A stretch of 56,524 nt of DNA from Rhodospirillales bacterium (lineage in GTDB: Bacteria; Pseudomonadota; Alphaproteobacteria; Rhodospirillales; Magnetovibrionaceae). Position numbers and translations under genes: made by a program. The stretch lies in the NCBI GenBank assembly GCA_024653965.1, contig JANLGW010000048.1, forward strand, positions 1 to 56,524. The letters run 5' to 3'. The notes under the pieces were generated by a model that worked only from the letters and a program-made list of their open reading frames with translations, did no database searches and was not told where the DNA came from. Below, in pieces: positions 1 through 56,524 of the stretch; within the stretch, counting starts at the first letter, position 1; each line of letters starts with the position of its first letter.

Positions 1-60
1 GGGGCGACATAGGGCGACGGCTTTGGCGACAGCTTCGGAGCCTTCGATTTGATGCAGCAT
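1..60 (-). CDS. porA: 2-oxoacid:ferredoxin oxidoreductase alpha subunit, 5' fragment
   Basis: Only the first 20 codons are inside the window; the gene runs off the left edge. The ATG is at position 60 on the minus strand, preceded by AGGAG at a good distance. The N-terminus reads MLHQIEGSEAVAKAVALCRP, which resembles the start of the alpha subunit of pyruvate/2-oxoacid:ferredoxin oxidoreductases. It lies 12 nt downstream of the gamma subunit gene, the expected partner, so the two are almost certainly one operon. The enzyme oxidises pyruvate or another 2-oxoacid to acyl-CoA with ferredoxin, or runs in reverse. The substrate cannot be told from this fragment. Confidence 0.75.
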   Translation of the reverse strand, partial: MLHQIEGSEAVAKAVALCRP

Positions 61-72
61 GTCGGGCTCCTG

Positions 73-639
73 TCAGACGGCGTTGGCGACGGCAAAGGCA
101 AAGGCGGCTTGGGCGGCGGCGACGTTCGCTTCGCCGATGGGGCCGGGGAATTTTTCTAAAATGGCCCGCGCCACGGATTGCATTTGCAGCTGGCCGGATA
201 TGGCGGCGAAGCCGCCCAGTAGTGCTGCATTGGGGACAGGCCGTTTGACGTGCGTCATGGCAAGTTCGGTGGCGCCGACCGCACACACATGATGGGGCGG
301 GAATTTGGCGACAAACTCGGCAATGCCCAATTCGTCAAAGGTGCGGGTGGAATTGATCAAGATATACCCACCTGCTTTCAAACCTTGGAACACGTCCACG
401 GAATGCAGCAAGGTGGTATCTTGAATGATCAGGGCGTCGGGTTCTTGAATGGGTTCGCGCAAGCGGATTTCTTTATCGTCAAGGCGACAATAGGAAACCA
501 CCGGCGCGCCCATACGCTCGGAGCCGAAACTGGGAAATGCCTGAGCATATTTGCCTTCCATGAAGGCCGCGACGGACAGCAATTCGGCGGCGGTGACGAC
601 ACCCTGCCCGCCTCTGCCGTGAATGCGCACCTGGAACAT
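73..639 (-). CDS. porG: 2-oxoacid:ferredoxin oxidoreductase gamma subunit
   Basis: Cytoplasmic subunit of a CoA- and thiamine diphosphate-dependent 2-oxoacid oxidoreductase (pyruvate synthase type). The 188-residue protein begins MFQVRIHGRGGQGVVTAAEL, the family's glycine-rich N-terminal motif, followed by a conserved FPSFGSERMGAPV segment typical of POR gamma chains. The reading frame is open to 696, but the ATG at 639 puts the GRGGQG motif at its usual place. It precedes the alpha subunit on the same strand with a 12-nt gap. Oxygen-sensitive ferredoxin-linked enzymes of this kind suit microaerobic or anaerobic growth; whether it works in pyruvate oxidation or carbon fixation is not decidable here. 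Confidence 0.88.
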   Translation of the reverse strand: MFQVRIHGRGGQGVVTAAELLSVAAFMEGKYAQAFPSFGSERMGAPVVSYCRLDDKEIRLREPIQEPDALIIQDTTLLHSVDVFQGLKAGGYILINSTRTFDELGIAEFVAKFPPHHVCAVGATELAMTHVKRPVPNAALLGGFAAISGQLQMQSVARAILEKFPGPIGEANVAAAQAAFAFAVANAV

Positions 640-752
640 TGGTTTGCCCCTTGTCGGTTGCTTGATGGCGTTGACAACCATCATAGGCAATTTCACGGCG
701 TTGGGCTATGCCATAGTTCGTCTTAAATTGGTTACATGCCGGATTGATCCGG

Positions 753-1214
753 TTAAACGGATGGGGTGGAGCCGTTCTGCGGGGTGGACCTCACATGGGT
801 CGTTTTTACGGCATGTTTTTTGGCCTTCTCGACGATGGTGTCAAGTTCCTGCGCATTCTGGCACTTGGTGCCGAGATAATAATACTCCACCTCGCCGCTC
901 AGTCTAAGAATGGCGGGGCCGGATTCGTTGTGCAGCATGCCGGCGGTATACCACCTGCGCGTACCGTTGCTTTTAATGACGGCGGGGCCGTCGGGATTGT
1001 CGAGCTGTCCGGTTCTCGGGTCGATGACTTCGACCTCACGGCTGGCCAATGATGCCAGGGCTTTTTCCTTCACTCGGACGTTTTCGCCGACGGGATGCGG
1101 GGCGAGGCGTTCCAAAATTTCGCCCGCAAGATACGGATCGCTGTTGGCCATCGCTTCTTTGATGGCATTCAACGTCGCTTCGTTGTCGCGTTCCCAATCG
1201 GTGGCCGAACCCAT
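753..1214 (-). CDS. hypothetical protein with DGPA/MORN-like repeats
   Basis: A 153-residue protein of unknown function. The frame is open further upstream, but the ATG at 1214 (MGSATDWERDNEA) has a GGAG about 10 nt before it and is the likely start. The N-terminal half is helical and acidic. The C-terminal half has two or three short repeats of the pattern N-x-D/S-G-P-A ... G-x-x-x-(W/Y)-Y-x-x-G (NPDGPAV, RRWYTAG, NESGPAI, EYYYLG). These resemble the DGPA beta-hairpin repeats (MORN-2-like) found in scattered bacterial, phage and giant-virus proteins. It is divergent from the U32 gene with 126 nt between. The function is not known. Confidence 0.65.
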   Translation of the reverse strand: MGSATDWERDNEATLNAIKEAMANSDPYLAGEILERLAPHPVGENVRVKEKALASLASREVEVIDPRTGQLDNPDGPAVIKSNGTRRWYTAGMLHNESGPAILRLSGEVEYYYLGTKCQNAQELDTIVEKAKKHAVKTTHVRSTPQNGSTPSV

Positions 1215-1340
1215 GTATATGACTCCATAAAAAACGGTGTTTAGTGTAATTCTGTTGATACAACGCCGGGGGATGTAAATTAATCCCCTCACGGGCGAAA
1301 TAGTTATCATAAGCAAGGCTCGAGTGCTATAGGGGGGCGT

Positions 1341-2978
1341 ATGACCGATGCTGTTTTTAGTCCATCTGACGTACATCCGGCTTACGTCCGTCCGCCAGAC
1401 CATCGCGCCGAGCTGTTGATGCCTGCGGGATCGCTCGCCAAGCTTAAGACGGCGGTGCTGTATGGCGCCGATGCGGTCTATGCGGGCACGCCGGATTTGT
1501 CTTTGCGCACCCAGTCCGAATTTTCTTTGCAAGATTTGCTCGAAGGCGTGCGCTTGGCCCATGAACACGGCGTGCGCATTTATCTGACGCTTAATTTATT
1601 CACGCATAATCGCGATGTGGAAAAACTGCCCGAGTTCGTCGCCACCGTGCGCCAGGTGAAGCCCGACGGGGTGATCGTTTCCGACCCCGGCGTGTTTCAT
1701 TATTTGCGCGAACATGCGCCGGAACTGGATCTGCATGTGTCCACCCAGGCCAATGCGTGTTCGTGGCTTACCGTGCAAAGCTGGGCCAAACAGGGTGCTA
1801 AATTGTGTGTGCTGGCGCGCGAAGTGAGCTTTGTCGAACTGAGCGAAATCCGCGCCAAATGCCCCAATATCAAGCTTGAAGTGTTTGTTCACGGTGCCAT
1901 GTGCATGACCTATTCGGGGCGCTGTTTGTTGTCGAATTATTTGGCCGAACGCGGCGCCAACCAGGGCAACTGCGCGCAAAGCTGCCGCTGGAGCTACAAG
2001 GTCTTGGCGCGCAAAAAGGACGGGGCCGAGGTCGAGATCACGCCCGAAAACAAAGACGACTTCGATTTTTATCTGGAAGAAGAATTCCGCCCCGGAGAAT
2101 TGATGAAGATCGAAGAAGACGAGCGCGGCTCCTACATCATGAATGCCAAGGACCTGTGCCTGATGGGCAAGCTGGACGACTATCTGGCGCTGGGCATCGA
2201 TAGCCTGAAGGTCGAGGGGCGCAATAAAAGCGAATATTACGCCGCGATCACCGCGCGGGCGTATCGGTTGGCCATCGATGCGTGGTACGCCGATCCGCAA
2301 AGTTGGTCGCCGGAGCCTTATTTGCGCGAAATCTATACCCTGCAAAATCGCGGTTATTCGCTCGGCTTTCATGACGGACGCCTAACCAACATCGCGCACA
2401 ATTATGAGCGCACCGACACCGTCGGCGGCTGGCTGTTCGCGGGCTCCATTGAACGCTGGCAAGGCGACGACATGATCTTCGCCCCGCGCAATGCGCTGCG
2501 TCCGGGTGTGGTGATCGAGTTTTTGCCGCCGGGGCGCATCGAGCCGGTACGTCTGCGTTTGTATGAATTTGTCAACGCCGATACGGGCGAAAGCTCGGAT
2601 AAAGCCAATCCTGGTTTAGGCAACGCCATTCGCATTGCTGCGGCGCAGTTTCACAATGAAGACTTGAAGACGATCCAAGAGTTGCTGCCGCCCATGACCG
2701 TGGGCCGCATCGAGGCCGTGTTGTCTGATGACCGTCAAGCTCTGTTGCAAAACAACCTGATGGCCATGGATGTCGAGCGGGGCTTGCGCGAGGGTCATGA
2801 ATCCCGCCCGACCTTAAAAGGCCGCGCCCATACCGGCAAGAGCCCGGCGCTGGGGCTGGAAAGCTGCTGCGGGCTGGGCTGTAACGGCTGCACCATGTTT
2901 TGGCACGATGAAAAATATGCCAAGGCGCGGGAAGCCTTAAGCGCTAAAAAAATCGGCGAAAAGCTGAATAAGGCATAA
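1341..2978 (+). CDS. trhP: peptidase U32 family protein (TrhP/YegQ-like tRNA hydroxylation protein)
   Basis: A 545-residue U32-family protein. Proteins of this type (TrhP, formerly YegQ; RlhA is a relative) act in prephenate-dependent 5-hydroxylation of tRNA wobble uridine or 23S rRNA cytidine, rather than as proteases. Seen in the sequence: the N-terminal ELLMPAGSLAKLKTAVLYGADAVYAG TIM-barrel start, the U32 signature EVFVHGAMCMTYSGRC with cysteines around residue 190-200, and further cysteines (NQGNCAQSCRW) likely to hold an Fe-S cluster. The C-terminus carries ESCCGLGCNGC, a second cysteine cluster. TrhP is usually near 450 residues, so this copy has a C-terminal extension. The gene stands alone. 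The trhP assignment over rlhA is inferred. Confidence 0.75.
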   Translation: MTDAVFSPSDVHPAYVRPPDHRAELLMPAGSLAKLKTAVLYGADAVYAGTPDLSLRTQSEFSLQDLLEGVRLAHEHGVRIYLTLNLFTHNRDVEKLPEFVATVRQVKPDGVIVSDPGVFHYLREHAPELDLHVSTQANACSWLTVQSWAKQGAKLCVLAREVSFVELSEIRAKCPNIKLEVFVHGAMCMTYSGRCLLSNYLAERGANQGNCAQSCRWSYKVLARKKDGAEVEITPENKDDFDFYLEEEFRPGELMKIEEDERGSYIMNAKDLCLMGKLDDYLALGIDSLKVEGRNKSEYYAAITARAYRLAIDAWYADPQSWSPEPYLREIYTLQNRGYSLGFHDGRLTNIAHNYERTDTVGGWLFAGSIERWQGDDMIFAPRNALRPGVVIEFLPPGRIEPVRLRLYEFVNADTGESSDKANPGLGNAIRIAAAQFHNEDLKTIQELLPPMTVGRIEAVLSDDRQALLQNNLMAMDVERGLREGHESRPTLKGRAHTGKSPALGLESCCGLGCNGCTMFWHDEKYAKAREALSAKKIGEKLNKA

Positions 2979-3089
2979 TTATCCGCTGGAAATCCCCTTA
3001 GGCCATCATTATATTAGCGCACACTCATATAAAAACAGTGGGCGCACCCCGCACCGTACAACGACCAGACAAACAGCGAGGACTGAACG

Positions 3090-3419
3090 ATGGCTTACGC
3101 CGACCTAGAAAAAACCGCCAACGGCTTTTTGGTGAATATGAGCGATTGGGATGAGGCCGTGGCCCAGGAAATCGCCGACGCCGAAAAATTGGGTGCGCTG
3201 AGCCAGCGCCACTGGGACTTGATCAATTTTCTGCGCGACGAATACATCAACAACAACGCCAACCAGCCCAACGAGCGCCACATGGTGAAAGCCATGGCCG
3301 ATATCTGGGGCGAAAAGCCGACCACCAAGGATCTGTACGATCTGTTCCCCATGCAGCCATCCAAGCAGGCGACCAAGGTCGGCGGGCTGCCGGAAACCAA
3401 GCGCAAGGGCGGTTATTGA
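3090..3419 (+). CDS. DsrC/TusE-like protein lacking both C-terminal cysteines
   Basis: A 109-residue protein with the DsrC/TusE fold signature: NGFLVNMSDWDEAVAQEIA near the N-terminus, LSQRHWDLINFLRDEY in the middle and DLYDLFPMQPSKQATKVGGL at the end. DsrC carries CysB in the K-x-A-C-K-(I/V)-x-G-L motif and CysA at the penultimate position; TusE keeps only CysA. Here the two sites are Thr95 and Gly108, and the whole protein has no cysteine. It therefore cannot carry a persulfide as DsrC or TusE do. Cys-poor relatives have been proposed to be regulatory (RspA-type). The ATG at 3090 follows GCGAGGACTGAACG, a good ribosome site. A palindromic repeat follows the stop codon directly. Confidence 0.85.
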   Translation: MAYADLEKTANGFLVNMSDWDEAVAQEIADAEKLGALSQRHWDLINFLRDEYINNNANQPNERHMVKAMADIWGEKPTTKDLYDLFPMQPSKQATKVGGLPETKRKGGY

Positions 3420-3421
3420 GT

Positions 3422-3480
3422 CAGGGTCGGATCGCTTTAGGGTGAAGTAAAAATACTTTACCCTATTGCGATCGCACTCT
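3422..3480. repeat. palindromic dispersed repeat, copy 1
   Basis: Starts two bases after the stop of the cysteine-less DsrC-like gene. It begins AGGGTCGGATCGCTTTAG and ends CTATTGCGATCGCACTCT. The middle folds as a long hairpin: GATCGCTTTAGGGTGAAGTA pairs with TACTTTACCCTATTGCGATC (about 17 of 20) across a four-A loop. The starting motif recurs at 24963 and 40009 and inverted at 26525; the ending motif recurs at 25083. It may act as a transcript-end structure as well as a repeat. Confidence 0.75.
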
Positions 3481-3573
3481 ATCGTTCTGTTCAGGGTATG
3501 TTCATTCAGACGGGCGCATCTTGGTGCCACGCTTGAATGATGGCGCAGAAAACGGTCTTAAAGGGGAACGCTT

Positions 3574-3762
3574 GTGGAAATTTCAGCCAGCAGCACCGCA
3601 GCCTACGCGGCTCGCGCGCAAGCTTCCCAGCGGCTCGATCAGACCCGCGCGACAGCGCAAGTGAGCCGCAATGACGGCGCGGATCGTGAACCGGACAACG
3701 ATGCCGATGATCGGGCCAAGGTTACGCCAACACGCGGCCAAAACGTCAACATCGTCGCTTAA
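3574..3762 (+). CDS. small disordered hypothetical protein
   Basis: A 62-residue ORF with a GTG start, preceded by AAGGGGAACGCTT, a plausible ribosome site. The product is rich in Ala, Arg, Gln and Asp (about a quarter Ala, with a run DREPDNDADDRAK) and is probably intrinsically disordered. It ends RGQNVNIVA. No family is recognised. It sits between the two DsrC-like genes, on the same strand as the first and convergent with the second. Being small and of biased composition, it could be a chance frame, but the start context and its fit to the gap favour a real gene. Confidence 0.45.
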   Translation: MEISASSTAAYAARAQASQRLDQTRATAQVSRNDGADREPDNDADDRAKVTPTRGQNVNIVA

Positions 3763-3789
3763 AACAACATCGTCTAAACGAGCGAAACT

Positions 3790-4110
3790 TCAGCCGGTGC
3801 TCCACGACCGCGGCTTTTTCATGCCGGCGATTTTGCAGGTTTGCTGCACGTAGCCGTACGGGAAAAGTTCAAACAACCGGTTGCGCGATGCGCCCTGGCT
3901 TTTCATGAACGCCGTAACGTCGCGCCCGCTGGGGGCGACGGCGTGTTCTTCGTACCACTGCCTGACAAAATGAATGACCTGCCAGTGTTCGGCGCTTAAG
4001 TTTAAATCGACTTGGGCGGCTAGCCGTTCGGCTAAACTTTCGGTCCAGTCGGCGGGGTCAAGCAAATAACCTTCATCGCCGGTCGGCACCCCTAAATCAG
4101 AACACATCAT
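3790..4110 (-). CDS. DsrC/TusE-like protein with CysB but no CysA
   Basis: A 106-residue member of the DsrC/TusE family. The start is placed at the ATG at 4110 because GGAGG lies 8 nt upstream; the TTG at 4116 is too close. Family features: EGYLLDPADWTESLAERLAAQ, LSAEHWQVIHFVRQWYEEH and LFELFPYGYVQQTCKIAGM. The CysB site is present (QTCKIAG), but the C-terminus ends KKPRSWSTG, with no cysteine at the penultimate CysA position. That pattern is the reverse of TusE, which keeps CysA only, and argues against normal sulfur relay. A second cysteine lies near the N-terminus (MMCSD). It faces the first DsrC-like gene 370 nt away. A regulatory role is an inference. Confidence 0.82.
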   Translation of the reverse strand: MMCSDLGVPTGDEGYLLDPADWTESLAERLAAQVDLNLSAEHWQVIHFVRQWYEEHAVAPSGRDVTAFMKSQGASRNRLFELFPYGYVQQTCKIAGMKKPRSWSTG

Positions 4111-4237
4111 GTGCAAAACCTCCGTCGCCCACGGTTATGTTTTTCCCAATACCCGATCAACGCAATATGCAATTGTGCTCATATTATGCGGGATATTTCA
4201 ATAAAACTTGAATGCGCTGCTCGGATATAAACGTTGT

Positions 4238-4780
4238 TTAAGGCAGTTGGATCGCGCGGCGCTCGCGCAGTTCCCGTTGGATCATGATCAGCGAGGTCGT
4301 CAGCGACAGCACGTCGGCAGTGAGCGCGGGCACGGAAAGCACCAAAAAGTCGTGAACCGCCATGCTCAAAATCGTGGCGACCATCCACAGACGCATCAAA
4401 AACGTGTCGTTTTGATAACGCGCCAGACTGAGCATCGCAAAACCAATGGCGGCAAACAGCGACGACGCGCCCTGCCAAGTCATCCCTGCGGCGATGGCGA
4501 TCACTGGCAAAATGGCAATGTAGAGTTTTTTGAAGTTGGGCGATTTATCCAACGGAATGGCGGCCAAAACCTGCGCCAGAGCCAACAGATTCATCAAACT
4601 GCCCGAAAGTGCTCCGAGCAAATAAAAGTGTACGCTAAACGATACGTGTACCGCCGCTTGCGCCCACAACATGCCCCGCCGGGTTTTGTAAAGCGGCCAA
4701 GAAGCGGCCAAAAACACGCACAAAACCCCTACCCAATTGGCTTCGGGATGGGCGCTCAGAATTTGCCACAGGGCGCTCAT
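4238..4780 (-). CDS. YgjV-type inner membrane protein
   Basis: A 180-residue multi-spanning membrane protein matching the Imp-YgjV family: hydrophobic segments at about residues 15-30, 40-65, 85-105, 108-125 and 135-165, short loops, and a basic tail (QRELRERRAIQLP). Its function is unknown in any organism I can recall; it is not a recognised transporter component. The ATG at 4780 is 6 nt after the stop of an ABC ATPase gene on the same strand, so the two are probably co-transcribed and translationally coupled. The pairing might suggest that it stands in for a permease partner, but nothing in the sequence shows this. Confidence 0.72.
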   Translation of the reverse strand: MSALWQILSAHPEANWVGVLCVFLAASWPLYKTRRGMLWAQAAVHVSFSVHFYLLGALSGSLMNLLALAQVLAAIPLDKSPNFKKLYIAILPVIAIAAGMTWQGASSLFAAIGFAMLSLARYQNDTFLMRLWMVATILSMAVHDFLVLSVPALTADVLSLTTSLIMIQRELRERRAIQLP

Positions 4781-4786
4781 GGGTGT

Positions 4787-5752
4787 TTACTCGGCGTCGT
4801 CGCTACGGGTGAGCTGCACAAAAATGTCTTCAAGTTCCGGCTCTTTGGTGGCGATTTCGGCGAATTTAAGCCCCGCCTGCTGAACGGCGGTGATGATGTC
4901 GGACGAACGCACCCGGCTGGGCTGATATTGGAATTCCAGTTCGCGCACGCCTTTTAAGGATACGTCGAATTGTTTGAGACCATCGGGGATGACCTCTAAG
5001 TCTTCGGTCAGCATCACCGTGACACGCTTGGAATCAAGCTTGCCCATCAGGTTCTTGGTTTCGTCGCAGGCGATCAAGCGGCCATGGTTGATGATGGCGA
5101 TGCGGTCGCACAGTTCCTCGGCTTCTTCCAAGTAATGGGTGGTGAGCAAGATGGTCACGCCCTTGGCGTTAAGCTCGCGCACGTATTGCCACAACTGGCG
5201 GCGCAATTCCACGTCCACGCCGGCGGTGGGTTCGTCGAGCACCAAAACCTGGGGGCTGTGCACCAACGCTTTGGCCACCAACAACCGCCGCCGCATGCCG
5301 CCCGATAAGGTGCGGGCATAGGCCGTGGCTTTATCTGCCAAGCCGACGGCGGCGAGGATTTCATCGGTGCGGCGGTCGGCTTTGGAGATGCCATAAAGCC
5401 CGGCCTGCACTTCGAGCATTTCACGCGGGGTAAAAAACGGATCGATGTTGAGTTCCTGGGGCACCACGCCAATGGCGCGTTTGGCGGCGCGCATGTCTTG
5501 GTCGGTGTCGTGCCCCCAGATGCGCACGGTTCCCGAAGATTTGAGCACCAGCCCGGCCAAGATATTGATCAGCGTCGATTTTCCCGCGCCGTTGGGGCCG
5601 AGCAGGCCGAAAAACGACCCGCGCGGAATGTTGAGATCCAGGTTCTTGAGCGCGTATTTTTCCTCGCGCTTGCTTTGCGCTTTGTACGTCTTGCAAAGAT
5701 CGCGAATTTCCACCGCATATTCGGGAGTATGAGTATCGGGTAGGGCAGGCAC
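4787..5752 (-). CDS. ABC transporter ATP-binding protein (ABC-2 exporter type)
   Basis: A 321-residue cytoplasmic ATPase subunit of an ABC-2-type exporter (YadG/CcmA/NatA-like). Seen: Walker A GLLGPNGAGKSTLINILAGL near residue 50, Q-loop VVPQE, signature LSGGMRRRLLVAKAL, Walker B VLVLDEPTAGVD and the switch His in LLTTHYLEEAEELCDRIAI. A C-terminal domain of about 80 residues follows, as is usual in this subfamily. Its normal partner is an ABC-2 permease (YadH-like), but none lies on either side; the next gene downstream is a YgjV-like membrane protein. The permease is therefore elsewhere or unconventional. The substrate is not predictable. Confidence 0.88.
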   Translation of the reverse strand: MPALPDTHTPEYAVEIRDLCKTYKAQSKREEKYALKNLDLNIPRGSFFGLLGPNGAGKSTLINILAGLVLKSSGTVRIWGHDTDQDMRAAKRAIGVVPQELNIDPFFTPREMLEVQAGLYGISKADRRTDEILAAVGLADKATAYARTLSGGMRRRLLVAKALVHSPQVLVLDEPTAGVDVELRRQLWQYVRELNAKGVTILLTTHYLEEAEELCDRIAIINHGRLIACDETKNLMGKLDSKRVTVMLTEDLEVIPDGLKQFDVSLKGVRELEFQYQPSRVRSSDIITAVQQAGLKFAEIATKEPELEDIFVQLTRSDDAE

Positions 5753-5850
5753 TTAAGGGTACTCCTCGGGGGGCGTTGCATCGCTCGGGACTTGGGGTAT
5801 CATTCGCTTGTGCATGGAAATATAATCCGTTCTGGATCATCCGCCAGTGC

Positions 5851-5879
5851 CCATATATACCAGGGCGCATATATACCAG
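5851..5879. promoter_or_regulatory. 13-bp direct repeat in divergent intergenic region
   Basis: Two copies of (C/G)CATATATACCAG start at 5851 and 5867, a 16-bp period, between the divergent ABC ATPase and zinc-finger genes. Paired short repeats in a shared upstream region can be operator half sites, but spacing and AT-richness alone do not prove it. Confidence 0.3.
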
Positions 5880-5921
5880 TCCTCATTCATATTAAGACGA
5901 AAATCAACACGGAGAAGCTTC

Positions 5922-6116
5922 ATGACCGGGCAAGAGGCCGCAAACGACACCATCCTCGTCACCACCACCACCGTTTTTTGTGACGGGAACAAAGATACCG
6001 GCGGGCATCCGCGCGTGTTTTTGAAATTGGACGACCATGACCACGAGGCGGTGTGCCCGTATTGTTCGCAGGTGTTCAAGCTCGATCCCAACGCCAAAGT
6101 TTCGGCTGCGCACTAG
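5922..6116 (+). CDS. zinc-finger domain protein (zf-CHCC family)
   Basis: A 64-residue protein. The ATG at 5922 is preceded by GGAG 8 nt upstream; longer upstream frames lack such a site. The sequence has a single Cys (VFCDGNKDTGGHPRVFL) with a nearby His, then EAVCPYCSQVFKL, giving the C-H-C-C zinc-ligand order of the zf-CHCC family. That family includes the mitochondrial complex I accessory subunit NDUFS6 and small alphaproteobacterial homologues. A complex I assembly or accessory role is known only for the mitochondrial relative and is inference here. It ends 8 nt before polA and probably shares its transcript. Confidence 0.85.
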   Translation: MTGQEAANDTILVTTTTVFCDGNKDTGGHPRVFLKLDDHDHEAVCPYCSQVFKLDPNAKVSAAH

Positions 6117-6124
6117 AGCGCAGC

Positions 6125-8899
<2,775 letters not shown>

Positions 8900-8956
8900 A
8901 GTCATCATAAAGGGTCGTTAAGGCTCAGCTCTTGCTCCGTTGATAGGGAACCCAAT

Positions 8957-9346
8957 ATGCCCACAGATGTGCGTAAATTGATTTTCACCAAACAAGAACT
9001 GCGTCTGGCTTTTCAGAATTTGTGTAAGGCAAAGGGCATCAGCGTGCCGCAGGCGCCGCTGGAAAGTTTTCAGGTGGTGGAAAACAGCACCGCCGGACGC
9101 ATCGTGTCCGAGCACACCCCCGAATCCCTAAAGGTCATTCTTCATTATGTCTCGCACGATCCCAACAAGCCGTTGCGCGTGCAGCTAACCGAAGATCAGA
9201 TTATGGAAGCGATGATTGTGTTGTGCAAACAAGAGAGCATACCGTTGCCGCGCCGGGGGCAGAAATTCATTCAAAAGCATAAAGACACCATGGCGCTGAC
9301 CATCGGGATGACGGAAAACGATCTGCGCGTCGCGCGCGAGGGTTAA
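8957..9346 (+). CDS. hypothetical protein, paralogue of the next gene
   Basis: A 129-residue soluble protein of unknown function. It begins MPTDVRKLIFTKQELRLAFQN and shares its layout with the gene starting at 9414: an (I/V)F-(T/S)-x-Q-E-L start, a Leu-Pro or Val-Pro segment before a conserved Glu, a central beta strand with LHYVSHDP (LHFVKDP in the paralogue), a following helix that ends LCKQESIPLP (YCHRFKEPVP in the paralogue), and a C-terminal strand. The two probably arose by tandem duplication. It lies 57 nt after polA on the same strand. No catalytic motif or known domain is recognised. Confidence 0.75.
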   Translation: MPTDVRKLIFTKQELRLAFQNLCKAKGISVPQAPLESFQVVENSTAGRIVSEHTPESLKVILHYVSHDPNKPLRVQLTEDQIMEAMIVLCKQESIPLPRRGQKFIQKHKDTMALTIGMTENDLRVAREG

Positions 9347-9365
9347 ACGCGCTATACTTCTCTGC

Positions 9366-9387
9366 TTAAGCCGGGAAGATGGCTTAA
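9366..9387. promoter_or_regulatory. short hairpin between the two paralogues
   Basis: TTAAGCC, an 8-nt loop and GGCTTAA form a perfect 7-bp stem in the 67-nt gap between the two paralogous genes. No T-run follows, so it is either a weak terminator, an RNA-processing site or an operator. Confidence 0.3.
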
Positions 9388-9413
9388 TTCAGATCAGAAG
9401 GGGTAAGTGCGTC

Positions 9414-9809
9414 ATGCCGCTGGATTTGCGCACCACCGTATTTTCCGACCAAGAACTATCGACCGCGTTGTTGGAATACGCAGAGCGAAATAATCTCAAA
9501 CTGCCGCTTTCACGGGTGGAGCATGTGGATGTCGTGTGGAAACCGGAATTTTCCGTAACGCTGCATTTTGTGAAGGATCCCTTGAGCCGTGCGGAGAAGT
9601 TGGCTTTTAAAAGAAACGAAACGGCGGCGGCGCTGATCTTGTATTGCCATCGCTTTAAGGAGCCGGTGCCGCATCATGCGGAAAAAAGTTTGCAGCCGTT
9701 TACCGGCGGCATTCAGTTGTTGCTTCGCTTCCCCTGGGGCGATGAGTGGAGCGACCGCCATCCCGCCCGAAAACTAACTTTTCCGTCGATGCGTGACGAG
9801 GTCGAGTGA
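9414..9809 (+). CDS. hypothetical protein, paralogue of the previous gene
   Basis: A 131-residue protein beginning MPLDLRTTVFSDQELSTALL, with the same plan as the preceding gene (see VFSDQEL, LHFVKDP, LILYCHRFKEPVP). The C-terminal third differs (FRWGDEW-like, here LLLRFPWGDEWSD). AGAAGGGG lies about 13 nt before the ATG. Its 3' end overlaps the end of the convergent msrQ gene by 36 nt (9774-9809), which is unusual and limits how either C-terminus can change. The function is unknown. The pairing of two diverged copies suggests a heterodimer or alternative sensors, but this is speculation. Confidence 0.75.
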   Translation: MPLDLRTTVFSDQELSTALLEYAERNNLKLPLSRVEHVDVVWKPEFSVTLHFVKDPLSRAEKLAFKRNETAAALILYCHRFKEPVPHHAEKSLQPFTGGIQLLLRFPWGDEWSDRHPARKLTFPSMRDEVE

Positions 9810-10394
9810 GCGGCTGCGCAAGTGATGCCATACACGAATGCCCAGCAGTCCGCCCAGTACGCCGGCATGAATGGCGGGCGGTAGGGTATCGGCTTTGACC
9901 ATCATGAAATAATGCACACAGCCCAACACGCCCGCCAGATAAACAAGTCGGTGCAGGCGCTTCCAGGTCTTTGCGCCCAAACGTTTGATGGCGCCGTTCC
10001 AACTGGTTAACGCCAGGGAGGAAAGAATCAGAAACGTCGCCATGCCCACCGTGATGTAGGTGCGTTTGATGATGTCTTTGACAATGGCATCCCAATCGAA
10101 AAACTGATCGATGATGATGTAGTCGGATACGTGCAGCGCGACATAGGCGAACGCCCATAACCCTAACATGCGGCGCATGCGCACCGGCCACGTCCAGCCC
10201 AGCGCGATTTTCAACGGGGTCGCCGCCAGCGCCACCAACAGCGAACGCAGCGCCCAATCGCCCAGATAGCGGGTGATGAATTCAATGGGGTTGGCGCCCA
10301 GTCCGCCCATATAGGCGAGCATCATTAACCAAAGTAACGGCGACGCCATCAGCGCAAACACCAGCCACCAAGCCGAGCGGTAGGAAATGACCAT
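9774..10394 (-). CDS. msrQ: MsrQ heme-binding membrane subunit of periplasmic methionine sulfoxide reductase
   Basis: A 206-residue inner-membrane protein with about six hydrophobic spans (YedZ type). It carries haem and passes electrons from the quinone pool to MsrP, which repairs oxidised methionine in periplasmic proteins. Likely haem-ligand histidines are seen in VALHVSDYI, KRLHRLVYL and GCVHYFM. The ATG at 10394 shares one base with the msrP stop (TGATG), so the start is fixed by translational coupling, and the longer upstream frame is ignored. The 3' end overlaps the convergent gene ending at 9809 by 36 nt. Confidence 0.93.
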   Translation of the reverse strand: MVISYRSAWWLVFALMASPLLWLMMLAYMGGLGANPIEFITRYLGDWALRSLLVALAATPLKIALGWTWPVRMRRMLGLWAFAYVALHVSDYIIIDQFFDWDAIVKDIIKRTYITVGMATFLILSSLALTSWNGAIKRLGAKTWKRLHRLVYLAGVLGCVHYFMMVKADTLPPAIHAGVLGGLLGIRVWHHLRSRSLDLVTHRRKS

Positions 10395-11359
10395 CAGAAA
10401 AATTTGCTCAAATCCATATCGGCGTAAAGTGCTGCGACCTCGTCGCCGTAGCCGTTGAACGGCAAAGTGTCGCGTTTGCGAAATTCGCCGATACGCCGTT
10501 CTTTGGCCTGGGACCAGCGCGGATGATCCACGGCCGGGTTCACGTTGGCGTAAAATCCATACTCGTGACGTGCCGCCATATTCCATGACGTGGGTGGCTG
10601 GCCTTCGACAAAAGTGATTTTGACGATGGATTTGATGCCCTTGAAGCCGTATTTCCATGGCATCACCAAACGCAGCGGCGCACCGTTTTGCGGCGGCAGC
10701 GTTTTGCCATAAACGCCGACCGACAACAGCGTCAAGGGGTGCATGGCTTCATCCATGCGCAGGCCTTCACGGTACGGCCAGGCCAGCACGTCGCGGCGCT
10801 GGCCGGGCATTTGGGCGGGGTCGAACAGCGTTTCAAACGCGACGTACTTGGCGTTGCCCAACGGCTCTAAACGCTTGATGACGTCGGCCAATGGCACGCC
10901 CAGCCACGGCACCACCATGGACCACGCCTCGACGCAGCGATGCCGATAGATGCGTTCTTCCAAAGGATGCGGCTTCATTAAATCTTCAAACGCGTAACGC
11001 CCCGGCTTGGCGCATGCCCCCGCCACCTCGACCGTCCACGGATCGGTTTGGAAATCTTGCGCGGTATTGACCGGATCGGCTTTGTCGGTGCCGAATTCGT
11101 AAAAGTTGTTGTAGCTCGTTACCGCATCCCACGGCGTCAGCTCTTCACCGGGATCGAATTTACTTTTGCCGACGGCGCCGAGCATTTCGCCAACGCCGGG
11201 CCAGGCGGCAAAAGCATGGCGGGAAAGCATGCCGCCCACCAGCCCGCCGGCCAGCGCCGCCGCGCCCGTTTTTAAAAATTGGCGGCGGTTTTTGAACAGC
11301 GCTTCGGGGGTAACGTCCGATTCGCGCATTTCCCAGGACTTGCGGATTTTGATCAGCAT
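10394..11359 (-). CDS. msrP: MsrP molybdopterin-dependent periplasmic methionine sulfoxide reductase
   Basis: A 321-residue catalytic subunit (YedY) of the MsrPQ repair system. It has a twin-arginine export signal (NRRQFLKTG, Arg25-Arg26, then a hydrophobic stretch to the AFA cleavage area), so it is folded with its cofactor in the cytoplasm and exported. The sulfite-oxidase fold keeps the molybdenum-binding Cys142 in the YRHRCVEAW motif. Active-site surroundings are conserved ([16 protein letters not shown]). AGGAAAAGCC precedes the ATG. It forms an operon with msrQ through a TGATG overlap. Confidence 0.94.
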
Positions 11360-11498
11360 GGCTTTTCCTTATATCACACGATGCGCCGTCAACGCCAAAG
11401 GCGCTAAAACCATATGGTTATTCGGGTGGCCTAAGAAAAGGTTACCTAATACAAAGTGTATATGTTTTCTCCTGCAAGGCGTGTTGTATAAGAAAGCC

Positions 11499-12167
11499 AT
11501 GAGAATACTTTATCACCTGTGGTTATCGCCCCATTCGCGCAAGGTTCGTCTTGTGCTGGGCGAAAAGAAACTGGAATTCGATCTGCAGACCGAAAAGGTC
11601 TGGGAACGGCGCGAAGGCTTTTTGCGCCTCAATCCCGCAGGGCAGGTGCCGGTGCTGGTGGAAACTAACGGCACCGCCATTTCCGGCGGTCAGGTAATTT
11701 CGGAATATCTAGACGAAATGCATCCCAATCCGCCGCTGATCGGGCGCGGCGCTCTGGAACGCGCCGAGGTGCGGCGTTTATGCGATTGGTTCGACGATAA
11801 ATTCAACGTCGAGATCACCGAAAATCTGGTGGGCGAAAAGGTGATGAAGCGCTTTTTAGGCTTAGGTTCGCCCGATTCCGCCGCCATTCGCGCCGGCAAG
11901 GCCAACATCAAAAATCACTTGGATTACATCGGTTATCTGGTCGAGCGCCGCACTTGGCTGGCGGGCGATCAGTTCACCCTGGCCGACATTTCGGCGGGCG
12001 CGCATCTGTCATGCGTGGATTATCTAGGCGATGTGCCATGGGCGGATTTCCCACTCGCCAAGGATTGGTACGCCCGCATCAAATCGCGCCCCAGCTTCCG
12101 CGCTTTGCTGCACGACCATATTCCCGGCGTGCCACCGCCCAAACACTATCAAGACCTTGATTTTTAA
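11499..12167 (+). CDS. glutathione S-transferase family protein
   Basis: A 222-residue cytosolic GST. The ATG at 11499 begins MRILYHLWLSPHSRKVRLVL, where the thioredoxin-fold N-terminal domain with a catalytic Ser/Tyr region is expected; the longer upstream frame is not used. The cis-Pro motif NPAGQVPVL and the SNAIL-like stretch (here SGGQVISEYL) are visible, and the C-terminal helical domain includes WLAGDQFTLADISAGAHLSC, the usual N-capping and hydrophobic-staple motif. The substrate is unknown; family roles include detoxification of electrophiles and peroxides. It is divergent from msrP and convergent with the next gene, with 18 nt between. Confidence 0.9.
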   Translation: MRILYHLWLSPHSRKVRLVLGEKKLEFDLQTEKVWERREGFLRLNPAGQVPVLVETNGTAISGGQVISEYLDEMHPNPPLIGRGALERAEVRRLCDWFDDKFNVEITENLVGEKVMKRFLGLGSPDSAAIRAGKANIKNHLDYIGYLVERRTWLAGDQFTLADISAGAHLSCVDYLGDVPWADFPLAKDWYARIKSRPSFRALLHDHIPGVPPPKHYQDLDF

Positions 12168-12185
12168 GGGCGGCTGAACCGCAGC

Positions 12186-12725
12186 TTAAAGCTGGTTGGC
12201 AAAACGCGCCAACAGCTCGGCCAGTTCCAAGATTTCGTCTTTGACCTTGGCGCGGGCCTTCCAATGGGGATGCACGCTTTTGAGGTTGCGCTCCTGGCGG
12301 ATGCGCACCAATCCGGTGGCGGGTTCGACGAAGCCGAACAGTTTTTGCGCCTTGGGGTCGTCCAGCACCTTGATGAACTGGCCGTCTTTGTTTTCAAAGG
12401 CGTGGCCGACTTCGGGCGCTTGCTCATTTGCTTCGCCCAGTTCCCAATCTAAGGTGGCGAAACAATCGAACAGGCGCTCTTCCGGGTCGATATAAACCAG
12501 TTCCATCTGCCCGACGGGCTTAGGGTCCAGCACGATGACATAGTGGTGGATGTATTCCTTGCCGATGCGATCAAGCTTCAGGCACACCGCATGGCCGTCG
12601 GCGGTGGAGCGAATGACCAGCGCGCCGCAACCGATTTCATGGGCGTGGCGATGCGCCGGGCCGTTCACGTCTGCGCCGGAGCGCGGGGGAACTTCGGGGG
12701 CTTGGGAGGTGCTGGCATGGCTCAT
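12186..12725 (-). CDS. hypothetical protein
   Basis: A 179-residue soluble protein that I do not recognise. The N-terminal 35 residues are likely disordered (SQAPEVPPRSGADVNGP). A core follows with strands (GCGALVIRSTADGHAVCLKL, HHYVIVLDPKP, MELVYIDPEE), and the last third is helical and basic, ending EILELAELLARFANQL. No clear ribosome site is visible at the ATG at 12725, so the start is uncertain. It is convergent with the glutathione transferase gene. Codon use matches its neighbours. No function can be given. Confidence 0.65.
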   Translation of the reverse strand: MSHASTSQAPEVPPRSGADVNGPAHRHAHEIGCGALVIRSTADGHAVCLKLDRIGKEYIHHYVIVLDPKPVGQMELVYIDPEERLFDCFATLDWELGEANEQAPEVGHAFENKDGQFIKVLDDPKAQKLFGFVEPATGLVRIRQERNLKSVHPHWKARAKVKDEILELAELLARFANQL

Positions 12726-12813
12726 GGGGTGGCGATTCGGTTGGGGTGAATGGGTGCGGACCCTAATGTCCGGTTCCTAATATAAGGATGCGGATTGCTA
12801 GATTCCAGGGTCA

Positions 12814-13575
12814 TTACTCCACGCCCGAATCCAGCGTGTGCAAGTTGACGTCGGCTTCGCGGGCGGCTTCGCTGTCGGGATGTGCTTCGATCAACGCCCG
12901 CCAATCGGCGCGCGCCGCACTTTTGTCGCCGCGCAAACGATGCACGATGCCGCGTTCCAGCAGGCCTTCGGGATGGGTGGGGTCGAGCGTCAGCGCGCGG
13001 TTTAAATCAACCAGCGCCAAGTCGTTCGCATCCAATTGGCGATGGGCTGCGCCGCGCAGCACCAGCGCCTCGGTGTTTTGCGGGTCGGCATCAAGGATGC
13101 GGCCTAAATCGCCAGTTGCTTCCTGATACGCGCCCAGCAACGCCGCGGCGCGGGCGTGGACCATCAGCACCTTGGGCGCGTCCGGGGTCAGTGTAAGCGC
13201 CGTATCGGCAACGGCGCGGGCGCGGTTTGCATCATTGGCGGCGATCCATGCCAACGCCGATTGCACCAACACCTTGGCTTTGAAAGCGGCATCGGCATGG
13301 ACAAGATCGGCCAGCTTTTCCAGGCCCTGGGCGGCTTCGTGGTAATGGCCCAATTCCACCAGCGCGGCCAAGGCACAATGGCGTGCGGGGTATCCACCGC
13401 CCATGCCTTCCCAGGTTGTGGCGTCGTCGAAGGCTTCGCCCGGGCGACGCGTCGCCAGCTCCATGCAGGCGGTATAATGGGCCTGCTCTCGTTCACGCCA
13501 CGCGTCGTCTTGTTGGGCGACGGCGGGAGAAACAAGGGTGCCGGTCAGGATGGCGGCTTGTATAAAACGTCTCAT
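12814..13575 (-). CDS. secreted tetratricopeptide repeat protein
   Basis: A 253-residue protein with a signal peptide (MRRFIQAAILTGTLVSPAVA, cleavage near residue 20). The start is set at the ATG at 13575 so that the signal peptide is N-terminal. The mature part has several TPR units, clearest in the last half (TEALVLRGAAHRQL, DLALVDLNRALTLDP, PEGLLERGIVHRLRGD). A Trp- and Cys-containing N-terminal region (YTACMELATRRP, RHCALAALVEL) precedes them. TPR domains bind other proteins; the partner is unknown. It is divergent from the next gene with a 47-nt gap, so the two likely share a regulatory region. Confidence 0.82.
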   Translation of the reverse strand: MRRFIQAAILTGTLVSPAVAQQDDAWREREQAHYTACMELATRRPGEAFDDATTWEGMGGGYPARHCALAALVELGHYHEAAQGLEKLADLVHADAAFKAKVLVQSALAWIAANDANRARAVADTALTLTPDAPKVLMVHARAAALLGAYQEATGDLGRILDADPQNTEALVLRGAAHRQLDANDLALVDLNRALTLDPTHPEGLLERGIVHRLRGDKSAARADWRALIEAHPDSEAAREADVNLHTLDSGVE

Positions 13576-13622
13576 GGCGGCTACATTCGCCTTAACGTCC
13601 ACAAAACGCAAGAAGACCCGCG

Positions 13623-14504
13623 ATGAACGAGACTACCCCGCATCTGTTTTGTTTCGGTTTGGGCTATTCGGCGACCTGGCTGGCGCGCGACTTGGCCCGA
13701 CAGGGCTGGCGCATTAGCGGCACGCATCGCCCCGGCGGCGCTTTGGCGCAGGACTTTGCAACCCTGCCCTTCGACCGCAACACGCCGCTTGCCGGGTTTG
13801 ATCAAATTTTCGCCGATGTGACGCACGTGTTGGTGTCGGTGCCGCCGGATCAGGCGGGCTGCCCGGTGCTGGATATGCATGGCGACGATCTGGCGCGGCA
13901 CGCGGCGCATCTTCAATGGCTGGCTTATCTTTCCACCGTCGGTGTGTACGGCGACACTAAAGGTAGGCCGGTGAACGAAACGTCGCGATTGCTGCCGACC
14001 CAGGAACGTTCGCGTTTTCGCGGGCTGGCGGAAACACGCTGGCAGAATTTGGCGGCGCGGGCGCGCTTGGCCTTGCACGTGTTTCGCTTGGCGGGCATTT
14101 ACGGGCCGGGACGCAGTCCGTTCGATAAGGTGCGTGCAGGAACCGCCCAGCGTATCGGCAAACCTGGGCATCTGTTTTCCCGCATCCACGTCGCCGATAT
14201 TGCGAATGTGTTGAAAGCATCAATGGCCAAGCCCAATCCGGGCGGCATCTACAATGTGTGCGACGACGATCCGGCCGAACCTTCCGAGGTGATCAAATAC
14301 GCCTGCGAACTGCTGGGCGTATTGGCGCCGGATGAAATCGCGTTTGCCGATGCCATCAAAGACATGGGCGCGATGCAGCAAAGCTTCTGGGCCGACAATC
14401 GGTTGGTGATGAACGATAAGATTAAAGACGAACTGGGCGTGAAGCTCGACTACCCCGATTATAAATCCGGCCTGCAAGCGGTGCTGGCGGTGGAAGGCCT
14501 GTAA
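13623..14504 (+). CDS. SDR-family NAD(P)-dependent epimerase/dehydratase-like protein
   Basis: A 293-residue extended-SDR protein related to YeeZ-type nucleoside-diphosphate-sugar epimerases. The N-terminus has the Rossmann motif CFGLGYSATWLARDLA (G-x-G-x-x-A), and a YLSTVGVYGD strand carries the Ser/Tyr region. RLAGIYGPGRSPFDKV is a typical SDR segment, and HIHVADI-like RIHVADIANVL also fits. The catalytic Tyr-x-x-x-Lys motif is not clear, so enzyme activity is uncertain. The substrate is unknown. It stands divergent from the TPR gene. Confidence 0.82.
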   Translation: MNETTPHLFCFGLGYSATWLARDLARQGWRISGTHRPGGALAQDFATLPFDRNTPLAGFDQIFADVTHVLVSVPPDQAGCPVLDMHGDDLARHAAHLQWLAYLSTVGVYGDTKGRPVNETSRLLPTQERSRFRGLAETRWQNLAARARLALHVFRLAGIYGPGRSPFDKVRAGTAQRIGKPGHLFSRIHVADIANVLKASMAKPNPGGIYNVCDDDPAEPSEVIKYACELLGVLAPDEIAFADAIKDMGAMQQSFWADNRLVMNDKIKDELGVKLDYPDYKSGLQAVLAVEGL

Positions 14505-14596
14505 TTTTTTCAAGATGCCTGTGTTATTCACGTTTTATTGTTTTTTATGGCTGTAAAATTCTTACGACAAAGGGCACGCCAAGCGAAAGGGTACCG

Positions 14597-16015
14597 ATGA
14601 TTTCGTTCCGTGGAACGTTGAACAATATGGTTCAACCGGGCTTTATCCGGAGCGTGTTGCTGTTGGTGGTGGCCGTCGCAATCATCTTTCCCACGTATGA
14701 AATATTTTCCGTATATCCTCGGTTTACCAAGTTTTTAGTCGCTTCGGTCGAAGATGAAGCAAAACGGACGGCGGCGCATTTTTCGTCGATGATCAATTTT
14801 GAAGAACAGGAAATAAAGGCCGGAGCCTTATCTCCCTCGGCAGAAGCCGTAGTTGCCGAGATGGTTAAAGATTTCAATCTGGTCAAGGTTAAGGTCTTTA
14901 CGCCGTCGGGAGAGATTATTTATTCCACCGATGCAAAAGACATCGGCACGGTTAATACGCGCGATTATTTTGCAAATGTCGTCGCCAGAGGCCTTCCGTA
15001 CACCAAGGTTGTGGAGCAACAGAATGACAGCCTTGAGGGACAAGCCTATACGTCCGATGTGGTCGAGACTTACGTTCCCATAATGAGGGATGGAAAATTC
15101 ACCGGTGCGTTTGAGATTTATTACGACATCACGGAACAAAAGAAACATTTGGATGAACTTCTTTTCCTTTCGTCTTTAGGTCTGTTGGCGCTGACCTTGG
15201 GCCTTGTCGCCATGATGGTCGCAGTGCTGTTTAAGGTAAGCCAAAGCATCCTTAAAACTAGGCAAGCCGAAGAGGCGTTGCGCCAATCTCAAAAAATGCA
15301 GTCGTTGGGCAACTTGGCGGGCGGCGTCGCCCATGAAATGAACAATCTTTTTTTCCCCATTTTGGCGCTGTCGCGAATGACCTTGGAACGGTTGCCCGAC
15401 GACAGTCCTCATCGGGAGCGGTTGAAAAAAATTGTCATCGCCAGCGAACGGGGAAAAGCGTTGGTCGATCAAGTCATGGCATTCAGTCGCCATGAGCATC
15501 CCCAACGAGAGCGCCTGGATATTTATACAGCCGTTCGTGAATCCTTAGGCCTAATATGCGCCACGTTGCCTTCGACCGTTACCCTTCATGACCAGTTGGA
15601 TGAAGATGTTGGAACGATATTAGGGGATGCATCCCAGATTGGTGCTGTATTGATGAATTTGATCAGCAATGCGCAAGATGCGATGGCAGGTCGGATCGGA
15701 AAAATCGATGTTGTTCTGAGCCGGGTTGAGATTGACGCCGTTGCCGCGCGCCAAGTTGCCGGATTGAAAAGCGGCGTTTACGCCAAGCTGTTTATTAAAG
15801 ATACCGGGGTGGGCATGGATGAAAAAATACTGGAACGTATTTTTGATCCCTTCTTTACTACTAAAGAAGTGGGACAGGGCACGGGCTTGGGTCTTTCAAC
15901 GGTTTATTCCATCGTTACCCAACACGAAGGTGCCATTCGCATTTCCAGCCAGCTTGGCGTCGGCACGGAGGTGGAGGTGTTCTTCCCGCTTGTCCGTAAA
16001 GATACCGCGAACTAA
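14597..16015 (+). CDS. sensor histidine kinase with periplasmic sensing domain
   Basis: A 472-residue membrane histidine kinase. A transmembrane helix at about 18-36 is followed by a periplasmic sensor of about 150 residues that looks like a single Cache/PAS domain ([47 protein letters not shown]). A second helix at 188-212 follows. The dimerisation/phosphotransfer domain has His246 in [14 protein letters not shown]. The ATPase domain has [11 protein letters not shown] (N box), DTGVGMDEK and [17 protein letters not shown] lies 6 nt before the ATG. A terminator follows at 16058. No response regulator is next to it, and the ligand is unknown. Confidence 0.9.
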
Positions 16016-16057
16016 AGACAGGGAGGGCGCGAAGCTTGACCCTCTTGATGACAAATC

Positions 16058-16076
16058 CGGCCTTCGGGCCGCTTTT
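16058..16076 (+). terminator. UUCG hairpin terminator after the first kinase
   Basis: CGGCC, TTCG, GGCCG form a 5-bp stem with a UUCG tetraloop followed by CTTTT, 42 nt after the kinase stop. This would separate the first kinase transcript from the following secreted protein and second kinase. Confidence 0.65.
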
Positions 16077-16160
16077 GATGCTAGGCAATGGGGTGGTTTT
16101 GTTTCACAATCCCATCTTAGTGTTGTGGTTATTAGGCCCACGTCGCCGGGAGATGTGAGT

Positions 16161-16670
16161 ATGTTTGGTTTTCGTACCGCCGCTGTGGCTGTTTTGTCAC
16201 TGCTTTTCGTTTATGGATCAGGCCTGCACGCCGCAGAGGTCAGTCCCTTTTCGGGAAGCCACGCGCCGCTGTCCGGCGAAGGCTATGACTTGAAGATCGG
16301 CGATAGAGTATTCAGCTTGGCCGAAGTTCAAGGCATGCAGACCTATCAATCGACGTTCAAAACGGCCTTTAATTTTGAGGGAACATTTGTCGGCGTGAAA
16401 CTTCTTGACGTTTTGCAGCAAGCCGGAATTGGCGATTTTAAGCGCCTGTTCGTCCGCGCGGCCAATGATTATAAGGTGACGGTTTCACCCTCCGACCCAG
16501 GTATTGACCAAGCTTTGTTGGTCTATAGCCTCAACGGCAAGCTTCTCCCCCTTAACGACAAGGGACCCTATTGGTTGGTTTGGCCGCAAAACGCCGAGGC
16601 CGTGCTCGCCGGGGACGCCGCGACCACCAAGTGGTCTTGGAGCGTGGTGGAAATTCAGAAAATTTTTTGA
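16161..16670 (+). CDS. secreted SUOX-fold (molybdopterin-binding-like) protein without Mo-ligand cysteine
   Basis: A 169-residue protein. The ATG at 16161 has GGGAG about 8 nt upstream, and a signal peptide follows (MFGFRTAAVAVLSLLFVYGSGLHA). The mature part resembles the oxidoreductase molybdopterin-binding domain of sulfite-oxidase-type enzymes (ADVQGM-type strand, GTFVGVKLLDVLQQAGI, YWLVWPQNAEAV), but it has no cysteine at all. The molybdenum-ligand site before the G-V-x-L-x-x-L motif is replaced, so catalysis is unlikely. The next gene, a sensor kinase with a periplasmic domain, starts 1 nt after its stop. It may bind a ligand and act with the kinase. That role is inference. Confidence 0.8.
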   Translation: MFGFRTAAVAVLSLLFVYGSGLHAAEVSPFSGSHAPLSGEGYDLKIGDRVFSLAEVQGMQTYQSTFKTAFNFEGTFVGVKLLDVLQQAGIGDFKRLFVRAANDYKVTVSPSDPGIDQALLVYSLNGKLLPLNDKGPYWLVWPQNAEAVLAGDAATTKWSWSVVEIQKIF

Positions 16671-16671
16671 C

Positions 16672-18120
16672 ATGAATCCTCAACCACAGAATCGATTTTT
16701 GAATGTATTGGTGCTTGCTCTTTACGCGGCGCTTTCTGTTTGGCTGATCGTTGCGCTCAACCAAACGTTAAAGGCCGCCGAAGATGAAATGAAGGAAATG
16801 CCACGTTCCTTTCTCATCGATATCGCCCATACCGAAGCGGAATTTCGCACCTTCGCGCAACATCTGCGCTTAACGCAGGCGACGAACACCGAAGAAAACT
16901 TAAACAGACTGCAACAGCTTGAAAGCCGGACCAATGTTTTAAGAAGTTCCTCGATGCGTTTGGGAATGCCGACCATTACGGTCGATGCGTTTATTCAAGA
17001 ACTGAACAACTACGAGACCCTTGTTCAAGAGTTGGAAACAGTATTAAGCGACCCTGCGCCGGGAACGCCCGAATTCGATGCCACGGTGGATCGGTTGCTG
17101 CGGTCGATTGAATTTAGTATTGCCTTTCTCTACACCGAAGGCACGGCGCTATTGGCCCAGCATGCAAGTGAACACGTTCGAATTCTCAGCACATTATCGA
17201 CATCGCTTTCAACGTTGGTCGGCATTGTGCTGACCTTGTTTGCGGGTTTGTTTTTATCGTTGCGCAAGGTCCATCGCCAAAAAACCGAACTGCAAAAAGC
17301 CAAGGAAGAATTGGAGCATAACTTAATCGAGCTGAAATCTTCCAAGGCCGTTCTGGAACGGCAGGCTTTCGATCTTGCCGGACTTGCTGAAAAAGAGTCG
17401 GCTCTTGCAGAACAGTTAAATTATGAAGTCGGCGTGAAGGACAGATTCTTTTCCATCATTTCCCATGATCTCAAATCCCCGTTCACCGCTCTTTTGGGCA
17501 TGACGGAAATGATGTCGGATATGGCCGATAATTTAAGCAAAGAAAAGCTTATCGAATATGCGAAAAATATAAATGAATCGGGCAGCCGGATTTTTGAACT
17601 GTTGCAGAATCTTCTGGAATGGTCGCGGCTGCAAATGAAGGGCGGAACGTTCGAGCCGGAGACCATCCGATTGGAAGACGTGGCCCAGGAATGCATTGAT
17701 ATCTTGGTGTCGAATGCGATGGCCAAAAACATCAAGCTGAGCAACAAGATTGAAAATGCGCCCGCTTTCGCCGACCGTTACATGGCCCAGGCCGTGATGC
17801 GCAATCTGATCGCCAATGCCCTGAAGTTCACCCCCTCCGGCGGGGCGGTTGAAGTGACGTGTCAAAAACAAGACCACGAGATTCAAATCACGGTCAGCGA
17901 CAACGGCGTCGGCATGACGGCCGACCATGCACAAAAGATTTTCGCGTTGGACCAAAAAACGTCGCTGCGGGGAACGGACGGTGAAATCGGCACTGGCCTG
18001 GGGCTGCCGCTTTGCAAAGAAATGGTCGAAAAATGCGGCGGGCGGATTTGGGTGGAAAGCACTTTAGGCAAAGGCTCTCAATTTCATTTTACCTTGCCCG
18101 TGGCGCCCGTCGCACCATAA
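16672..18120 (+). CDS. sensor histidine kinase with helical periplasmic domain
   Basis: A 482-residue membrane kinase. A transmembrane helix at about 9-29 is followed by a roughly 140-residue helical periplasmic region rich in Leu, Gln and Glu (NLNRLQQLESRTNVL), then a second helix at 178-198 and a long coiled coil (KTELQKAKEELEHNLIELK). HisKA contains His265 (FFSIISHDLKSPFTALLGM), and the HATPase domain has NLIANALKFTPSGG, DNGVGMTADHA and GTGLGLPLCKEM. It begins 1 nt after the stop of the secreted SUOX-fold protein, so the pair is one transcript and probably one sensing unit. It ends close to a 264-bp inverted-repeat element. No response regulator is present nearby. Confidence 0.9.
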   Translation: MNPQPQNRFLNVLVLALYAALSVWLIVALNQTLKAAEDEMKEMPRSFLIDIAHTEAEFRTFAQHLRLTQATNTEENLNRLQQLESRTNVLRSSSMRLGMPTITVDAFIQELNNYETLVQELETVLSDPAPGTPEFDATVDRLLRSIEFSIAFLYTEGTALLAQHASEHVRILSTLSTSLSTLVGIVLTLFAGLFLSLRKVHRQKTELQKAKEELEHNLIELKSSKAVLERQAFDLAGLAEKESALAEQLNYEVGVKDRFFSIISHDLKSPFTALLGMTEMMSDMADNLSKEKLIEYAKNINESGSRIFELLQNLLEWSRLQMKGGTFEPETIRLEDVAQECIDILVSNAMAKNIKLSNKIENAPAFADRYMAQAVMRNLIANALKFTPSGGAVEVTCQKQDHEIQITVSDNGVGMTADHAQKIFALDQKTSLRGTDGEIGTGLGLPLCKEMVEKCGGRIWVESTLGKGSQFHFTLPVAPVAP

Positions 18121-18134
18121 CGCTGATGGCTTAA

Positions 18135-18398
18135 GGTCGTGTACTCAGTTCTCTCATGAAAAATGGCGCCGAACCCGCAATCAGGGGCTAGGAAACGCCC
18201 GCCGTGCGGGGCGATATCCCCGGACAAGGGCGTTGACGACGCCCATGGCGGCGGTTTTGGCGTTCGTAGAATCTGGTGAATTTGTCCTTCCACGGCGTCG
18301 CAAAACCTTGAAAACCATGTGGGTTTCCTGCGGCTTTGCTCCTTGTGGACGAATAAATTCTCGCAGACCATTTCCATGACAGAATTGAGTACACGGCC
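18135..18398. mobile_element. 264-bp element with long imperfect terminal inverted repeats (MITE-like)
   Basis: The ends are inverted copies of each other: left 18135-18166 starts GGTCGTGTACTCAGTTCT, and right 18368-18398 read on the minus strand starts GGCCGTGTACTCAATTCT. About 27 of 31 positions agree. The inside is otherwise non-coding, with no intact transposase. It fills the gap between the convergent kinase and carbonic anhydrase genes; the stop codon (TAG) of the carbonic anhydrase overlaps its right tip. TA flanks both ends, but an exact target duplication is not certain. A non-autonomous transposon relic is the simplest reading. Confidence 0.6.
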
Positions 18399-19051
18399 TA
18401 AGTGAGCCTCTCAAAGGTGGCCCTTTGCGGATCGTAGGCCGTCAATTCGCCTTCGACGATATCGAGATACCAGCCGTGGATTTCAAGCGTGCCGGCGTCT
18501 ACCCTTTCTTGAATGAAGGGAAAGCTCATCAGGTTTTCCAGCGACACCAGCACCGCCTGGCGCTCGCAACAGCGCGCTAAGGCTTCACCGGACACGTTGG
18601 GGTCGATGGTCTTGGCGCGGTGGAACGCCTGGGCGGCGATGGCGGTCCAGGCGTGGATGAACCGTCCGGCAATCTTGCCCTGTTGTTGGTTGTCGATCAT
18701 CGCTTGAATGCCTGCGCAGTGGGCGTGACCGAACACGACGATATGCTCGACGCCCAAAACTTCGACGGCGAATTCCAGCGCCGCCGACGTGCCGTGATAG
18801 GATACGTCGCCTTCCTCGTCGACTTCAAACGGCGGCACCAGATTGGCGACGTTGCGAATGGCGAAGATGTCGCCCGGTTCGACTTGCAAGACAATGGCCG
18901 GATCGACGCGCGAATCCGCGCACGCGATCACCGCCACCTTGGGCTTTTGTCCTTGGCTCACCAAGCGGCGATAGAGATTCTGGCGCTCGAAAAAATAGCG
19001 CGCACGAAAATCGTTGAACCCGGCGACGAGTTTTTTGATCACGGCGTTCAT
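18398..19051 (-). CDS. beta-class carbonic anhydrase
   Basis: A 217-residue cytoplasmic enzyme interconverting CO2 and bicarbonate. The zinc site is intact: Cys44 with the Asp46/Arg48 dyad in ACADSRVDP, and His109 and Cys112 in VVFGHAHCAG. GDIFAIRNVANLV is also typical of the family. Its ATG overlaps the stop of the upstream alpha/beta hydrolase gene (ATGA), so the two are translationally coupled. The stop codon lies at the edge of the 264-bp inverted-repeat element. Together with carboxylating or 2-oxoacid-synthesising enzymes it may supply bicarbonate; no regulation is visible. Confidence 0.95.
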   Translation of the reverse strand: MNAVIKKLVAGFNDFRARYFFERQNLYRRLVSQGQKPKVAVIACADSRVDPAIVLQVEPGDIFAIRNVANLVPPFEVDEEGDVSYHGTSAALEFAVEVLGVEHIVVFGHAHCAGIQAMIDNQQQGKIAGRFIHAWTAIAAQAFHRAKTIDPNVSGEALARCCERQAVLVSLENLMSFPFIQERVDAGTLEIHGWYLDIVEGELTAYDPQRATFERLT

Positions 19052-19845
19052 GCGCTTTCTAAGTCCATTAAAAGGGCATGCACGGTGCGCTCCATGCGCC
19101 GCAGGTCTTGAGTTTCACTGAGCCGATGGTCGCCGGTTTTGACGAATTGGATTTCCACGTCGTCGCCGATCAATGCGGCTTGGATATTCAGCGCCGTGGC
19201 CCAAGGCACTTCTGCGTCCTTCATGCCCTGAATCAGGCGCACCGGCGCGGCAATGTTCAACGGTTCGCGCAAGATCAAATGATTGCGACCGTCTTCAATC
19301 AGTTTTTGGGTGATGACGGTGGGATCAAGCGGATCGTAGTCGTTGGGTTCCAGCCATTGGCCGCGCTGCATCAGTTCGGCGCGCTGGGCAGAATTCATTT
19401 TGTCCCAGATCAAATCTTCGGTGAAGTCCGGCGCGGCGGCAAGGCCCACCAGCCCCTTAACACGCTCGGCCCGTTCGCGGGCGATCAACAGGGCGATCCA
19501 ACCGCCCATGGAGCTGCCCACCAGCACTTGCGGGCCGCCGCTTAACTGATCGAAGGCGTCCAAGGCATCGACCATCCAATCGCCGATGGAGCCGTCAATG
19601 AAGTCGCCCGACGATTGCCCGTGGCCGCTATAATCGAAACGCAGATAGGCGCGCCCCTCGGCCCGGCACCAGTTTTCCAGCGCCAACGCCTTGGCGCCAT
19701 CCATGTTGGAGCGAAAGCCGCCCATAAAAACCACGCCGATGGGTTTCGCCACATCCTTGCCAGGCGTGAAATGGTAAGCGATAGTCGCGCCGTTTCCACG
19801 GGTTAGCATTTTCGGCGGAAGGGCGGATACGGCTGGGGGTTGCAT
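19048..19845 (-). CDS. alpha/beta hydrolase (serine hydrolase)
   Basis: A 265-residue serine hydrolase. Nucleophile elbow GSSMGGWIALL, oxyanion region GVVFMGGFRSNMDG, lid and acid sites (GMKDAEVPW) and catalytic His in KTGDHRLSE are all visible. The start is taken at the ATG at 19845 (MQPPAVS); an alternative at 19923 would overlap the glycosyltransferase. The substrate is unknown; similar proteins act as esterases or peptidase-like hydrolases. It is coupled to the downstream carbonic anhydrase by a 4-nt ATGA overlap. The promoter is probably shared with, and divergent from, the glycosyltransferase. Confidence 0.88.
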   Translation of the reverse strand: MQPPAVSALPPKMLTRGNGATIAYHFTPGKDVAKPIGVVFMGGFRSNMDGAKALALENWCRAEGRAYLRFDYSGHGQSSGDFIDGSIGDWMVDALDAFDQLSGGPQVLVGSSMGGWIALLIARERAERVKGLVGLAAAPDFTEDLIWDKMNSAQRAELMQRGQWLEPNDYDPLDPTVITQKLIEDGRNHLILREPLNIAAPVRLIQGMKDAEVPWATALNIQAALIGDDVEIQFVKTGDHRLSETQDLRRMERTVHALLMDLESA

Positions 19846-19892
19846 TTCCCTGGACACCTTGGGCTGGAACTGTAACGATTGTTGGCCGTTTG

Positions 19893-21149
19893 ATGCGGCA
19901 AAAAAGGGGCGAAGTAAAGACATTGAACCATAACACCATAAATCCGTTTGCAAAACGTTCGGCATCCATTGATGCATCCGGCGCGGCAAGTGACGCGCCG
20001 GTAACGATTCTGCAGGTGCTGCCCGCCTTGGGCGGCAGCGGCGGGGTCGAGCGCGGCACGGTGGAAATCGCGGGCTGTATTTCCAAACAAGGCTGGCGTT
20101 CGTTGGTGGCGTCGAACGGGGGCGAACGGGTCTATCAGTTGCAGCGCGCCGGAGCGGAGCATTTCTTACTGCCGCTGCATTCAAAAAACCCTTTGATCAT
20201 GTATGCCAATATCACTCGACTGGAGCGCCTGATTCGCGAGCAAAACGTGGACATCGTTCACGCTCGTTCGCGCGCCCCGGCATGGAGCGCGTATTTTGCC
20301 TGCAAACGCACCGGGGCTGCGTTCATCACCACCTTTCACGGCACCTACGGCGCAGGCAATGCGATGAAGCGGGCCTATAACGCCATCATGGCCAAGGGCG
20401 AGCGCGTCATCGCGATTTCCGCCTTCATCGCGGGACACTTGAAACAACAATATGGCGCGGCGAGCGATGCCATCCGCGTCATCCATCGCGGCGTAGATAT
20501 CGAAACGTTCGATCAGGCCAAAGTCAGCGCCGAACGCGTGGTGCACTTGGCGCAAAGCTGGCGGCTGGAAGACGGTTATCCGGTGGTCATGCTGCCGGGC
20601 CGCCTGACCCGTTGGAAAGGCCAGACCATATTTATCGAGGCGGTGGCCAAATTGGGCCGCGCCGATATCCGTTGCGTGCTGGTGGGTTCCGACCAAGGCC
20701 GCAGCGGTTACCGCAAGGAGCTGGAGCGTCTGATCGATCGCAACGGTCTCAATTCCGTGGTGCGCATCGTCGATCATTGCGAAGACATGCCCGCCGCTTA
20801 CATGCTGGCGGATGTGGTGGTTTCAGCTTCGACCGACCCGGAAGCTTTTGGCCGCATCGTGACCGAGGCCCAGGCGCTGGGCCGCCTAGTGGTGGCCCCC
20901 GATCACGGTGGTGCTAGGGAAACCATCATCGAAGGCCAGACCGGCTGGCTGGTTCCACCGGGCGACACGGCAGCGCTGGCGGACGCCTTGCGCACGGCAT
21001 TGAATTTAAGCGACACGGAACGCCAAGCCTTTGCCGAGCGCGCGGTGGAAACCGTCCGGCAAAACTTTTCTAAGGATGCCATGTGCGCCAAGACCCTTCG
21101 TGTTTACGCGGAGGTGCTGGCCGATCATGGCAAGGACGTTGGGGCGTGA
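19893..21149 (+). CDS. glycosyltransferase family 4
   Basis: A 418-residue GT-B-fold glycosyltransferase. It has ILQVLPALGGSGGVERGTVEIAG at the start of the N-terminal domain, HARSRAPAWSAYFACKRTGAA and the donor-site motif ASTDPEAFGRIVTEAQALGRLVVAPDHGG with the family E-x7-E. It probably adds a sugar in surface glycan or lipopolysaccharide core assembly. The start is uncertain: ATG at 19893 lacks a clear ribosome site, and TTG at 19923 has AGGGG about 12 nt upstream. The following GT9 gene starts inside the stop codon (GTGA), so they act as one operon. Confidence 0.88.
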   Translation: MRQKRGEVKTLNHNTINPFAKRSASIDASGAASDAPVTILQVLPALGGSGGVERGTVEIAGCISKQGWRSLVASNGGERVYQLQRAGAEHFLLPLHSKNPLIMYANITRLERLIREQNVDIVHARSRAPAWSAYFACKRTGAAFITTFHGTYGAGNAMKRAYNAIMAKGERVIAISAFIAGHLKQQYGAASDAIRVIHRGVDIETFDQAKVSAERVVHLAQSWRLEDGYPVVMLPGRLTRWKGQTIFIEAVAKLGRADIRCVLVGSDQGRSGYRKELERLIDRNGLNSVVRIVDHCEDMPAAYMLADVVVSASTDPEAFGRIVTEAQALGRLVVAPDHGGARETIIEGQTGWLVPPGDTAALADALRTALNLSDTERQAFAERAVETVRQNFSKDAMCAKTLRVYAEVLADHGKDVGA

Positions 21150-22093
21150 CGCTAAAACAAGACCGCATCTTAGTCATTAAACTTGGCGCACTGGGCGACT
21201 TCGTGCAGGCGCTGGGCCCCATGGCGGCCATCCGCAGACACCATGCGGGCGCGCATGTGGTGCTGTTGACCGCCAAACCTTACGTGGAATTCGCCAAGGC
21301 TTCGAACCTGTTTGACGAAGTGTGGGTGGATGAAGAACGCCCCAAGGCGTGGCAGATCGGGCAGGTCATGCGGTTGCGCCATAAGTTCAAATCCGGGGCC
21401 TTTACGCGGGTGTACGATTTGCAAACTTCGGATCGCTCCAGCTTTTATTTTCACATTCTGGGGCCGGGCAAACGACCCGAATGGTCGGGCATCGCCCTGG
21501 GCTGTTCCCATCCTCACGCCAACCGGGACCGGGGCAAGATGCACACCATCGAGCGCCAGCGCGAACAGTTGCAGATGGCGGGCATTTCTGAGGTGCCCGC
21601 GCCGGATTTGTCATGGGCCAAAGCCGACATAGGCCGCTTCGCCATCGCCAAGCCTTATGCGCTGCTGGTTCCGGGCGGCGCGCCGCATCGTCCGGCCAAG
21701 CGCTGGCCCGCATCCCACTACGCCCAATTGGCCAATCACATGCTGGCCGAAGGCCTTACCCCGGTGCTGCTGGGCACCCGCGCCGAGCAGGGCGAGTTGC
21801 ATCTGATCGCTCACGATGCGCCGGGCTGCGTCAATCTTTGCGCCAAGACCGATTTTCTGGATTTGGCGGTATTGGCGCAAAACGCCCAGGTGGCGGTGGG
21901 CAACGATACCGGGCCGATGCACCTGATCGCGGCGGCGGGATGCGCGTCGGTGGTGCTGTATTCGCACGATTCCGATCCGGCCCTGTGCGCCCAGCGCGGG
22001 CCGCGGGTTAAAATCGTGCGCCAGGAAAGCCTGGAAAATTTGCCGGAGTCCGAAGTTTGGGCCGCGCTTAGGGCTTTAATTTCCCAAGATTAG
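21146..22093 (+). CDS. glycosyltransferase family 9 (heptosyltransferase-like)
   Basis: A 315-residue protein of the ADP-heptose:LPS heptosyltransferase family. Seen: LVIKLGALGDFVQALGPMAAIRR (N-terminal Rossmann domain), RVYDLQTSDRSSFY, the nucleotide-binding LLVPGGAPHRPAKRWP and VAVGNDTGPMHLIAAAGC, the family's donor-binding signature. GTG is the start because it overlaps the GT4 stop (GTGA), giving translational coupling. It likely adds a heptose or related sugar to lipid A core; the exact linkage is unknown. Confidence 0.88.
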   Translation: MTLKQDRILVIKLGALGDFVQALGPMAAIRRHHAGAHVVLLTAKPYVEFAKASNLFDEVWVDEERPKAWQIGQVMRLRHKFKSGAFTRVYDLQTSDRSSFYFHILGPGKRPEWSGIALGCSHPHANRDRGKMHTIERQREQLQMAGISEVPAPDLSWAKADIGRFAIAKPYALLVPGGAPHRPAKRWPASHYAQLANHMLAEGLTPVLLGTRAEQGELHLIAHDAPGCVNLCAKTDFLDLAVLAQNAQVAVGNDTGPMHLIAAAGCASVVLYSHDSDPALCAQRGPRVKIVRQESLENLPESEVWAALRALISQD

Positions 22094-22125
22094 GCTTCAG
22101 ACTTAGACGGCCCCTAGAGAGTTTC

Positions 22126-22153
22126 TTGACAGGGGCCTGAATCCCCTTAAATT
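22126..22153 (+). promoter_or_regulatory. sigma-70-type promoter for thrS
   Basis: TTGACA (22126) and TAAATT (22148) with a 16-bp spacer lie about 40 nt before the thrS ATG. The -35 box is perfect and the -10 box is a weaker match. No clear leader attenuator is seen between it and the start. Confidence 0.5.
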
Positions 22154-22192
22154 CCCCCGTTCCTGGATGTTTTTTGCGAAGGCTGAGGTTTT

Positions 22193-24115
22193 ATGGTTAC
22201 GTTGACGCTTCCCGACGGCACAAAGCGCGCTTATGACGGCCCCGTGACGGGTCTGCAGGTGGCGACCGATATCGGTCCGGGCCTAGCCAAGGCTGCGCTG
22301 GCGGTAAAGATCAATGGTGAACTGAGCGATCTGAATCTCGCCATCGAACAAGACTGCGCATTCGCCATCGTAACATCCAAAGACGAAGACGCCTTGGCAC
22401 TGTTGCGTCACGACGCCGCTCACATCATGGCCGAAGCGGTCAAGGAACTGTACCCCAATGTGCAGGTGACCATCGGTCCGGCCATCGACAACGGTTTTTA
22501 TTACGACTTCGCGCGCGCCGAGCCGTTCGTGCCCGAAGATCTGGAAAAAATCGAAAAGCGCATGGCCGAGATCGTCGATCGTGATGAAGCCATCACGCGC
22601 GAAGTATGGAGCCGTGCCGACGCCATTCAGTTTTTCAAAGATGCGGGCGAACACTATAAAGCGCAGATCATCGAGAGCATTCCCGAAGATCAAGACATCC
22701 GCTTGTATCGTCAAGGCAACTTCATCGATTTGTGCCGCGGCCCGCATCTGCCCTCGACGGGTAAATTGGGCAAGGCGTTCAAGCTGATGAAGCTGGCCGG
22801 CGCGTACTGGCGCGGCGATTCCAACAACGAGATGCTGCAGCGTATTTACGGCACCGCGTGGGCCGATAAAAAACAGCTCGACGCTTATTTGCTGATGCTG
22901 GAAGAAGCCGAAAAGCGCGATCATCGTCGTCTGGCTCGGGAAATGGACCTGTTCCACTTTCAAGAAGAGGCGCCCGGCGCGGTGTTCTGGCATCCCAAGG
23001 GCTGGCGGCTGTTTCAGACCTTGATCAATTATATGCGCAAGCGTCAGGAAGATGCGGATTACGTGGAAATTTCCACGCCCTCGGTGATGGATCGCCATTT
23101 GTGGGAATTGTCCGGACACTGGGAAAATTTCCGCGAAAACATGTACACCACGCAGACCGAAGACGACCGTGTCTTCGCGCTTAAGCCGATGAATTGCCCG
23201 GGCGGCATTCAGGTCTATAAACAAGGCATCACCAGCTATAAGGATCTGCCCCGGCGCATCGCCGAGTTCGGCAAGGTCAACCGTTACGAACCGTCCGGCT
23301 CGTTGCATGGCATCATGCGCGTGCGTGAATTCACCCAAGACGACGCGCACATTTTTTGCACCACGGCGCAGCTACAGGGCGAATGCGAAACCGTGGTCAA
23401 GATGATCATGGAAATCTACAAGGATTTCGGTTTCGAGGACGTGCGCATCAAATTTTCCGACCGTCCGGAAAAACGCCTCGGCAGCAACGCCATTTGGGAT
23501 ACCTTGGAATCGGCCCTTAAGGGCGCTCTGGACCAGATGGGCTATCCCTACAGCTACAATCCCGGTGAAGGTGCGTTTTATGGCCCGAAGCTGGAATTTG
23601 TGCTGCGCGACGCCATCGGCCGCGATTGGCAATGCGGCACGTTGCAGGTCGATATGAATTTGCCCGAACGCTTGGATGTACATTACATCGATGAAGTGGG
23701 CGATAAAGTCCGCCCCGTGATGCTGCACCGCGCGCTGTTTGGCTCATTGGAGCGTTTTACCGGCATCTTGATCGAACATTTCGCCGGGCGCTTGCCGTTG
23801 TGGCTGGCGCCGGTGCAGGTGGTGGTCGCGACCATCACCTCGGATGCCGACGCTTACGCGGCGGAAGTTTTTGCGGCGTTGAAATCGGCGGGAATCCGCG
23901 CTGAAATCGACATTCGCAATGAAAAAATCAATTATAAAGTCCGTGAACACAGCCACGTCAAAGTCCCCATCATGTTGGTGGTGGGCAAGCGCGAGGCCGA
24001 CGAAGGCAAGGTCGCCATGCGCCGCTTAGGCGGTAAGGATCAAGAAATCCTTGCGCTTAAAGAGGCAATTGATATCCTCTGCGACGAAGCGAGGGGCCCG
24101 CTATCCGGGAGCTGA
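22193..24115 (+). CDS. thrS: threonine--tRNA ligase
   Basis: A 640-residue class II synthetase charging tRNA-Thr. Domains in order: N-terminal TGS-like domain (1-60), editing domain with [16 protein letters not shown] and the downstream Cys-containing [15 protein letters not shown], catalytic core with [22 protein letters not shown] (motif 2) and [21 protein letters not shown] (motif 3), and the anticodon-binding domain ([16 protein letters not shown]). The zinc-site Cys is in PMNCPGGIQ. Length is normal. It leads the translation cluster; infC begins 97 nt later. A promoter candidate lies just upstream. Confidence 0.97.
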
Positions 24116-24212
24116 CCCCCAGAGGTTGTTCAACCTTAGTTTATGAGGCTGTTTAACTTTAACCGCGATTTTCAAGCGCGATCCGGTCGCGCACAACAGT
24201 AGGAGAAGGGCC

Positions 24213-24749
24213 ATCGCCCGACCACCCTTTACCAAGAAGTCGCCCAGCGACGGTCCATGCGTCAACGAAGAGATCACCGCAACCGAAGTCCGATTGGTCG
24301 GACCCGAAGGCGAGATGATCGGCGTCAAATCCACCGCAGAAGCCATTGAAATCGCCATTGGACACGGTCTCGATCTCGTTGAGGTTTCCCCCAACGCCGA
24401 GCCGCCCGTGTGCAAAATCCTCGATTACGGCAAGTACAAGTACGAGGAACAGAAAAAGCGCAACGAGGCGAAGAAAAAACAAAAGGTCATCGCGATCAAG
24501 GAAATCAAGATGCGTCCGAGCATCGATATTCACGATTACGAAACCAAGATGAAGGCCGCGCATAAGTTTCTCGACAACGGCGACAAGGTGAAAGTCACCA
24601 TTCGCTTCCGTGGTCGTGAAATGGCCCACCAAGACCTAGGGTTGAAGGTGCTGGTCCGGATGCGCGACGAACTGGCGGAAATCACCAAGGTCGAACAGAT
24701 GCCCAAATCCGAAGGGCGCATGATGACCATGGTGCTGGCGCCAAAATAA
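24213..24749 (+). CDS. infC: translation initiation factor IF-3, ATC start codon
   Basis: A 178-residue IF-3, which binds 30S subunits and proofreads the start codon. The likely start is ATC at 24213, preceded by AGGAG 7 nt upstream (24201-24205), giving the family N-terminus MARPPFTKKSPSDGPCVNEEI. A later TTG start would delete the conserved first 27 residues. Non-AUG starts in infC are a known feedback device: IF-3 discriminates against them, so excess IF-3 represses its own synthesis. The N-domain (RLVGPEGEMIGVKSTAEAI), linker (KYKYEEQKKRNEAKKKQ) and C-domain (KVTIRFRGREMAHQDLG) are intact. A terminator follows at 24790. Confidence 0.95.
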   Translation: MARPPFTKKSPSDGPCVNEEITATEVRLVGPEGEMIGVKSTAEAIEIAIGHGLDLVEVSPNAEPPVCKILDYGKYKYEEQKKRNEAKKKQKVIAIKEIKMRPSIDIHDYETKMKAAHKFLDNGDKVKVTIRFRGREMAHQDLGLKVLVRMRDELAEITKVEQMPKSEGRMMTMVLAPK

Positions 24750-24789
24750 GTTCCAGGTTAAGCCGTTGCCGTCGGCTTTTGAGACAATT

Positions 24790-24820
24790 AAGCCCCCGCT
24801 GGAAACGGCGGGGGCTTTTG
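24790..24820 (+). terminator. intrinsic terminator after infC
   Basis: AAGCCCCCGC (24790-24799), an 8-nt loop and GCGGGGGCTT (24808-24817) form a perfect 10-bp GC-rich stem followed by TTG. It lies 41 nt after the infC stop and should end the thrS-infC transcript, so rpmI needs another promoter. Confidence 0.85.
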
Positions 24821-24962
24821 TCGACTAGCCCTTTGCCTTTTGTGCGGTGCGATCATACAATCTTGCCAATGCTGCATCAGGCTCCCTCACCTGACGAACG
24901 CGGCGGTGGTCGCTTCTTTATGTGATGTGCCGAAAGGCGCTACGCTTGGGGCGCGTTGACGG

Positions 24963-25028
24963 CTAGGGTCGGATCGCTTTAGCTGGGATCGCATAGGCGA
25001 TTCCGCCTAAAGCGTGAATCCGCCCCTA
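24963..25028. repeat. palindromic dispersed repeat, copy 2
   Basis: Begins CTAGGGTCGGATCGCTTTAG. CGCTTTAGCTGGGATCGC pairs with GCGATTCCGCCTAAAGCG (15 of 18), followed by TGAATCCGCCCC, which pairs partly with the GGTCGGAT start. It is the left boundary of a segment holding the hemerythrin kinase; an inverted match lies at 26525-26539. Confidence 0.75.
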
Positions 25029-25045
25029 TTTTATGTGTTAGAGGG

Positions 25046-25100
25046 CTTTTCACGCAATCGATTGAAACAAGAATGTTTCACTCTATTGCGATCGCACTCT
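25046..25100. repeat. short hairpin and repeat end-motif before the hemerythrin kinase
   Basis: TGAAACA-AGAA-TGTTTCA (25062-25079) is a perfect hairpin. It is followed by CTATTGCGATCGCACTCT at 25083-25100, identical to the end of repeat copy 1 at 3463-3480. The remainder of the 375 nt between infC and the kinase gene (24821-24962) shows nothing recognisable. This motif lies 25 nt before the kinase ATG and may hold its regulation. Confidence 0.55.
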
Positions 25101-25124
25101 GAGGTTTTGGGAGCATCTTAATTC

Positions 25125-26492
25125 ATGAGTGGGTTGACGATCCTTCTGCGGATTGCGGCGATCATCTTCGTGGTCGAGGGGATGATCATGCTTGCCTTGT
25201 CGCGGTTCGCGCAGTTGTCGCCGCAGGTCACTACCGCGATTGACGTTTTGATGTTGGTGCTGATTTCGTCGCCCTTTATTTTTGTTTTGGTGATCAAGCC
25301 TTACGTTGCCGCCCGCACCCAGGAAATCAACAATGCCCGGGAAATTGCGGAACGCGCCAACAGAACGAAGGACGAGTTTCTCGCGCACATGAGCCATGAA
25401 TTGCGCACGCCGTTAAACGCGGTGATTGGTTTTGCGCAACTGTTGCAGTACAACCCGGGCGAACCGCTTTCCCCGGCGCAGGTCGACTACACCAACAGCA
25501 TCATTTACAGCGGCAAGCACCTTTTGGAAATCATCAACGGGATGTTGGATTTGGCCGCGATCGAGGCTGATCGGGTGCATATCAGCATGGAAGACATCGA
25601 CGCCAGGGTGCTTTTTGAAGAATGCATCAGCCTGATGCGGCCCGCCGCAGAGGCCCGCAAGATCAAACTGTCGAATCTTGCTTCAAATGGCCTGAACCCG
25701 CAGTTGCACACGGACGTCGTGCGCCTTAAACAGGCACTGATCAATTTGTTGTCCAACGCCATCAAATACAATGTCGTGGGCGGCGCGGTGACGCTGGATG
25801 CGAAGCTGATGGGCGACGGTTATTTCCGCATTTCCGTCATCGATACCGGCAAAGGCATCGCGCACGAATACTACAACAACATCTTCGAACCCTTCGACCG
25901 CTTAGGCGTCGAAAGCACGCGCTCCATCGAAGGCACCGGCATCGGTTTGACCGTGACCAAAAAACTGGTGGAAAAAATGAAGGGCCGCATCGGTTTTGAA
26001 AGTCAGGAAGGAGCAGGCTCCACGTTCTGGGTCGAGATTCCGCTGGCCATGGAGCAAAAACAGCTACTCTGGAACGAAGACCTGAGTGTGGGGGTCGAAG
26101 CCATCGATTCCGACCACAAAATCTTAATTGAGCTGCTGAACAAAGTCAGCGATCCCGTCTTGAGCCATACGGAAGTGAGCGAAGTGCTCACGGAACTGTT
26201 GAACTATACGGTGGGCCACTTCAAACGAGAAGAAGCGGTGATGGCGGCGTGCGGATATCCCAAGTTAGCCGAACATATGAGAATCCATCATCTATTGGCC
26301 GCCAAAGCCACGCTTTTGGCCGAAGAATGGAGCGAAAGCGAAAAACCTGAAGTCGTCGAGCAATTGCTGGATTTTTTGAGGGCCTGGCTGGTCAAACACA
26401 TTATGGAAGAAGATAAAGCGATCGGGCGCTATATTCTCGGCCATGAGAGAGAGGTCGATGGTGCTTTGCAAAATATCGAAAAAACCGCTTAA
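25125..26492 (+). CDS. membrane histidine kinase fused to a C-terminal hemerythrin domain
   Basis: A 455-residue protein. Two membrane helices (about 6-25 and 38-60) with almost no periplasmic part are followed by HisKA with His91 (AHMSHELRTPLNAVIGF), HATPase (LINLLSNAIKY, DTGKGIAHE, GTGIGLTVTKKLV), then a bacteriohemerythrin domain from about 318 to 447. The latter keeps its di-iron ligands: LSVGVEAIDSDHKIL, GHFKREEAVM, HMRIHHLLAA and KHIMEEDKAIG. It therefore probably senses O2 or NO directly. It sits between infC and rpmI, whose neighbours normally abut, and between inverted palindromic repeats (24963 and 26525). No response regulator is adjacent. Confidence 0.92.
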   Translation: MSGLTILLRIAAIIFVVEGMIMLALSRFAQLSPQVTTAIDVLMLVLISSPFIFVLVIKPYVAARTQEINNAREIAERANRTKDEFLAHMSHELRTPLNAVIGFAQLLQYNPGEPLSPAQVDYTNSIIYSGKHLLEIINGMLDLAAIEADRVHISMEDIDARVLFEECISLMRPAAEARKIKLSNLASNGLNPQLHTDVVRLKQALINLLSNAIKYNVVGGAVTLDAKLMGDGYFRISVIDTGKGIAHEYYNNIFEPFDRLGVESTRSIEGTGIGLTVTKKLVEKMKGRIGFESQEGAGSTFWVEIPLAMEQKQLLWNEDLSVGVEAIDSDHKILIELLNKVSDPVLSHTEVSEVLTELLNYTVGHFKREEAVMAACGYPKLAEHMRIHHLLAAKATLLAEEWSESEKPEVVEQLLDFLRAWLVKHIMEEDKAIGRYILGHEREVDGALQNIEKTA

Positions 26493-26524
26493 TCGAAGGC
26501 GGGCGGGCGCTCCGGCGGGTCAAA

Positions 26525-26541
26525 GTGCGATCCGACCCTAG
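26525..26541. repeat. inverted partial copy of the palindromic repeat
   Basis: GTGCGATCCGACCCTAG, read on the minus strand CTAGGGTCGGATCGCAC, matches the first 15 bases of copies 2 and 3. It lies 32 nt after the stop of the hemerythrin kinase and faces copy 2 at 24963, so the kinase gene is bracketed by inverted repeats 1.58 kb apart. Confidence 0.6.
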
Positions 26542-26567
26542 ATTGCCCGGAAATGGCCATTCAGGCC

Positions 26568-26596
26568 TTGCAATCGCTCCATTCCTTAGCTATAAC
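26568..26596 (+). promoter_or_regulatory. candidate promoter for rpmI-rplT-pheST
   Basis: TTGCAA (26568) and TATAAC (26591) are separated by 17 bp, 133 nt before the rpmI ATG. The infC terminator and the intervening kinase gene make a local promoter for L35 necessary. The 235-nt leader region otherwise shows no recognised regulatory RNA. Confidence 0.45.
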
Positions 26597-26728
26597 CCGC
26601 ATCTCTTCGCGCTTTGGCGTGGGGAAATGAAGACGGGCGGCATGGCAGGGCATGCCTCGACCGCCCAGAAAAGCAAAACGGGGTACGCCTCCTTCGGCCG
26701 CGTCCTCATAGATTAAAGGAATAGCAAA

Positions 26729-26929
26729 ATGCCCAAGCTGAAGACGAAATCCAGCGCGAAGAAGCGTTTCCGTCTCACTGGCAGCGGTAAAGTCCGTTCC
26801 AGTGCTGCAGGTCTGCGTCACATGCTGCGTCGTCGCTCTCAGAAAATGAAGCGTCAAGCCCGTGGCACCATGATCCTTTGTGATCAAGATGCACGCATCG
26901 TGAAATCCTACATGCCCTACGCCAAGTAA
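26729..26929 (+). CDS. rpmI: 50S ribosomal protein bL35
   Basis: A 66-residue basic ribosomal protein with [20 protein letters not shown] and the usual C-terminal [13 protein letters not shown]. Length is normal. AAGGA lies 8 nt before the ATG. It leads directly into rplT with 34 nt between. In this genome the gene is separated from infC by the hemerythrin kinase, which breaks the common infC-rpmI adjacency. Confidence 0.97.
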
Positions 26930-26963
26930 GCGGCCTGATAGAGCAAGAGACGGAGTATAGAGA

Positions 26964-27323
26964 ATGTCCCGTGTAAAACGTGGTGTAACCACCGGCGCCC
27001 GCCACAAAAAAGTCATCAAAGCGGCCAAGGGTTATCGCGGTCGTAATAATTCGGTCTACAGCGTTGCCGTCGAGCGCGTTGATAAAGGCCTGCAGTACGC
27101 TTATCGCGACCGCCGCGCCAAAAAGCGCGAATTCCGCAAATTGTGGATCCAGCGCATCAACGCCGGCGCGCGCCTCTGTGGCATGACCTACTCGACGTTC
27201 ATGTGCGGCCTGATTAAGGCTGGCGTCGAACTCGACCGCAAGGTTTTGGCCGATCTCGCCGTGCGCGAACCGGACTCGTTTAAAAGCTTGGTGGATCAGG
27301 CTCAGGCCGCTCTCGCCAAGTAA
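26964..27323 (+). CDS. rplT: 50S ribosomal protein bL20
   Basis: A 119-residue bL20, an early-assembly protein of the 50S subunit, with the family N-terminus [20 protein letters not shown] and [20 protein letters not shown]. In some bacteria L20 represses its own operon by binding the leader; that is not visible here. CGGAGTATAGAGA precedes the ATG. It follows rpmI by 34 nt and precedes pheS by 104 nt, with no terminator visible between. Confidence 0.97.
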
Positions 27324-27427
27324 AAACTGGATCGTTTTAAAATCGATCTGAGTTGAGGTCGAGAGGGGCCGGCGGTGACGCTGGCCCCTTTTGCTTATGT
27401 GTTGGCTTCACGCCCAAGGGGGACGAC

Positions 27428-28504
27428 GTGGCGGATATCGATCAGTTGAAGGCCGAATTGCTGGCCAGCGTGGAAGCGGCTTCAAGCCTTGCGGCGCTGG
27501 AAGACGTGCGTGTGCATGCGCTGGGCAAAAAAGGCGCAATCACCGAGCAGATGAAAGGCTTGGGCGCTTTATCCGCCGATGAACGCAAGAGCGTGGGCCA
27601 GGCGCTCAATAGCGTAAAGGACGCCGTCGCCGCCGCCATCGAAGCCAAGCTGGCCATCATGGCCGATGCCGAGCTCAACGCCAAACTGCTGGCGGAAAAA
27701 ATCGACGTCACCCTGCCCCAGCGCCCCGAAGCCGACGGTTTTGTGCATCCCATCAGCCAGACCATCGAAGAAGTCGTCGCCATCTTGGGCGAAATGGGTT
27801 TTGGCGTCGCCGAAGGGCCGGAGATCGAAGACGATTGGTATAACTTCACCGCGCTCAATATCCCCGAAGACCATCCCGCGCGCCAAGAGCACGACACCTT
27901 CTATCTGCCGGGTGTGGGCGACAAAGGCCGCAAGGTGTTGCGCACCCATACCTCGCCGGTGCAAATCCGCACCCTGCTGAAAAGCAAACCGCCGCTGCGC
28001 ATCATCGCGCCGGGGCGCACGTACCGTTGCGATTACGATGCCACGCATTCGCCGATGTTCCATCAGGTCGAAGGTCTGGTGGTGGACAAGACCGTTCACA
28101 TGGGTCATTTGAAGGGCACGCTGATTGAATTTTGCCGCGCCTATTTCGGTCTCGACGATCTGCCGGTGCGTTTTCGCCCCAGCTATTTTCCGTTCACCGA
28201 ACCTTCCGCCGAAGTCGATATCGGCTGCACCCGCGCGGGCGGCGAATTCAAGATCGGCCACGGCGACAGCTGGCTGGAAATTTTGGGCTGCGGCATGGTC
28301 AACCCGAAGGTGTTGGAAAACTGCGGCATCGATTCCACCGAGTACCAGGGTTTTGCCTTCGGCGTCGGCATCGAGCGCATCGCTATGTTGAAATACGGCA
28401 TCCCCGATTTGCGCACGTTCTATGAATCGGATTTGCGCTGGCTGCGCCATTACGGATTTAAGGCCTTGGATGTGCCATCCATGGTGGGAGGGCTCAACCC
28501 ATGA
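27428..28504 (+). CDS. pheS: phenylalanine--tRNA ligase alpha subunit
   Basis: A 358-residue class II catalytic subunit. The start is GTG at 27428 (MADIDQLKAELLASVE), preceded by AAGGGGGACGAC; the upstream frame is not conserved sequence. Motif 2 lies around RTHTSPVQIRTLL and YRCDYDATHSPMFHQVEGLVVD, and motif 3 is GFAFGVGIERIAMLKYGI. The N-terminal coiled coil binds tRNA-Phe. The enzyme is an alpha2-beta2 tetramer with PheT, whose ATG overlaps the pheS stop (ATGA). Ordinary in length and motifs. Confidence 0.96.
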   Translation: MADIDQLKAELLASVEAASSLAALEDVRVHALGKKGAITEQMKGLGALSADERKSVGQALNSVKDAVAAAIEAKLAIMADAELNAKLLAEKIDVTLPQRPEADGFVHPISQTIEEVVAILGEMGFGVAEGPEIEDDWYNFTALNIPEDHPARQEHDTFYLPGVGDKGRKVLRTHTSPVQIRTLLKSKPPLRIIAPGRTYRCDYDATHSPMFHQVEGLVVDKTVHMGHLKGTLIEFCRAYFGLDDLPVRFRPSYFPFTEPSAEVDIGCTRAGGEFKIGHGDSWLEILGCGMVNPKVLENCGIDSTEYQGFAFGVGIERIAMLKYGIPDLRTFYESDLRWLRHYGFKALDVPSMVGGLNP

Positions 28505-30906
28505 AATTCACGCTGAACTGGTTGAAAGATCATTTGGACACCGACGCCACCTTGGACCAGGTGTGCGAACGCCTGACCATGCTGGGCCTGGAAGTGGACG
28601 CGGTCGAAGATCGCGCCAAGGGCCTGGAAGATTTTGTTGTCGGCGAAGTGCTGGAAGCGCAAAAACATCCCGATGCCGACAAACTGCAAATTCTCAAAGT
28701 GAGCAACGGCACCGAGACGTTGCAGGTCGTGTGCGGCGCGCCGAACGCACGCAAAGGCCTAAAGGGCGTGTTTGGCGCGTCGGGCATGTATGTGCCGGGT
28801 CTGGACGTGACGCTGAAAGCCGCCACCATCCGTGGCGTCGATTCCAACGGCATGATGCTGTCGGAACGCGAGATGGGGTTGAGCAACGAACATACCGGCA
28901 TCGTCGATCTGCCTGCCGATGCACCCGTGGGCGCGCGCGCCGTGGACGTCATGGGGCTCAGCGATCCGGTCATCGAAATCGCCATCACGCCCAACCGCGG
29001 CGATTGCTTAGGTGTGCGCGGCATTGCGCGCGATCTGGCGGCCAGCGGCTTGGGCACGTTGAAGCCGTTGGGCATCAGCCCCGTGGCGGGTGTCTTTGAC
29101 AGCCCCATCGGCATAAAGCTGGATTTTCCTGAGGGTGCGGAAACAGCCTGTTCGCAATTTGCCGGGCGTTTGATCCGCGGCGTGAAAAACGGTCCCAGCC
29201 CCAAGTGGATGCAAGACCGCCTGACCGCCATCGGCCTGCGCCCCATTTCGGCGCTGGTGGACATCACCAACTATTCGACCTTCGATCTGGGCCGTCCGCT
29301 GCATGTGTTCGATGCCGATAAAATCACCGGCACCATCACCGCGCGCTTGGGCCGCGCGGGCGAAAAGCTGCTGGCGCTGGATGGCAAGGAACATGAAATT
29401 GACGCCGAGATGTGCGTGATCGCCGACGATGCCAAAGCCGAAGCCTTGGCCGGGGTCATGGGCGGCGAAGAATCGGGCTGCACCGAGGCGACCGTCAACG
29501 TGTTTATCGAGTCCGCTATTTTTGATCCCGCCCGCACGGCGACGACCGGGCGCAAGCTCAACATCATGAGCGACGCGCGTTATCGCTTCGAGCGCGGCAT
29601 CGACAACGCCTTCGCGGTCGACGGCATGGAAAACGCCACCCGTCTGGTGATGGCGCTGTGCGGCGGCGAGCCGTCCAACGCCATCGTCGCGGGTGCGGGG
29701 CCGGAGTGGAAACGCAACCTGAATTTCCGCCCGTCCAGGGTTAAGGGCCTGACCGGCGTCGAAGTGTCCGAGGCCGAGATGGAACGGATTTTGACGGTGC
29801 TGGGTTTTGTGGTGAACAAAACCAAAGACAGTTGGTCGGTCCAAGCCCCCGCGTGGCGCGGCGACATGGTGGGCGAAGCGTGCGTGGTTGAAGAAATCGT
29901 GCGCGTAAACGGCTATCACAACATTCCGCACGTATCGTTGGAACGTACCGATAGCCTACCCGCCCCGGCGCTTTCGGATGGGCAGCAAAAGCGCCGCACC
30001 GTTCGCCGCACGTTGGCGAGCCGGGGTTTGGTCGAGGCGGTGACCTATTCGTTCCTGCCCCGCGCACACGCCGAACTGTTTGGCGGCGCGCCGGAATGTT
30101 TGCGCTTGAGCAATCCCATCTCGGCGGATTTGGACGTCATGCGCCCTTCCGTGTTGCCCAACCTGCTTGCCGCGATCGGGCGCAACGACGCGCGCGGTCA
30201 TAGCGATGGCGCGCTGTTTGAAGTCGGCCCTCAATTTGCCGGGGATGCGCCGGAAGATCAGAGCGTGGCGGCGTCCGGCGTACGTTCGGGCAATGCCCAA
30301 CCGCGCAATTGGTCCGGCGCCGCGCGCAAGGCCGATGTGTTTGACGCCAAGGCCGATGCTTTAGCCGCGCTTAAGGCTGCGGGCGCACCGGTGGATAATC
30401 TACAGGTCTTTGAAGGCGGGCCGGATTGGTACCATCCGGGCCGTTCCGGCACCTTGCGTTTGGACCCTAAAACGGTGCTCGCCAATTTCGGCGAACTGCA
30501 TCCGGGCGTATTGAAGAAAATGGATATCAAAGGTCCGGTGGTGGCGTTTGAAGTGTTCTTGGACAATTTGCCCAAGGCGAAGAAAAAGCCGGGTCAGGCA
30601 AGGCCGTTGGTGAAGCTGTCGGCCTTCCAGTCGGTAGCGCGCGACTTCGCGTTTGTCGTCGATGCATCCGTGAAGGTCGCCCAGGTGTTGCGCGCGGCGC
30701 AAACGGCGGACAAAGACCTGATCGCGAGCGTGCGCCTGTTTGACGTGTTTGCGGGCGGCAATCTTGGCGACGACAAAAAATCGGTAGCCATCGAAGTGAC
30801 CTTGCAGCCGTTCGATCAAACGTTGACGGATGAAGCCATCGAAGCCGTTTGCGCAAAAGTTGTGGCGGCGGTCAATAAAGCCACCGCGGGTGTGCTGCGC
30901 GGTTGA
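28501..30906 (+). CDS. pheT: phenylalanine--tRNA ligase beta subunit
   Basis: An 801-residue beta subunit. Domains in order: N-terminal tRNA-binding domain (VVGEVLEAQKHPDADKLQIL, about 40-150), B3/B4 editing domain (VDITNYSTFDLGRPLHVFDADK), B5 domain, catalytic-like fold and C-terminal FDX-ACB domain (FQSVARDFAFVVDASVKV). ATG at 28501 overlaps pheS by 4 nt. It ends the cluster and is followed by a strong terminator. Confidence 0.96.
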   Translation: MKFTLNWLKDHLDTDATLDQVCERLTMLGLEVDAVEDRAKGLEDFVVGEVLEAQKHPDADKLQILKVSNGTETLQVVCGAPNARKGLKGVFGASGMYVPGLDVTLKAATIRGVDSNGMMLSEREMGLSNEHTGIVDLPADAPVGARAVDVMGLSDPVIEIAITPNRGDCLGVRGIARDLAASGLGTLKPLGISPVAGVFDSPIGIKLDFPEGAETACSQFAGRLIRGVKNGPSPKWMQDRLTAIGLRPISALVDITNYSTFDLGRPLHVFDADKITGTITARLGRAGEKLLALDGKEHEIDAEMCVIADDAKAEALAGVMGGEESGCTEATVNVFIESAIFDPARTATTGRKLNIMSDARYRFERGIDNAFAVDGMENATRLVMALCGGEPSNAIVAGAGPEWKRNLNFRPSRVKGLTGVEVSEAEMERILTVLGFVVNKTKDSWSVQAPAWRGDMVGEACVVEEIVRVNGYHNIPHVSLERTDSLPAPALSDGQQKRRTVRRTLASRGLVEAVTYSFLPRAHAELFGGAPECLRLSNPISADLDVMRPSVLPNLLAAIGRNDARGHSDGALFEVGPQFAGDAPEDQSVAASGVRSGNAQPRNWSGAARKADVFDAKADALAALKAAGAPVDNLQVFEGGPDWYHPGRSGTLRLDPKTVLANFGELHPGVLKKMDIKGPVVAFEVFLDNLPKAKKKPGQARPLVKLSAFQSVARDFAFVVDASVKVAQVLRAAQTADKDLIASVRLFDVFAGGNLGDDKKSVAIEVTLQPFDQTLTDEAIEAVCAKVVAAVNKATAGVLRG

Positions 30907-30930
30907 TAATAACAATTTGAAGGCGTAAAG

Positions 30931-30956
30931 GGCGGTCTTCGGGCCGCCTTTTTTTT
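30931..30956 (+). terminator. intrinsic terminator after pheT
   Basis: GGCGGTC, a TTCG loop, GGCCGCC and eight T residues (30949-30956), 25 nt after the pheT stop. This is a clear Rho-independent terminator ending the rpmI-rplT-pheST transcript. Confidence 0.92.
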
Positions 30957-31053
30957 GAGCAGTTTTGGGTTAAATCGTGCGGGCAGACAATTTAATCCAT
31001 TGGAAGTATTGCTTTAGCAGCCGAATCGTATAATCGTATTTGCTAATAAACAC

Positions 31054-31077
31054 GAAGATGTCGATGGTATCATCTTC
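31054..31077. promoter_or_regulatory. inverted repeat in the Aer-like pair leader
   Basis: GAAGATG, a 10-nt gap and CATCTTC lie about 107 nt before the PAS gene. It may be a regulator site or a small hairpin. The rest of 30960-31183 is AT-rich with no other feature seen. Confidence 0.25.
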
Positions 31078-31183
31078 ATACTTTAGAAAAACAATAAAGT
31101 TATTATGGGTATTGAATTTGTTTGGGCAGGGGTACCCCGAGCAGGTGTGTAAGACTGGCTTTAATCTTAAGGGGTATCGAATT

Positions 31184-31714
31184 ATGGCACGGGATGATCG
31201 CTTAACCGGCGTTGAACGGTTCTTTAAAGATGACGAAATTATCGTCAGCAAGACCGACCTTAAGGGTCACATTACCTATGCAAACGATGTATTTCTGCGT
31301 GTGGCGGACATGACCGAGGCGGAGGCCTTGGGCCAGCCGCATTCGTGTATTCGCCATCCGGGTATGCCACGCGCGATATTCAAGCTGTTGTGGGATACCT
31401 TGGGCGCGGGCAAGGAAATTTTCGCCTATGTGTTGAACCGCGCCAAGAACGGCGATCACTATTGGGTGCTAGCGCACGTTACGCCCAGCCGTAACGCATC
31501 CGGCCAGGTTGTCGGTTATCACTCCAACCGCCGTGTTCCGGATCGCAAGGTTCTCGATACCGTGATTATCCCGCTTTACAAACAATTGCTGGATATCGAA
31601 GGGCGTCACGCCAACAGCAAAGACGGCATGAACGAGTCGTTCAATACGCTGGTTAATTTATTGAAGAGCAAAGGAGTCGGGTACGATGAGTTCATCTTCT
31701 CTCTTCAAAGCTAA
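31184..31714 (+). CDS. Aer-like PAS domain sensor protein
   Basis: A 176-residue soluble protein with one PAS domain of the aerotaxis receptor type. The frame has no conserved part before [14 protein letters not shown], and AAGGGGTATCGAATT lies upstream. Seen: [21 protein letters not shown], the Aer signature [16 protein letters not shown] and [17 protein letters not shown]. In Aer this PAS domain binds FAD and reports redox or oxygen state. Here it is a separate protein, and the membrane/signalling part is the next gene, which overlaps it by 29 nt. FAD binding is inferred from similarity to Aer. Confidence 0.85.
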
Positions 31715-32990
31715 GGCTGCGATCATCGTCACTGTCGGCGCCGTCATTCTGGCCGAGGCTGCCGTGCTTTTAGGCCTACCTGCTGGAATCGATGCAACGC
31801 TGCTGGGCGTGGGCATTTTGTCGGCGGTCGGCGGGTTGCTCATGCTTGCCCAGACCAACCGCGAACTGCTTCGCACCATCGATGCGTGCCAACGCATCGA
31901 CCAGGGCGATTTTGAATCGCGCATCGTCGGCATTACCGAAGGCGGCGATTTGGGGCATTTGCAGCACATCATCAATTCCGTAATCGATCGTTGCGATGCC
32001 TATATCCGCGAATCCATGGCTTGCCAGGAATATGTGGCGGCAAATAAATATTTCCGGCGCATTCTGCCGGGCGGCATGAAGGGCACGTTCCTGAATGCAG
32101 CAAAAGTGTTCAACGACGCTTCCGAAGCCACCGCCAACAAGGTCAACGACTTCACCATGGTGGCGGACGATTTCGAACGCAACATGAAACAGGTGGTCGA
32201 CACCGTGGCTTCGGCGGCGACGGAGTTGCAGTCCACCGCGCAAAGCATGGAAACGACGGCTCAGGCCACCAGCCGGCAATCCACCAACGTCGCGGCGGCG
32301 GCGGAACAAGCCTCGAGCAACGTGCAGACGGTGGCCAGCGCGGCAGAGGAACTCTCCAGCTCGATTTCCGAAATCTCGCGTCAAGTCGCGCAGTCCACGA
32401 ATATTGCGGGCGCGGCGGTGGCCGAGGTTGATGGCGCCAACCAAAAGGTTCAAGGCCTAGCCGAGGCCGCGAAGAAAATCGGCGAAGTGGTGGCATTGAT
32501 CACCGACATCGCCGACCAGACCAACCTGCTGGCGCTCAACGCTACCATCGAAGCGGCGCGCGCCGGCGACGCGGGCAAAGGTTTTGCCGTGGTGGCGTCG
32601 GAAGTGAAGAACTTAGCCAACCAAACCGCGCGCGCGACCGAAGAAATCTCGGCGCAGATCGGCGGCATTCAAACCGCCACTCAAGACGCGGTACAGGCGA
32701 TCGGCTCCATCGGCGGCACCATCGGTAAGATGAACGAGATCGCTTCGGCCATCGCCGCCGCCGTCGAAGAACAGGGTGCTGCGACCCAGGAAATTGCGCG
32801 CAACGTCGAACAGGCCGCGGTGGGTACGCAGGATGTGTCCAGCAACATCGTTCAGGTGACGCAAGCCGCCACCGAGACGGGACACAGCGCCGGCGAAGTC
32901 TTGGTCGCGGCGGGCGAATTGTCCAAGCAGGCAGAAGTCTTAGGCTCGGAAATGAAAAGCTTCGTCATCGAAATGCGCAAGGTGATATGA
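31686..32990 (+). CDS. methyl-accepting chemotaxis protein with membrane hairpin (Aer signalling half)
   Basis: A 434-residue chemoreceptor. Two adjacent transmembrane helices at about 8-30 and 37-55 have almost no periplasmic loop, as in Aer. A HAMP-like or linker section is followed by a long coiled-coil signalling domain with the hairpin tip [20 protein letters not shown] (core [19 protein letters not shown]). That tip binds CheA and CheW. AGGAG lies 9 nt before the ATG, inside the PAS gene; overlap is 29 nt. Receptor and PAS protein probably form one oxygen or redox taxis receptor. Confidence 0.92.
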
Positions 32991-33030
32991 TCCGTTAAAC
33001 CGTTGGATTTGCGCCGATGTAGGGTGAAAA

Positions 33031-33058
33031 AAGGCCGGGGCGTATCTCCGGCCTTTTT
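33031..33058 (+). terminator. intrinsic terminator after the chemoreceptor
   Basis: AAGGCCGG, a 9-nt loop, CCGGCCTT then TTT, 40 nt after the receptor stop. An 8-bp GC-rich stem with a T-run, a clear Rho-independent terminator. Confidence 0.88.
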
Positions 33059-33136
33059 GCATGCGAAGCGGTAGGCAAGGGACGGTGTGGCTTGTATAAA
33101 GCTAATGAGGATACGACCAAACGATAAAGGGCGCCG

Positions 33137-35071
33137 ATGATGAGCGAATGGACAACGGACGACGCGGAAGAGCTGTATCGCATTCACCGCTGGAGCGACG
33201 GTTATTTCGGCATCGGCGCCAACGGCAAACTGCTCGCCCTGCCCGATGTCGACCACCAAGAAATCCCAATCGCCCTGCAAGATGTCGTTGATGAGTTACG
33301 CGCCCAAAACGTGCAGTTTCCCGTGGTCATGCGGTTCCATGACATTCTACGCAATCGTGTGCGCCAGTTGAATGAAGCCTTCGCGTCGGCCATTGCGGAA
33401 GCCGAGTACCAAGCGCCGTACCGTGGGGTCTATCCGATCAAGGTCAACCAGATGCGCGAAGTGGTCGACGAAATCGTCGATGCGGGCAAAGCGTTTCATT
33501 ACGGGCTGGAGGCCGGGTCCAAGCCCGAGCTGATGGCGGTGCTGTCTTATGATACCGGCGAAGAAGCGCTGACCATCTGTAACGGTTATAAGGACGAAGA
33601 CTTTCTCCGCCTTGCCTTGCTTGGCCGCAAACTGGGCCGCAAGGTGGTGGTGGTGATCGAAAAGTTCAGCGAGATCGAACCGCTGTTGCGCCTTTCCGCT
33701 GAAATGAAAGTGCAGCCGATCATCGGTTTGCGCATCAAAATGCGCGTCAAAACCGAGGGCCGGTGGAGCGAATCCAGCGGCGAGCGCGCTAAGTTCGGCC
33801 TGACCACTTCGGAAATTCTCAACGCCATTCATTTGATTCAAGAACGCGGTTACGGCGATGCCATCCGCCTGTTGCATTTTCATGTCGGCAGTCAATTGTC
33901 CGACATCCGTTTTGTGCGCGAAGCGGTGCAGGAAGCGGCGCGCATTTATGCCCGCTTGGTCAAACGCGGCATCCCGCTCAGTTACCTCGACATCGGCGGC
34001 GGGCTGGCGGTGGATTACGACGGCAGCCGCTCCAGCAGTCACTCGTCGATGAATTACGCCATGGGCGATTATGCCAACGGCGTGGTCTATGCGGTCAAAC
34101 AGGTGTGTGACCTGGAAGAAGTTGCGCACCCCACGTTGGTCACCGAAAGCGGTCGCGCCATCAGCGCCCATCATTCCTGCGTGGTCATGCGGGTGATGGG
34201 GGAAATCGCCAATGACGCCAACCCCATCGCCACCGATCCGGTGGATGGCGAACACATTTTGGTCACCAACATGCGCGATCTGTCGGTCAATCTGGCCGAG
34301 GCACAGAATTACCAAGACGTCTATAACGAAGCGACGCAGGTGATGGAAGACGCCTTAAGCGCGTTCAAGCTGGGCGTGCTGGGTCTGGAAGAATTGGCGC
34401 GCACCGAAACACTGTATTGGAAATTGATGCGTGCGGTGGCCAAGGGGCTGGAAACGGCGGAATTTGTGTCTGAAGATTTGCGCAACGTGGAAGCATTGTT
34501 AGGTTCGCAGTATTTGTGCAATTTCTCGCTGTTTCAGTCGGCGGCCGACAGTTGGGCGATCCAGCAGATTTTGCCGGTGGCGCCGTTGACGCGGCTGAAC
34601 GAAGCGCCGTCGCGCAATTGCACCTTGGCCGACATCACCTGCGACAGCGATGGACGCATCGCGCAGTTCATCGGCGATCAAGGCAACCGCTCGATGCTGC
34701 CCCTGCACCCGCTGGAGGCGGAGCGCAGTTATTATATCGGCCTGTTTCTCACCGGCGCTTACCAAGACGTGATGGGCGACATGCACAATTTATTCGGGCG
34801 GTTGAACGAAGCGCATATCTATAGCGATGCGAACGATCCGACCGGATTTTATATCGAAGAATTCGTGCATGGTTCGTCCGCGAGCCAGGTGCTGAAGGTT
34901 ATGCAGTACAATCCCGAGGCCATGGCCGGGCAGGTTAAGGCAATGATCGACCGCATCGTGGCCAAGGGTGAGCTGCGCTCGCGCGACGGCGTAAAATTGG
35001 TGGATTTTTACGAATCCTGCCTCGCCAGTTATACTTATTTGCGCCATCCTGATTTAGGTTCCGCGACATGA
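33137..35071 (+). CDS. speA: biosynthetic arginine decarboxylase
   Basis: A 644-residue PLP enzyme decarboxylating arginine to agmatine in polyamine synthesis. The alanine-racemase-fold barrel has the PLP lysine in GVYPIKVNQMREVVDEI, and HFHVGSQLSDIRFV and LDIGGGLAVDYDGS bind phosphate and substrate. The C-terminal beta domain has CNFSLFQSAADSWAI, with the active-site Cys. Length and motifs are normal for SpeA. AAGGG lies 6 nt before the ATG. No agmatinase gene is near. It stands between terminators, so it is likely a single-gene transcript. Confidence 0.95.
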   Translation: MMSEWTTDDAEELYRIHRWSDGYFGIGANGKLLALPDVDHQEIPIALQDVVDELRAQNVQFPVVMRFHDILRNRVRQLNEAFASAIAEAEYQAPYRGVYPIKVNQMREVVDEIVDAGKAFHYGLEAGSKPELMAVLSYDTGEEALTICNGYKDEDFLRLALLGRKLGRKVVVVIEKFSEIEPLLRLSAEMKVQPIIGLRIKMRVKTEGRWSESSGERAKFGLTTSEILNAIHLIQERGYGDAIRLLHFHVGSQLSDIRFVREAVQEAARIYARLVKRGIPLSYLDIGGGLAVDYDGSRSSSHSSMNYAMGDYANGVVYAVKQVCDLEEVAHPTLVTESGRAISAHHSCVVMRVMGEIANDANPIATDPVDGEHILVTNMRDLSVNLAEAQNYQDVYNEATQVMEDALSAFKLGVLGLEELARTETLYWKLMRAVAKGLETAEFVSEDLRNVEALLGSQYLCNFSLFQSAADSWAIQQILPVAPLTRLNEAPSRNCTLADITCDSDGRIAQFIGDQGNRSMLPLHPLEAERSYYIGLFLTGAYQDVMGDMHNLFGRLNEAHIYSDANDPTGFYIEEFVHGSSASQVLKVMQYNPEAMAGQVKAMIDRIVAKGELRSRDGVKLVDFYESCLASYTYLRHPDLGSAT

Positions 35072-35159
35072 ACCGTGGGGAAAAACCCACAATCGGCTGT
35101 GGCATCGGTGAGCGGAACCCTATAGTCTCTGATGCATCTTAAGGGTTCTGGGTTTTCTT

Positions 35160-35828
35160 ATGAATGAATTTATTCAATTGATACAAGACCATGGCGATCT
35201 GATCTATGTGATCACCGCCGTGTGGACCTTCTTTGAGGGGGAAACCTTCGTGCTGTTCGGCGGTTACGCCGCCAGCGTTGGTTTGCTGGATGCCCGCGGG
35301 CTGTTGGCGGCGGCGTGGCTGGGCAGTTTTCTGGGCGACCAATGCTGGTTTTTACTGGGGCGGCGTTATGGCGGCAGGATGATCAAGCGTTTTCCCAAGT
35401 GGGAGCCGGGGGTGGAAGTCGCCCTCGATTTTCTGCATCGCTACAACACCAAGTTTATTCTCAGCTTTCGCTTCATTTACGGCATTCGTAACGTCAGCTC
35501 CATCGCCTGTGGCATGTCGCGGCTGTCATGGGGACGGTTTGCGGTGCTCAATTTCATCGCCGCGGGCGTATGGGCCGGCGTATTCGTGAGCGTGGGTTTT
35601 GTTTTTGGCCAGTTATCCGAAGCCCTGCTGGGCAAGGCTTCGCGCCTGATCGGCTTGGGCGCTTTGGGGGTGTTCATCTTGGTGGTGATGGTGGTGGTGC
35701 GCCGCCGTCCCGTCCAACTCAAACATGAAGTGGTCGAACAAGGCCGCCATCTGGATTTAAGCGAGATTCCGGGCGGCGAAGAGGCGGCTGATGAAATGCC
35801 TGAAAAAGCGCCAGAAAAAAGCGCCTGA
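35160..35828 (+). CDS. DedA-family membrane protein
   Basis: A 222-residue inner-membrane protein of the DedA superfamily, recently linked to flipping of undecaprenyl phosphate or other lipid carriers. Seen: FFEGETFVLFGGYAAS (re-entrant loop, conserved Glu), AAWLGSFLGDQCWFLLGRRYGG, and FRFIYGIRNVSSIACGM (conserved Arg). At least four membrane spans occur. The last 40 residues are a hydrophilic tail (EVVEQGRHLDLSEIPGGEE), longer than in most relatives. Substrate and partner are unknown. A tRNA gene follows on the other strand. Confidence 0.9.
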   Translation: MNEFIQLIQDHGDLIYVITAVWTFFEGETFVLFGGYAASVGLLDARGLLAAAWLGSFLGDQCWFLLGRRYGGRMIKRFPKWEPGVEVALDFLHRYNTKFILSFRFIYGIRNVSSIACGMSRLSWGRFAVLNFIAAGVWAGVFVSVGFVFGQLSEALLGKASRLIGLGALGVFILVVMVVVRRRPVQLKHEVVEQGRHLDLSEIPGGEEAADEMPEKAPEKSA

Positions 35829-35851
35829 GGGCGTGGCCCAAGGCCAGAAAA

Positions 35852-35928
<77 letters not shown>

Positions 35929-36028
35929 CAATTGCTGCGCACCTTAACCGATCGCTGGGAACGGGTAAAGGGTTCGCATGGGGGCGGCCGGTGGGAAATA
36001 TCTTGAAAAACCCTAAAATTATAGCGCG

Positions 36029-37288
36029 TTAGGCATGGGCCTGTTTGCCGTAGTCCAGGTTTGACCGTTCCGGCGGAAAATGGGCCGTAACCGTCGTGCC
36101 GACGTTAATCGTGCTGTCGATGGTTAGCGTTCCGCCGTGAAGTTCCGTCAACTCCATGGTCAGCGTCAAACCAAGACCGGCGCCTTCGTGTTCGGCGACC
36201 TCGCCGCGGCGCACCTGACTGAAAGGCTCCATCGCTTTAAGGATATCCGCCTTTGTCATGCCGACGCCGGTATCGGTGACGCTAAAGACCTGCCCGCCGT
36301 TTTCGGCGGTCCAGACACGCAGCATCACGTCCCCGCCTTGGGGCGTGAACTTTACCGCATTGGTCAGCAAATTGATGAGAATCTGCTTCATGCGCCGTTC
36401 ATCGGCAATGATAAACGTAGGCTCGGCCTTAATCTCGGTGCCGAGTTTGACACCCTTCAATTCGGCGCGCGTGCGCACATAACGCATCGCATCTTGCACC
36501 AATTCGCCGATATCCAGGGTGGATTCATACAATTCCATTTTGTGGGACTCGATGGCGATGATATCGAGCATGTCTTTGATCAGGTCGTACAGATGATGGC
36601 CGGAGGCGCCGATGTCTTCAACATAACCTGCATATTTTTCGTGACCGATGGGGCCGAAAATCTGCTGCTTGATGGTTTCGGAAAAACCGATGATGGCATT
36701 CAGCGGAGTCAAAAGTTCGTGACTCATATGCGCAAGAAATTCCGTTTTGGCTTCCGACGCGCGCTCGGCTTCGATCTTGGCGCGGTCGTAATGTTCCACC
36801 ATTTCCACATATTGTATGGCAAGCGCCTCGGCGCGTTCGCGCGCGTCTTGCAGGGTGAAAATTTCCTTGATCAAGCGATCGTTGGTGCGCCGCAATTTTT
36901 GTTCGGTGTTCCTGAGCGTCAGCGCGAGACGCGTAACCGCCGACAACGACGAGTGCTGAGAGGGATCGAGAATGAATTCAGCGATCGCGCCGTCGGCGAT
37001 AAAATTATAGCCCGTGTCCACCGCATCGGCATTCGACAAAACGATAATGGGGGTTTTCAACCCCGCTTCTTGCGAATTGATGATAATCAGGTGCGCCAAG
37101 TGCGGCGCTTCTTTTCGGTTGAGAATAAAACAAATGTCATGACGCCCCGCGACCAGGGCTTCAAGCGCGACATCTTGATCGTCGACATCGTCGATGTCGA
37201 TTACAACGGCTTCACCCTTAAAGGCATCTTTCAATGCCTCTCGGATTTCCGGATTTCCACTGACCAGTAAGACCTGAAAATGTTTCAT
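36029..37288 (-). CDS. cytoplasmic histidine kinase with an N-terminal pseudoreceiver
   Basis: A 419-residue soluble protein. The first 120 residues look like a response-regulator receiver fold (HFQVLLVSGNPEIREALKDAF, KTPIIVLSNADAVDTG), but the phospho-acceptor site is degenerate: HDICFILNRKEA has Leu56/Asn57 where Asp is expected. A coiled-coil linker is followed by HisKA with His190 (AHMSHELLTPLNAIIGFSE), N box (ILINLLTNAVKFTPQGG), DTGVGMTKA and GAGLGLTLTMEL. It could be a phosphorylation-independent sensor receiver feeding the kinase. No other signalling gene is adjacent. Confidence 0.87.
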   Translation of the reverse strand: MKHFQVLLVSGNPEIREALKDAFKGEAVVIDIDDVDDQDVALEALVAGRHDICFILNRKEAPHLAHLIIINSQEAGLKTPIIVLSNADAVDTGYNFIADGAIAEFILDPSQHSSLSAVTRLALTLRNTEQKLRRTNDRLIKEIFTLQDARERAEALAIQYVEMVEHYDRAKIEAERASEAKTEFLAHMSHELLTPLNAIIGFSETIKQQIFGPIGHEKYAGYVEDIGASGHHLYDLIKDMLDIIAIESHKMELYESTLDIGELVQDAMRYVRTRAELKGVKLGTEIKAEPTFIIADERRMKQILINLLTNAVKFTPQGGDVMLRVWTAENGGQVFSVTDTGVGMTKADILKAMEPFSQVRRGEVAEHEGAGLGLTLTMELTELHGGTLTIDSTINVGTTVTAHFPPERSNLDYGKQAHA

Positions 37289-37346
37289 ATCAAATGTTTG
37301 CCACGTTAGTACCGTTGCGTCATGTTATTTAACGTGATTTTACGCA

Positions 37347-37370
37347 GGTATTCCAGCGTAAGGGAATACC
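37347..37370. promoter_or_regulatory. inverted repeat upstream of the pseudoreceiver kinase
   Basis: GGTATTCC, 8 nt, GGAATACC is a perfect 8-bp inverted repeat in the gap between the MBL hydrolase stop and the kinase ATG (58 nt upstream of the latter). It could be an operator or weak terminator. Confidence 0.3.
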
Positions 37371-37422
37371 TTTGCCATTTTTCATTTATTATTTGCAATC
37401 CCGCCAGAATGGGCCCTGTGGC

Positions 37423-38241
37423 CTAGAGCGTAATTTCCATTCCTTCTTTTGCCGCAAATGCCCCCGGCCACGCGGCGGTTGCTTCCGCGACTAGGGCGCG
37501 TACCGTATCGTCATTATAATCCGGGGAATAATGAAACATCGCCATGCGTTTGGCGTTGGCCATTTTGCACAGCTTGACCCCTTCATTCCAAGTGGAGTGT
37601 CCCCAGCCGGCCTTGGACGGCAGTTCGGCTTCGCTATAGGTCGTGTCGTAAATCACGAGGTCTGCGTCCCGCATATGTTCGACCAAACCCATATTGGGCG
37701 CGCCGGGGGTGTGTTCGGTGTCCGTGGCGAAGACCAAGACCTTGCCCTCGGCCTCGATACGGTACGATGTACAACCCGCCGGATGGTTCAGCGCAAAGGT
37801 CTTCACCTGCACATCGCCGTCAAACAAATCAAATGCCTCGCCCACATGAAAGCCTTGGCAAATCATGGTGGAGCCTAAATGCTCGTACTGCACCGGATGC
37901 AGCTCGGCCGTCATGTGGTGGCGAATCAAATCTTCGATCGTCAACTCGCCGTAATTGAGCGCGGCTTTAATCGTGATGGTATGGCCCGGAATATAGATCG
38001 GCTTAAAATAATTCAGCCCGCCGGTGTGGTCGTTGTGAAAATGACTCATCAAAATCGTGATGTCGCGCACGCCGCGTTTAAGCAGGTCGTTGCCCAGCCA
38101 TGGCATACCCGTGCCGGCGTCTAAGATGACGGTCCGGCCCATAATTTCAAGTTCGACGCACGACGTGTTCCCGCCGAATTCCAAAAAATCAGGATAGGCG
38201 CACGAAACACTGCCGCGCACACCCCAGAATTTAATCCGCAA
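37423..38241 (-). CDS. metallo-beta-lactamase-fold hydrolase
   Basis: A 272-residue MBL-fold protein. It starts at TTG (38241) with GGGAG 6 nt upstream; the frame begins MRIKFWGVRGSVSCAYPDFL. Metal ligands include LMSHFHNDHTGG and the Asp/His sites in LVFATDTEHTPGAP and WGHSTWNEGVKL. The start MKxKFWGxRGS is typical of a group related to cyclic-nucleotide phosphodiesterases, often found near signalling genes. The substrate is unknown. Upstream the intergenic region holds a tandem repeat. Confidence 0.87.
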   Translation of the reverse strand: MRIKFWGVRGSVSCAYPDFLEFGGNTSCVELEIMGRTVILDAGTGMPWLGNDLLKRGVRDITILMSHFHNDHTGGLNYFKPIYIPGHTITIKAALNYGELTIEDLIRHHMTAELHPVQYEHLGSTMICQGFHVGEAFDLFDGDVQVKTFALNHPAGCTSYRIEAEGKVLVFATDTEHTPGAPNMGLVEHMRDADLVIYDTTYSEAELPSKAGWGHSTWNEGVKLCKMANAKRMAMFHYSPDYNDDTVRALVAEATAAWPGAFAAKEGMEITL

Positions 38242-38371
38242 ACCGATCTCCCATCGTAGTGGTTGGCGCCCACCCGATTCCTTAGACCTTACGCGTGCCG
38301 CTCGCCAACCTCAAGCCACACAAAAGAGATTATCTGATACGCTCAAGGCCTTAAGCTAAGTGTTGCCCTAG

Positions 38372-38629
38372 TGTGATGGTTTCAAAATACGCTGCACTAT
38401 GCGCGGCGTATTTTGAAAGCTGAATCACCCTAGATTCAATGTGTTAGTGGCCTGCTTATCCCAGAAATACAAGACGCGTATTTCTGGGGCAGGGCACTCG
38501 TGTGATGGTTTCAAAATACGCTGCACTATGCGCGGCGTATTTTGAAAGCTGAATCACCCTAGATTCAATATGTAAGTGGCCTGCTTATCCCAAAAATACA
38601 AGACGCGTATTTCTGGGGCAGGACACTCG
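38372..38629. repeat. tandem 129-bp repeat, two copies, with hairpins
   Basis: Copy 1 is 38372-38500 and copy 2 is 38501-38629; the period is 129 bp, and they differ at only a few positions (for example ATGTGTTAG versus ATATGTAAG). Each unit carries two inverted repeats, TTTCAAAATACGC with GCGTATTTTGAAA and AGAAATAC with GTATTTCT. It is in the 440-nt gap between the hydrolase and HAD genes; the rest of that gap is featureless. Function unknown: a transcript-end structure, a regulatory RNA or a repeat expansion. Confidence 0.9.
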
Positions 38630-38681
38630 AGTGAGAACGCAGGGGCGATCATCATACATATGATGCAATACACATGACCAA

Positions 38682-39398
38682 TCACAGCACCGTTAACGCA
38701 GCTTTGGCATGCAATGTTTTGAGTTTATCCACCGTCACGCCCTGATAACTTTGCCATACCGCTAAAGCGCCGGTGAAGTCCTGGCCTTCGGTGTAATCGT
38801 TGCTCACGATCAGGCACGGCACACCCGCACGCTGACAGGCGACCAAGCCGTTACGGCTGTCTTCCAGCGCCAAGGTATCACCCGCCGCCAATCCCAATTC
38901 GGCCAACACCCAATGGTAAACGTCGGGCTGCGGTTTTAAGACCGGCACCTTTCCTCCGTCGCCGATGCACGCAAACCACTGGATGGAGTCCGCGCCCAAA
39001 TTCGCTTCCAACAGTGCCGTGACGTTCACCGGCGTGGTGGTGGTGGCGATGGCGAGGGTCATTTTTTTTGCCCGCGCCTCAAGGATTAAATCTTCGATGC
39101 CGGGGCGCAACGGCACTTGGCCGTTGTTTAACCGCTCGACAAAAAATGCGGTTTTCGACCGATGCAGGTCGGCAATCCGCGCATCGATGTCGTCATGGGC
39201 CAAAAAAGCGGGCAAATGGGTCTCTAAATAAAAACGGATGCGCTGTTTTCCGCCCGTTACGCTCAGCAGCTTCTTATACAGGGGGCGATCCCAGCGCCAA
39301 CCCAACCCGGCTTTTACGAATGCGTCGTTAAAGGCTTTCCGGTGTGCGTCTTCGGTATCGGCCAAAGTTCCATCAACATCAAAAATTATCGCCTTCAT
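38682..39398 (-). CDS. HAD-superfamily phosphatase (CbbY/phosphoglycolate phosphatase-like)
   Basis: A 238-residue haloacid-dehalogenase-fold phosphatase. The start is ATG at 39398, with AAGGG about 6 nt upstream, placing motif I FDVDGTLADTEDAHRKAF (DxDGT) at the N-terminus. Motif II is LAIATTTTPVNVTALLE, and the C-terminal LALEDSRNGLVACQRAG carries the acidic motif. The helical cap domain fits CbbY-like sugar-phosphate or phosphoglycolate phosphatases. The substrate cannot be predicted. It is divergent from the coiled-coil gene. Confidence 0.9.
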   Translation of the reverse strand: MKAIIFDVDGTLADTEDAHRKAFNDAFVKAGLGWRWDRPLYKKLLSVTGGKQRIRFYLETHLPAFLAHDDIDARIADLHRSKTAFFVERLNNGQVPLRPGIEDLILEARAKKMTLAIATTTTPVNVTALLEANLGADSIQWFACIGDGGKVPVLKPQPDVYHWVLAELGLAAGDTLALEDSRNGLVACQRAGVPCLIVSNDYTEGQDFTGALAVWQSYQGVTVDKLKTLHAKAALTVL

Positions 39399-39530
39399 AT
39401 TGATCCCTTTAACAATTCGTCTACACTCACGAATGACCGCCGCGCAAATGTGGGTTTTACAACGCGGACATGCAATAGCCTTTATACCGAATACACCAAG
39501 GATGGCCTCTAGCCTGGAGCAACTCGCCGC

Positions 39531-40010
39531 ATGACGCACCTATTGCATGAGGTCAAAGAAGAGCTCGATTGGACCACGCGCGAATTGATCGACGCGGAAA
39601 CCCAATTGGAAGCGCTTCAGCGCCAATTTCAGGAAAAAGTCGCCACCATCGACGATCCGCAAGAACGCGACGCGTTTATCGCCCAAATCGAAGCACAAAA
39701 ACGCGCCCTTAAGATTAATGACCTTTATACCATCCTGTCCCGCGCGGCGCTGCGTTATAGCCTGCTCACGCGAGTGTTTGAAATCGGCGCGCTGCACAGC
39801 GATATCGACGACATCGTCACCGCCCTGACCGACGGGCAGCTGTTTCGCTTGAACGAAGCCAATGTCGAAACGGACCAAACCATCTTGGAAGTCGCCGAAG
39901 CCCTGCAAACCTACTTCAATGGCCACTTCGACGAAGCCGCCGACACCCAATTGCGCGAAGCCTGGATGCGCATCGAAGACACCCTGCGCACGCTTAAACG
40001 CAATATCTAG
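39531..40010 (+). CDS. hypothetical coiled-coil protein
   Basis: A 159-residue, acidic, largely helical protein with a coiled-coil N-terminus (LDWTTRELIDAETQLEALQRQFQE). No domain is recognised. It starts with ATG and has a GGAG about 12 nt upstream, which is a somewhat long gap. The stop codon TAG overlaps the start of a palindromic repeat (40007-40074). It is divergent from the HAD gene and convergent with yjbQ. Function unknown. Confidence 0.7.
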   Translation: MTHLLHEVKEELDWTTRELIDAETQLEALQRQFQEKVATIDDPQERDAFIAQIEAQKRALKINDLYTILSRAALRYSLLTRVFEIGALHSDIDDIVTALTDGQLFRLNEANVETDQTILEVAEALQTYFNGHFDEAADTQLREAWMRIEDTLRTLKRNI

Positions 40011-40074
40011 GGTCGGATCGCTTTAGGTGAAATCGCTTATGCGATCCCAGCTAAGGCGTGAATCCGCCCCGACC
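40007..40074. repeat. palindromic dispersed repeat, copy 3
   Basis: Begins CTAGGGTCGGATCGCTTTAG, the same 20 bases as copy 2 at 24963. CGCTTTAGGTGAAATCGC pairs with GCGATCCCAGCTAAGGCG, and the outer arms GGTCGGAT and AATCCGCCCCGACC also pair in part. The stop codon of the preceding gene lies inside its first bases, as with copy 1, which begins at a stop. It fits a transcript-end or REP-like role. Confidence 0.75.
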
Positions 40075-40117
40075 AATATGTTTTTCCGGCCCACGGCCCG
40101 GCGCCCGTTTTACGCCC

Positions 40118-40537
40118 TCACTCCCCTAAAATGTGCAGCACGACCTCCCGCTCAAGCCCGCGCGCACGGTGTTCAAACAGGTAAATGCCCTGCCACGTGC
40201 CCAAAACAGCACGTCCGCCCTCGACGGGTACGCTCAACGATACCGGGGTAAGCGCGGATTTGATGTGCGCGGGCATATCGTCCGCCCCTTCGTTGTGATG
40301 GCGATAGCGGAGCGGGTTTTCGGGGACCAATGTGCAAAAAAAATCGTTCAAATCCAGCACCACATCCGCATCGGCGTTCTCCTGAATCATCAGGCTGGCC
40401 GAAGTATGGCGGCAAAACACCGTCAACAAGCCCGTCTCGATCCCCGTTTCACGGATCCAGGCCTGCACCGGAGCCGTAAATTCATATAAGCCCTGTTTAT
40501 TGGTCTTAATTTTTATGCAGGTTGTGTTCTGCCGCAT
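40118..40537 (-). CDS. yjbQ: YjbQ-family protein (UPF0047; secondary thiamine-phosphate synthase-like)
   Basis: A 139-residue protein of the YjbQ/UPF0047 family. The signature CRHTSASLMIQENADADVVLDL is present, along with a His-rich YRHHNEGADDMPAHIKSALT region and QGIYLFEHR. Weak thiamine-phosphate synthase activity has been reported for a homologue, but the true role is uncertain. The gene lies 43 nt after repeat copy 3 and is followed by no clear terminator. An inverted repeat just upstream may be an operator. Confidence 0.9.
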   Translation of the reverse strand: MRQNTTCIKIKTNKQGLYEFTAPVQAWIRETGIETGLLTVFCRHTSASLMIQENADADVVLDLNDFFCTLVPENPLRYRHHNEGADDMPAHIKSALTPVSLSVPVEGGRAVLGTWQGIYLFEHRARGLEREVVLHILGE

Positions 40538-40548
40538 CGCATCTCTCG

Positions 40549-40568
40549 ATTTTGACCATTATCAAAAT
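40549..40568. promoter_or_regulatory. perfect 20-bp inverted repeat upstream of yjbQ
   Basis: ATTTTGA, 6 nt, TCAAAAT is a perfect two-fold site 12 nt before the yjbQ ATG, a common place for a repressor operator. Its binding protein is unknown. Confidence 0.35.
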
Positions 40569-40962
40569 TAACGTTTATGGATATTGCCTAATTTTGTTGC
40601 GGGCGATCTGATTTTTACGGAGCCCGGCTTCTTTGCCCCCGCTCCCATCGCTCAAACCCCGCACAAATTGCCTTAAGCATTAATTTTTTGGCCTAATGAT
40701 TAATCAGTATTTTTTAAGATAAATAGAAAATGCTCAATTTTATAAGTTTTTACCGATTGGCGATGTGCTGCCGTCAAAACTGCTCAACAATTCATCGCGT
40801 CAGGTTGTGGTGCGCGCCCCAATTTGTCGCCGCACCCCTTTGCTGAACTTCAATTGCATGTTTGTTGGGCAATCATTTTTCATAAGATGTAAAAAATGAT
40901 GTTAATTTGTTATGGGCAAAAATTAGCATTACAGATTTAGCTCAAAAATGACGCAAAACTCC
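40569..40962. other. AT-rich gene-free region
   Basis: 394 nt with no credible gene. It is clearly lower in GC than its neighbours (long A and T tracts at 40680-40750 and 40880-40920). ATCATTTTT and AAAAATGAT form a 9-bp hairpin at 40872-40900, downstream of the YgjP-like gene on the minus strand; the T-content suits a weak terminator. Nothing else was recognised. Confidence 0.45.
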
Positions 40963-41712
40963 CTATCCGTAGCGGTGCAGGGCTTTACCGTGGACGTTTA
41001 GCCATGTTTTAGCGTCATCCATGCGTTCGGTGAGGCTGCCAGCCAACGCCCAAAAGGCCGGGCCGTGATTGCGGTAGGCTAAGTGCGCGACCTCATGGGC
41101 GACCACATAATCCAAAACGTATTCGGGGGCCAAAATCAGCCGCCAGCTGAAATTCAACTGCCCATCCACCGCGCACGACCCCCAGCGCGAACGGGTGTCG
41201 CGTACCGTCACGCGCCCCGCCCGCAAGGGTGTACAGCCCGCGCGGGGCGGCCCGTATTCGGCGTTTAATCGCTCCGGATCGCCCAAAATTTCCGTCTTTT
41301 GCTGAACACGCAGGCTGATTTCCGCCTTGGCCTGGGCCTTCAGCCAATCGGTCAAACGCCGCGCCAAATGCTCGATGCGCCCGGAAACGACGATCATTTC
41401 CGCTTCGCGCCGGATGCCCCGCGCGCCCGGCTGATGGCGCACCGTGTGTTCCGTGCCCAAATACGGGATTTTCTGGCCATCGACAAACGGCGCCGGGGTG
41501 GGTTGGCGTTTCAATTGCGCCGCGATCCAACCCGCCCGGCGCTGAGCCATATCCACCGCGTCGCGAATGGGCGTGCGGGGCGGTATCGTCACCACCGCGC
41601 CGCCGCTGGTTTCGTCGATGCGCAAGATCAACTGGCGGGCCCGGGCGTTGCGGCGCACGCGCAACGGCACGGCGCATCCGTCGATATCAATGGTGTGGTG
41701 CGAATCGGCCAT
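40963..41712 (-). CDS. YgjP-type M48-like metallopeptidase
   Basis: A 249-residue protein of the YgjP/DUF45 group, related to SprT zinc proteases. The zinc motif is VVAHEVAHLAYRNHGPAFW (HExxH plus a third His). The N-terminal part is a beta-rich domain (IDIDGCAVPLRVRRNARARQL), and VRDTRSRWGSCAVDGQLNFSW is the family's most conserved stretch. The role is unknown; no neighbour points to one. A hairpin lies just before its start. Confidence 0.9.
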   Translation of the reverse strand: MADSHHTIDIDGCAVPLRVRRNARARQLILRIDETSGGAVVTIPPRTPIRDAVDMAQRRAGWIAAQLKRQPTPAPFVDGQKIPYLGTEHTVRHQPGARGIRREAEMIVVSGRIEHLARRLTDWLKAQAKAEISLRVQQKTEILGDPERLNAEYGPPRAGCTPLRAGRVTVRDTRSRWGSCAVDGQLNFSWRLILAPEYVLDYVVAHEVAHLAYRNHGPAFWALAGSLTERMDDAKTWLNVHGKALHRYG

Positions 41713-41731
41713 AAGTACATTATCGCATAAA

Positions 41732-41760
41732 GGCGCTTAAGCGGTTGACCCTTAAGCGCC
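41732..41760 (-). terminator. palindromic hairpin between YcgN and YgjP genes
   Basis: GGCGCTTAAG, a 9-nt loop and CTTAAGCGCC are a perfect 10-bp inverted repeat. On the minus strand it is followed by TTTATG, so a short T-run. It is downstream of the ycgN operon on the minus strand and 20 nt upstream of the ygjP-like ATG. The 41761-41981 gap holds no other feature. Confidence 0.5.
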
Positions 41761-41981
41761 AAAATCGGCCCGCCGACCCCAAACAAACCGAGGGGCGGAG
41801 CGCCTACGGGACCCGACGCAAGGCATTCGATGGGTCATTTTGGATGATTGAGGGCCTATTTTAACGAATTACACCCCATTTGCCGCAATTTCAGCCGCTA
41901 TTTAGGCGATTTTATTGAATTTATAGGGGGTTTGGTGGCGATATCGATGATTTTCAAGCCGATTTAGGCCATCAAACGACC

Positions 41982-42410
41982 CTAGCGCGGCCAGTCGACG
42001 ATATGATCTTCCAATTCACCCGCTTCATGGTGTGCCAGGCAGCGCCCACGAACCGCGATACCGGCGCTGAACACCGTATCGCGGGTGCCCGAAACCAACG
42101 GATGCCAAACGGGCAAATCCTTGCCTTCGGCCAGCAAACGGTACGCGCATGTGCTCGGCATCCACTTTAATTCATGGATGTTTTGAGGATCCAACGGCAC
42201 ACAATCGGGCATATAACGAAAACGTTCGGCATAATTCGAGCAGCCACAGGTTTCCTGGTCCAAAAGGTTGCAAGCGACATTGGTATAGCTGATTTCGCCG
42301 GTATCCATGTCTTCGAGCTTTTCCAGGCAACAGCGGCCGCAGCCGTCGCACAGGCTTTCCCATTCGGCTTTGCTCAGGTCTTGCAGGGATTTTTCACGCC
42401 AGAACGTCAT
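41982..42410 (-). CDS. YcgN-family cysteine-cluster protein (UPF0260)
   Basis: A 142-residue protein of the YcgN (UPF0260) group with a cysteine cluster: WESLCDGCGRCCLEKLED, NVACNLLDQETCGCSNY, and later MPDCVPL and STCAYRL. The cysteine pattern suggests a Zn or Fe-S site; the biochemical role is unknown. It is 30 nt downstream of cobB on the same strand and probably belongs to the SCO-cobB transcript, though no functional link to cobalamin is known. Confidence 0.9.
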   Translation of the reverse strand: MTFWREKSLQDLSKAEWESLCDGCGRCCLEKLEDMDTGEISYTNVACNLLDQETCGCSNYAERFRYMPDCVPLDPQNIHELKWMPSTCAYRLLAEGKDLPVWHPLVSGTRDTVFSAGIAVRGRCLAHHEAGELEDHIVDWPR

Positions 42411-42440
42411 ATTTTGACCTTTAACACGCCCAATGGGCTT

Positions 42441-43769
42441 TTAGGCTTTTGCATCGCGATCGATGAGGTGCACAAACGAACCGAATACGTTGCCCGCCAC
42501 CTGACCCATGGGGCCGATTTTTTGCCCGTCGGCGTCGGTCGCTTCAAACAAATGGGGGCCGGGGCCTTCGCTGGTGACGGTGGCATAGTGAAACTCGTGG
42601 CCTTTGAACCTGGCTTGTGTGCGCCCCAAAGGCGTTTCGGCGATCGATACCAAACGGCGATAGCCCAGCTGCAACTTGCGCACCGCAAACGACGTGCCCA
42701 ACGGCAACAGGCCTGCCATAGCGTGGGTGGTGCCGTCGGCGTCCTGCATGCCGCGCCCCAGCACCATATAGCCCCCGCACTCGCCATATACAACCTTGCC
42801 CGCCTTGGCAAAAGCGCGCAATCCGCTCATAAAACGATCCGCGCTGGCCAGCCGATAAGCATGCAATTCCGGATAACCGCCGGGCAAAAACACCGCGTCG
42901 GCGTTTTGATCCGGCGTTTCATCGTCGAGCGGCGAAAAGAAACTCAGCTCAATGCCCTGATTGCGCCAACCGTCCAAGACCAAGGGATACGCAAAGGCAA
43001 ACGCTTCGTCCCGCGCCACCGCGATGCGCTGGCCCAAGGGTTGAAGCGGGCGGGCCGCGCCGCTGGCGGCCCACGGCGTCGCGATCGCTTTAAGGGTGGC
43101 CAAATCCACATGCTGGGCTACGATATGGCCCGCACGTTCGATCAACTCTTGCAAATCGGGGTGTTCGGCGGCCTGCACCAGCCCTAAATGGCGCGACGGC
43201 AGCTCCATGCCGCCTTCCCACGGAATCATGCCCAAGACCGGCACCTGTGGCAAAACACGCTCCATCGCTTGACGGATCACCCGTTGATGTTTTTCACTGC
43301 CCACCCGGTTGAAGATCACCCCGGCAATGGAAACATCGGCGTCAAAGGCGCTAAAACCCAGCACGCTGGCCGCCGCCGACGCCCCTTGAGCCCGTGCATC
43401 GACCACCAAAATAACGGGCCAACCGGTGATTTTAGCGATTTCGGCGGTCGAGCCGGCGTCCGCCGTGGCCCCGTCGAACAGGCCCATGACCCCTTCGACA
43501 ACCACCATATCTGCGCCCGCAGCCCCCCCGGCCACCGCGCCCGCCAGCGTTTCGCCGCGCATCGCCCACGGATCCACATTGTAACAAGGTTTGCCCGTAG
43601 CCTGGGCATGGAACACCGGATCGATATAATCCGGCCCCGCCTTCAAGGATGCCACGTTGACGCCGTCACGACGCAACGCCGCCAGCAATCCCAGCGTCAC
43701 CACCGTCTTGCCGCTGCCCGAAGAGGGTGCCGCGATGATCAAGCCCGCATGGCGCAACGAACCGCTCAT
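42441..43769 (-). CDS. cobB: cobyrinate a,c-diamide synthase (CobB/CbiA)
   Basis: A 442-residue two-domain enzyme amidating cobyrinate or hydrogenobyrinate at the a and c side chains, using glutamine and ATP. The N-terminal ATP-binding domain has GLIIAAPSSGSGKTVVTLGL (P-loop) and SLKAGPDYIDPVFH; the C-terminal glutaminase-type domain has VVYGECGGYMVLG (catalytic Cys) and late GHEFHYATV. AAGGATTGTTG precedes ATG at 43769; the TTG six bases upstream is ignored. The SCO gene is 9 nt upstream. Confidence 0.95.
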   Translation of the reverse strand: MSGSLRHAGLIIAAPSSGSGKTVVTLGLLAALRRDGVNVASLKAGPDYIDPVFHAQATGKPCYNVDPWAMRGETLAGAVAGGAAGADMVVVEGVMGLFDGATADAGSTAEIAKITGWPVILVVDARAQGASAAASVLGFSAFDADVSIAGVIFNRVGSEKHQRVIRQAMERVLPQVPVLGMIPWEGGMELPSRHLGLVQAAEHPDLQELIERAGHIVAQHVDLATLKAIATPWAASGAARPLQPLGQRIAVARDEAFAFAYPLVLDGWRNQGIELSFFSPLDDETPDQNADAVFLPGGYPELHAYRLASADRFMSGLRAFAKAGKVVYGECGGYMVLGRGMQDADGTTHAMAGLLPLGTSFAVRKLQLGYRRLVSIAETPLGRTQARFKGHEFHYATVTSEGPGPHLFEATDADGQKIGPMGQVAGNVFGSFVHLIDRDAKA

Positions 43770-43778
43770 CAACAATCC

Positions 43779-44381
43779 TTAGAGAAGTTCTTTTAGCCGC
43801 GCGGCCATTTTCGCCGCTTCGGTGCCATGGTTAAAGTGCGTCACATAAAGGCCGTCCGGCCCCATCAAATAGGTGATCGAGCTGTGATCCATGGTGTAAT
43901 TGCCGTCGGGAGCATCGGCATTGACCTTGGCATAAAAGGCCTTATAGGCCCGCGCGGCGGCCTTTACCTCATCCTCTGAGCCGGTAAGGCCCACCATGGT
44001 CGAGTGAAAATGCGGCACATAAGACGCCATCACCTCCGGCGTATCGCGTTCGGGATCGACCGTCACGAAAATCGGCACCACCTTGGCCAATTGCTCGGGG
44101 CTCAATTGATCCAGCGCCTCGGCGACAACAGAAAGCGACGTCGGACACACATCCGGGCAATAGGTATACCCGAAATACATCAGCATATATTTGCCGGCGA
44201 AATCCTTTTCGGTGACCCGCTTGCCGGTGTGATCGGTCAAGGTGAACGGCCCGCCGACCTGCACCCGCGCGGCCTGCGATTGTCCGCCATCACTGCCCCC
44301 CGGCATCATCATATAACGCCCCGCGGTGGCGGCGGCGACGACAACAACGGCGGCGATAACGATAAAGACGATGCGCGACAT
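43779..44381 (-). CDS. SCO1/SenC family copper chaperone
   Basis: A 200-residue membrane-anchored thioredoxin-fold protein. An N-terminal helix at about 4-20 is followed by a periplasmic domain with the copper motif YTYCPDVCP (Cys75 and Cys79) and a later His in YTMDHSSITYL. SCO proteins deliver copper to the CuA site of cytochrome oxidase or protect against oxidative stress. No oxidase genes are nearby. It lies 9 nt upstream of cobB, an unexplained pairing. Confidence 0.92.
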   Translation of the reverse strand: MSRIVFIVIAAVVVVAAATAGRYMMMPGGSDGGQSQAARVQVGGPFTLTDHTGKRVTEKDFAGKYMLMYFGYTYCPDVCPTSLSVVAEALDQLSPEQLAKVVPIFVTVDPERDTPEVMASYVPHFHSTMVGLTGSEDEVKAAARAYKAFYAKVNADAPDGNYTMDHSSITYLMGPDGLYVTHFNHGTEAAKMAARLKELL

Positions 44382-44580
44382 AGGGTTTCCTTACGCTCAG
44401 CTCAAAAACGGGCAACTCAAAAACGGCGAGCTAGACAATAAGGCCCCCCAATCGCCTGGGCAAGGGCGGCAAAGGCATGAGAGCCGGATTTTTGTTCAAG
44501 GGCGCTTTTATTCTTAACTAGACCCGAGCTTATAAGCTGTATTAAGTGTGATCCAAAGTTAACACACCAAACGACTGTGG

Positions 44581-45033
44581 ATGAAAGTTCCCCCCATGAA
44601 CACCCCCGCCGCACCCCTGCCGCCCGCCGTTTCCCAGCGCAAACTCTGCCGTCTGGTCAAAACCACGCCGATTCTGCCGGGCCTTGTTTTTGCGGCGATC
44701 ATGGCCGGCATCGCCTATGTCACGCGCTATCAGTTCGTGGAGCCTGAAGCCTTGGGCGAACTGTGCCAGGCCGACGACGCGCCGCTGTGGTGTCTGGCGC
44801 GCACCGGACTGGTGGTGGGCACCCAATGGGGCGTATTCGGCGGGCTGGCGATGGCCCTAGCAGGATTGTCGTTCGTCGTTTCACTGCGCTGGGCGCGTTA
44901 TGCCGCCTGGGCCGCCATGGTGGTGGGTGGTGCGGGATTGTATCTCTACAACACCAACTTCGCCGCCATCGCGCTGGTCTTCGCCTTAGTGCGTCTGGCG
45001 CGGTTGGGCGTGCAGCCCGCCCAACAGCCGTGA
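44581..45033 (+). CDS. small membrane protein, hypothetical
   Basis: A 150-residue protein with a proline-rich N-terminus (MNTPAAPLPPAVSQRK) and about four membrane helices (LPGLVFAAIMAGIAYV, WGVFGGLAMALAGLSFV, RYAAWAAMVVGGAGLYL, FAAIALVFALVRLARL). No family is recognised. The start is either ATG at 44581 or ATG at 44596. The end overlaps the convergent GH17-like gene by 48 nt. Function unknown; divergent from SCO. Confidence 0.7.
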   Translation: MKVPPMNTPAAPLPPAVSQRKLCRLVKTTPILPGLVFAAIMAGIAYVTRYQFVEPEALGELCQADDAPLWCLARTGLVVGTQWGVFGGLAMALAGLSFVVSLRWARYAAWAAMVVGGAGLYLYNTNFAAIALVFALVRLARLGVQPAQQP

Positions 45034-46632
45034 GGCTTCGCCCTTGATCGCCGACAACCACGGCAAGGCCAGCAACAGCGATACCGCCGCCCAAGCCATC
45101 GCTTCGGCATTGACGATGCCGTCGGTGGTGAACGGCGCGCAGCCGATCAGCACCACCGCCAGCCAGCCTTCTTCGGCCCCACGCGGCGCGCACTTGCGCC
45201 CACGCGCCAGCACCACCAACGCCAGCCACAAATAGATCATCACCGGCAAATCGCGGTGGCGCGGGTCGAAGGTCAGCCACAGATTGATGATCGTCGTTGA
45301 CAGCAGCACCGCCGCAAACAAAAGGCCGAGCAGGCGCTCCGCCGTCAAGCCGCCGTGAAACCATGAACGCGCCCAGACCATCAGATCGCCGAGCGACGCC
45401 GGAGCAGCTTTTGCCCACCGCCCGCCCGTTCTCACCAACATCGGCAAGGTCAACAACGCCAAGGCCGCCGCCACCACGATGCCGCCGCCACTAAACACCC
45501 AGGCCTGAATGCCCAAACTGGTGACGACCATAAAATCCAGCGACAGCATCAAGAGCGTGCCCGATACGACGCTATAGGCCGCCAACACCACGCTGCGATT
45601 CCACGCCAGTTTGCGCCCGCGCGCCAGCAACAGCCCCGCGCCGAACAGCAGACCTGAAAAAGCCGTGGCGACGGCAAACGCTTCACGCCAACGCGGCCAT
45701 TCGGCCACCGGGCCTACAAGCGGGAATTTAGCGATGCGCATTTCGTCCAAGATGCCCCAATAGCCGCCGACGGTGCCTTCCGGCCCGCGTTTCCACGGCT
45801 GATCCTTGGCTTCGATGATGTTGTAGGGCAGCCCCAGCGCATCGGCGTTGTTGGCGAATTCGCGCAAAAAGCGGGCCTCGTTGATGCGGCTCGGCACCGC
45901 CGCACCACGGGTGCGCCCGGCGCTGGGCCAGCCGATCTCACCGATGGCCATCGGCTTGCCCGGATATGTGGCGCGCGCCGTGGCGATGATGGTGGCGACG
46001 TGATCTTGCACCTGATCGATGGATACCGGCGCGGGATCGTCCCAATGCGGCAAGATGTGCAGCGTGACGTAATCCACCGCCTCGGCCACTTCCGGATTGC
46101 GCCGCCAAAACTCAAAAATATCGGCATACGTGACGGGCACGCTGGTGCGCGCCTTGACCGCACGGATCATGTCGGCCAGACGCCGCCCGGACATCTCGCG
46201 GCGCAGCAGCACTTCGTTGCCGACGATCAGCGCGCGCACCGTTTGCGGATAATCGCGGGCGAGCTTCAGCGCGCCTTCGATTTCCGGGGTGTCGTCTTCA
46301 ACGTCGCCGCGCACCCACATACCCTGCATGACCTGCATGCCCAGCTCGGCGGCGATGCGCACCACATCGCCTTGCGGGCCGATCGAGGAATAGGTGCGCA
46401 AGCAGTTGGTATAGGGTTTGAGCGCTTCAAGATCGGCGTGAATGATCACCGGATCGACGGCGTAGTCCGTATCCAGCGGCGAGCCGCCGGGCGCATACGG
46501 CGTGTAGGACATGCACTCGAAGCGCCCGCCCGGCACATCGGGCATGTCCCTGGGCGTGCCCAACTGTTGCCAAAACACAAACGCCAGCATGGTAAACGCA
46601 ACATACGCAATACTGATAACCACGCGGCTCAT
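44986..46632 (-). CDS. GH17-like beta-glucan membrane protein
   Basis: A 548-residue protein. The start is ATG at 46632, where GAGGA lies 6 nt upstream; upstream ATGs fit less well. A signal-anchor helix precedes a periplasmic domain resembling glycoside hydrolase family 17 (beta-1,3-glucan acting): PGGRFECMSYTPYAPG, VNEV-like LIVGNEVLLRREMSG, and AIGEIGWPSAGRTRG, whose Glu is the likely nucleophile. About six to seven membrane helices follow (from residue 335 onward). Related proteins process cyclic or linear beta-glucans. The 3' end overlaps the convergent small membrane protein gene. Confidence 0.82.
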   Translation of the reverse strand: MSRVVISIAYVAFTMLAFVFWQQLGTPRDMPDVPGGRFECMSYTPYAPGGSPLDTDYAVDPVIIHADLEALKPYTNCLRTYSSIGPQGDVVRIAAELGMQVMQGMWVRGDVEDDTPEIEGALKLARDYPQTVRALIVGNEVLLRREMSGRRLADMIRAVKARTSVPVTYADIFEFWRRNPEVAEAVDYVTLHILPHWDDPAPVSIDQVQDHVATIIATARATYPGKPMAIGEIGWPSAGRTRGAAVPSRINEARFLREFANNADALGLPYNIIEAKDQPWKRGPEGTVGGYWGILDEMRIAKFPLVGPVAEWPRWREAFAVATAFSGLLFGAGLLLARGRKLAWNRSVVLAAYSVVSGTLLMLSLDFMVVTSLGIQAWVFSGGGIVVAAALALLTLPMLVRTGGRWAKAAPASLGDLMVWARSWFHGGLTAERLLGLLFAAVLLSTTIINLWLTFDPRHRDLPVMIYLWLALVVLARGRKCAPRGAEEGWLAVVLIGCAPFTTDGIVNAEAMAWAAVSLLLALPWLSAIKGEASRLLGGLHAQPRQTH

Positions 46633-46823
46633 GGACATTCCTCGTAAAATGGCTTTTGGCGTCGTCACCCTGGACGGTCGCCGGAAAATTCGCGGAAATC
46701 TGCGACCTTGCCCCCCTGAATGTCAAGCGAAGATGATGCGATCAAACCTTTTTCGCCGTGCTGGCGTTTTTTAAAAAACATCTGATCGTTTCCAATTTCA
46801 TCTTATGCCACTAAAGTGCCGCC

Positions 46824-47990
46824 ATGACCGCACCGCACACCCCGCCCGGCACGCCCCCCGAGACACCCCCCGACACCCCCATCGAGGGCCGCAAACCGCT
46901 GGACCGTCCGCTTAAAAAGGGCTGGACCACAGGCGCGTGCGCCGCCGCCGCCGCCGCCGCCGCGTGGCGCGCGCTCAACTCGGGCGCGTTTGAAGCCAGC
47001 ATCACCATCCGCCTGCCGCAGGGACAAACACCAAGCTTTCGTTTGGCCACCCAATTGCTGGGCGTGGATTTCGCCGTCGCCGGCGTGGTCAAGGATGCGG
47101 GCGACGACCCCGACGTCACCCACGGTTTGGAAATCATCGCCGACGTGCAAAAAAACCGCCCCGGTGTTGGTATCACCTTTGCCGCCGGAGACGGCGTCGG
47201 CACGGTCAGGCTCAAGGGCCTGCCGCTGCCCCCCGGCGAGCCCGCCATCAATCCCGGCCCGCGCGCGCAGATCATCCAAGCGCTGCAAGACATTTCGCGC
47301 GAGTTGAATTTAGGCGACGACATGCCCAACGCGCACATCACGCTGTCCATCCCCGGCGGGCGCGAGGTGGCGCTTAAAACCATGAACGCACGGCTCGGCA
47401 TCGAAGGCGGACTTTCGGTGCTGGGCACCACCGGCATCGTGGTGCCTTATTCGTGCTCCAGCTGGATCCATTCCATCCACCGCGGCATCGACGTGGCGCG
47501 CGCGCAGAACATGCGTCACGTTTTGGCCTCCACCGGGCGCACCTCGGAAAGCGCCGCCAACGCCGTGCTGGCCCTGCCCGATGCCGCCTTGATCGACATG
47601 GGCGATTTTGCAGGCGGTTTATTGAAATACGTGCGCAGCCATCCCGTCGATACCCTGACCCTGGCCGGGGGCTTCGCCAAGCTGGCCAAACTGGCCCAGG
47701 GCGAGATGGATTTGCACAGCTCACGCTCCGCCGTCGATTTTAATCGTCTGGCCGATTTGTTGGCGCGGCTGGGCGGACCCGGCGATGGGGTGGCCGAGGC
47801 CCGCACGGCCCGCACCGCCCAGCGGGTGTTGGAACTGGCCGACGAGCACGCGCCGCAATTGGCGCACATCGTCGCCCGTCAAGCCCGCGAGGTGGCGTTG
47901 GCCACGCTGGCCGGCGGCACCGACGTGCAGGTGTGGGTCTATGACCGCGCCGGTCGCCAGATCGCCACCAGCGTCGGCGCCAGCGAATGA
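46824..47990 (+). CDS. cbiD: cobalt-precorrin-5B (C1)-methyltransferase
   Basis: A 388-residue SAM-dependent C-1 methyltransferase of corrin synthesis. The N-terminus is proline-rich (PHTPPGTPPETPPDTP) and probably unstructured. The catalytic part starts at KKGWTTGACAAAAAAAAW, the family's signature, and continues with NPGPRAQIIQALQ and GTTGIVVPYSCSSWIHSI. CbiD belongs to the anaerobic branch but is seen here with CobN and CobK. It is coupled to cobK by a 4-nt ATGA overlap. Confidence 0.94.
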   Translation: MTAPHTPPGTPPETPPDTPIEGRKPLDRPLKKGWTTGACAAAAAAAAWRALNSGAFEASITIRLPQGQTPSFRLATQLLGVDFAVAGVVKDAGDDPDVTHGLEIIADVQKNRPGVGITFAAGDGVGTVRLKGLPLPPGEPAINPGPRAQIIQALQDISRELNLGDDMPNAHITLSIPGGREVALKTMNARLGIEGGLSVLGTTGIVVPYSCSSWIHSIHRGIDVARAQNMRHVLASTGRTSESAANAVLALPDAALIDMGDFAGGLLKYVRSHPVDTLTLAGGFAKLAKLAQGEMDLHSSRSAVDFNRLADLLARLGGPGDGVAEARTARTAQRVLELADEHAPQLAHIVARQAREVALATLAGGTDVQVWVYDRAGRQIATSVGASE

Positions 47991-48760
47991 CGGAGCGCCC
48001 CCTCAAGCTTCTCATCCTCGGTGGCACGGCGGAGGGCCGCGCCCTCGCCCACGCCCTTCATGCCGTTGATCCCGCCCTTCACGTGGTGACCTCGTTGGCG
48101 GGGGTAACAAAGCACGTTGCCGATCTGGCTCCCGATCTGGCGGGCGAGGTGCGCATCGGCGGGTTTGGCGGAACGGGCGGCCTCGTCACATATATAAAGG
48201 ACAACGCCATCGATGCGCTGATCGACGCCACCCATCCGTTTGCCAGACACATCACCGAAAATGCCGTCCACGCCTGCGCACAAACCGGCACGCCCTATTT
48301 GCGCCTGGACCGCCCCGAGTGGCCGATGCCGAAAGACACCGACGTGGTGTTTGTGCCCGACGCCCAGGAAGCGGCACGGCTGGTGGCGCGCACCTCAAGG
48401 GCGACGCTGCTCACCATCGGAAACAAAGATTTGGCCGCGTTTGAAGGGGTGGACAAGGTCAAGCTGGTGGTGCGTGTGATCGAACAGCCTGGGCCGGAGC
48501 TTAAACTTAACAACGCCACCTATGTGGTCGCCCGCCCGCCGTTCACTTTGCAAGGCGAAGTGGCGCTGATACGCGCGCACGGCATCGACACCGTCGTCAC
48601 CAAAGCATCGGGCGGCGACGCCACCCGCGCCAAACTCGATGCTGCGGCAGCAGTCGGCGCGCGCTTGGTGGTGCTGCGCCGCCCGCCCGCACCAACCGCC
48701 GAACGGGTGTTTACGATCGAAGATGCGCTGGTGTGGACCCAACGGCATCTCAACATCTAA
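47987..48760 (+). CDS. cobK: precorrin-6A/cobalt-precorrin-6A reductase
   Basis: A 257-residue NADPH-dependent reductase of the corrin ring. Seen: LKLLILGGTAEGRALAHAL (nucleotide site), IDALIDATHPFARHITENAV and TVVTKASGGDATRAKLDAA. These are typical CobK/CbiJ motifs. ATG overlaps the cbiD stop (ATGA). It ends the cbiD-cobK pair; an AT-rich gap follows. Confidence 0.94.
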   Translation: MTERPLKLLILGGTAEGRALAHALHAVDPALHVVTSLAGVTKHVADLAPDLAGEVRIGGFGGTGGLVTYIKDNAIDALIDATHPFARHITENAVHACAQTGTPYLRLDRPEWPMPKDTDVVFVPDAQEAARLVARTSRATLLTIGNKDLAAFEGVDKVKLVVRVIEQPGPELKLNNATYVVARPPFTLQGEVALIRAHGIDTVVTKASGGDATRAKLDAAAAVGARLVVLRRPPAPTAERVFTIEDALVWTQRHLNI

Positions 48761-48811
48761 CTTGCGACCGATGCATTGACACTCAAACCACCGCCCCACT
48801 CACGGTCGCGC

Positions 48812-48852
48812 CGTCACAATTTTTAATTGTAAATTATCTATTTATTGTGACG
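48812..48852. promoter_or_regulatory. 9-bp inverted repeat before the TPR gene
   Basis: CGTCACAAT (48812-48820) and ATTGTGACG (48844-48852) form a perfect 9-bp inverted repeat with a 23-nt AT-rich spacer, 26 nt before the TPR start. It may be an operator or a terminator-like hairpin after cobK without a T-run. Confidence 0.35.
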
Positions 48853-48878
48853 TTCAAGTTAGCTACTATTTTGCCACG

Positions 48879-49961
48879 ATGGATGAACATTTAGTCGAAG
48901 AATATCTAAGCAAATACAACATCCCAAAACGGCGGTCGGTCAGACCGCTTATTTATGCTTTGACATTCATTGCTGCCAGCGTGGTCTGGATAAACCTTTC
49001 ACCACCCCAAATTGCCCCTTGGTGGGACTGTCGTATCGGCGAATATGCGCGAAATATGTCGGCTCGGATTCATCTCCTTGACAGTTGTTTGCGTGATGGT
49101 GATTTAAGTGGATTGAACAAAGCCGTTATTCATTTCAAACGAGGAAATGCCTATTCTATAACCGGCTTGTATGGCGAAGCTCTCCGTGATTACGATGAGG
49201 CCATCCGCCTTCATCATAACTATGCGTTCGCTTACTACAATCGTGCCCGTATCTATATGGAGCTTAGGCAGTACCCTCGCGCCATCCAAGATCTTGATGC
49301 CGCTATTCGCTTAGAGCCTCGTGCTTCGCTTGCATTGCATAATCGAGGTCTCACCCACTTATGGATGGGCGAACGATCCCTCGCACTCCGTGATTTTGAT
49401 GCAGCGATACGCCACAACCCCGATAATATTGACGCACTATTTTCGCGTGCCGATGTCCATGTCCTAAACGGCAATTTTAAATTGGCCATCGAAGACTTAA
49501 CCCAAACCATTCGTTTGAATCCCGATAATGCGAAGTACTATCTCTTTAGGGGGCGCGCAAACGCCATAGAAAAGAACTTTGACAATGCGATTGGCGATGC
49601 AAATAAAGCCATTCAACTGAGTGATGCTCCACGTACGGCCCAAGACCCTGCCGATCTTCGTCGTTTCTATGATGGGTTCAACTTCTCTGACGAGGCATAT
49701 ACTTCTAAAGTTACCGAACGATCGCGCCCGCGGATCCATGCCTTAAGCAAAGTGCTCCTGGTTCTGGCTTACGCCAAAAAACTTGAATCGGGAAACAAAG
49801 AGGAGCTTAAAAAGGTTCAGACCTTTTTAAGTAGCGTCGGTTATTATACCGATGCAATTGACGGCATCTTCCGCACCACGATCACAACCTCTTTAATTCA
49901 ATGCATTGCAGCCGTGAATTGCGATCTTAAAATTGACCCTGTTACTGGTTTGCAGAATTAA
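48879..49961 (+). CDS. membrane-anchored TPR protein with C-terminal peptidoglycan-binding-like segment
   Basis: A 360-residue protein. A membrane helix at about 24-40 (PLIYALTFIAASVVWI) anchors a large exposed part with at least five TPR units (AVIHFKRGNAYSITGLYGEALRDY, AFAYYNRARIYMELRQY, LALHNRGLTHLWMGE). The end has KVQTFLSSVGYYTDAIDGIFRTTITTSL, which resembles a PG_binding_1 domain. There is no clear ribosome site. Base composition is visibly lower in GC than the cobalamin genes on each side, and codon use differs (many AT-ending codons), which suggests later acquisition. Function unknown. Confidence 0.8.
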   Translation: MDEHLVEEYLSKYNIPKRRSVRPLIYALTFIAASVVWINLSPPQIAPWWDCRIGEYARNMSARIHLLDSCLRDGDLSGLNKAVIHFKRGNAYSITGLYGEALRDYDEAIRLHHNYAFAYYNRARIYMELRQYPRAIQDLDAAIRLEPRASLALHNRGLTHLWMGERSLALRDFDAAIRHNPDNIDALFSRADVHVLNGNFKLAIEDLTQTIRLNPDNAKYYLFRGRANAIEKNFDNAIGDANKAIQLSDAPRTAQDPADLRRFYDGFNFSDEAYTSKVTERSRPRIHALSKVLLVLAYAKKLESGNKEELKKVQTFLSSVGYYTDAIDGIFRTTITTSLIQCIAAVNCDLKIDPVTGLQN

Positions 49962-50002
49962 CCCTAAACAAATTCTGCACCATCTTACCGCCCCGCAAGA
50001 GC

Positions 50003-51028
50003 TTAGCCCTTGCCGCTGACGCCCGCTTCGGCAAACGTCGCCATGCCGTTGTGGCACGCCACGGCGGCTTTGAGCAACGCCACCGCCAGCACCGCGCCGG
50101 TGGCTTCGCCCAAACGCATGTGCTGATCCAACAACGCGTTTTTGCCCAGTTTTTCGAGCAACAGTTTATGCCCTGGCTCCTGGCTGACGTGGCCGATCTT
50201 GCAGTGATCCAGCGCGTGTTTGTTCATGCTCGCGAGCGGTGCGGCGGCGGCGGTGGAAACAAATCCATCCAGCATCACCGGTACTTTTTTCAAGCGCGCG
50301 CCGATCACCGCGCCCGCGATGGCGGCCAATTCACGGCCGCCTAAACAGCGAAGCACGTCCAGGCCATCGTGAATTTCCGGTTTGTTGATACGCACGCCCA
50401 AGCCGATCACTTCGGCTTTGCGCCCGATGCCGACCTTGTCGATGCCGGTGCCCGGCCCGGCCCAATGCAGGGCGTTGCCGCCGTACAGCGCCAAACAAAT
50501 GGCCGACGCCGAGGTGGTATTGCCGATGCCCATTTCACCCAGACACACCACATCGGAGGCGGCGTCGATCACTTTCATGCCGAACGCAATCGCTTCGGCG
50601 CACTCGGCGTCGCTCATCGCCGGGCCTTGGGTAAAGTCTTGGGTAGGATGCTCCAAATCGAGGCTTTCCACGCACAGGCCGACGCCCATCGCCTCGCACA
50701 GTTGATTGATGGCGGCGCCGCCGTGTTCAAAATTTTGCACCATCTGTTGGGTCACTTCGGCGGGAAAAGCCGAAACGCCCTGCGCCACCACGCCATGATT
50801 GCCCGCGAATACGTGAGCATTGGGGTTTTCCAGGCGCGGCGGATAACGGTTTTGCCAGGTGGCGAGCCACGCCGCCAGTTGCTCCAAGCGGCCCAGCGAT
50901 CCTGCGGGTTTGGTCAGCTGCGGTTCGCGATCCTGCGCGGCTTTAGCGGCTTCCAGATCGGGGCCGGGCAGATCGCCGAGAATCTGGCGCACATCGTCGA
51001 GGCAGGTGATTTTTGGCATAAGGCTCAT
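50003..51028 (-). CDS. cobT: nicotinate-nucleotide--dimethylbenzimidazole phosphoribosyltransferase
   Basis: A 341-residue enzyme that activates the lower ligand base: it makes alpha-ribazole phosphate from nicotinate mononucleotide and dimethylbenzimidazole. Seen: KPAGSLGRLEQLAAW, VFAGNHGVVAQGVSAFP, VCLGEMGIGNTTSASAI and LDHCKIGHVSQEPGHK. Motifs and length are normal. The start is ATG at 51028 or 51019. It is divergent from cobS across a region with a tandem 22-bp repeat. Confidence 0.95.
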   Translation of the reverse strand: MSLMPKITCLDDVRQILGDLPGPDLEAAKAAQDREPQLTKPAGSLGRLEQLAAWLATWQNRYPPRLENPNAHVFAGNHGVVAQGVSAFPAEVTQQMVQNFEHGGAAINQLCEAMGVGLCVESLDLEHPTQDFTQGPAMSDAECAEAIAFGMKVIDAASDVVCLGEMGIGNTTSASAICLALYGGNALHWAGPGTGIDKVGIGRKAEVIGLGVRINKPEIHDGLDVLRCLGGRELAAIAGAVIGARLKKVPVMLDGFVSTAAAAPLASMNKHALDHCKIGHVSQEPGHKLLLEKLGKNALLDQHMRLGEATGAVLAVALLKAAVACHNGMATFAEAGVSGKG

Positions 51029-51095
51029 GGCGGGACTCGCGGCTGCGTGGATTTGGACTTATGATGATTGATCCATCTAGTTCTATCTTATTTCA

Positions 51096-51139
51096 GGTCG
51101 AAGTAAAGACCGGGTCAGGTCGATGCAAAGACCGGGGCA
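51096..51139. repeat. 22-bp tandem repeat between cobT and cobS
   Basis: GGTCGAAGTAAAGACCGGGTCA at 51096 and GGTCGATGCAAAGACCGGGGCA at 51118 are consecutive copies differing at few positions. Each contains GGTC, 8 nt, GACC, an inverted half. It is 20 nt before the cobS ATG and 68 nt from cobT, so it may be a paired operator controlling both. Confidence 0.55.
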
Positions 51140-51158
51140 ATCGAACAGCGAGGCAGTT

Positions 51159-52115
51159 ATGGCCGCCAAAAAAACAAAAGCCGAAAAAGCCGAAGAAGTC
51201 TTGCAACCCGATCCGGTGCATGCGCAAGCGGCGTCGGAAGGATTTTTTGCGCGACTGCTGTCGCAATTCACCACCGCGTGGCGATTTTTCACGCGCATTC
51301 CCCTGCCCAATTGGTGGAATCGTCCGCAAATCGACGAAGCGGCTGAACGGGTTGAAATCATCGAGCAGACGGACATCGCCGATAGAGAGGCCGAATCGGA
51401 CCTGCAAATCGACAAGGGCGCGACCTTGATCCCCTTGGCCGAAACCGTGCGCGCTTGGCCGGTGGTGGGGCTGTTCATCGGCGCGCTGGCGGGTTTGGCG
51501 TTATGGCTTGCCGCCAGCGCAGGCCTGTCGCCCCTGGCGGCGAGTTTTGCGGCAATGATCGTTGCGGCGCTGGCCACCGGCGCGCTGCATGAAGACGGCT
51601 TAGCCGATGTGGCCGATGGTTTTGGCGGCGGCGCAGATAAAGCTAAAAAACTGCGCATCATGCGCGATTCACACATCGGCGCGTATGGCGTGCTGGCGCT
51701 GGTGCTGGTGGTGGGTTTTAAGGCGGGCAGCTTAAGCGGCTTCAACAGCCCCGTTTTAGCCGCCAGCGCGATAATCGCCGCGCACACCTTATCGCGCGCG
51801 ATGCTGCCGATGCTGATGGTGGTGCTACCACCGGCCAGCCGATCCGGCTTGGGCAAGGCTGCCGGACAGCCCAATCGCGAAAATGCCGCCATGGCGGCGG
51901 CCATCGGCGTATTGGTGGCGGTACTGGCGTTGGGCTTTGGTCCGGGTTTGGTGGCGGCGGTCCTAGCGGCGCTGGGGGTCGCAGGCGTCGGCTGGTTAGC
52001 GCATCGGCACATCGACGGCTTTACCGGCGATGTGCTGGGCGCGGCGCAACAGGTATCGGAAACCTTGGTGCTGGCCGGTTTGGCGGTGATGTTGCGCACG
52101 GTATTTTACGCATGA
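51159..52115 (+). CDS. cobS: adenosylcobinamide-GDP ribazoletransferase
   Basis: A 318-residue membrane enzyme joining adenosylcobinamide-GDP to alpha-ribazole. ATG at 51159 has GAGG 6 nt upstream. Signature LATGALHEDGLADVADGFGGG and the basic motif LRIMRDSHIGAYG are intact, and there are about six membrane helices. Compared with the family it has a Lys/Glu/Ala-rich N-terminal extension of about 35 residues and a longer segment between IPLPNWW and VVGLFIGAL, with acidic charge (EAAERVEIIEQTDIADREAE). It overlaps the CobC-like gene by 4 nt (ATGA). Confidence 0.92.
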   Translation: MAAKKTKAEKAEEVLQPDPVHAQAASEGFFARLLSQFTTAWRFFTRIPLPNWWNRPQIDEAAERVEIIEQTDIADREAESDLQIDKGATLIPLAETVRAWPVVGLFIGALAGLALWLAASAGLSPLAASFAAMIVAALATGALHEDGLADVADGFGGGADKAKKLRIMRDSHIGAYGVLALVLVVGFKAGSLSGFNSPVLAASAIIAAHTLSRAMLPMLMVVLPPASRSGLGKAAGQPNRENAAMAAAIGVLVAVLALGFGPGLVAAVLAALGVAGVGWLAHRHIDGFTGDVLGAAQQVSETLVLAGLAVMLRTVFYA

Positions 52116-52747
52116 ACGAACCCGTCGTAACGAAGTGGTGGTGGATACGCCATGCCCCGGTGGTGGACGCCCATCTGTTGCGCCTTTCCGGTCAATCGGA
52201 CGTTGCTGCCGACACCTCGGACCAAGCTGCATTTGCCGCGCTGGCGCAACGTTTGCCCATGGGCGCGGTGTGGATAACCACGCATTTGCGGCGCACCGTC
52301 GAGACCGCTCAAGTCTTAAGTCAAGCGGGGGCCGAGCGCGTGACGCCGTTGACCGAGCCCGCCTTTGCCGAACAAGCCTTTGGCGAATGGACCGGCTGCA
52401 CCTGGGATGAACTGGGCGAACGCGCCGACGCAAAATCTTTTTGGGCCACGCCCGCCGACACACGCCCGCCCGGAGACAGCGCCGAAAGTTTTGCCGAAGT
52501 GTGCGCCCGCGTAGCGGTACGCATTGAACAATTGACGGCTGCACATGCGGGCCGCGACATCGTCTGCGTGGCGCACGGCGGTTCCATTCGCGCCGCCGCG
52601 GCGGTGGCGTTGGGCTTAAGCCCCGCCCAGGCGTTGGCGCTGGACGTGACGAATTTAAGCCTCACGCGCCTTGACCATCTATCCGGGGGACTTAAAGCGC
52701 AGTGGGGCGGCAACTGGCGCGTTGTTGGCCTCAACCAGATTTGCTAG
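52112..52747 (+). CDS. histidine phosphatase family protein (alpha-ribazole phosphatase-like, CobC type)
   Basis: A 211-residue histidine-phosphatase-fold enzyme. Catalytic RH in WWWIRHAPVVD, LRRTVETAQVL, FGEWTGCTWDELG and VAHGGSIRAAAA are the family sites. In the cobalamin context it most likely dephosphorylates alpha-ribazole phosphate or adenosylcobalamin phosphate. It is coupled to cobS by an ATGA overlap. The CobC role is inferred from position, as the family acts on many substrates. Confidence 0.87.
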   Translation: MNEPVVTKWWWIRHAPVVDAHLLRLSGQSDVAADTSDQAAFAALAQRLPMGAVWITTHLRRTVETAQVLSQAGAERVTPLTEPAFAEQAFGEWTGCTWDELGERADAKSFWATPADTRPPGDSAESFAEVCARVAVRIEQLTAAHAGRDIVCVAHGGSIRAAAAVALGLSPAQALALDVTNLSLTRLDHLSGGLKAQWGGNWRVVGLNQIC

Positions 52748-52791
52748 GGTCCACGCCTTGTGTGCCTAAGCCCTGCAAGCGGAGTACTGTA

Positions 52792-53328
52792 TTGATCAAA
52801 TCCCTACCCCCGTTGACGTTGATTTTAGGCGGCCAGCGTTCGGGCAAAAGTGCCTATGCCGAAAGCCTGTTCGGCGCGGGCGGGGTTTATCTCGCCACCG
52901 GCCATGCCACCGATACGGAAATGGCCGAGCGCATCGAAACCCATATCGAACGGCGCGGCGAAGGCTGGGTGACGATCGAAGAGCCCTTGGACTTAAGCGC
53001 AGCACTCATGCGCACCGCCAAGCTGCACGGGGATAAGCCCGTGCTGCTCGACAGTCTTGGACTTTGGGTCGCCAACATGCAACACGCCGGGCGCGCGCCG
53101 GTGATCGAAGCCGAAGCGCTGGCCGAGGCCTTTGTGCGCCATCCCAGCCCGGTGGTGGTGGTGTCCGATGAAGTCGGTTTAGGTGTCATTCCGATGAATG
53201 CCGTGGCGCGGGCGTTTGTCGACGCGCTGGGCCTGGTCAATCAAATCGTCGCGGCGCGCGCCCACCGGGTAATGCTGGTCAGCGCCGGTCTGCCCTTGAT
53301 GTTGAAACAGGAAGAACACAACTCATGA
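52792..53328 (+). CDS. cobU: adenosylcobinamide kinase / adenosylcobinamide-phosphate guanylyltransferase
   Basis: A 178-residue bifunctional enzyme phosphorylating adenosylcobinamide and then attaching GMP. The start is TTG at 52792, with GGAG 7 nt upstream, so the P-loop LILGGQRSGKSAYAESLF sits near residue 9-17. VYLATGHATDTEM, VTIEEP and VVVVSDEVGLGVIPMN are also family motifs. It overlaps cobW by 4 nt. Also called cobP in alphaproteobacteria. Confidence 0.93.
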   Translation: MIKSLPPLTLILGGQRSGKSAYAESLFGAGGVYLATGHATDTEMAERIETHIERRGEGWVTIEEPLDLSAALMRTAKLHGDKPVLLDSLGLWVANMQHAGRAPVIEAEALAEAFVRHPSPVVVVSDEVGLGVIPMNAVARAFVDALGLVNQIVAARAHRVMLVSAGLPLMLKQEEHNS

Positions 53329-54359
53329 AAAAAATTCCCGCCACCGTCATCACCGGATTTTTAGGATCAGGCAAAACCACTTTGATCCGCCATCTGCTGC
53401 AACACGCAAACGGGCGGCGCATCGCGCTCATCATCAATGAGTTCGGCGATTTAGGCGTCGATAAGGACATCGTGCAGGGCTGCGCCATCGCAGGCTGCAA
53501 TGAAGAAGACGTGATCGAGTTGGCCAATGGCTGCATCTGCTGCACCGTGGCCGACGATTTTTTGCCGGTGATGGAACGCCTGCTCGACCGCACCACCCCG
53601 CCCGATCACATCGTGATTGAGACGTCGGGGCTGGCGCTGCCCAAGCCGCTGATCCGCGCCTTCAACTGGCCCGAGATTAAAACCCGCGTCACGGTCGACG
53701 GCGTGATTGCCGTTGTCGATGGCCCGGCGTTTGCGACCGGGCAGTTCGCGCCACTTGAATCCGCCGTTCATGCCGAGCAGGAAACAAGCGAAAATCCGCT
53801 GGAAGATTTGTTCGAAGACCAACTGCACGCCGCCGACTTGGTGTTGCTCAACAAAGCCGATGCGTTGGAGCCCGGCGAAGTCGAACACCTGCTAGCAGAG
53901 CTGACGGCCAAGCTGCGCCCCGGTGTGCATGTGGTGGCGACGCGGCACGGCGATATCGACGTCAATGTGCTGCTGGGGTTGAGCGCCAGCGCCGAGGACG
54001 ATCTCGATCAGCGCCGCTCGCTGCATGAGCTTGAAGGCGACGATCACGACCATGACGAGTTTGAAAGTTTCATCGTCGACGTGCCAACACAGGCCGACCC
54101 GGCGCGTCTGGAAACAATGCTGATTGATTTGGTCGAACGCCATGCCATCTTGCGCATCAAGGGGTTTGTCGAGGTGCAAGGCAAAGCCGCACGCCATGTG
54201 GTGCAAGGCGTAGGTGTGCGCTTTACGCGGTATTTCGACCGCCCGTGGGGCGCGGATGAAGATCGCCAGGGCCGCCTGATCATCATCGGTCAAGCGGGTC
54301 TGGACCACGCCGCCATCGCGGCGGTACTGCAAACCGCTCAACGGGAGTCCGCCGCCTGA
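53325..54359 (+). CDS. cobW: CobW GTPase, metallochaperone-like
   Basis: A 344-residue G3E-family GTPase. Walker A VITGFLGSGKTTLIRHLLQ, the metal motif GCICCTVADDF (C-x-C-C), IETSGLALPKPLIRAF, and NKAD (LNKADALEPG) are seen. A His/Asp-rich segment DDHDHDEFESF may bind metal. CobW is linked to cobalt loading for CobN-type chelatase. It overlaps cobU (ATGA) and its stop shares a base with cobN's start (TGATG). Confidence 0.94.
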   Translation: MKKIPATVITGFLGSGKTTLIRHLLQHANGRRIALIINEFGDLGVDKDIVQGCAIAGCNEEDVIELANGCICCTVADDFLPVMERLLDRTTPPDHIVIETSGLALPKPLIRAFNWPEIKTRVTVDGVIAVVDGPAFATGQFAPLESAVHAEQETSENPLEDLFEDQLHAADLVLLNKADALEPGEVEHLLAELTAKLRPGVHVVATRHGDIDVNVLLGLSASAEDDLDQRRSLHELEGDDHDHDEFESFIVDVPTQADPARLETMLIDLVERHAILRIKGFVEVQGKAARHVVQGVGVRFTRYFDRPWGADEDRQGRLIIIGQAGLDHAAIAAVLQTAQRESAA

Positions 54360-56524
54360 TGCATCTCTTGGCCGCCCAGCCGGGAAGTCTTCAGGACGGG
54401 TCCGAGGCAGTGGACTTGGGCCAAAGCCCCGGCGACATCGTGTTCATCACCGCCGCCGATACCGACATCGGCGCGTTGGCCCAGGCGCGCCGCACGCTCA
54501 AAAACGAACATCCTAATTTGCCCAGCTTGCGCATCGCCAACCAGATGCGCCTGAGCCACAACCTGTCGGTGGATTTATATGTCGAAGACGTGGTGCGCGC
54601 GGCCAAGCTGGTGGTGGTGCGTGCCTTGGGCGGGCGCGGGTATTGGCCGTATGGTATCGATGAAGTGGCGCGGGTGTGCCGCGAACAAAAAATCCCCGTT
54701 GCATTCCTGCCCGGCGACGACCAGCCCGATGCCGAGCTGGCGCGTTATACCACGCTGCCCCGCGAAGATGCGCATCGCCTGTGGCAATATTTGGTTTACG
54801 GCGGGCAAGACAACGCCATCAACTTTTTAAAATGCGCGGCAAGTCTGCTCGGCCAGTCGCTCGACTTTCAAGAACCGCGCCCGGTGCTGCCCGCAGGTGC
54901 CTATTGGCCCAGGGTATCGGGCGACGGTGGCGAACAAGGCATCCGTGATCTGCGCCCCCGCTGGCGCGAAGGCCTGGCGGTGGTGCCCATTATTTTTTAC
55001 CGCGCGCTTTATTTAAGCGGCAATTTAGAAACCATCGACGATCTGATCTTCGCTGTGCAGGCCGCCGGGCTCAACCCGCTGCCGATTTTTGTTGCCTCGC
55101 TTAAAGACCCAATCAGCCAGGCGACCCTCAGCACCCTGCTGGAACAAGCCTATGATGCGGAAGTTTTTAAGTTGGGCTGCGTGCTCAATACCACCGGTTT
55201 TGCCGCATCCTTGCCCGGCGCGGTGCGTGCGCCATCGCCGTTTGATGCCTACGATCTGATGGTGTTGCAGGTGGTGCTGTCGGGCGGCAGCCGTGAGGCG
55301 TGGCTAAAAGACACACGCGGCCTAGGGCCTAAAGACATCGCCATGAACGTCGCCCTGCCGGAGGTGGATGGGCGCGTGCTGACGCGCGCCATCTCGTTCA
55401 AGGCTCTCGCCGCATACGACGCAGAGTGCCAGTGCGACCTCGTCATCCATCAGCCCGATTCTGGACGCATCGCATTCGTGGCGCAGATGGCGCGGCGCTG
55501 GGCGTGGTTAAAGACCCAGCCCGATTGGGCCAAACGTGTCGCCATCGTCATGGCCAACTACCCCAACCGCGACGGACGCATCGGCAACGGCGTGGGGCTC
55601 GATACGCCGGCGGGTGTCATCGAAGCCTTGCGGGCGATGCAACACGTGGGTTTTGAAGTGGATGACATTCCCGCCGACGCCAACGCTTTAATCGAGCGCA
55701 TCCAGGCCGGACCGACCAACGCCCATGCACCACAAAATATCGCCGCCGCCGAACACACGCTGAGCCTTGAAGATTACCGCACTTTTTTTGCCACCCTGCC
55801 CGAAGGCGTGCGCCGCCGCATGATCAAACAGTGGGGCGCACCCGAAGCCGACCCGTTCATGCGCTGCGACATGCACTTCGCCATTCCGGTGGTGATGTGC
55901 GGCGAGGTGGCGGTGGGCCTGCAACCGGCGCGCGGCTACAACATCGATCCAGAAAAAACCTATCACGACCCGGACTTGGTTCCGCCGCACGGCTACTTAG
56001 CGTTTTATGTGTGGCTGCGCCAAAGCTTCGACGTCGACGCCATCGTGCATTTTGGCAAACACGGCAATCTGGAATGGCTGCCGGGGCGCGCGCTGGCCTT
56101 GGGCCCGGACGATTTTCCCGAAGTGGCGCTCGGCCCCGTGCCGCATGTCTATCCGTTCATCGTCAACGATCCGGGCGAAGGCAGCCAAGCCAAACGCCGC
56201 GCCTCGGCGGTGATCATCGATCATCTGACACCGCCGCTGACGCGCGCCGAAAGTTACGGCCCGTTGCGCGATCTGGAACAGTTGGTGGATGAATACTTTG
56301 AAGCCTCAGGCGTCGATGCGCGCCGCACGAGCGTGTTGAAACGCGACATCTTGGAATTGTGTCACGTCACCGGGCTGGGTCAAGACGCCGGGCTTAAAGA
56401 CGGCGACGGCGAAGACGAACGCTTGGCCACCTTAGATGCGTACCTGTGCGAATTAAAGGAAATGCAAATTCGCGACGGCCTACATGTGTTTGGGTGCTCA
56501 CCGATGGGTGAATTGCTCAACAAC
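54359..56524 (+). CDS. cobN: cobaltochelatase subunit CobN, 5' part
   Basis: The first 722 codons of a large (normally about 1250-residue) ATP-dependent cobalt chelatase subunit; the frame is open to the window end. ATG at 54359 overlaps the cobW stop by one base (TGATG). The N-terminus MHLLAAQPGSLQDGSEAVDL is family-like, and HFGKHGNLEWLPGRALALG is the CobN/ChlH signature. No frameshift was seen. It inserts cobalt into hydrogenobyrinate diamide with CobS/CobT-type ATPase subunits (chelatase), not in this window. Confidence 0.93.
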   Translation, partial: MHLLAAQPGSLQDGSEAVDLGQSPGDIVFITAADTDIGALAQARRTLKNEHPNLPSLRIANQMRLSHNLSVDLYVEDVVRAAKLVVVRALGGRGYWPYGIDEVARVCREQKIPVAFLPGDDQPDAELARYTTLPREDAHRLWQYLVYGGQDNAINFLKCAASLLGQSLDFQEPRPVLPAGAYWPRVSGDGGEQGIRDLRPRWREGLAVVPIIFYRALYLSGNLETIDDLIFAVQAAGLNPLPIFVASLKDPISQATLSTLLEQAYDAEVFKLGCVLNTTGFAASLPGAVRAPSPFDAYDLMVLQVVLSGGSREAWLKDTRGLGPKDIAMNVALPEVDGRVLTRAISFKALAAYDAECQCDLVIHQPDSGRIAFVAQMARRWAWLKTQPDWAKRVAIVMANYPNRDGRIGNGVGLDTPAGVIEALRAMQHVGFEVDDIPADANALIERIQAGPTNAHAPQNIAAAEHTLSLEDYRTFFATLPEGVRRRMIKQWGAPEADPFMRCDMHFAIPVVMCGEVAVGLQPARGYNIDPEKTYHDPDLVPPHGYLAFYVWLRQSFDVDAIVHFGKHGNLEWLPGRALALGPDDFPEVALGPVPHVYPFIVNDPGEGSQAKRRASAVIIDHLTPPLTRAESYGPLRDLEQLVDEYFEASGVDARRTSVLKRDILELCHVTGLGQDAGLKDGDGEDERLATLDAYLCELKEMQIRDGLHVFGCSPMGELLNN

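Follow-up and report, generated by a model that had tools for sequence, protein, structure and literature searches.

PruR proteins are described as secreted proteins of about 170 amino acids with a SUOX-like fold that lack the Mo-ligand cysteine, and Trp160, Tyr104 and position 102 are given as their pterin site (PMC13259868, 2026 review). More than 5500 pairs are reported there, and both PruR-DcpA and PruR-DTB pairs are described. In the latter, exemplified by Ruegeria pomeroyi DSS-3, PruR is combined with a histidine kinase carrying a DcpA-like periplasmic domain; DTB proteins may have all or part of the PAS, HK and Rec domains, and the vast majority of them, though not all, carry a WX7E motif in the periplasmic domain (PMC13259868).

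The window analysed here, the 56,524-nt contig JANLGW010000048.1 of a Rhodospirillales bacterium of the Magnetovibrionaceae (GCA_024653965.1), contains a gene pair which is very probably a divergent PruR-DTB pterin-signalling pair. This assessment draws on the predicted fold, the pterin-site residues, the pairing and its conservation, the homology of the sensor half, and the presence of pterin-pathway genes. The kind of module has been described before; the window pair stands apart in belonging to a divergent subfamily, whose kinase core differs and whose partner motif is degenerate. The features of the region are as follows.

14597..16015, + strand: separate upstream histidine kinase, judged to lie outside the module
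16058..16071, + strand: weak 5-bp stem-loop in the gap that separates the upstream kinase from the pruR-like gene
16161..16670, + strand: pruR-like gene; 169 aa, predicted to be secreted, cysteine-free, SUOX fold, probably pterin-binding; N102, Y104, W160
16161..16232, + strand: putative signal peptide, about residues 1-24, read from the sequence
16672..18120, + strand: DTB-type membrane histidine kinase, putative partner of the PruR-like protein; 482 aa
16672..17310, + strand: sensor half of the kinase, with TM1, a helical periplasmic domain of about 140 aa, and TM2; TM limits by reading
17407..18117, + strand: HisKA-HATPase_c core with H-box SHDLKSPF; nearest match in its own genome is the C82 kinase (49%)

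Organization of the locus

The pruR-like gene extends from an ATG at 16161 to a TGA at 16668–16670 and is separated by a single nucleotide (16671) from the ATG of the kinase gene at 16672, which ends with a stop codon at 18118–18120. By reading, the N-terminus of the small protein (FGFR, a hydrophobic run, LHA-AEV) resembles a signal peptide. The initial annotation of a signal-peptide-like, cysteine-free protein encoded 1 nt before a membrane kinase is thus confirmed in its essentials; position 16058, with which its range begins, is where the stem-loop and not the gene starts. The terminator which it had placed behind the upstream kinase could not be substantiated: seven terminator-like sites were counted on both strands of 15900–18450, as compared to 4.0 ± 2.0 in shuffled sequences, a frequency not clearly above that of the shuffles.

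The second kinase upstream is real, but the Cache-like sensor attributed to it is not borne out, as Pfam yielded only kinase-type or chance matches and no Cache domain at E values up to 10. This kinase was considered as a part of the module and rejected, because no kinase gene precedes the pair at two orthologous loci. The contig of 56 kb codes for a total of four histidine kinase cores (14597–16015, 16672–18120, 25365–26048 and 36089–36751). The small gene is present as a single copy in its genome; the profile search of the class genomes gave a weak match at C113:82167, inside a 261-aa reading frame. Directly 3' of the kinase gene lies a MITE-like stretch of 266 bp (18134–18399), bounded by 29-nt inverted repeats that are 86% complementary. 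Among 31 genomes searched, 13 matches to this element occur in one member of the family (G011) and a partial one in another genome (G005); only the present copy was reported for the genome itself, for which the scoring covered 24 of 45 candidates.

Fold and probable pterin site of the small protein

The four best matches of the small protein among PDB sequences, 7kom (1.8e-11), 7rkb, 7kos and 7kp2, all bear the title PruR in the fold library, and a profile of 14 sequences, i.e., the window protein and 13 relatives, aligned with 7kos with an E value of 9.2e-56. An AlphaFold model built from three sequences was of moderate quality (pLDDT 68.3, pTM 0.65; the five models ranged from pLDDT 68.3 down to 33.2). 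In a Foldseek search with this model, PruR entries occupied the first seven rows (five entries, 18–26% identity) and outranked all enzymes, with sulfite dehydrogenases following and YedY-type proteins further below. The relation to SUOX, which had been proposed from the sequence, is therefore seen as a clear match of the fold, while the Pfam model Oxidored_molyb scored just below its cut-off (22.1 versus 24 bits). The NCBIfam SoxC model matched weakly, and every enzyme model remained below its cut-off.

The pterin-site residues N102, Y104 and W160 are all present, the latter two being invariant across the 14 aligned sequences. R132, a nearly invariant position of this alignment, is replaced by N in the window protein. 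Based on sequence and model, the protein looks like a member of the recently described PruR family, whose members sense pterins outside the inner membrane; the pair is consequently, in all likelihood, a diverged form of an established signalling system and not one of a new kind.

With respect to a pterin source, the genome encodes FolE and a short-chain dehydrogenase/reductase (SDR) with the motif TGX3RXG, the arginine motif of pteridine reductases, whose best PDB match is FolM (5tgd, 8.4e-70). Among the NCBIfam models this FolM-like SDR passes only the cut-off of NF006597, a family without a named substrate; with the models for pteridine reductase and dihydromonapterin reductase it reaches 189 of the 288 bits and 119 of the 249 bits, respectively, that their cut-offs require.

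Sensor half and core of the kinase

HisKA and HATPase_c domains of the window kinase exceeded the Pfam cut-offs, and PAS or Rec domains were not detected by Pfam. Residues 1–247 were modelled as all-helical with four helices (mean pLDDT 80.0, pTM 0.56), in line with the helical periplasmic domain of the initial annotation. When aligned by hhalign to a profile of the sensor halves of 51 PruR-linked kinases, the sensor half gave a P value of 9.6e-7 over 204 columns extending from TM to TM; the reversed alignment gave 0.0081, and 20 shuffles gave values from 0.0084 to 0.054. An earlier profile of 62 ORFs had yielded 1.8e-7, with controls of 0.0017 or worse, but it was less clean in that it included some probably spurious ORFs such as one from locus L011, which is why the comparison was repeated with the 51 kinase partners. 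The match to seven sensors of GGDEF (cyclase)-linked proteins from other clades was unconvincing (P 0.0069). By phmmer, the sensor half came closest to L076 (1.7e-13), a GGDEF partner from a Marinomonas-type genome, and a Foldseek search with the kinase sensor returned zero matches at E <0.001. Judging from the profile alignment, the sensor half of the window kinase is homologous to those of PruR-linked kinases.

The columns corresponding to W-x3-Q-x3-E are occupied by W in 41, by Q in 45, and by E in 35 of the 51 kinase partners. The window kinase reads I49-x3-H53-x3-E57 at this position, so that the tryptophan is lost and the glutamate kept; by this alignment its WX7E motif is degenerate. 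E57 is absent from both orthologous kinases.

The kinase core has a different set of relatives. It shares at most 31% identity (109 bits) with 13 typical DTB kinases of related bacteria, as opposed to 49% identity (213 bits) with a kinase of its own genome, the nearest relative of the core in that genome. This C82 kinase (C82:4745–5428) lies in a frame of 443 aa in which, by reading, the N-terminal stretch is receiver-like and a membrane span is missing. Of the remaining kinase partners of PruR, those from loci L173 and L174 scored 298 and 302 bits, respectively, the next best scoring 102 bits. These two belong to orthologous pairs in genomes G1080 and G1078, which have the same gene order as the window but other flanking genes. 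The PruR-like proteins of the two pairs are 47% and 45%, and the kinase cores 60% and 59%, identical to their window counterparts; the sensor half shares 20–21% identity with those of the two orthologues and 22% with that of a GGDEF partner of the Marinomonas type. The occurrence of the pair in these three genomes in differing contexts indicates a small conserved PruR-kinase subfamily, for which a limited literature search retrieved no description. A chimera confined to one genome was considered and dismissed, given the orthologous pairs in the window's order. A three-row sensor profile, searched against 385 genomes of the class, recovered only the window and, weakly, genome G185; since it missed typical DTB kinases, its reach is limited to close relatives. 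The G185 match was rejected as due to chance, because the long minus-strand frame at this site reads as a chemoreceptor-like HAMP protein and gave no match with the DTB sensor profile.

In a tree of 61 rows, from which 15 loci without an assigned partner, the Marinomonas-type near-copy L076 and three rows of <140 aa were omitted, the window PruR clusters with three PruRs of GGDEF-linked loci in a clade of four rows (99/96). A tree of 30 chosen rows, which included closer relatives and three rows of the Marinomonas type, places it in an 11-row clade (100/100) together with the two kinase-linked orthologues from the window's own taxonomic order (L173, L174), six GGDEF-linked PruRs, three of them of the Marinomonas type, and two unpartnered ones; a GGDEF protein thus follows 6 of the 8 other partnered PruR genes of the clade. 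Over the whole 30-row tree, the starred branches require the label "kinase" to change three times or more. By sequence, the window PruR and the sensor half group with a clade whose partners are mainly GGDEF proteins. The kinase core probably became attached to this sensor module independently of the common DTB kinases; this is the simplest reading of the data. A possible alternative is the replacement of the core within an older DTB lineage, because the sensor half evolves fast. According to a wider proposal, histidine kinases linked to pterin have more than one origin: in this lineage, the combination of a PruR sensor module of the GGDEF-linked kind with a core from a family other than that of the common DTB kinases would constitute a separate route from extracytoplasmic pterin to phosphorelay, with docking independent of WX7E. 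This proposal stands at about even chances in our estimation.

The divergence of this clade also bears on the ligand. A PruR-fold partner which still regulates the kinase but has changed its ligand, be it for another pterin, a derivative of folate or some other small molecule, would be consistent with the separation of the window clade from typical PruRs in the 30-row tree, with the exchange of R132 for N and the degenerate partner motif, and with PMC13259868, where the ligand specificities of the PruR groups are treated as an open question. However, the conserved N102, Y104 and W160 as well as FolE and the FolM-like reductase speak against such a drift, which is considered rather unlikely.

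Pairing in other genomes

Matches to the small protein were found in 17 of 60 genomes of relatives, 132 of 385 genomes of the class (searched with the profile, many of the weaker matches being in frames of >220 aa), 57 of 398 genomes of the phylum, 35 of 293 genomes of the order of G575, and 76 of 317 genomes of the window's own order, the genome under study being counted wherever it was part of the set. Viral contigs did not contain any relative. For 77 non-redundant loci (78 less one duplicate: 19 from relatives other than the genome itself, the best 30 of the class and the best 29 of the phylum), about 1.5 kb on each side was surveyed. The downstream gene codes for a kinase in 51 and for a GGDEF protein in 11 cases, and for neither in 15 at the first pass; as the loci were drawn from the best-scoring matches, these numbers are biased to good homologues. 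The two findings by which the initial annotation was to be refuted, homologues mainly without a kinase and a fold unrelated to SUOX, did not emerge, but the partner is not in every case a kinase.

In nine of the 15 remaining loci, the locus includes an ORF with a DTB sensor domain, and in another (L077) a GGDEF protein that has this domain is encoded about 1.3 kb further on; for L102, no partner was found. The other four (L005, L011, L013, L014) represent another subfamily, in which the N-terminal stretch differs and the fetched stretch contains no sensor-domain partner. In a further set of loci, overlapping partly with the 77, a partner is present in 52 of 59 cases. The seven loci without it are L114 (identical to the L077 locus), L175 (G1089), where the sequence stops at the contig end, L177, L178 and L179, where no partner was detected within 12 kb in six frames, and L182 and L194. 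Three PruR-like genes of one genus (g629; L206, L207, L208) likewise have no kinase, GGDEF protein or DTB sensor within 12 kb in six frames. Upstream of the PruR-like gene and on the same strand, loci L203, L207 and L208 carry a methylmalonyl-CoA mutase gene (Pfam); a kinase is present in L203, and a partner is missing in L207 and L208.

The pairing of the PruR-like gene with a partner exceeds chance and recurs in many genomes. That the two window genes are merely adjacent, with the kinase sensing a signal of its own, would agree with those homologues without a nearby partner and with the fast evolution of the sensor half relative to the core. However, this is quite improbable in view of the gene order kept in two genomes with other flanking genes and of the frequency of pairing across the family. 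Least credible of all is a Mo-cofactor enzyme of the SUOX/MsrP family encoded beside a kinase by chance, as suggested by the SUOX fold and the sub-threshold Oxidored_molyb and SoxC matches: this reading was discarded because PruR structures rank first and the protein has no cysteine at all and hence lacks a SUOX-type Mo ligand, a cysteine within the last 135 residues occurring in 0 of 59 partnered homologues and in 1 of 74 of all counted.

Proposed signalling and comparison with described pairs

For the favored interpretation as a PruR-DTB pair, we infer export, pterin binding, docking, the sign of the response and its target as follows. The small protein would be exported to the periplasm and there bind a reduced pterin, probably tetrahydromonapterin-like and synthesized by way of FolE and a reductase of the PruA/FolM type. 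The complex may then dock on the adjacently encoded kinase at its helical periplasmic domain and shift the activity of the kinase, which presumably passes the signal on to a response regulator whose gene lies elsewhere in the genome; 73 receiver matches were counted in the genome, 71 of them above the cut-off, and none is located on the contig of the window. If this is right, related PruRs and sensor halves with either GGDEF or kinase output offer a natural comparison of how PruR and partner communicate, suggesting that signal reception is separable from output, and the WX7E motif would be dispensable in some partners. The role of a periplasmic ligand-binding partner, as initially proposed, fits the evidence; the claim of a new sensing module does not stand, given the PruR-DcpA and PruR-DTB pairs described in PMC13259868.

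As described in PMC13259868, PruR-DTB pairs share with the window pair the order of pruR before the kinase gene, a cysteine-less SUOX-fold protein of about 170 aa, a periplasmic domain between two TMs and a HisKA-HATPase_c output; unlike most of them, the window kinase has a degenerate WX7E motif. The window PruR also differs in grouping with GGDEF-linked PruRs, and the kinase core derives from another lineage than those of the 13 DTB kinases of relatives. The PruR-DcpA pair of Agrobacterium (PDB 7kos, 7kou) likewise has a PruR-type protein and, according to the same source, the same gene order and type of periplasmic partner domain, but the output of DcpA is synthesis and breakdown of c-di-GMP instead of a histidine kinase (PMC13259868). 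The Marinomonas pairs of a PruR-like and a GGDEF protein (L105, L106) resemble the window pair in the PruR (36% and 35% identity) and in the sensor half of the partner (27% and 26%, both TMs spanned), whereas the Marinomonas partner, of 386 aa, carries a GGDEF output instead of a kinase core, the GGDEF domain having been scored in the near-identical type L076/L112. With SUOX/MsrP (YedY) and the sulfite dehydrogenases, the window protein shares the fold, but it is far shorter and lacks the Mo-ligand cysteine.
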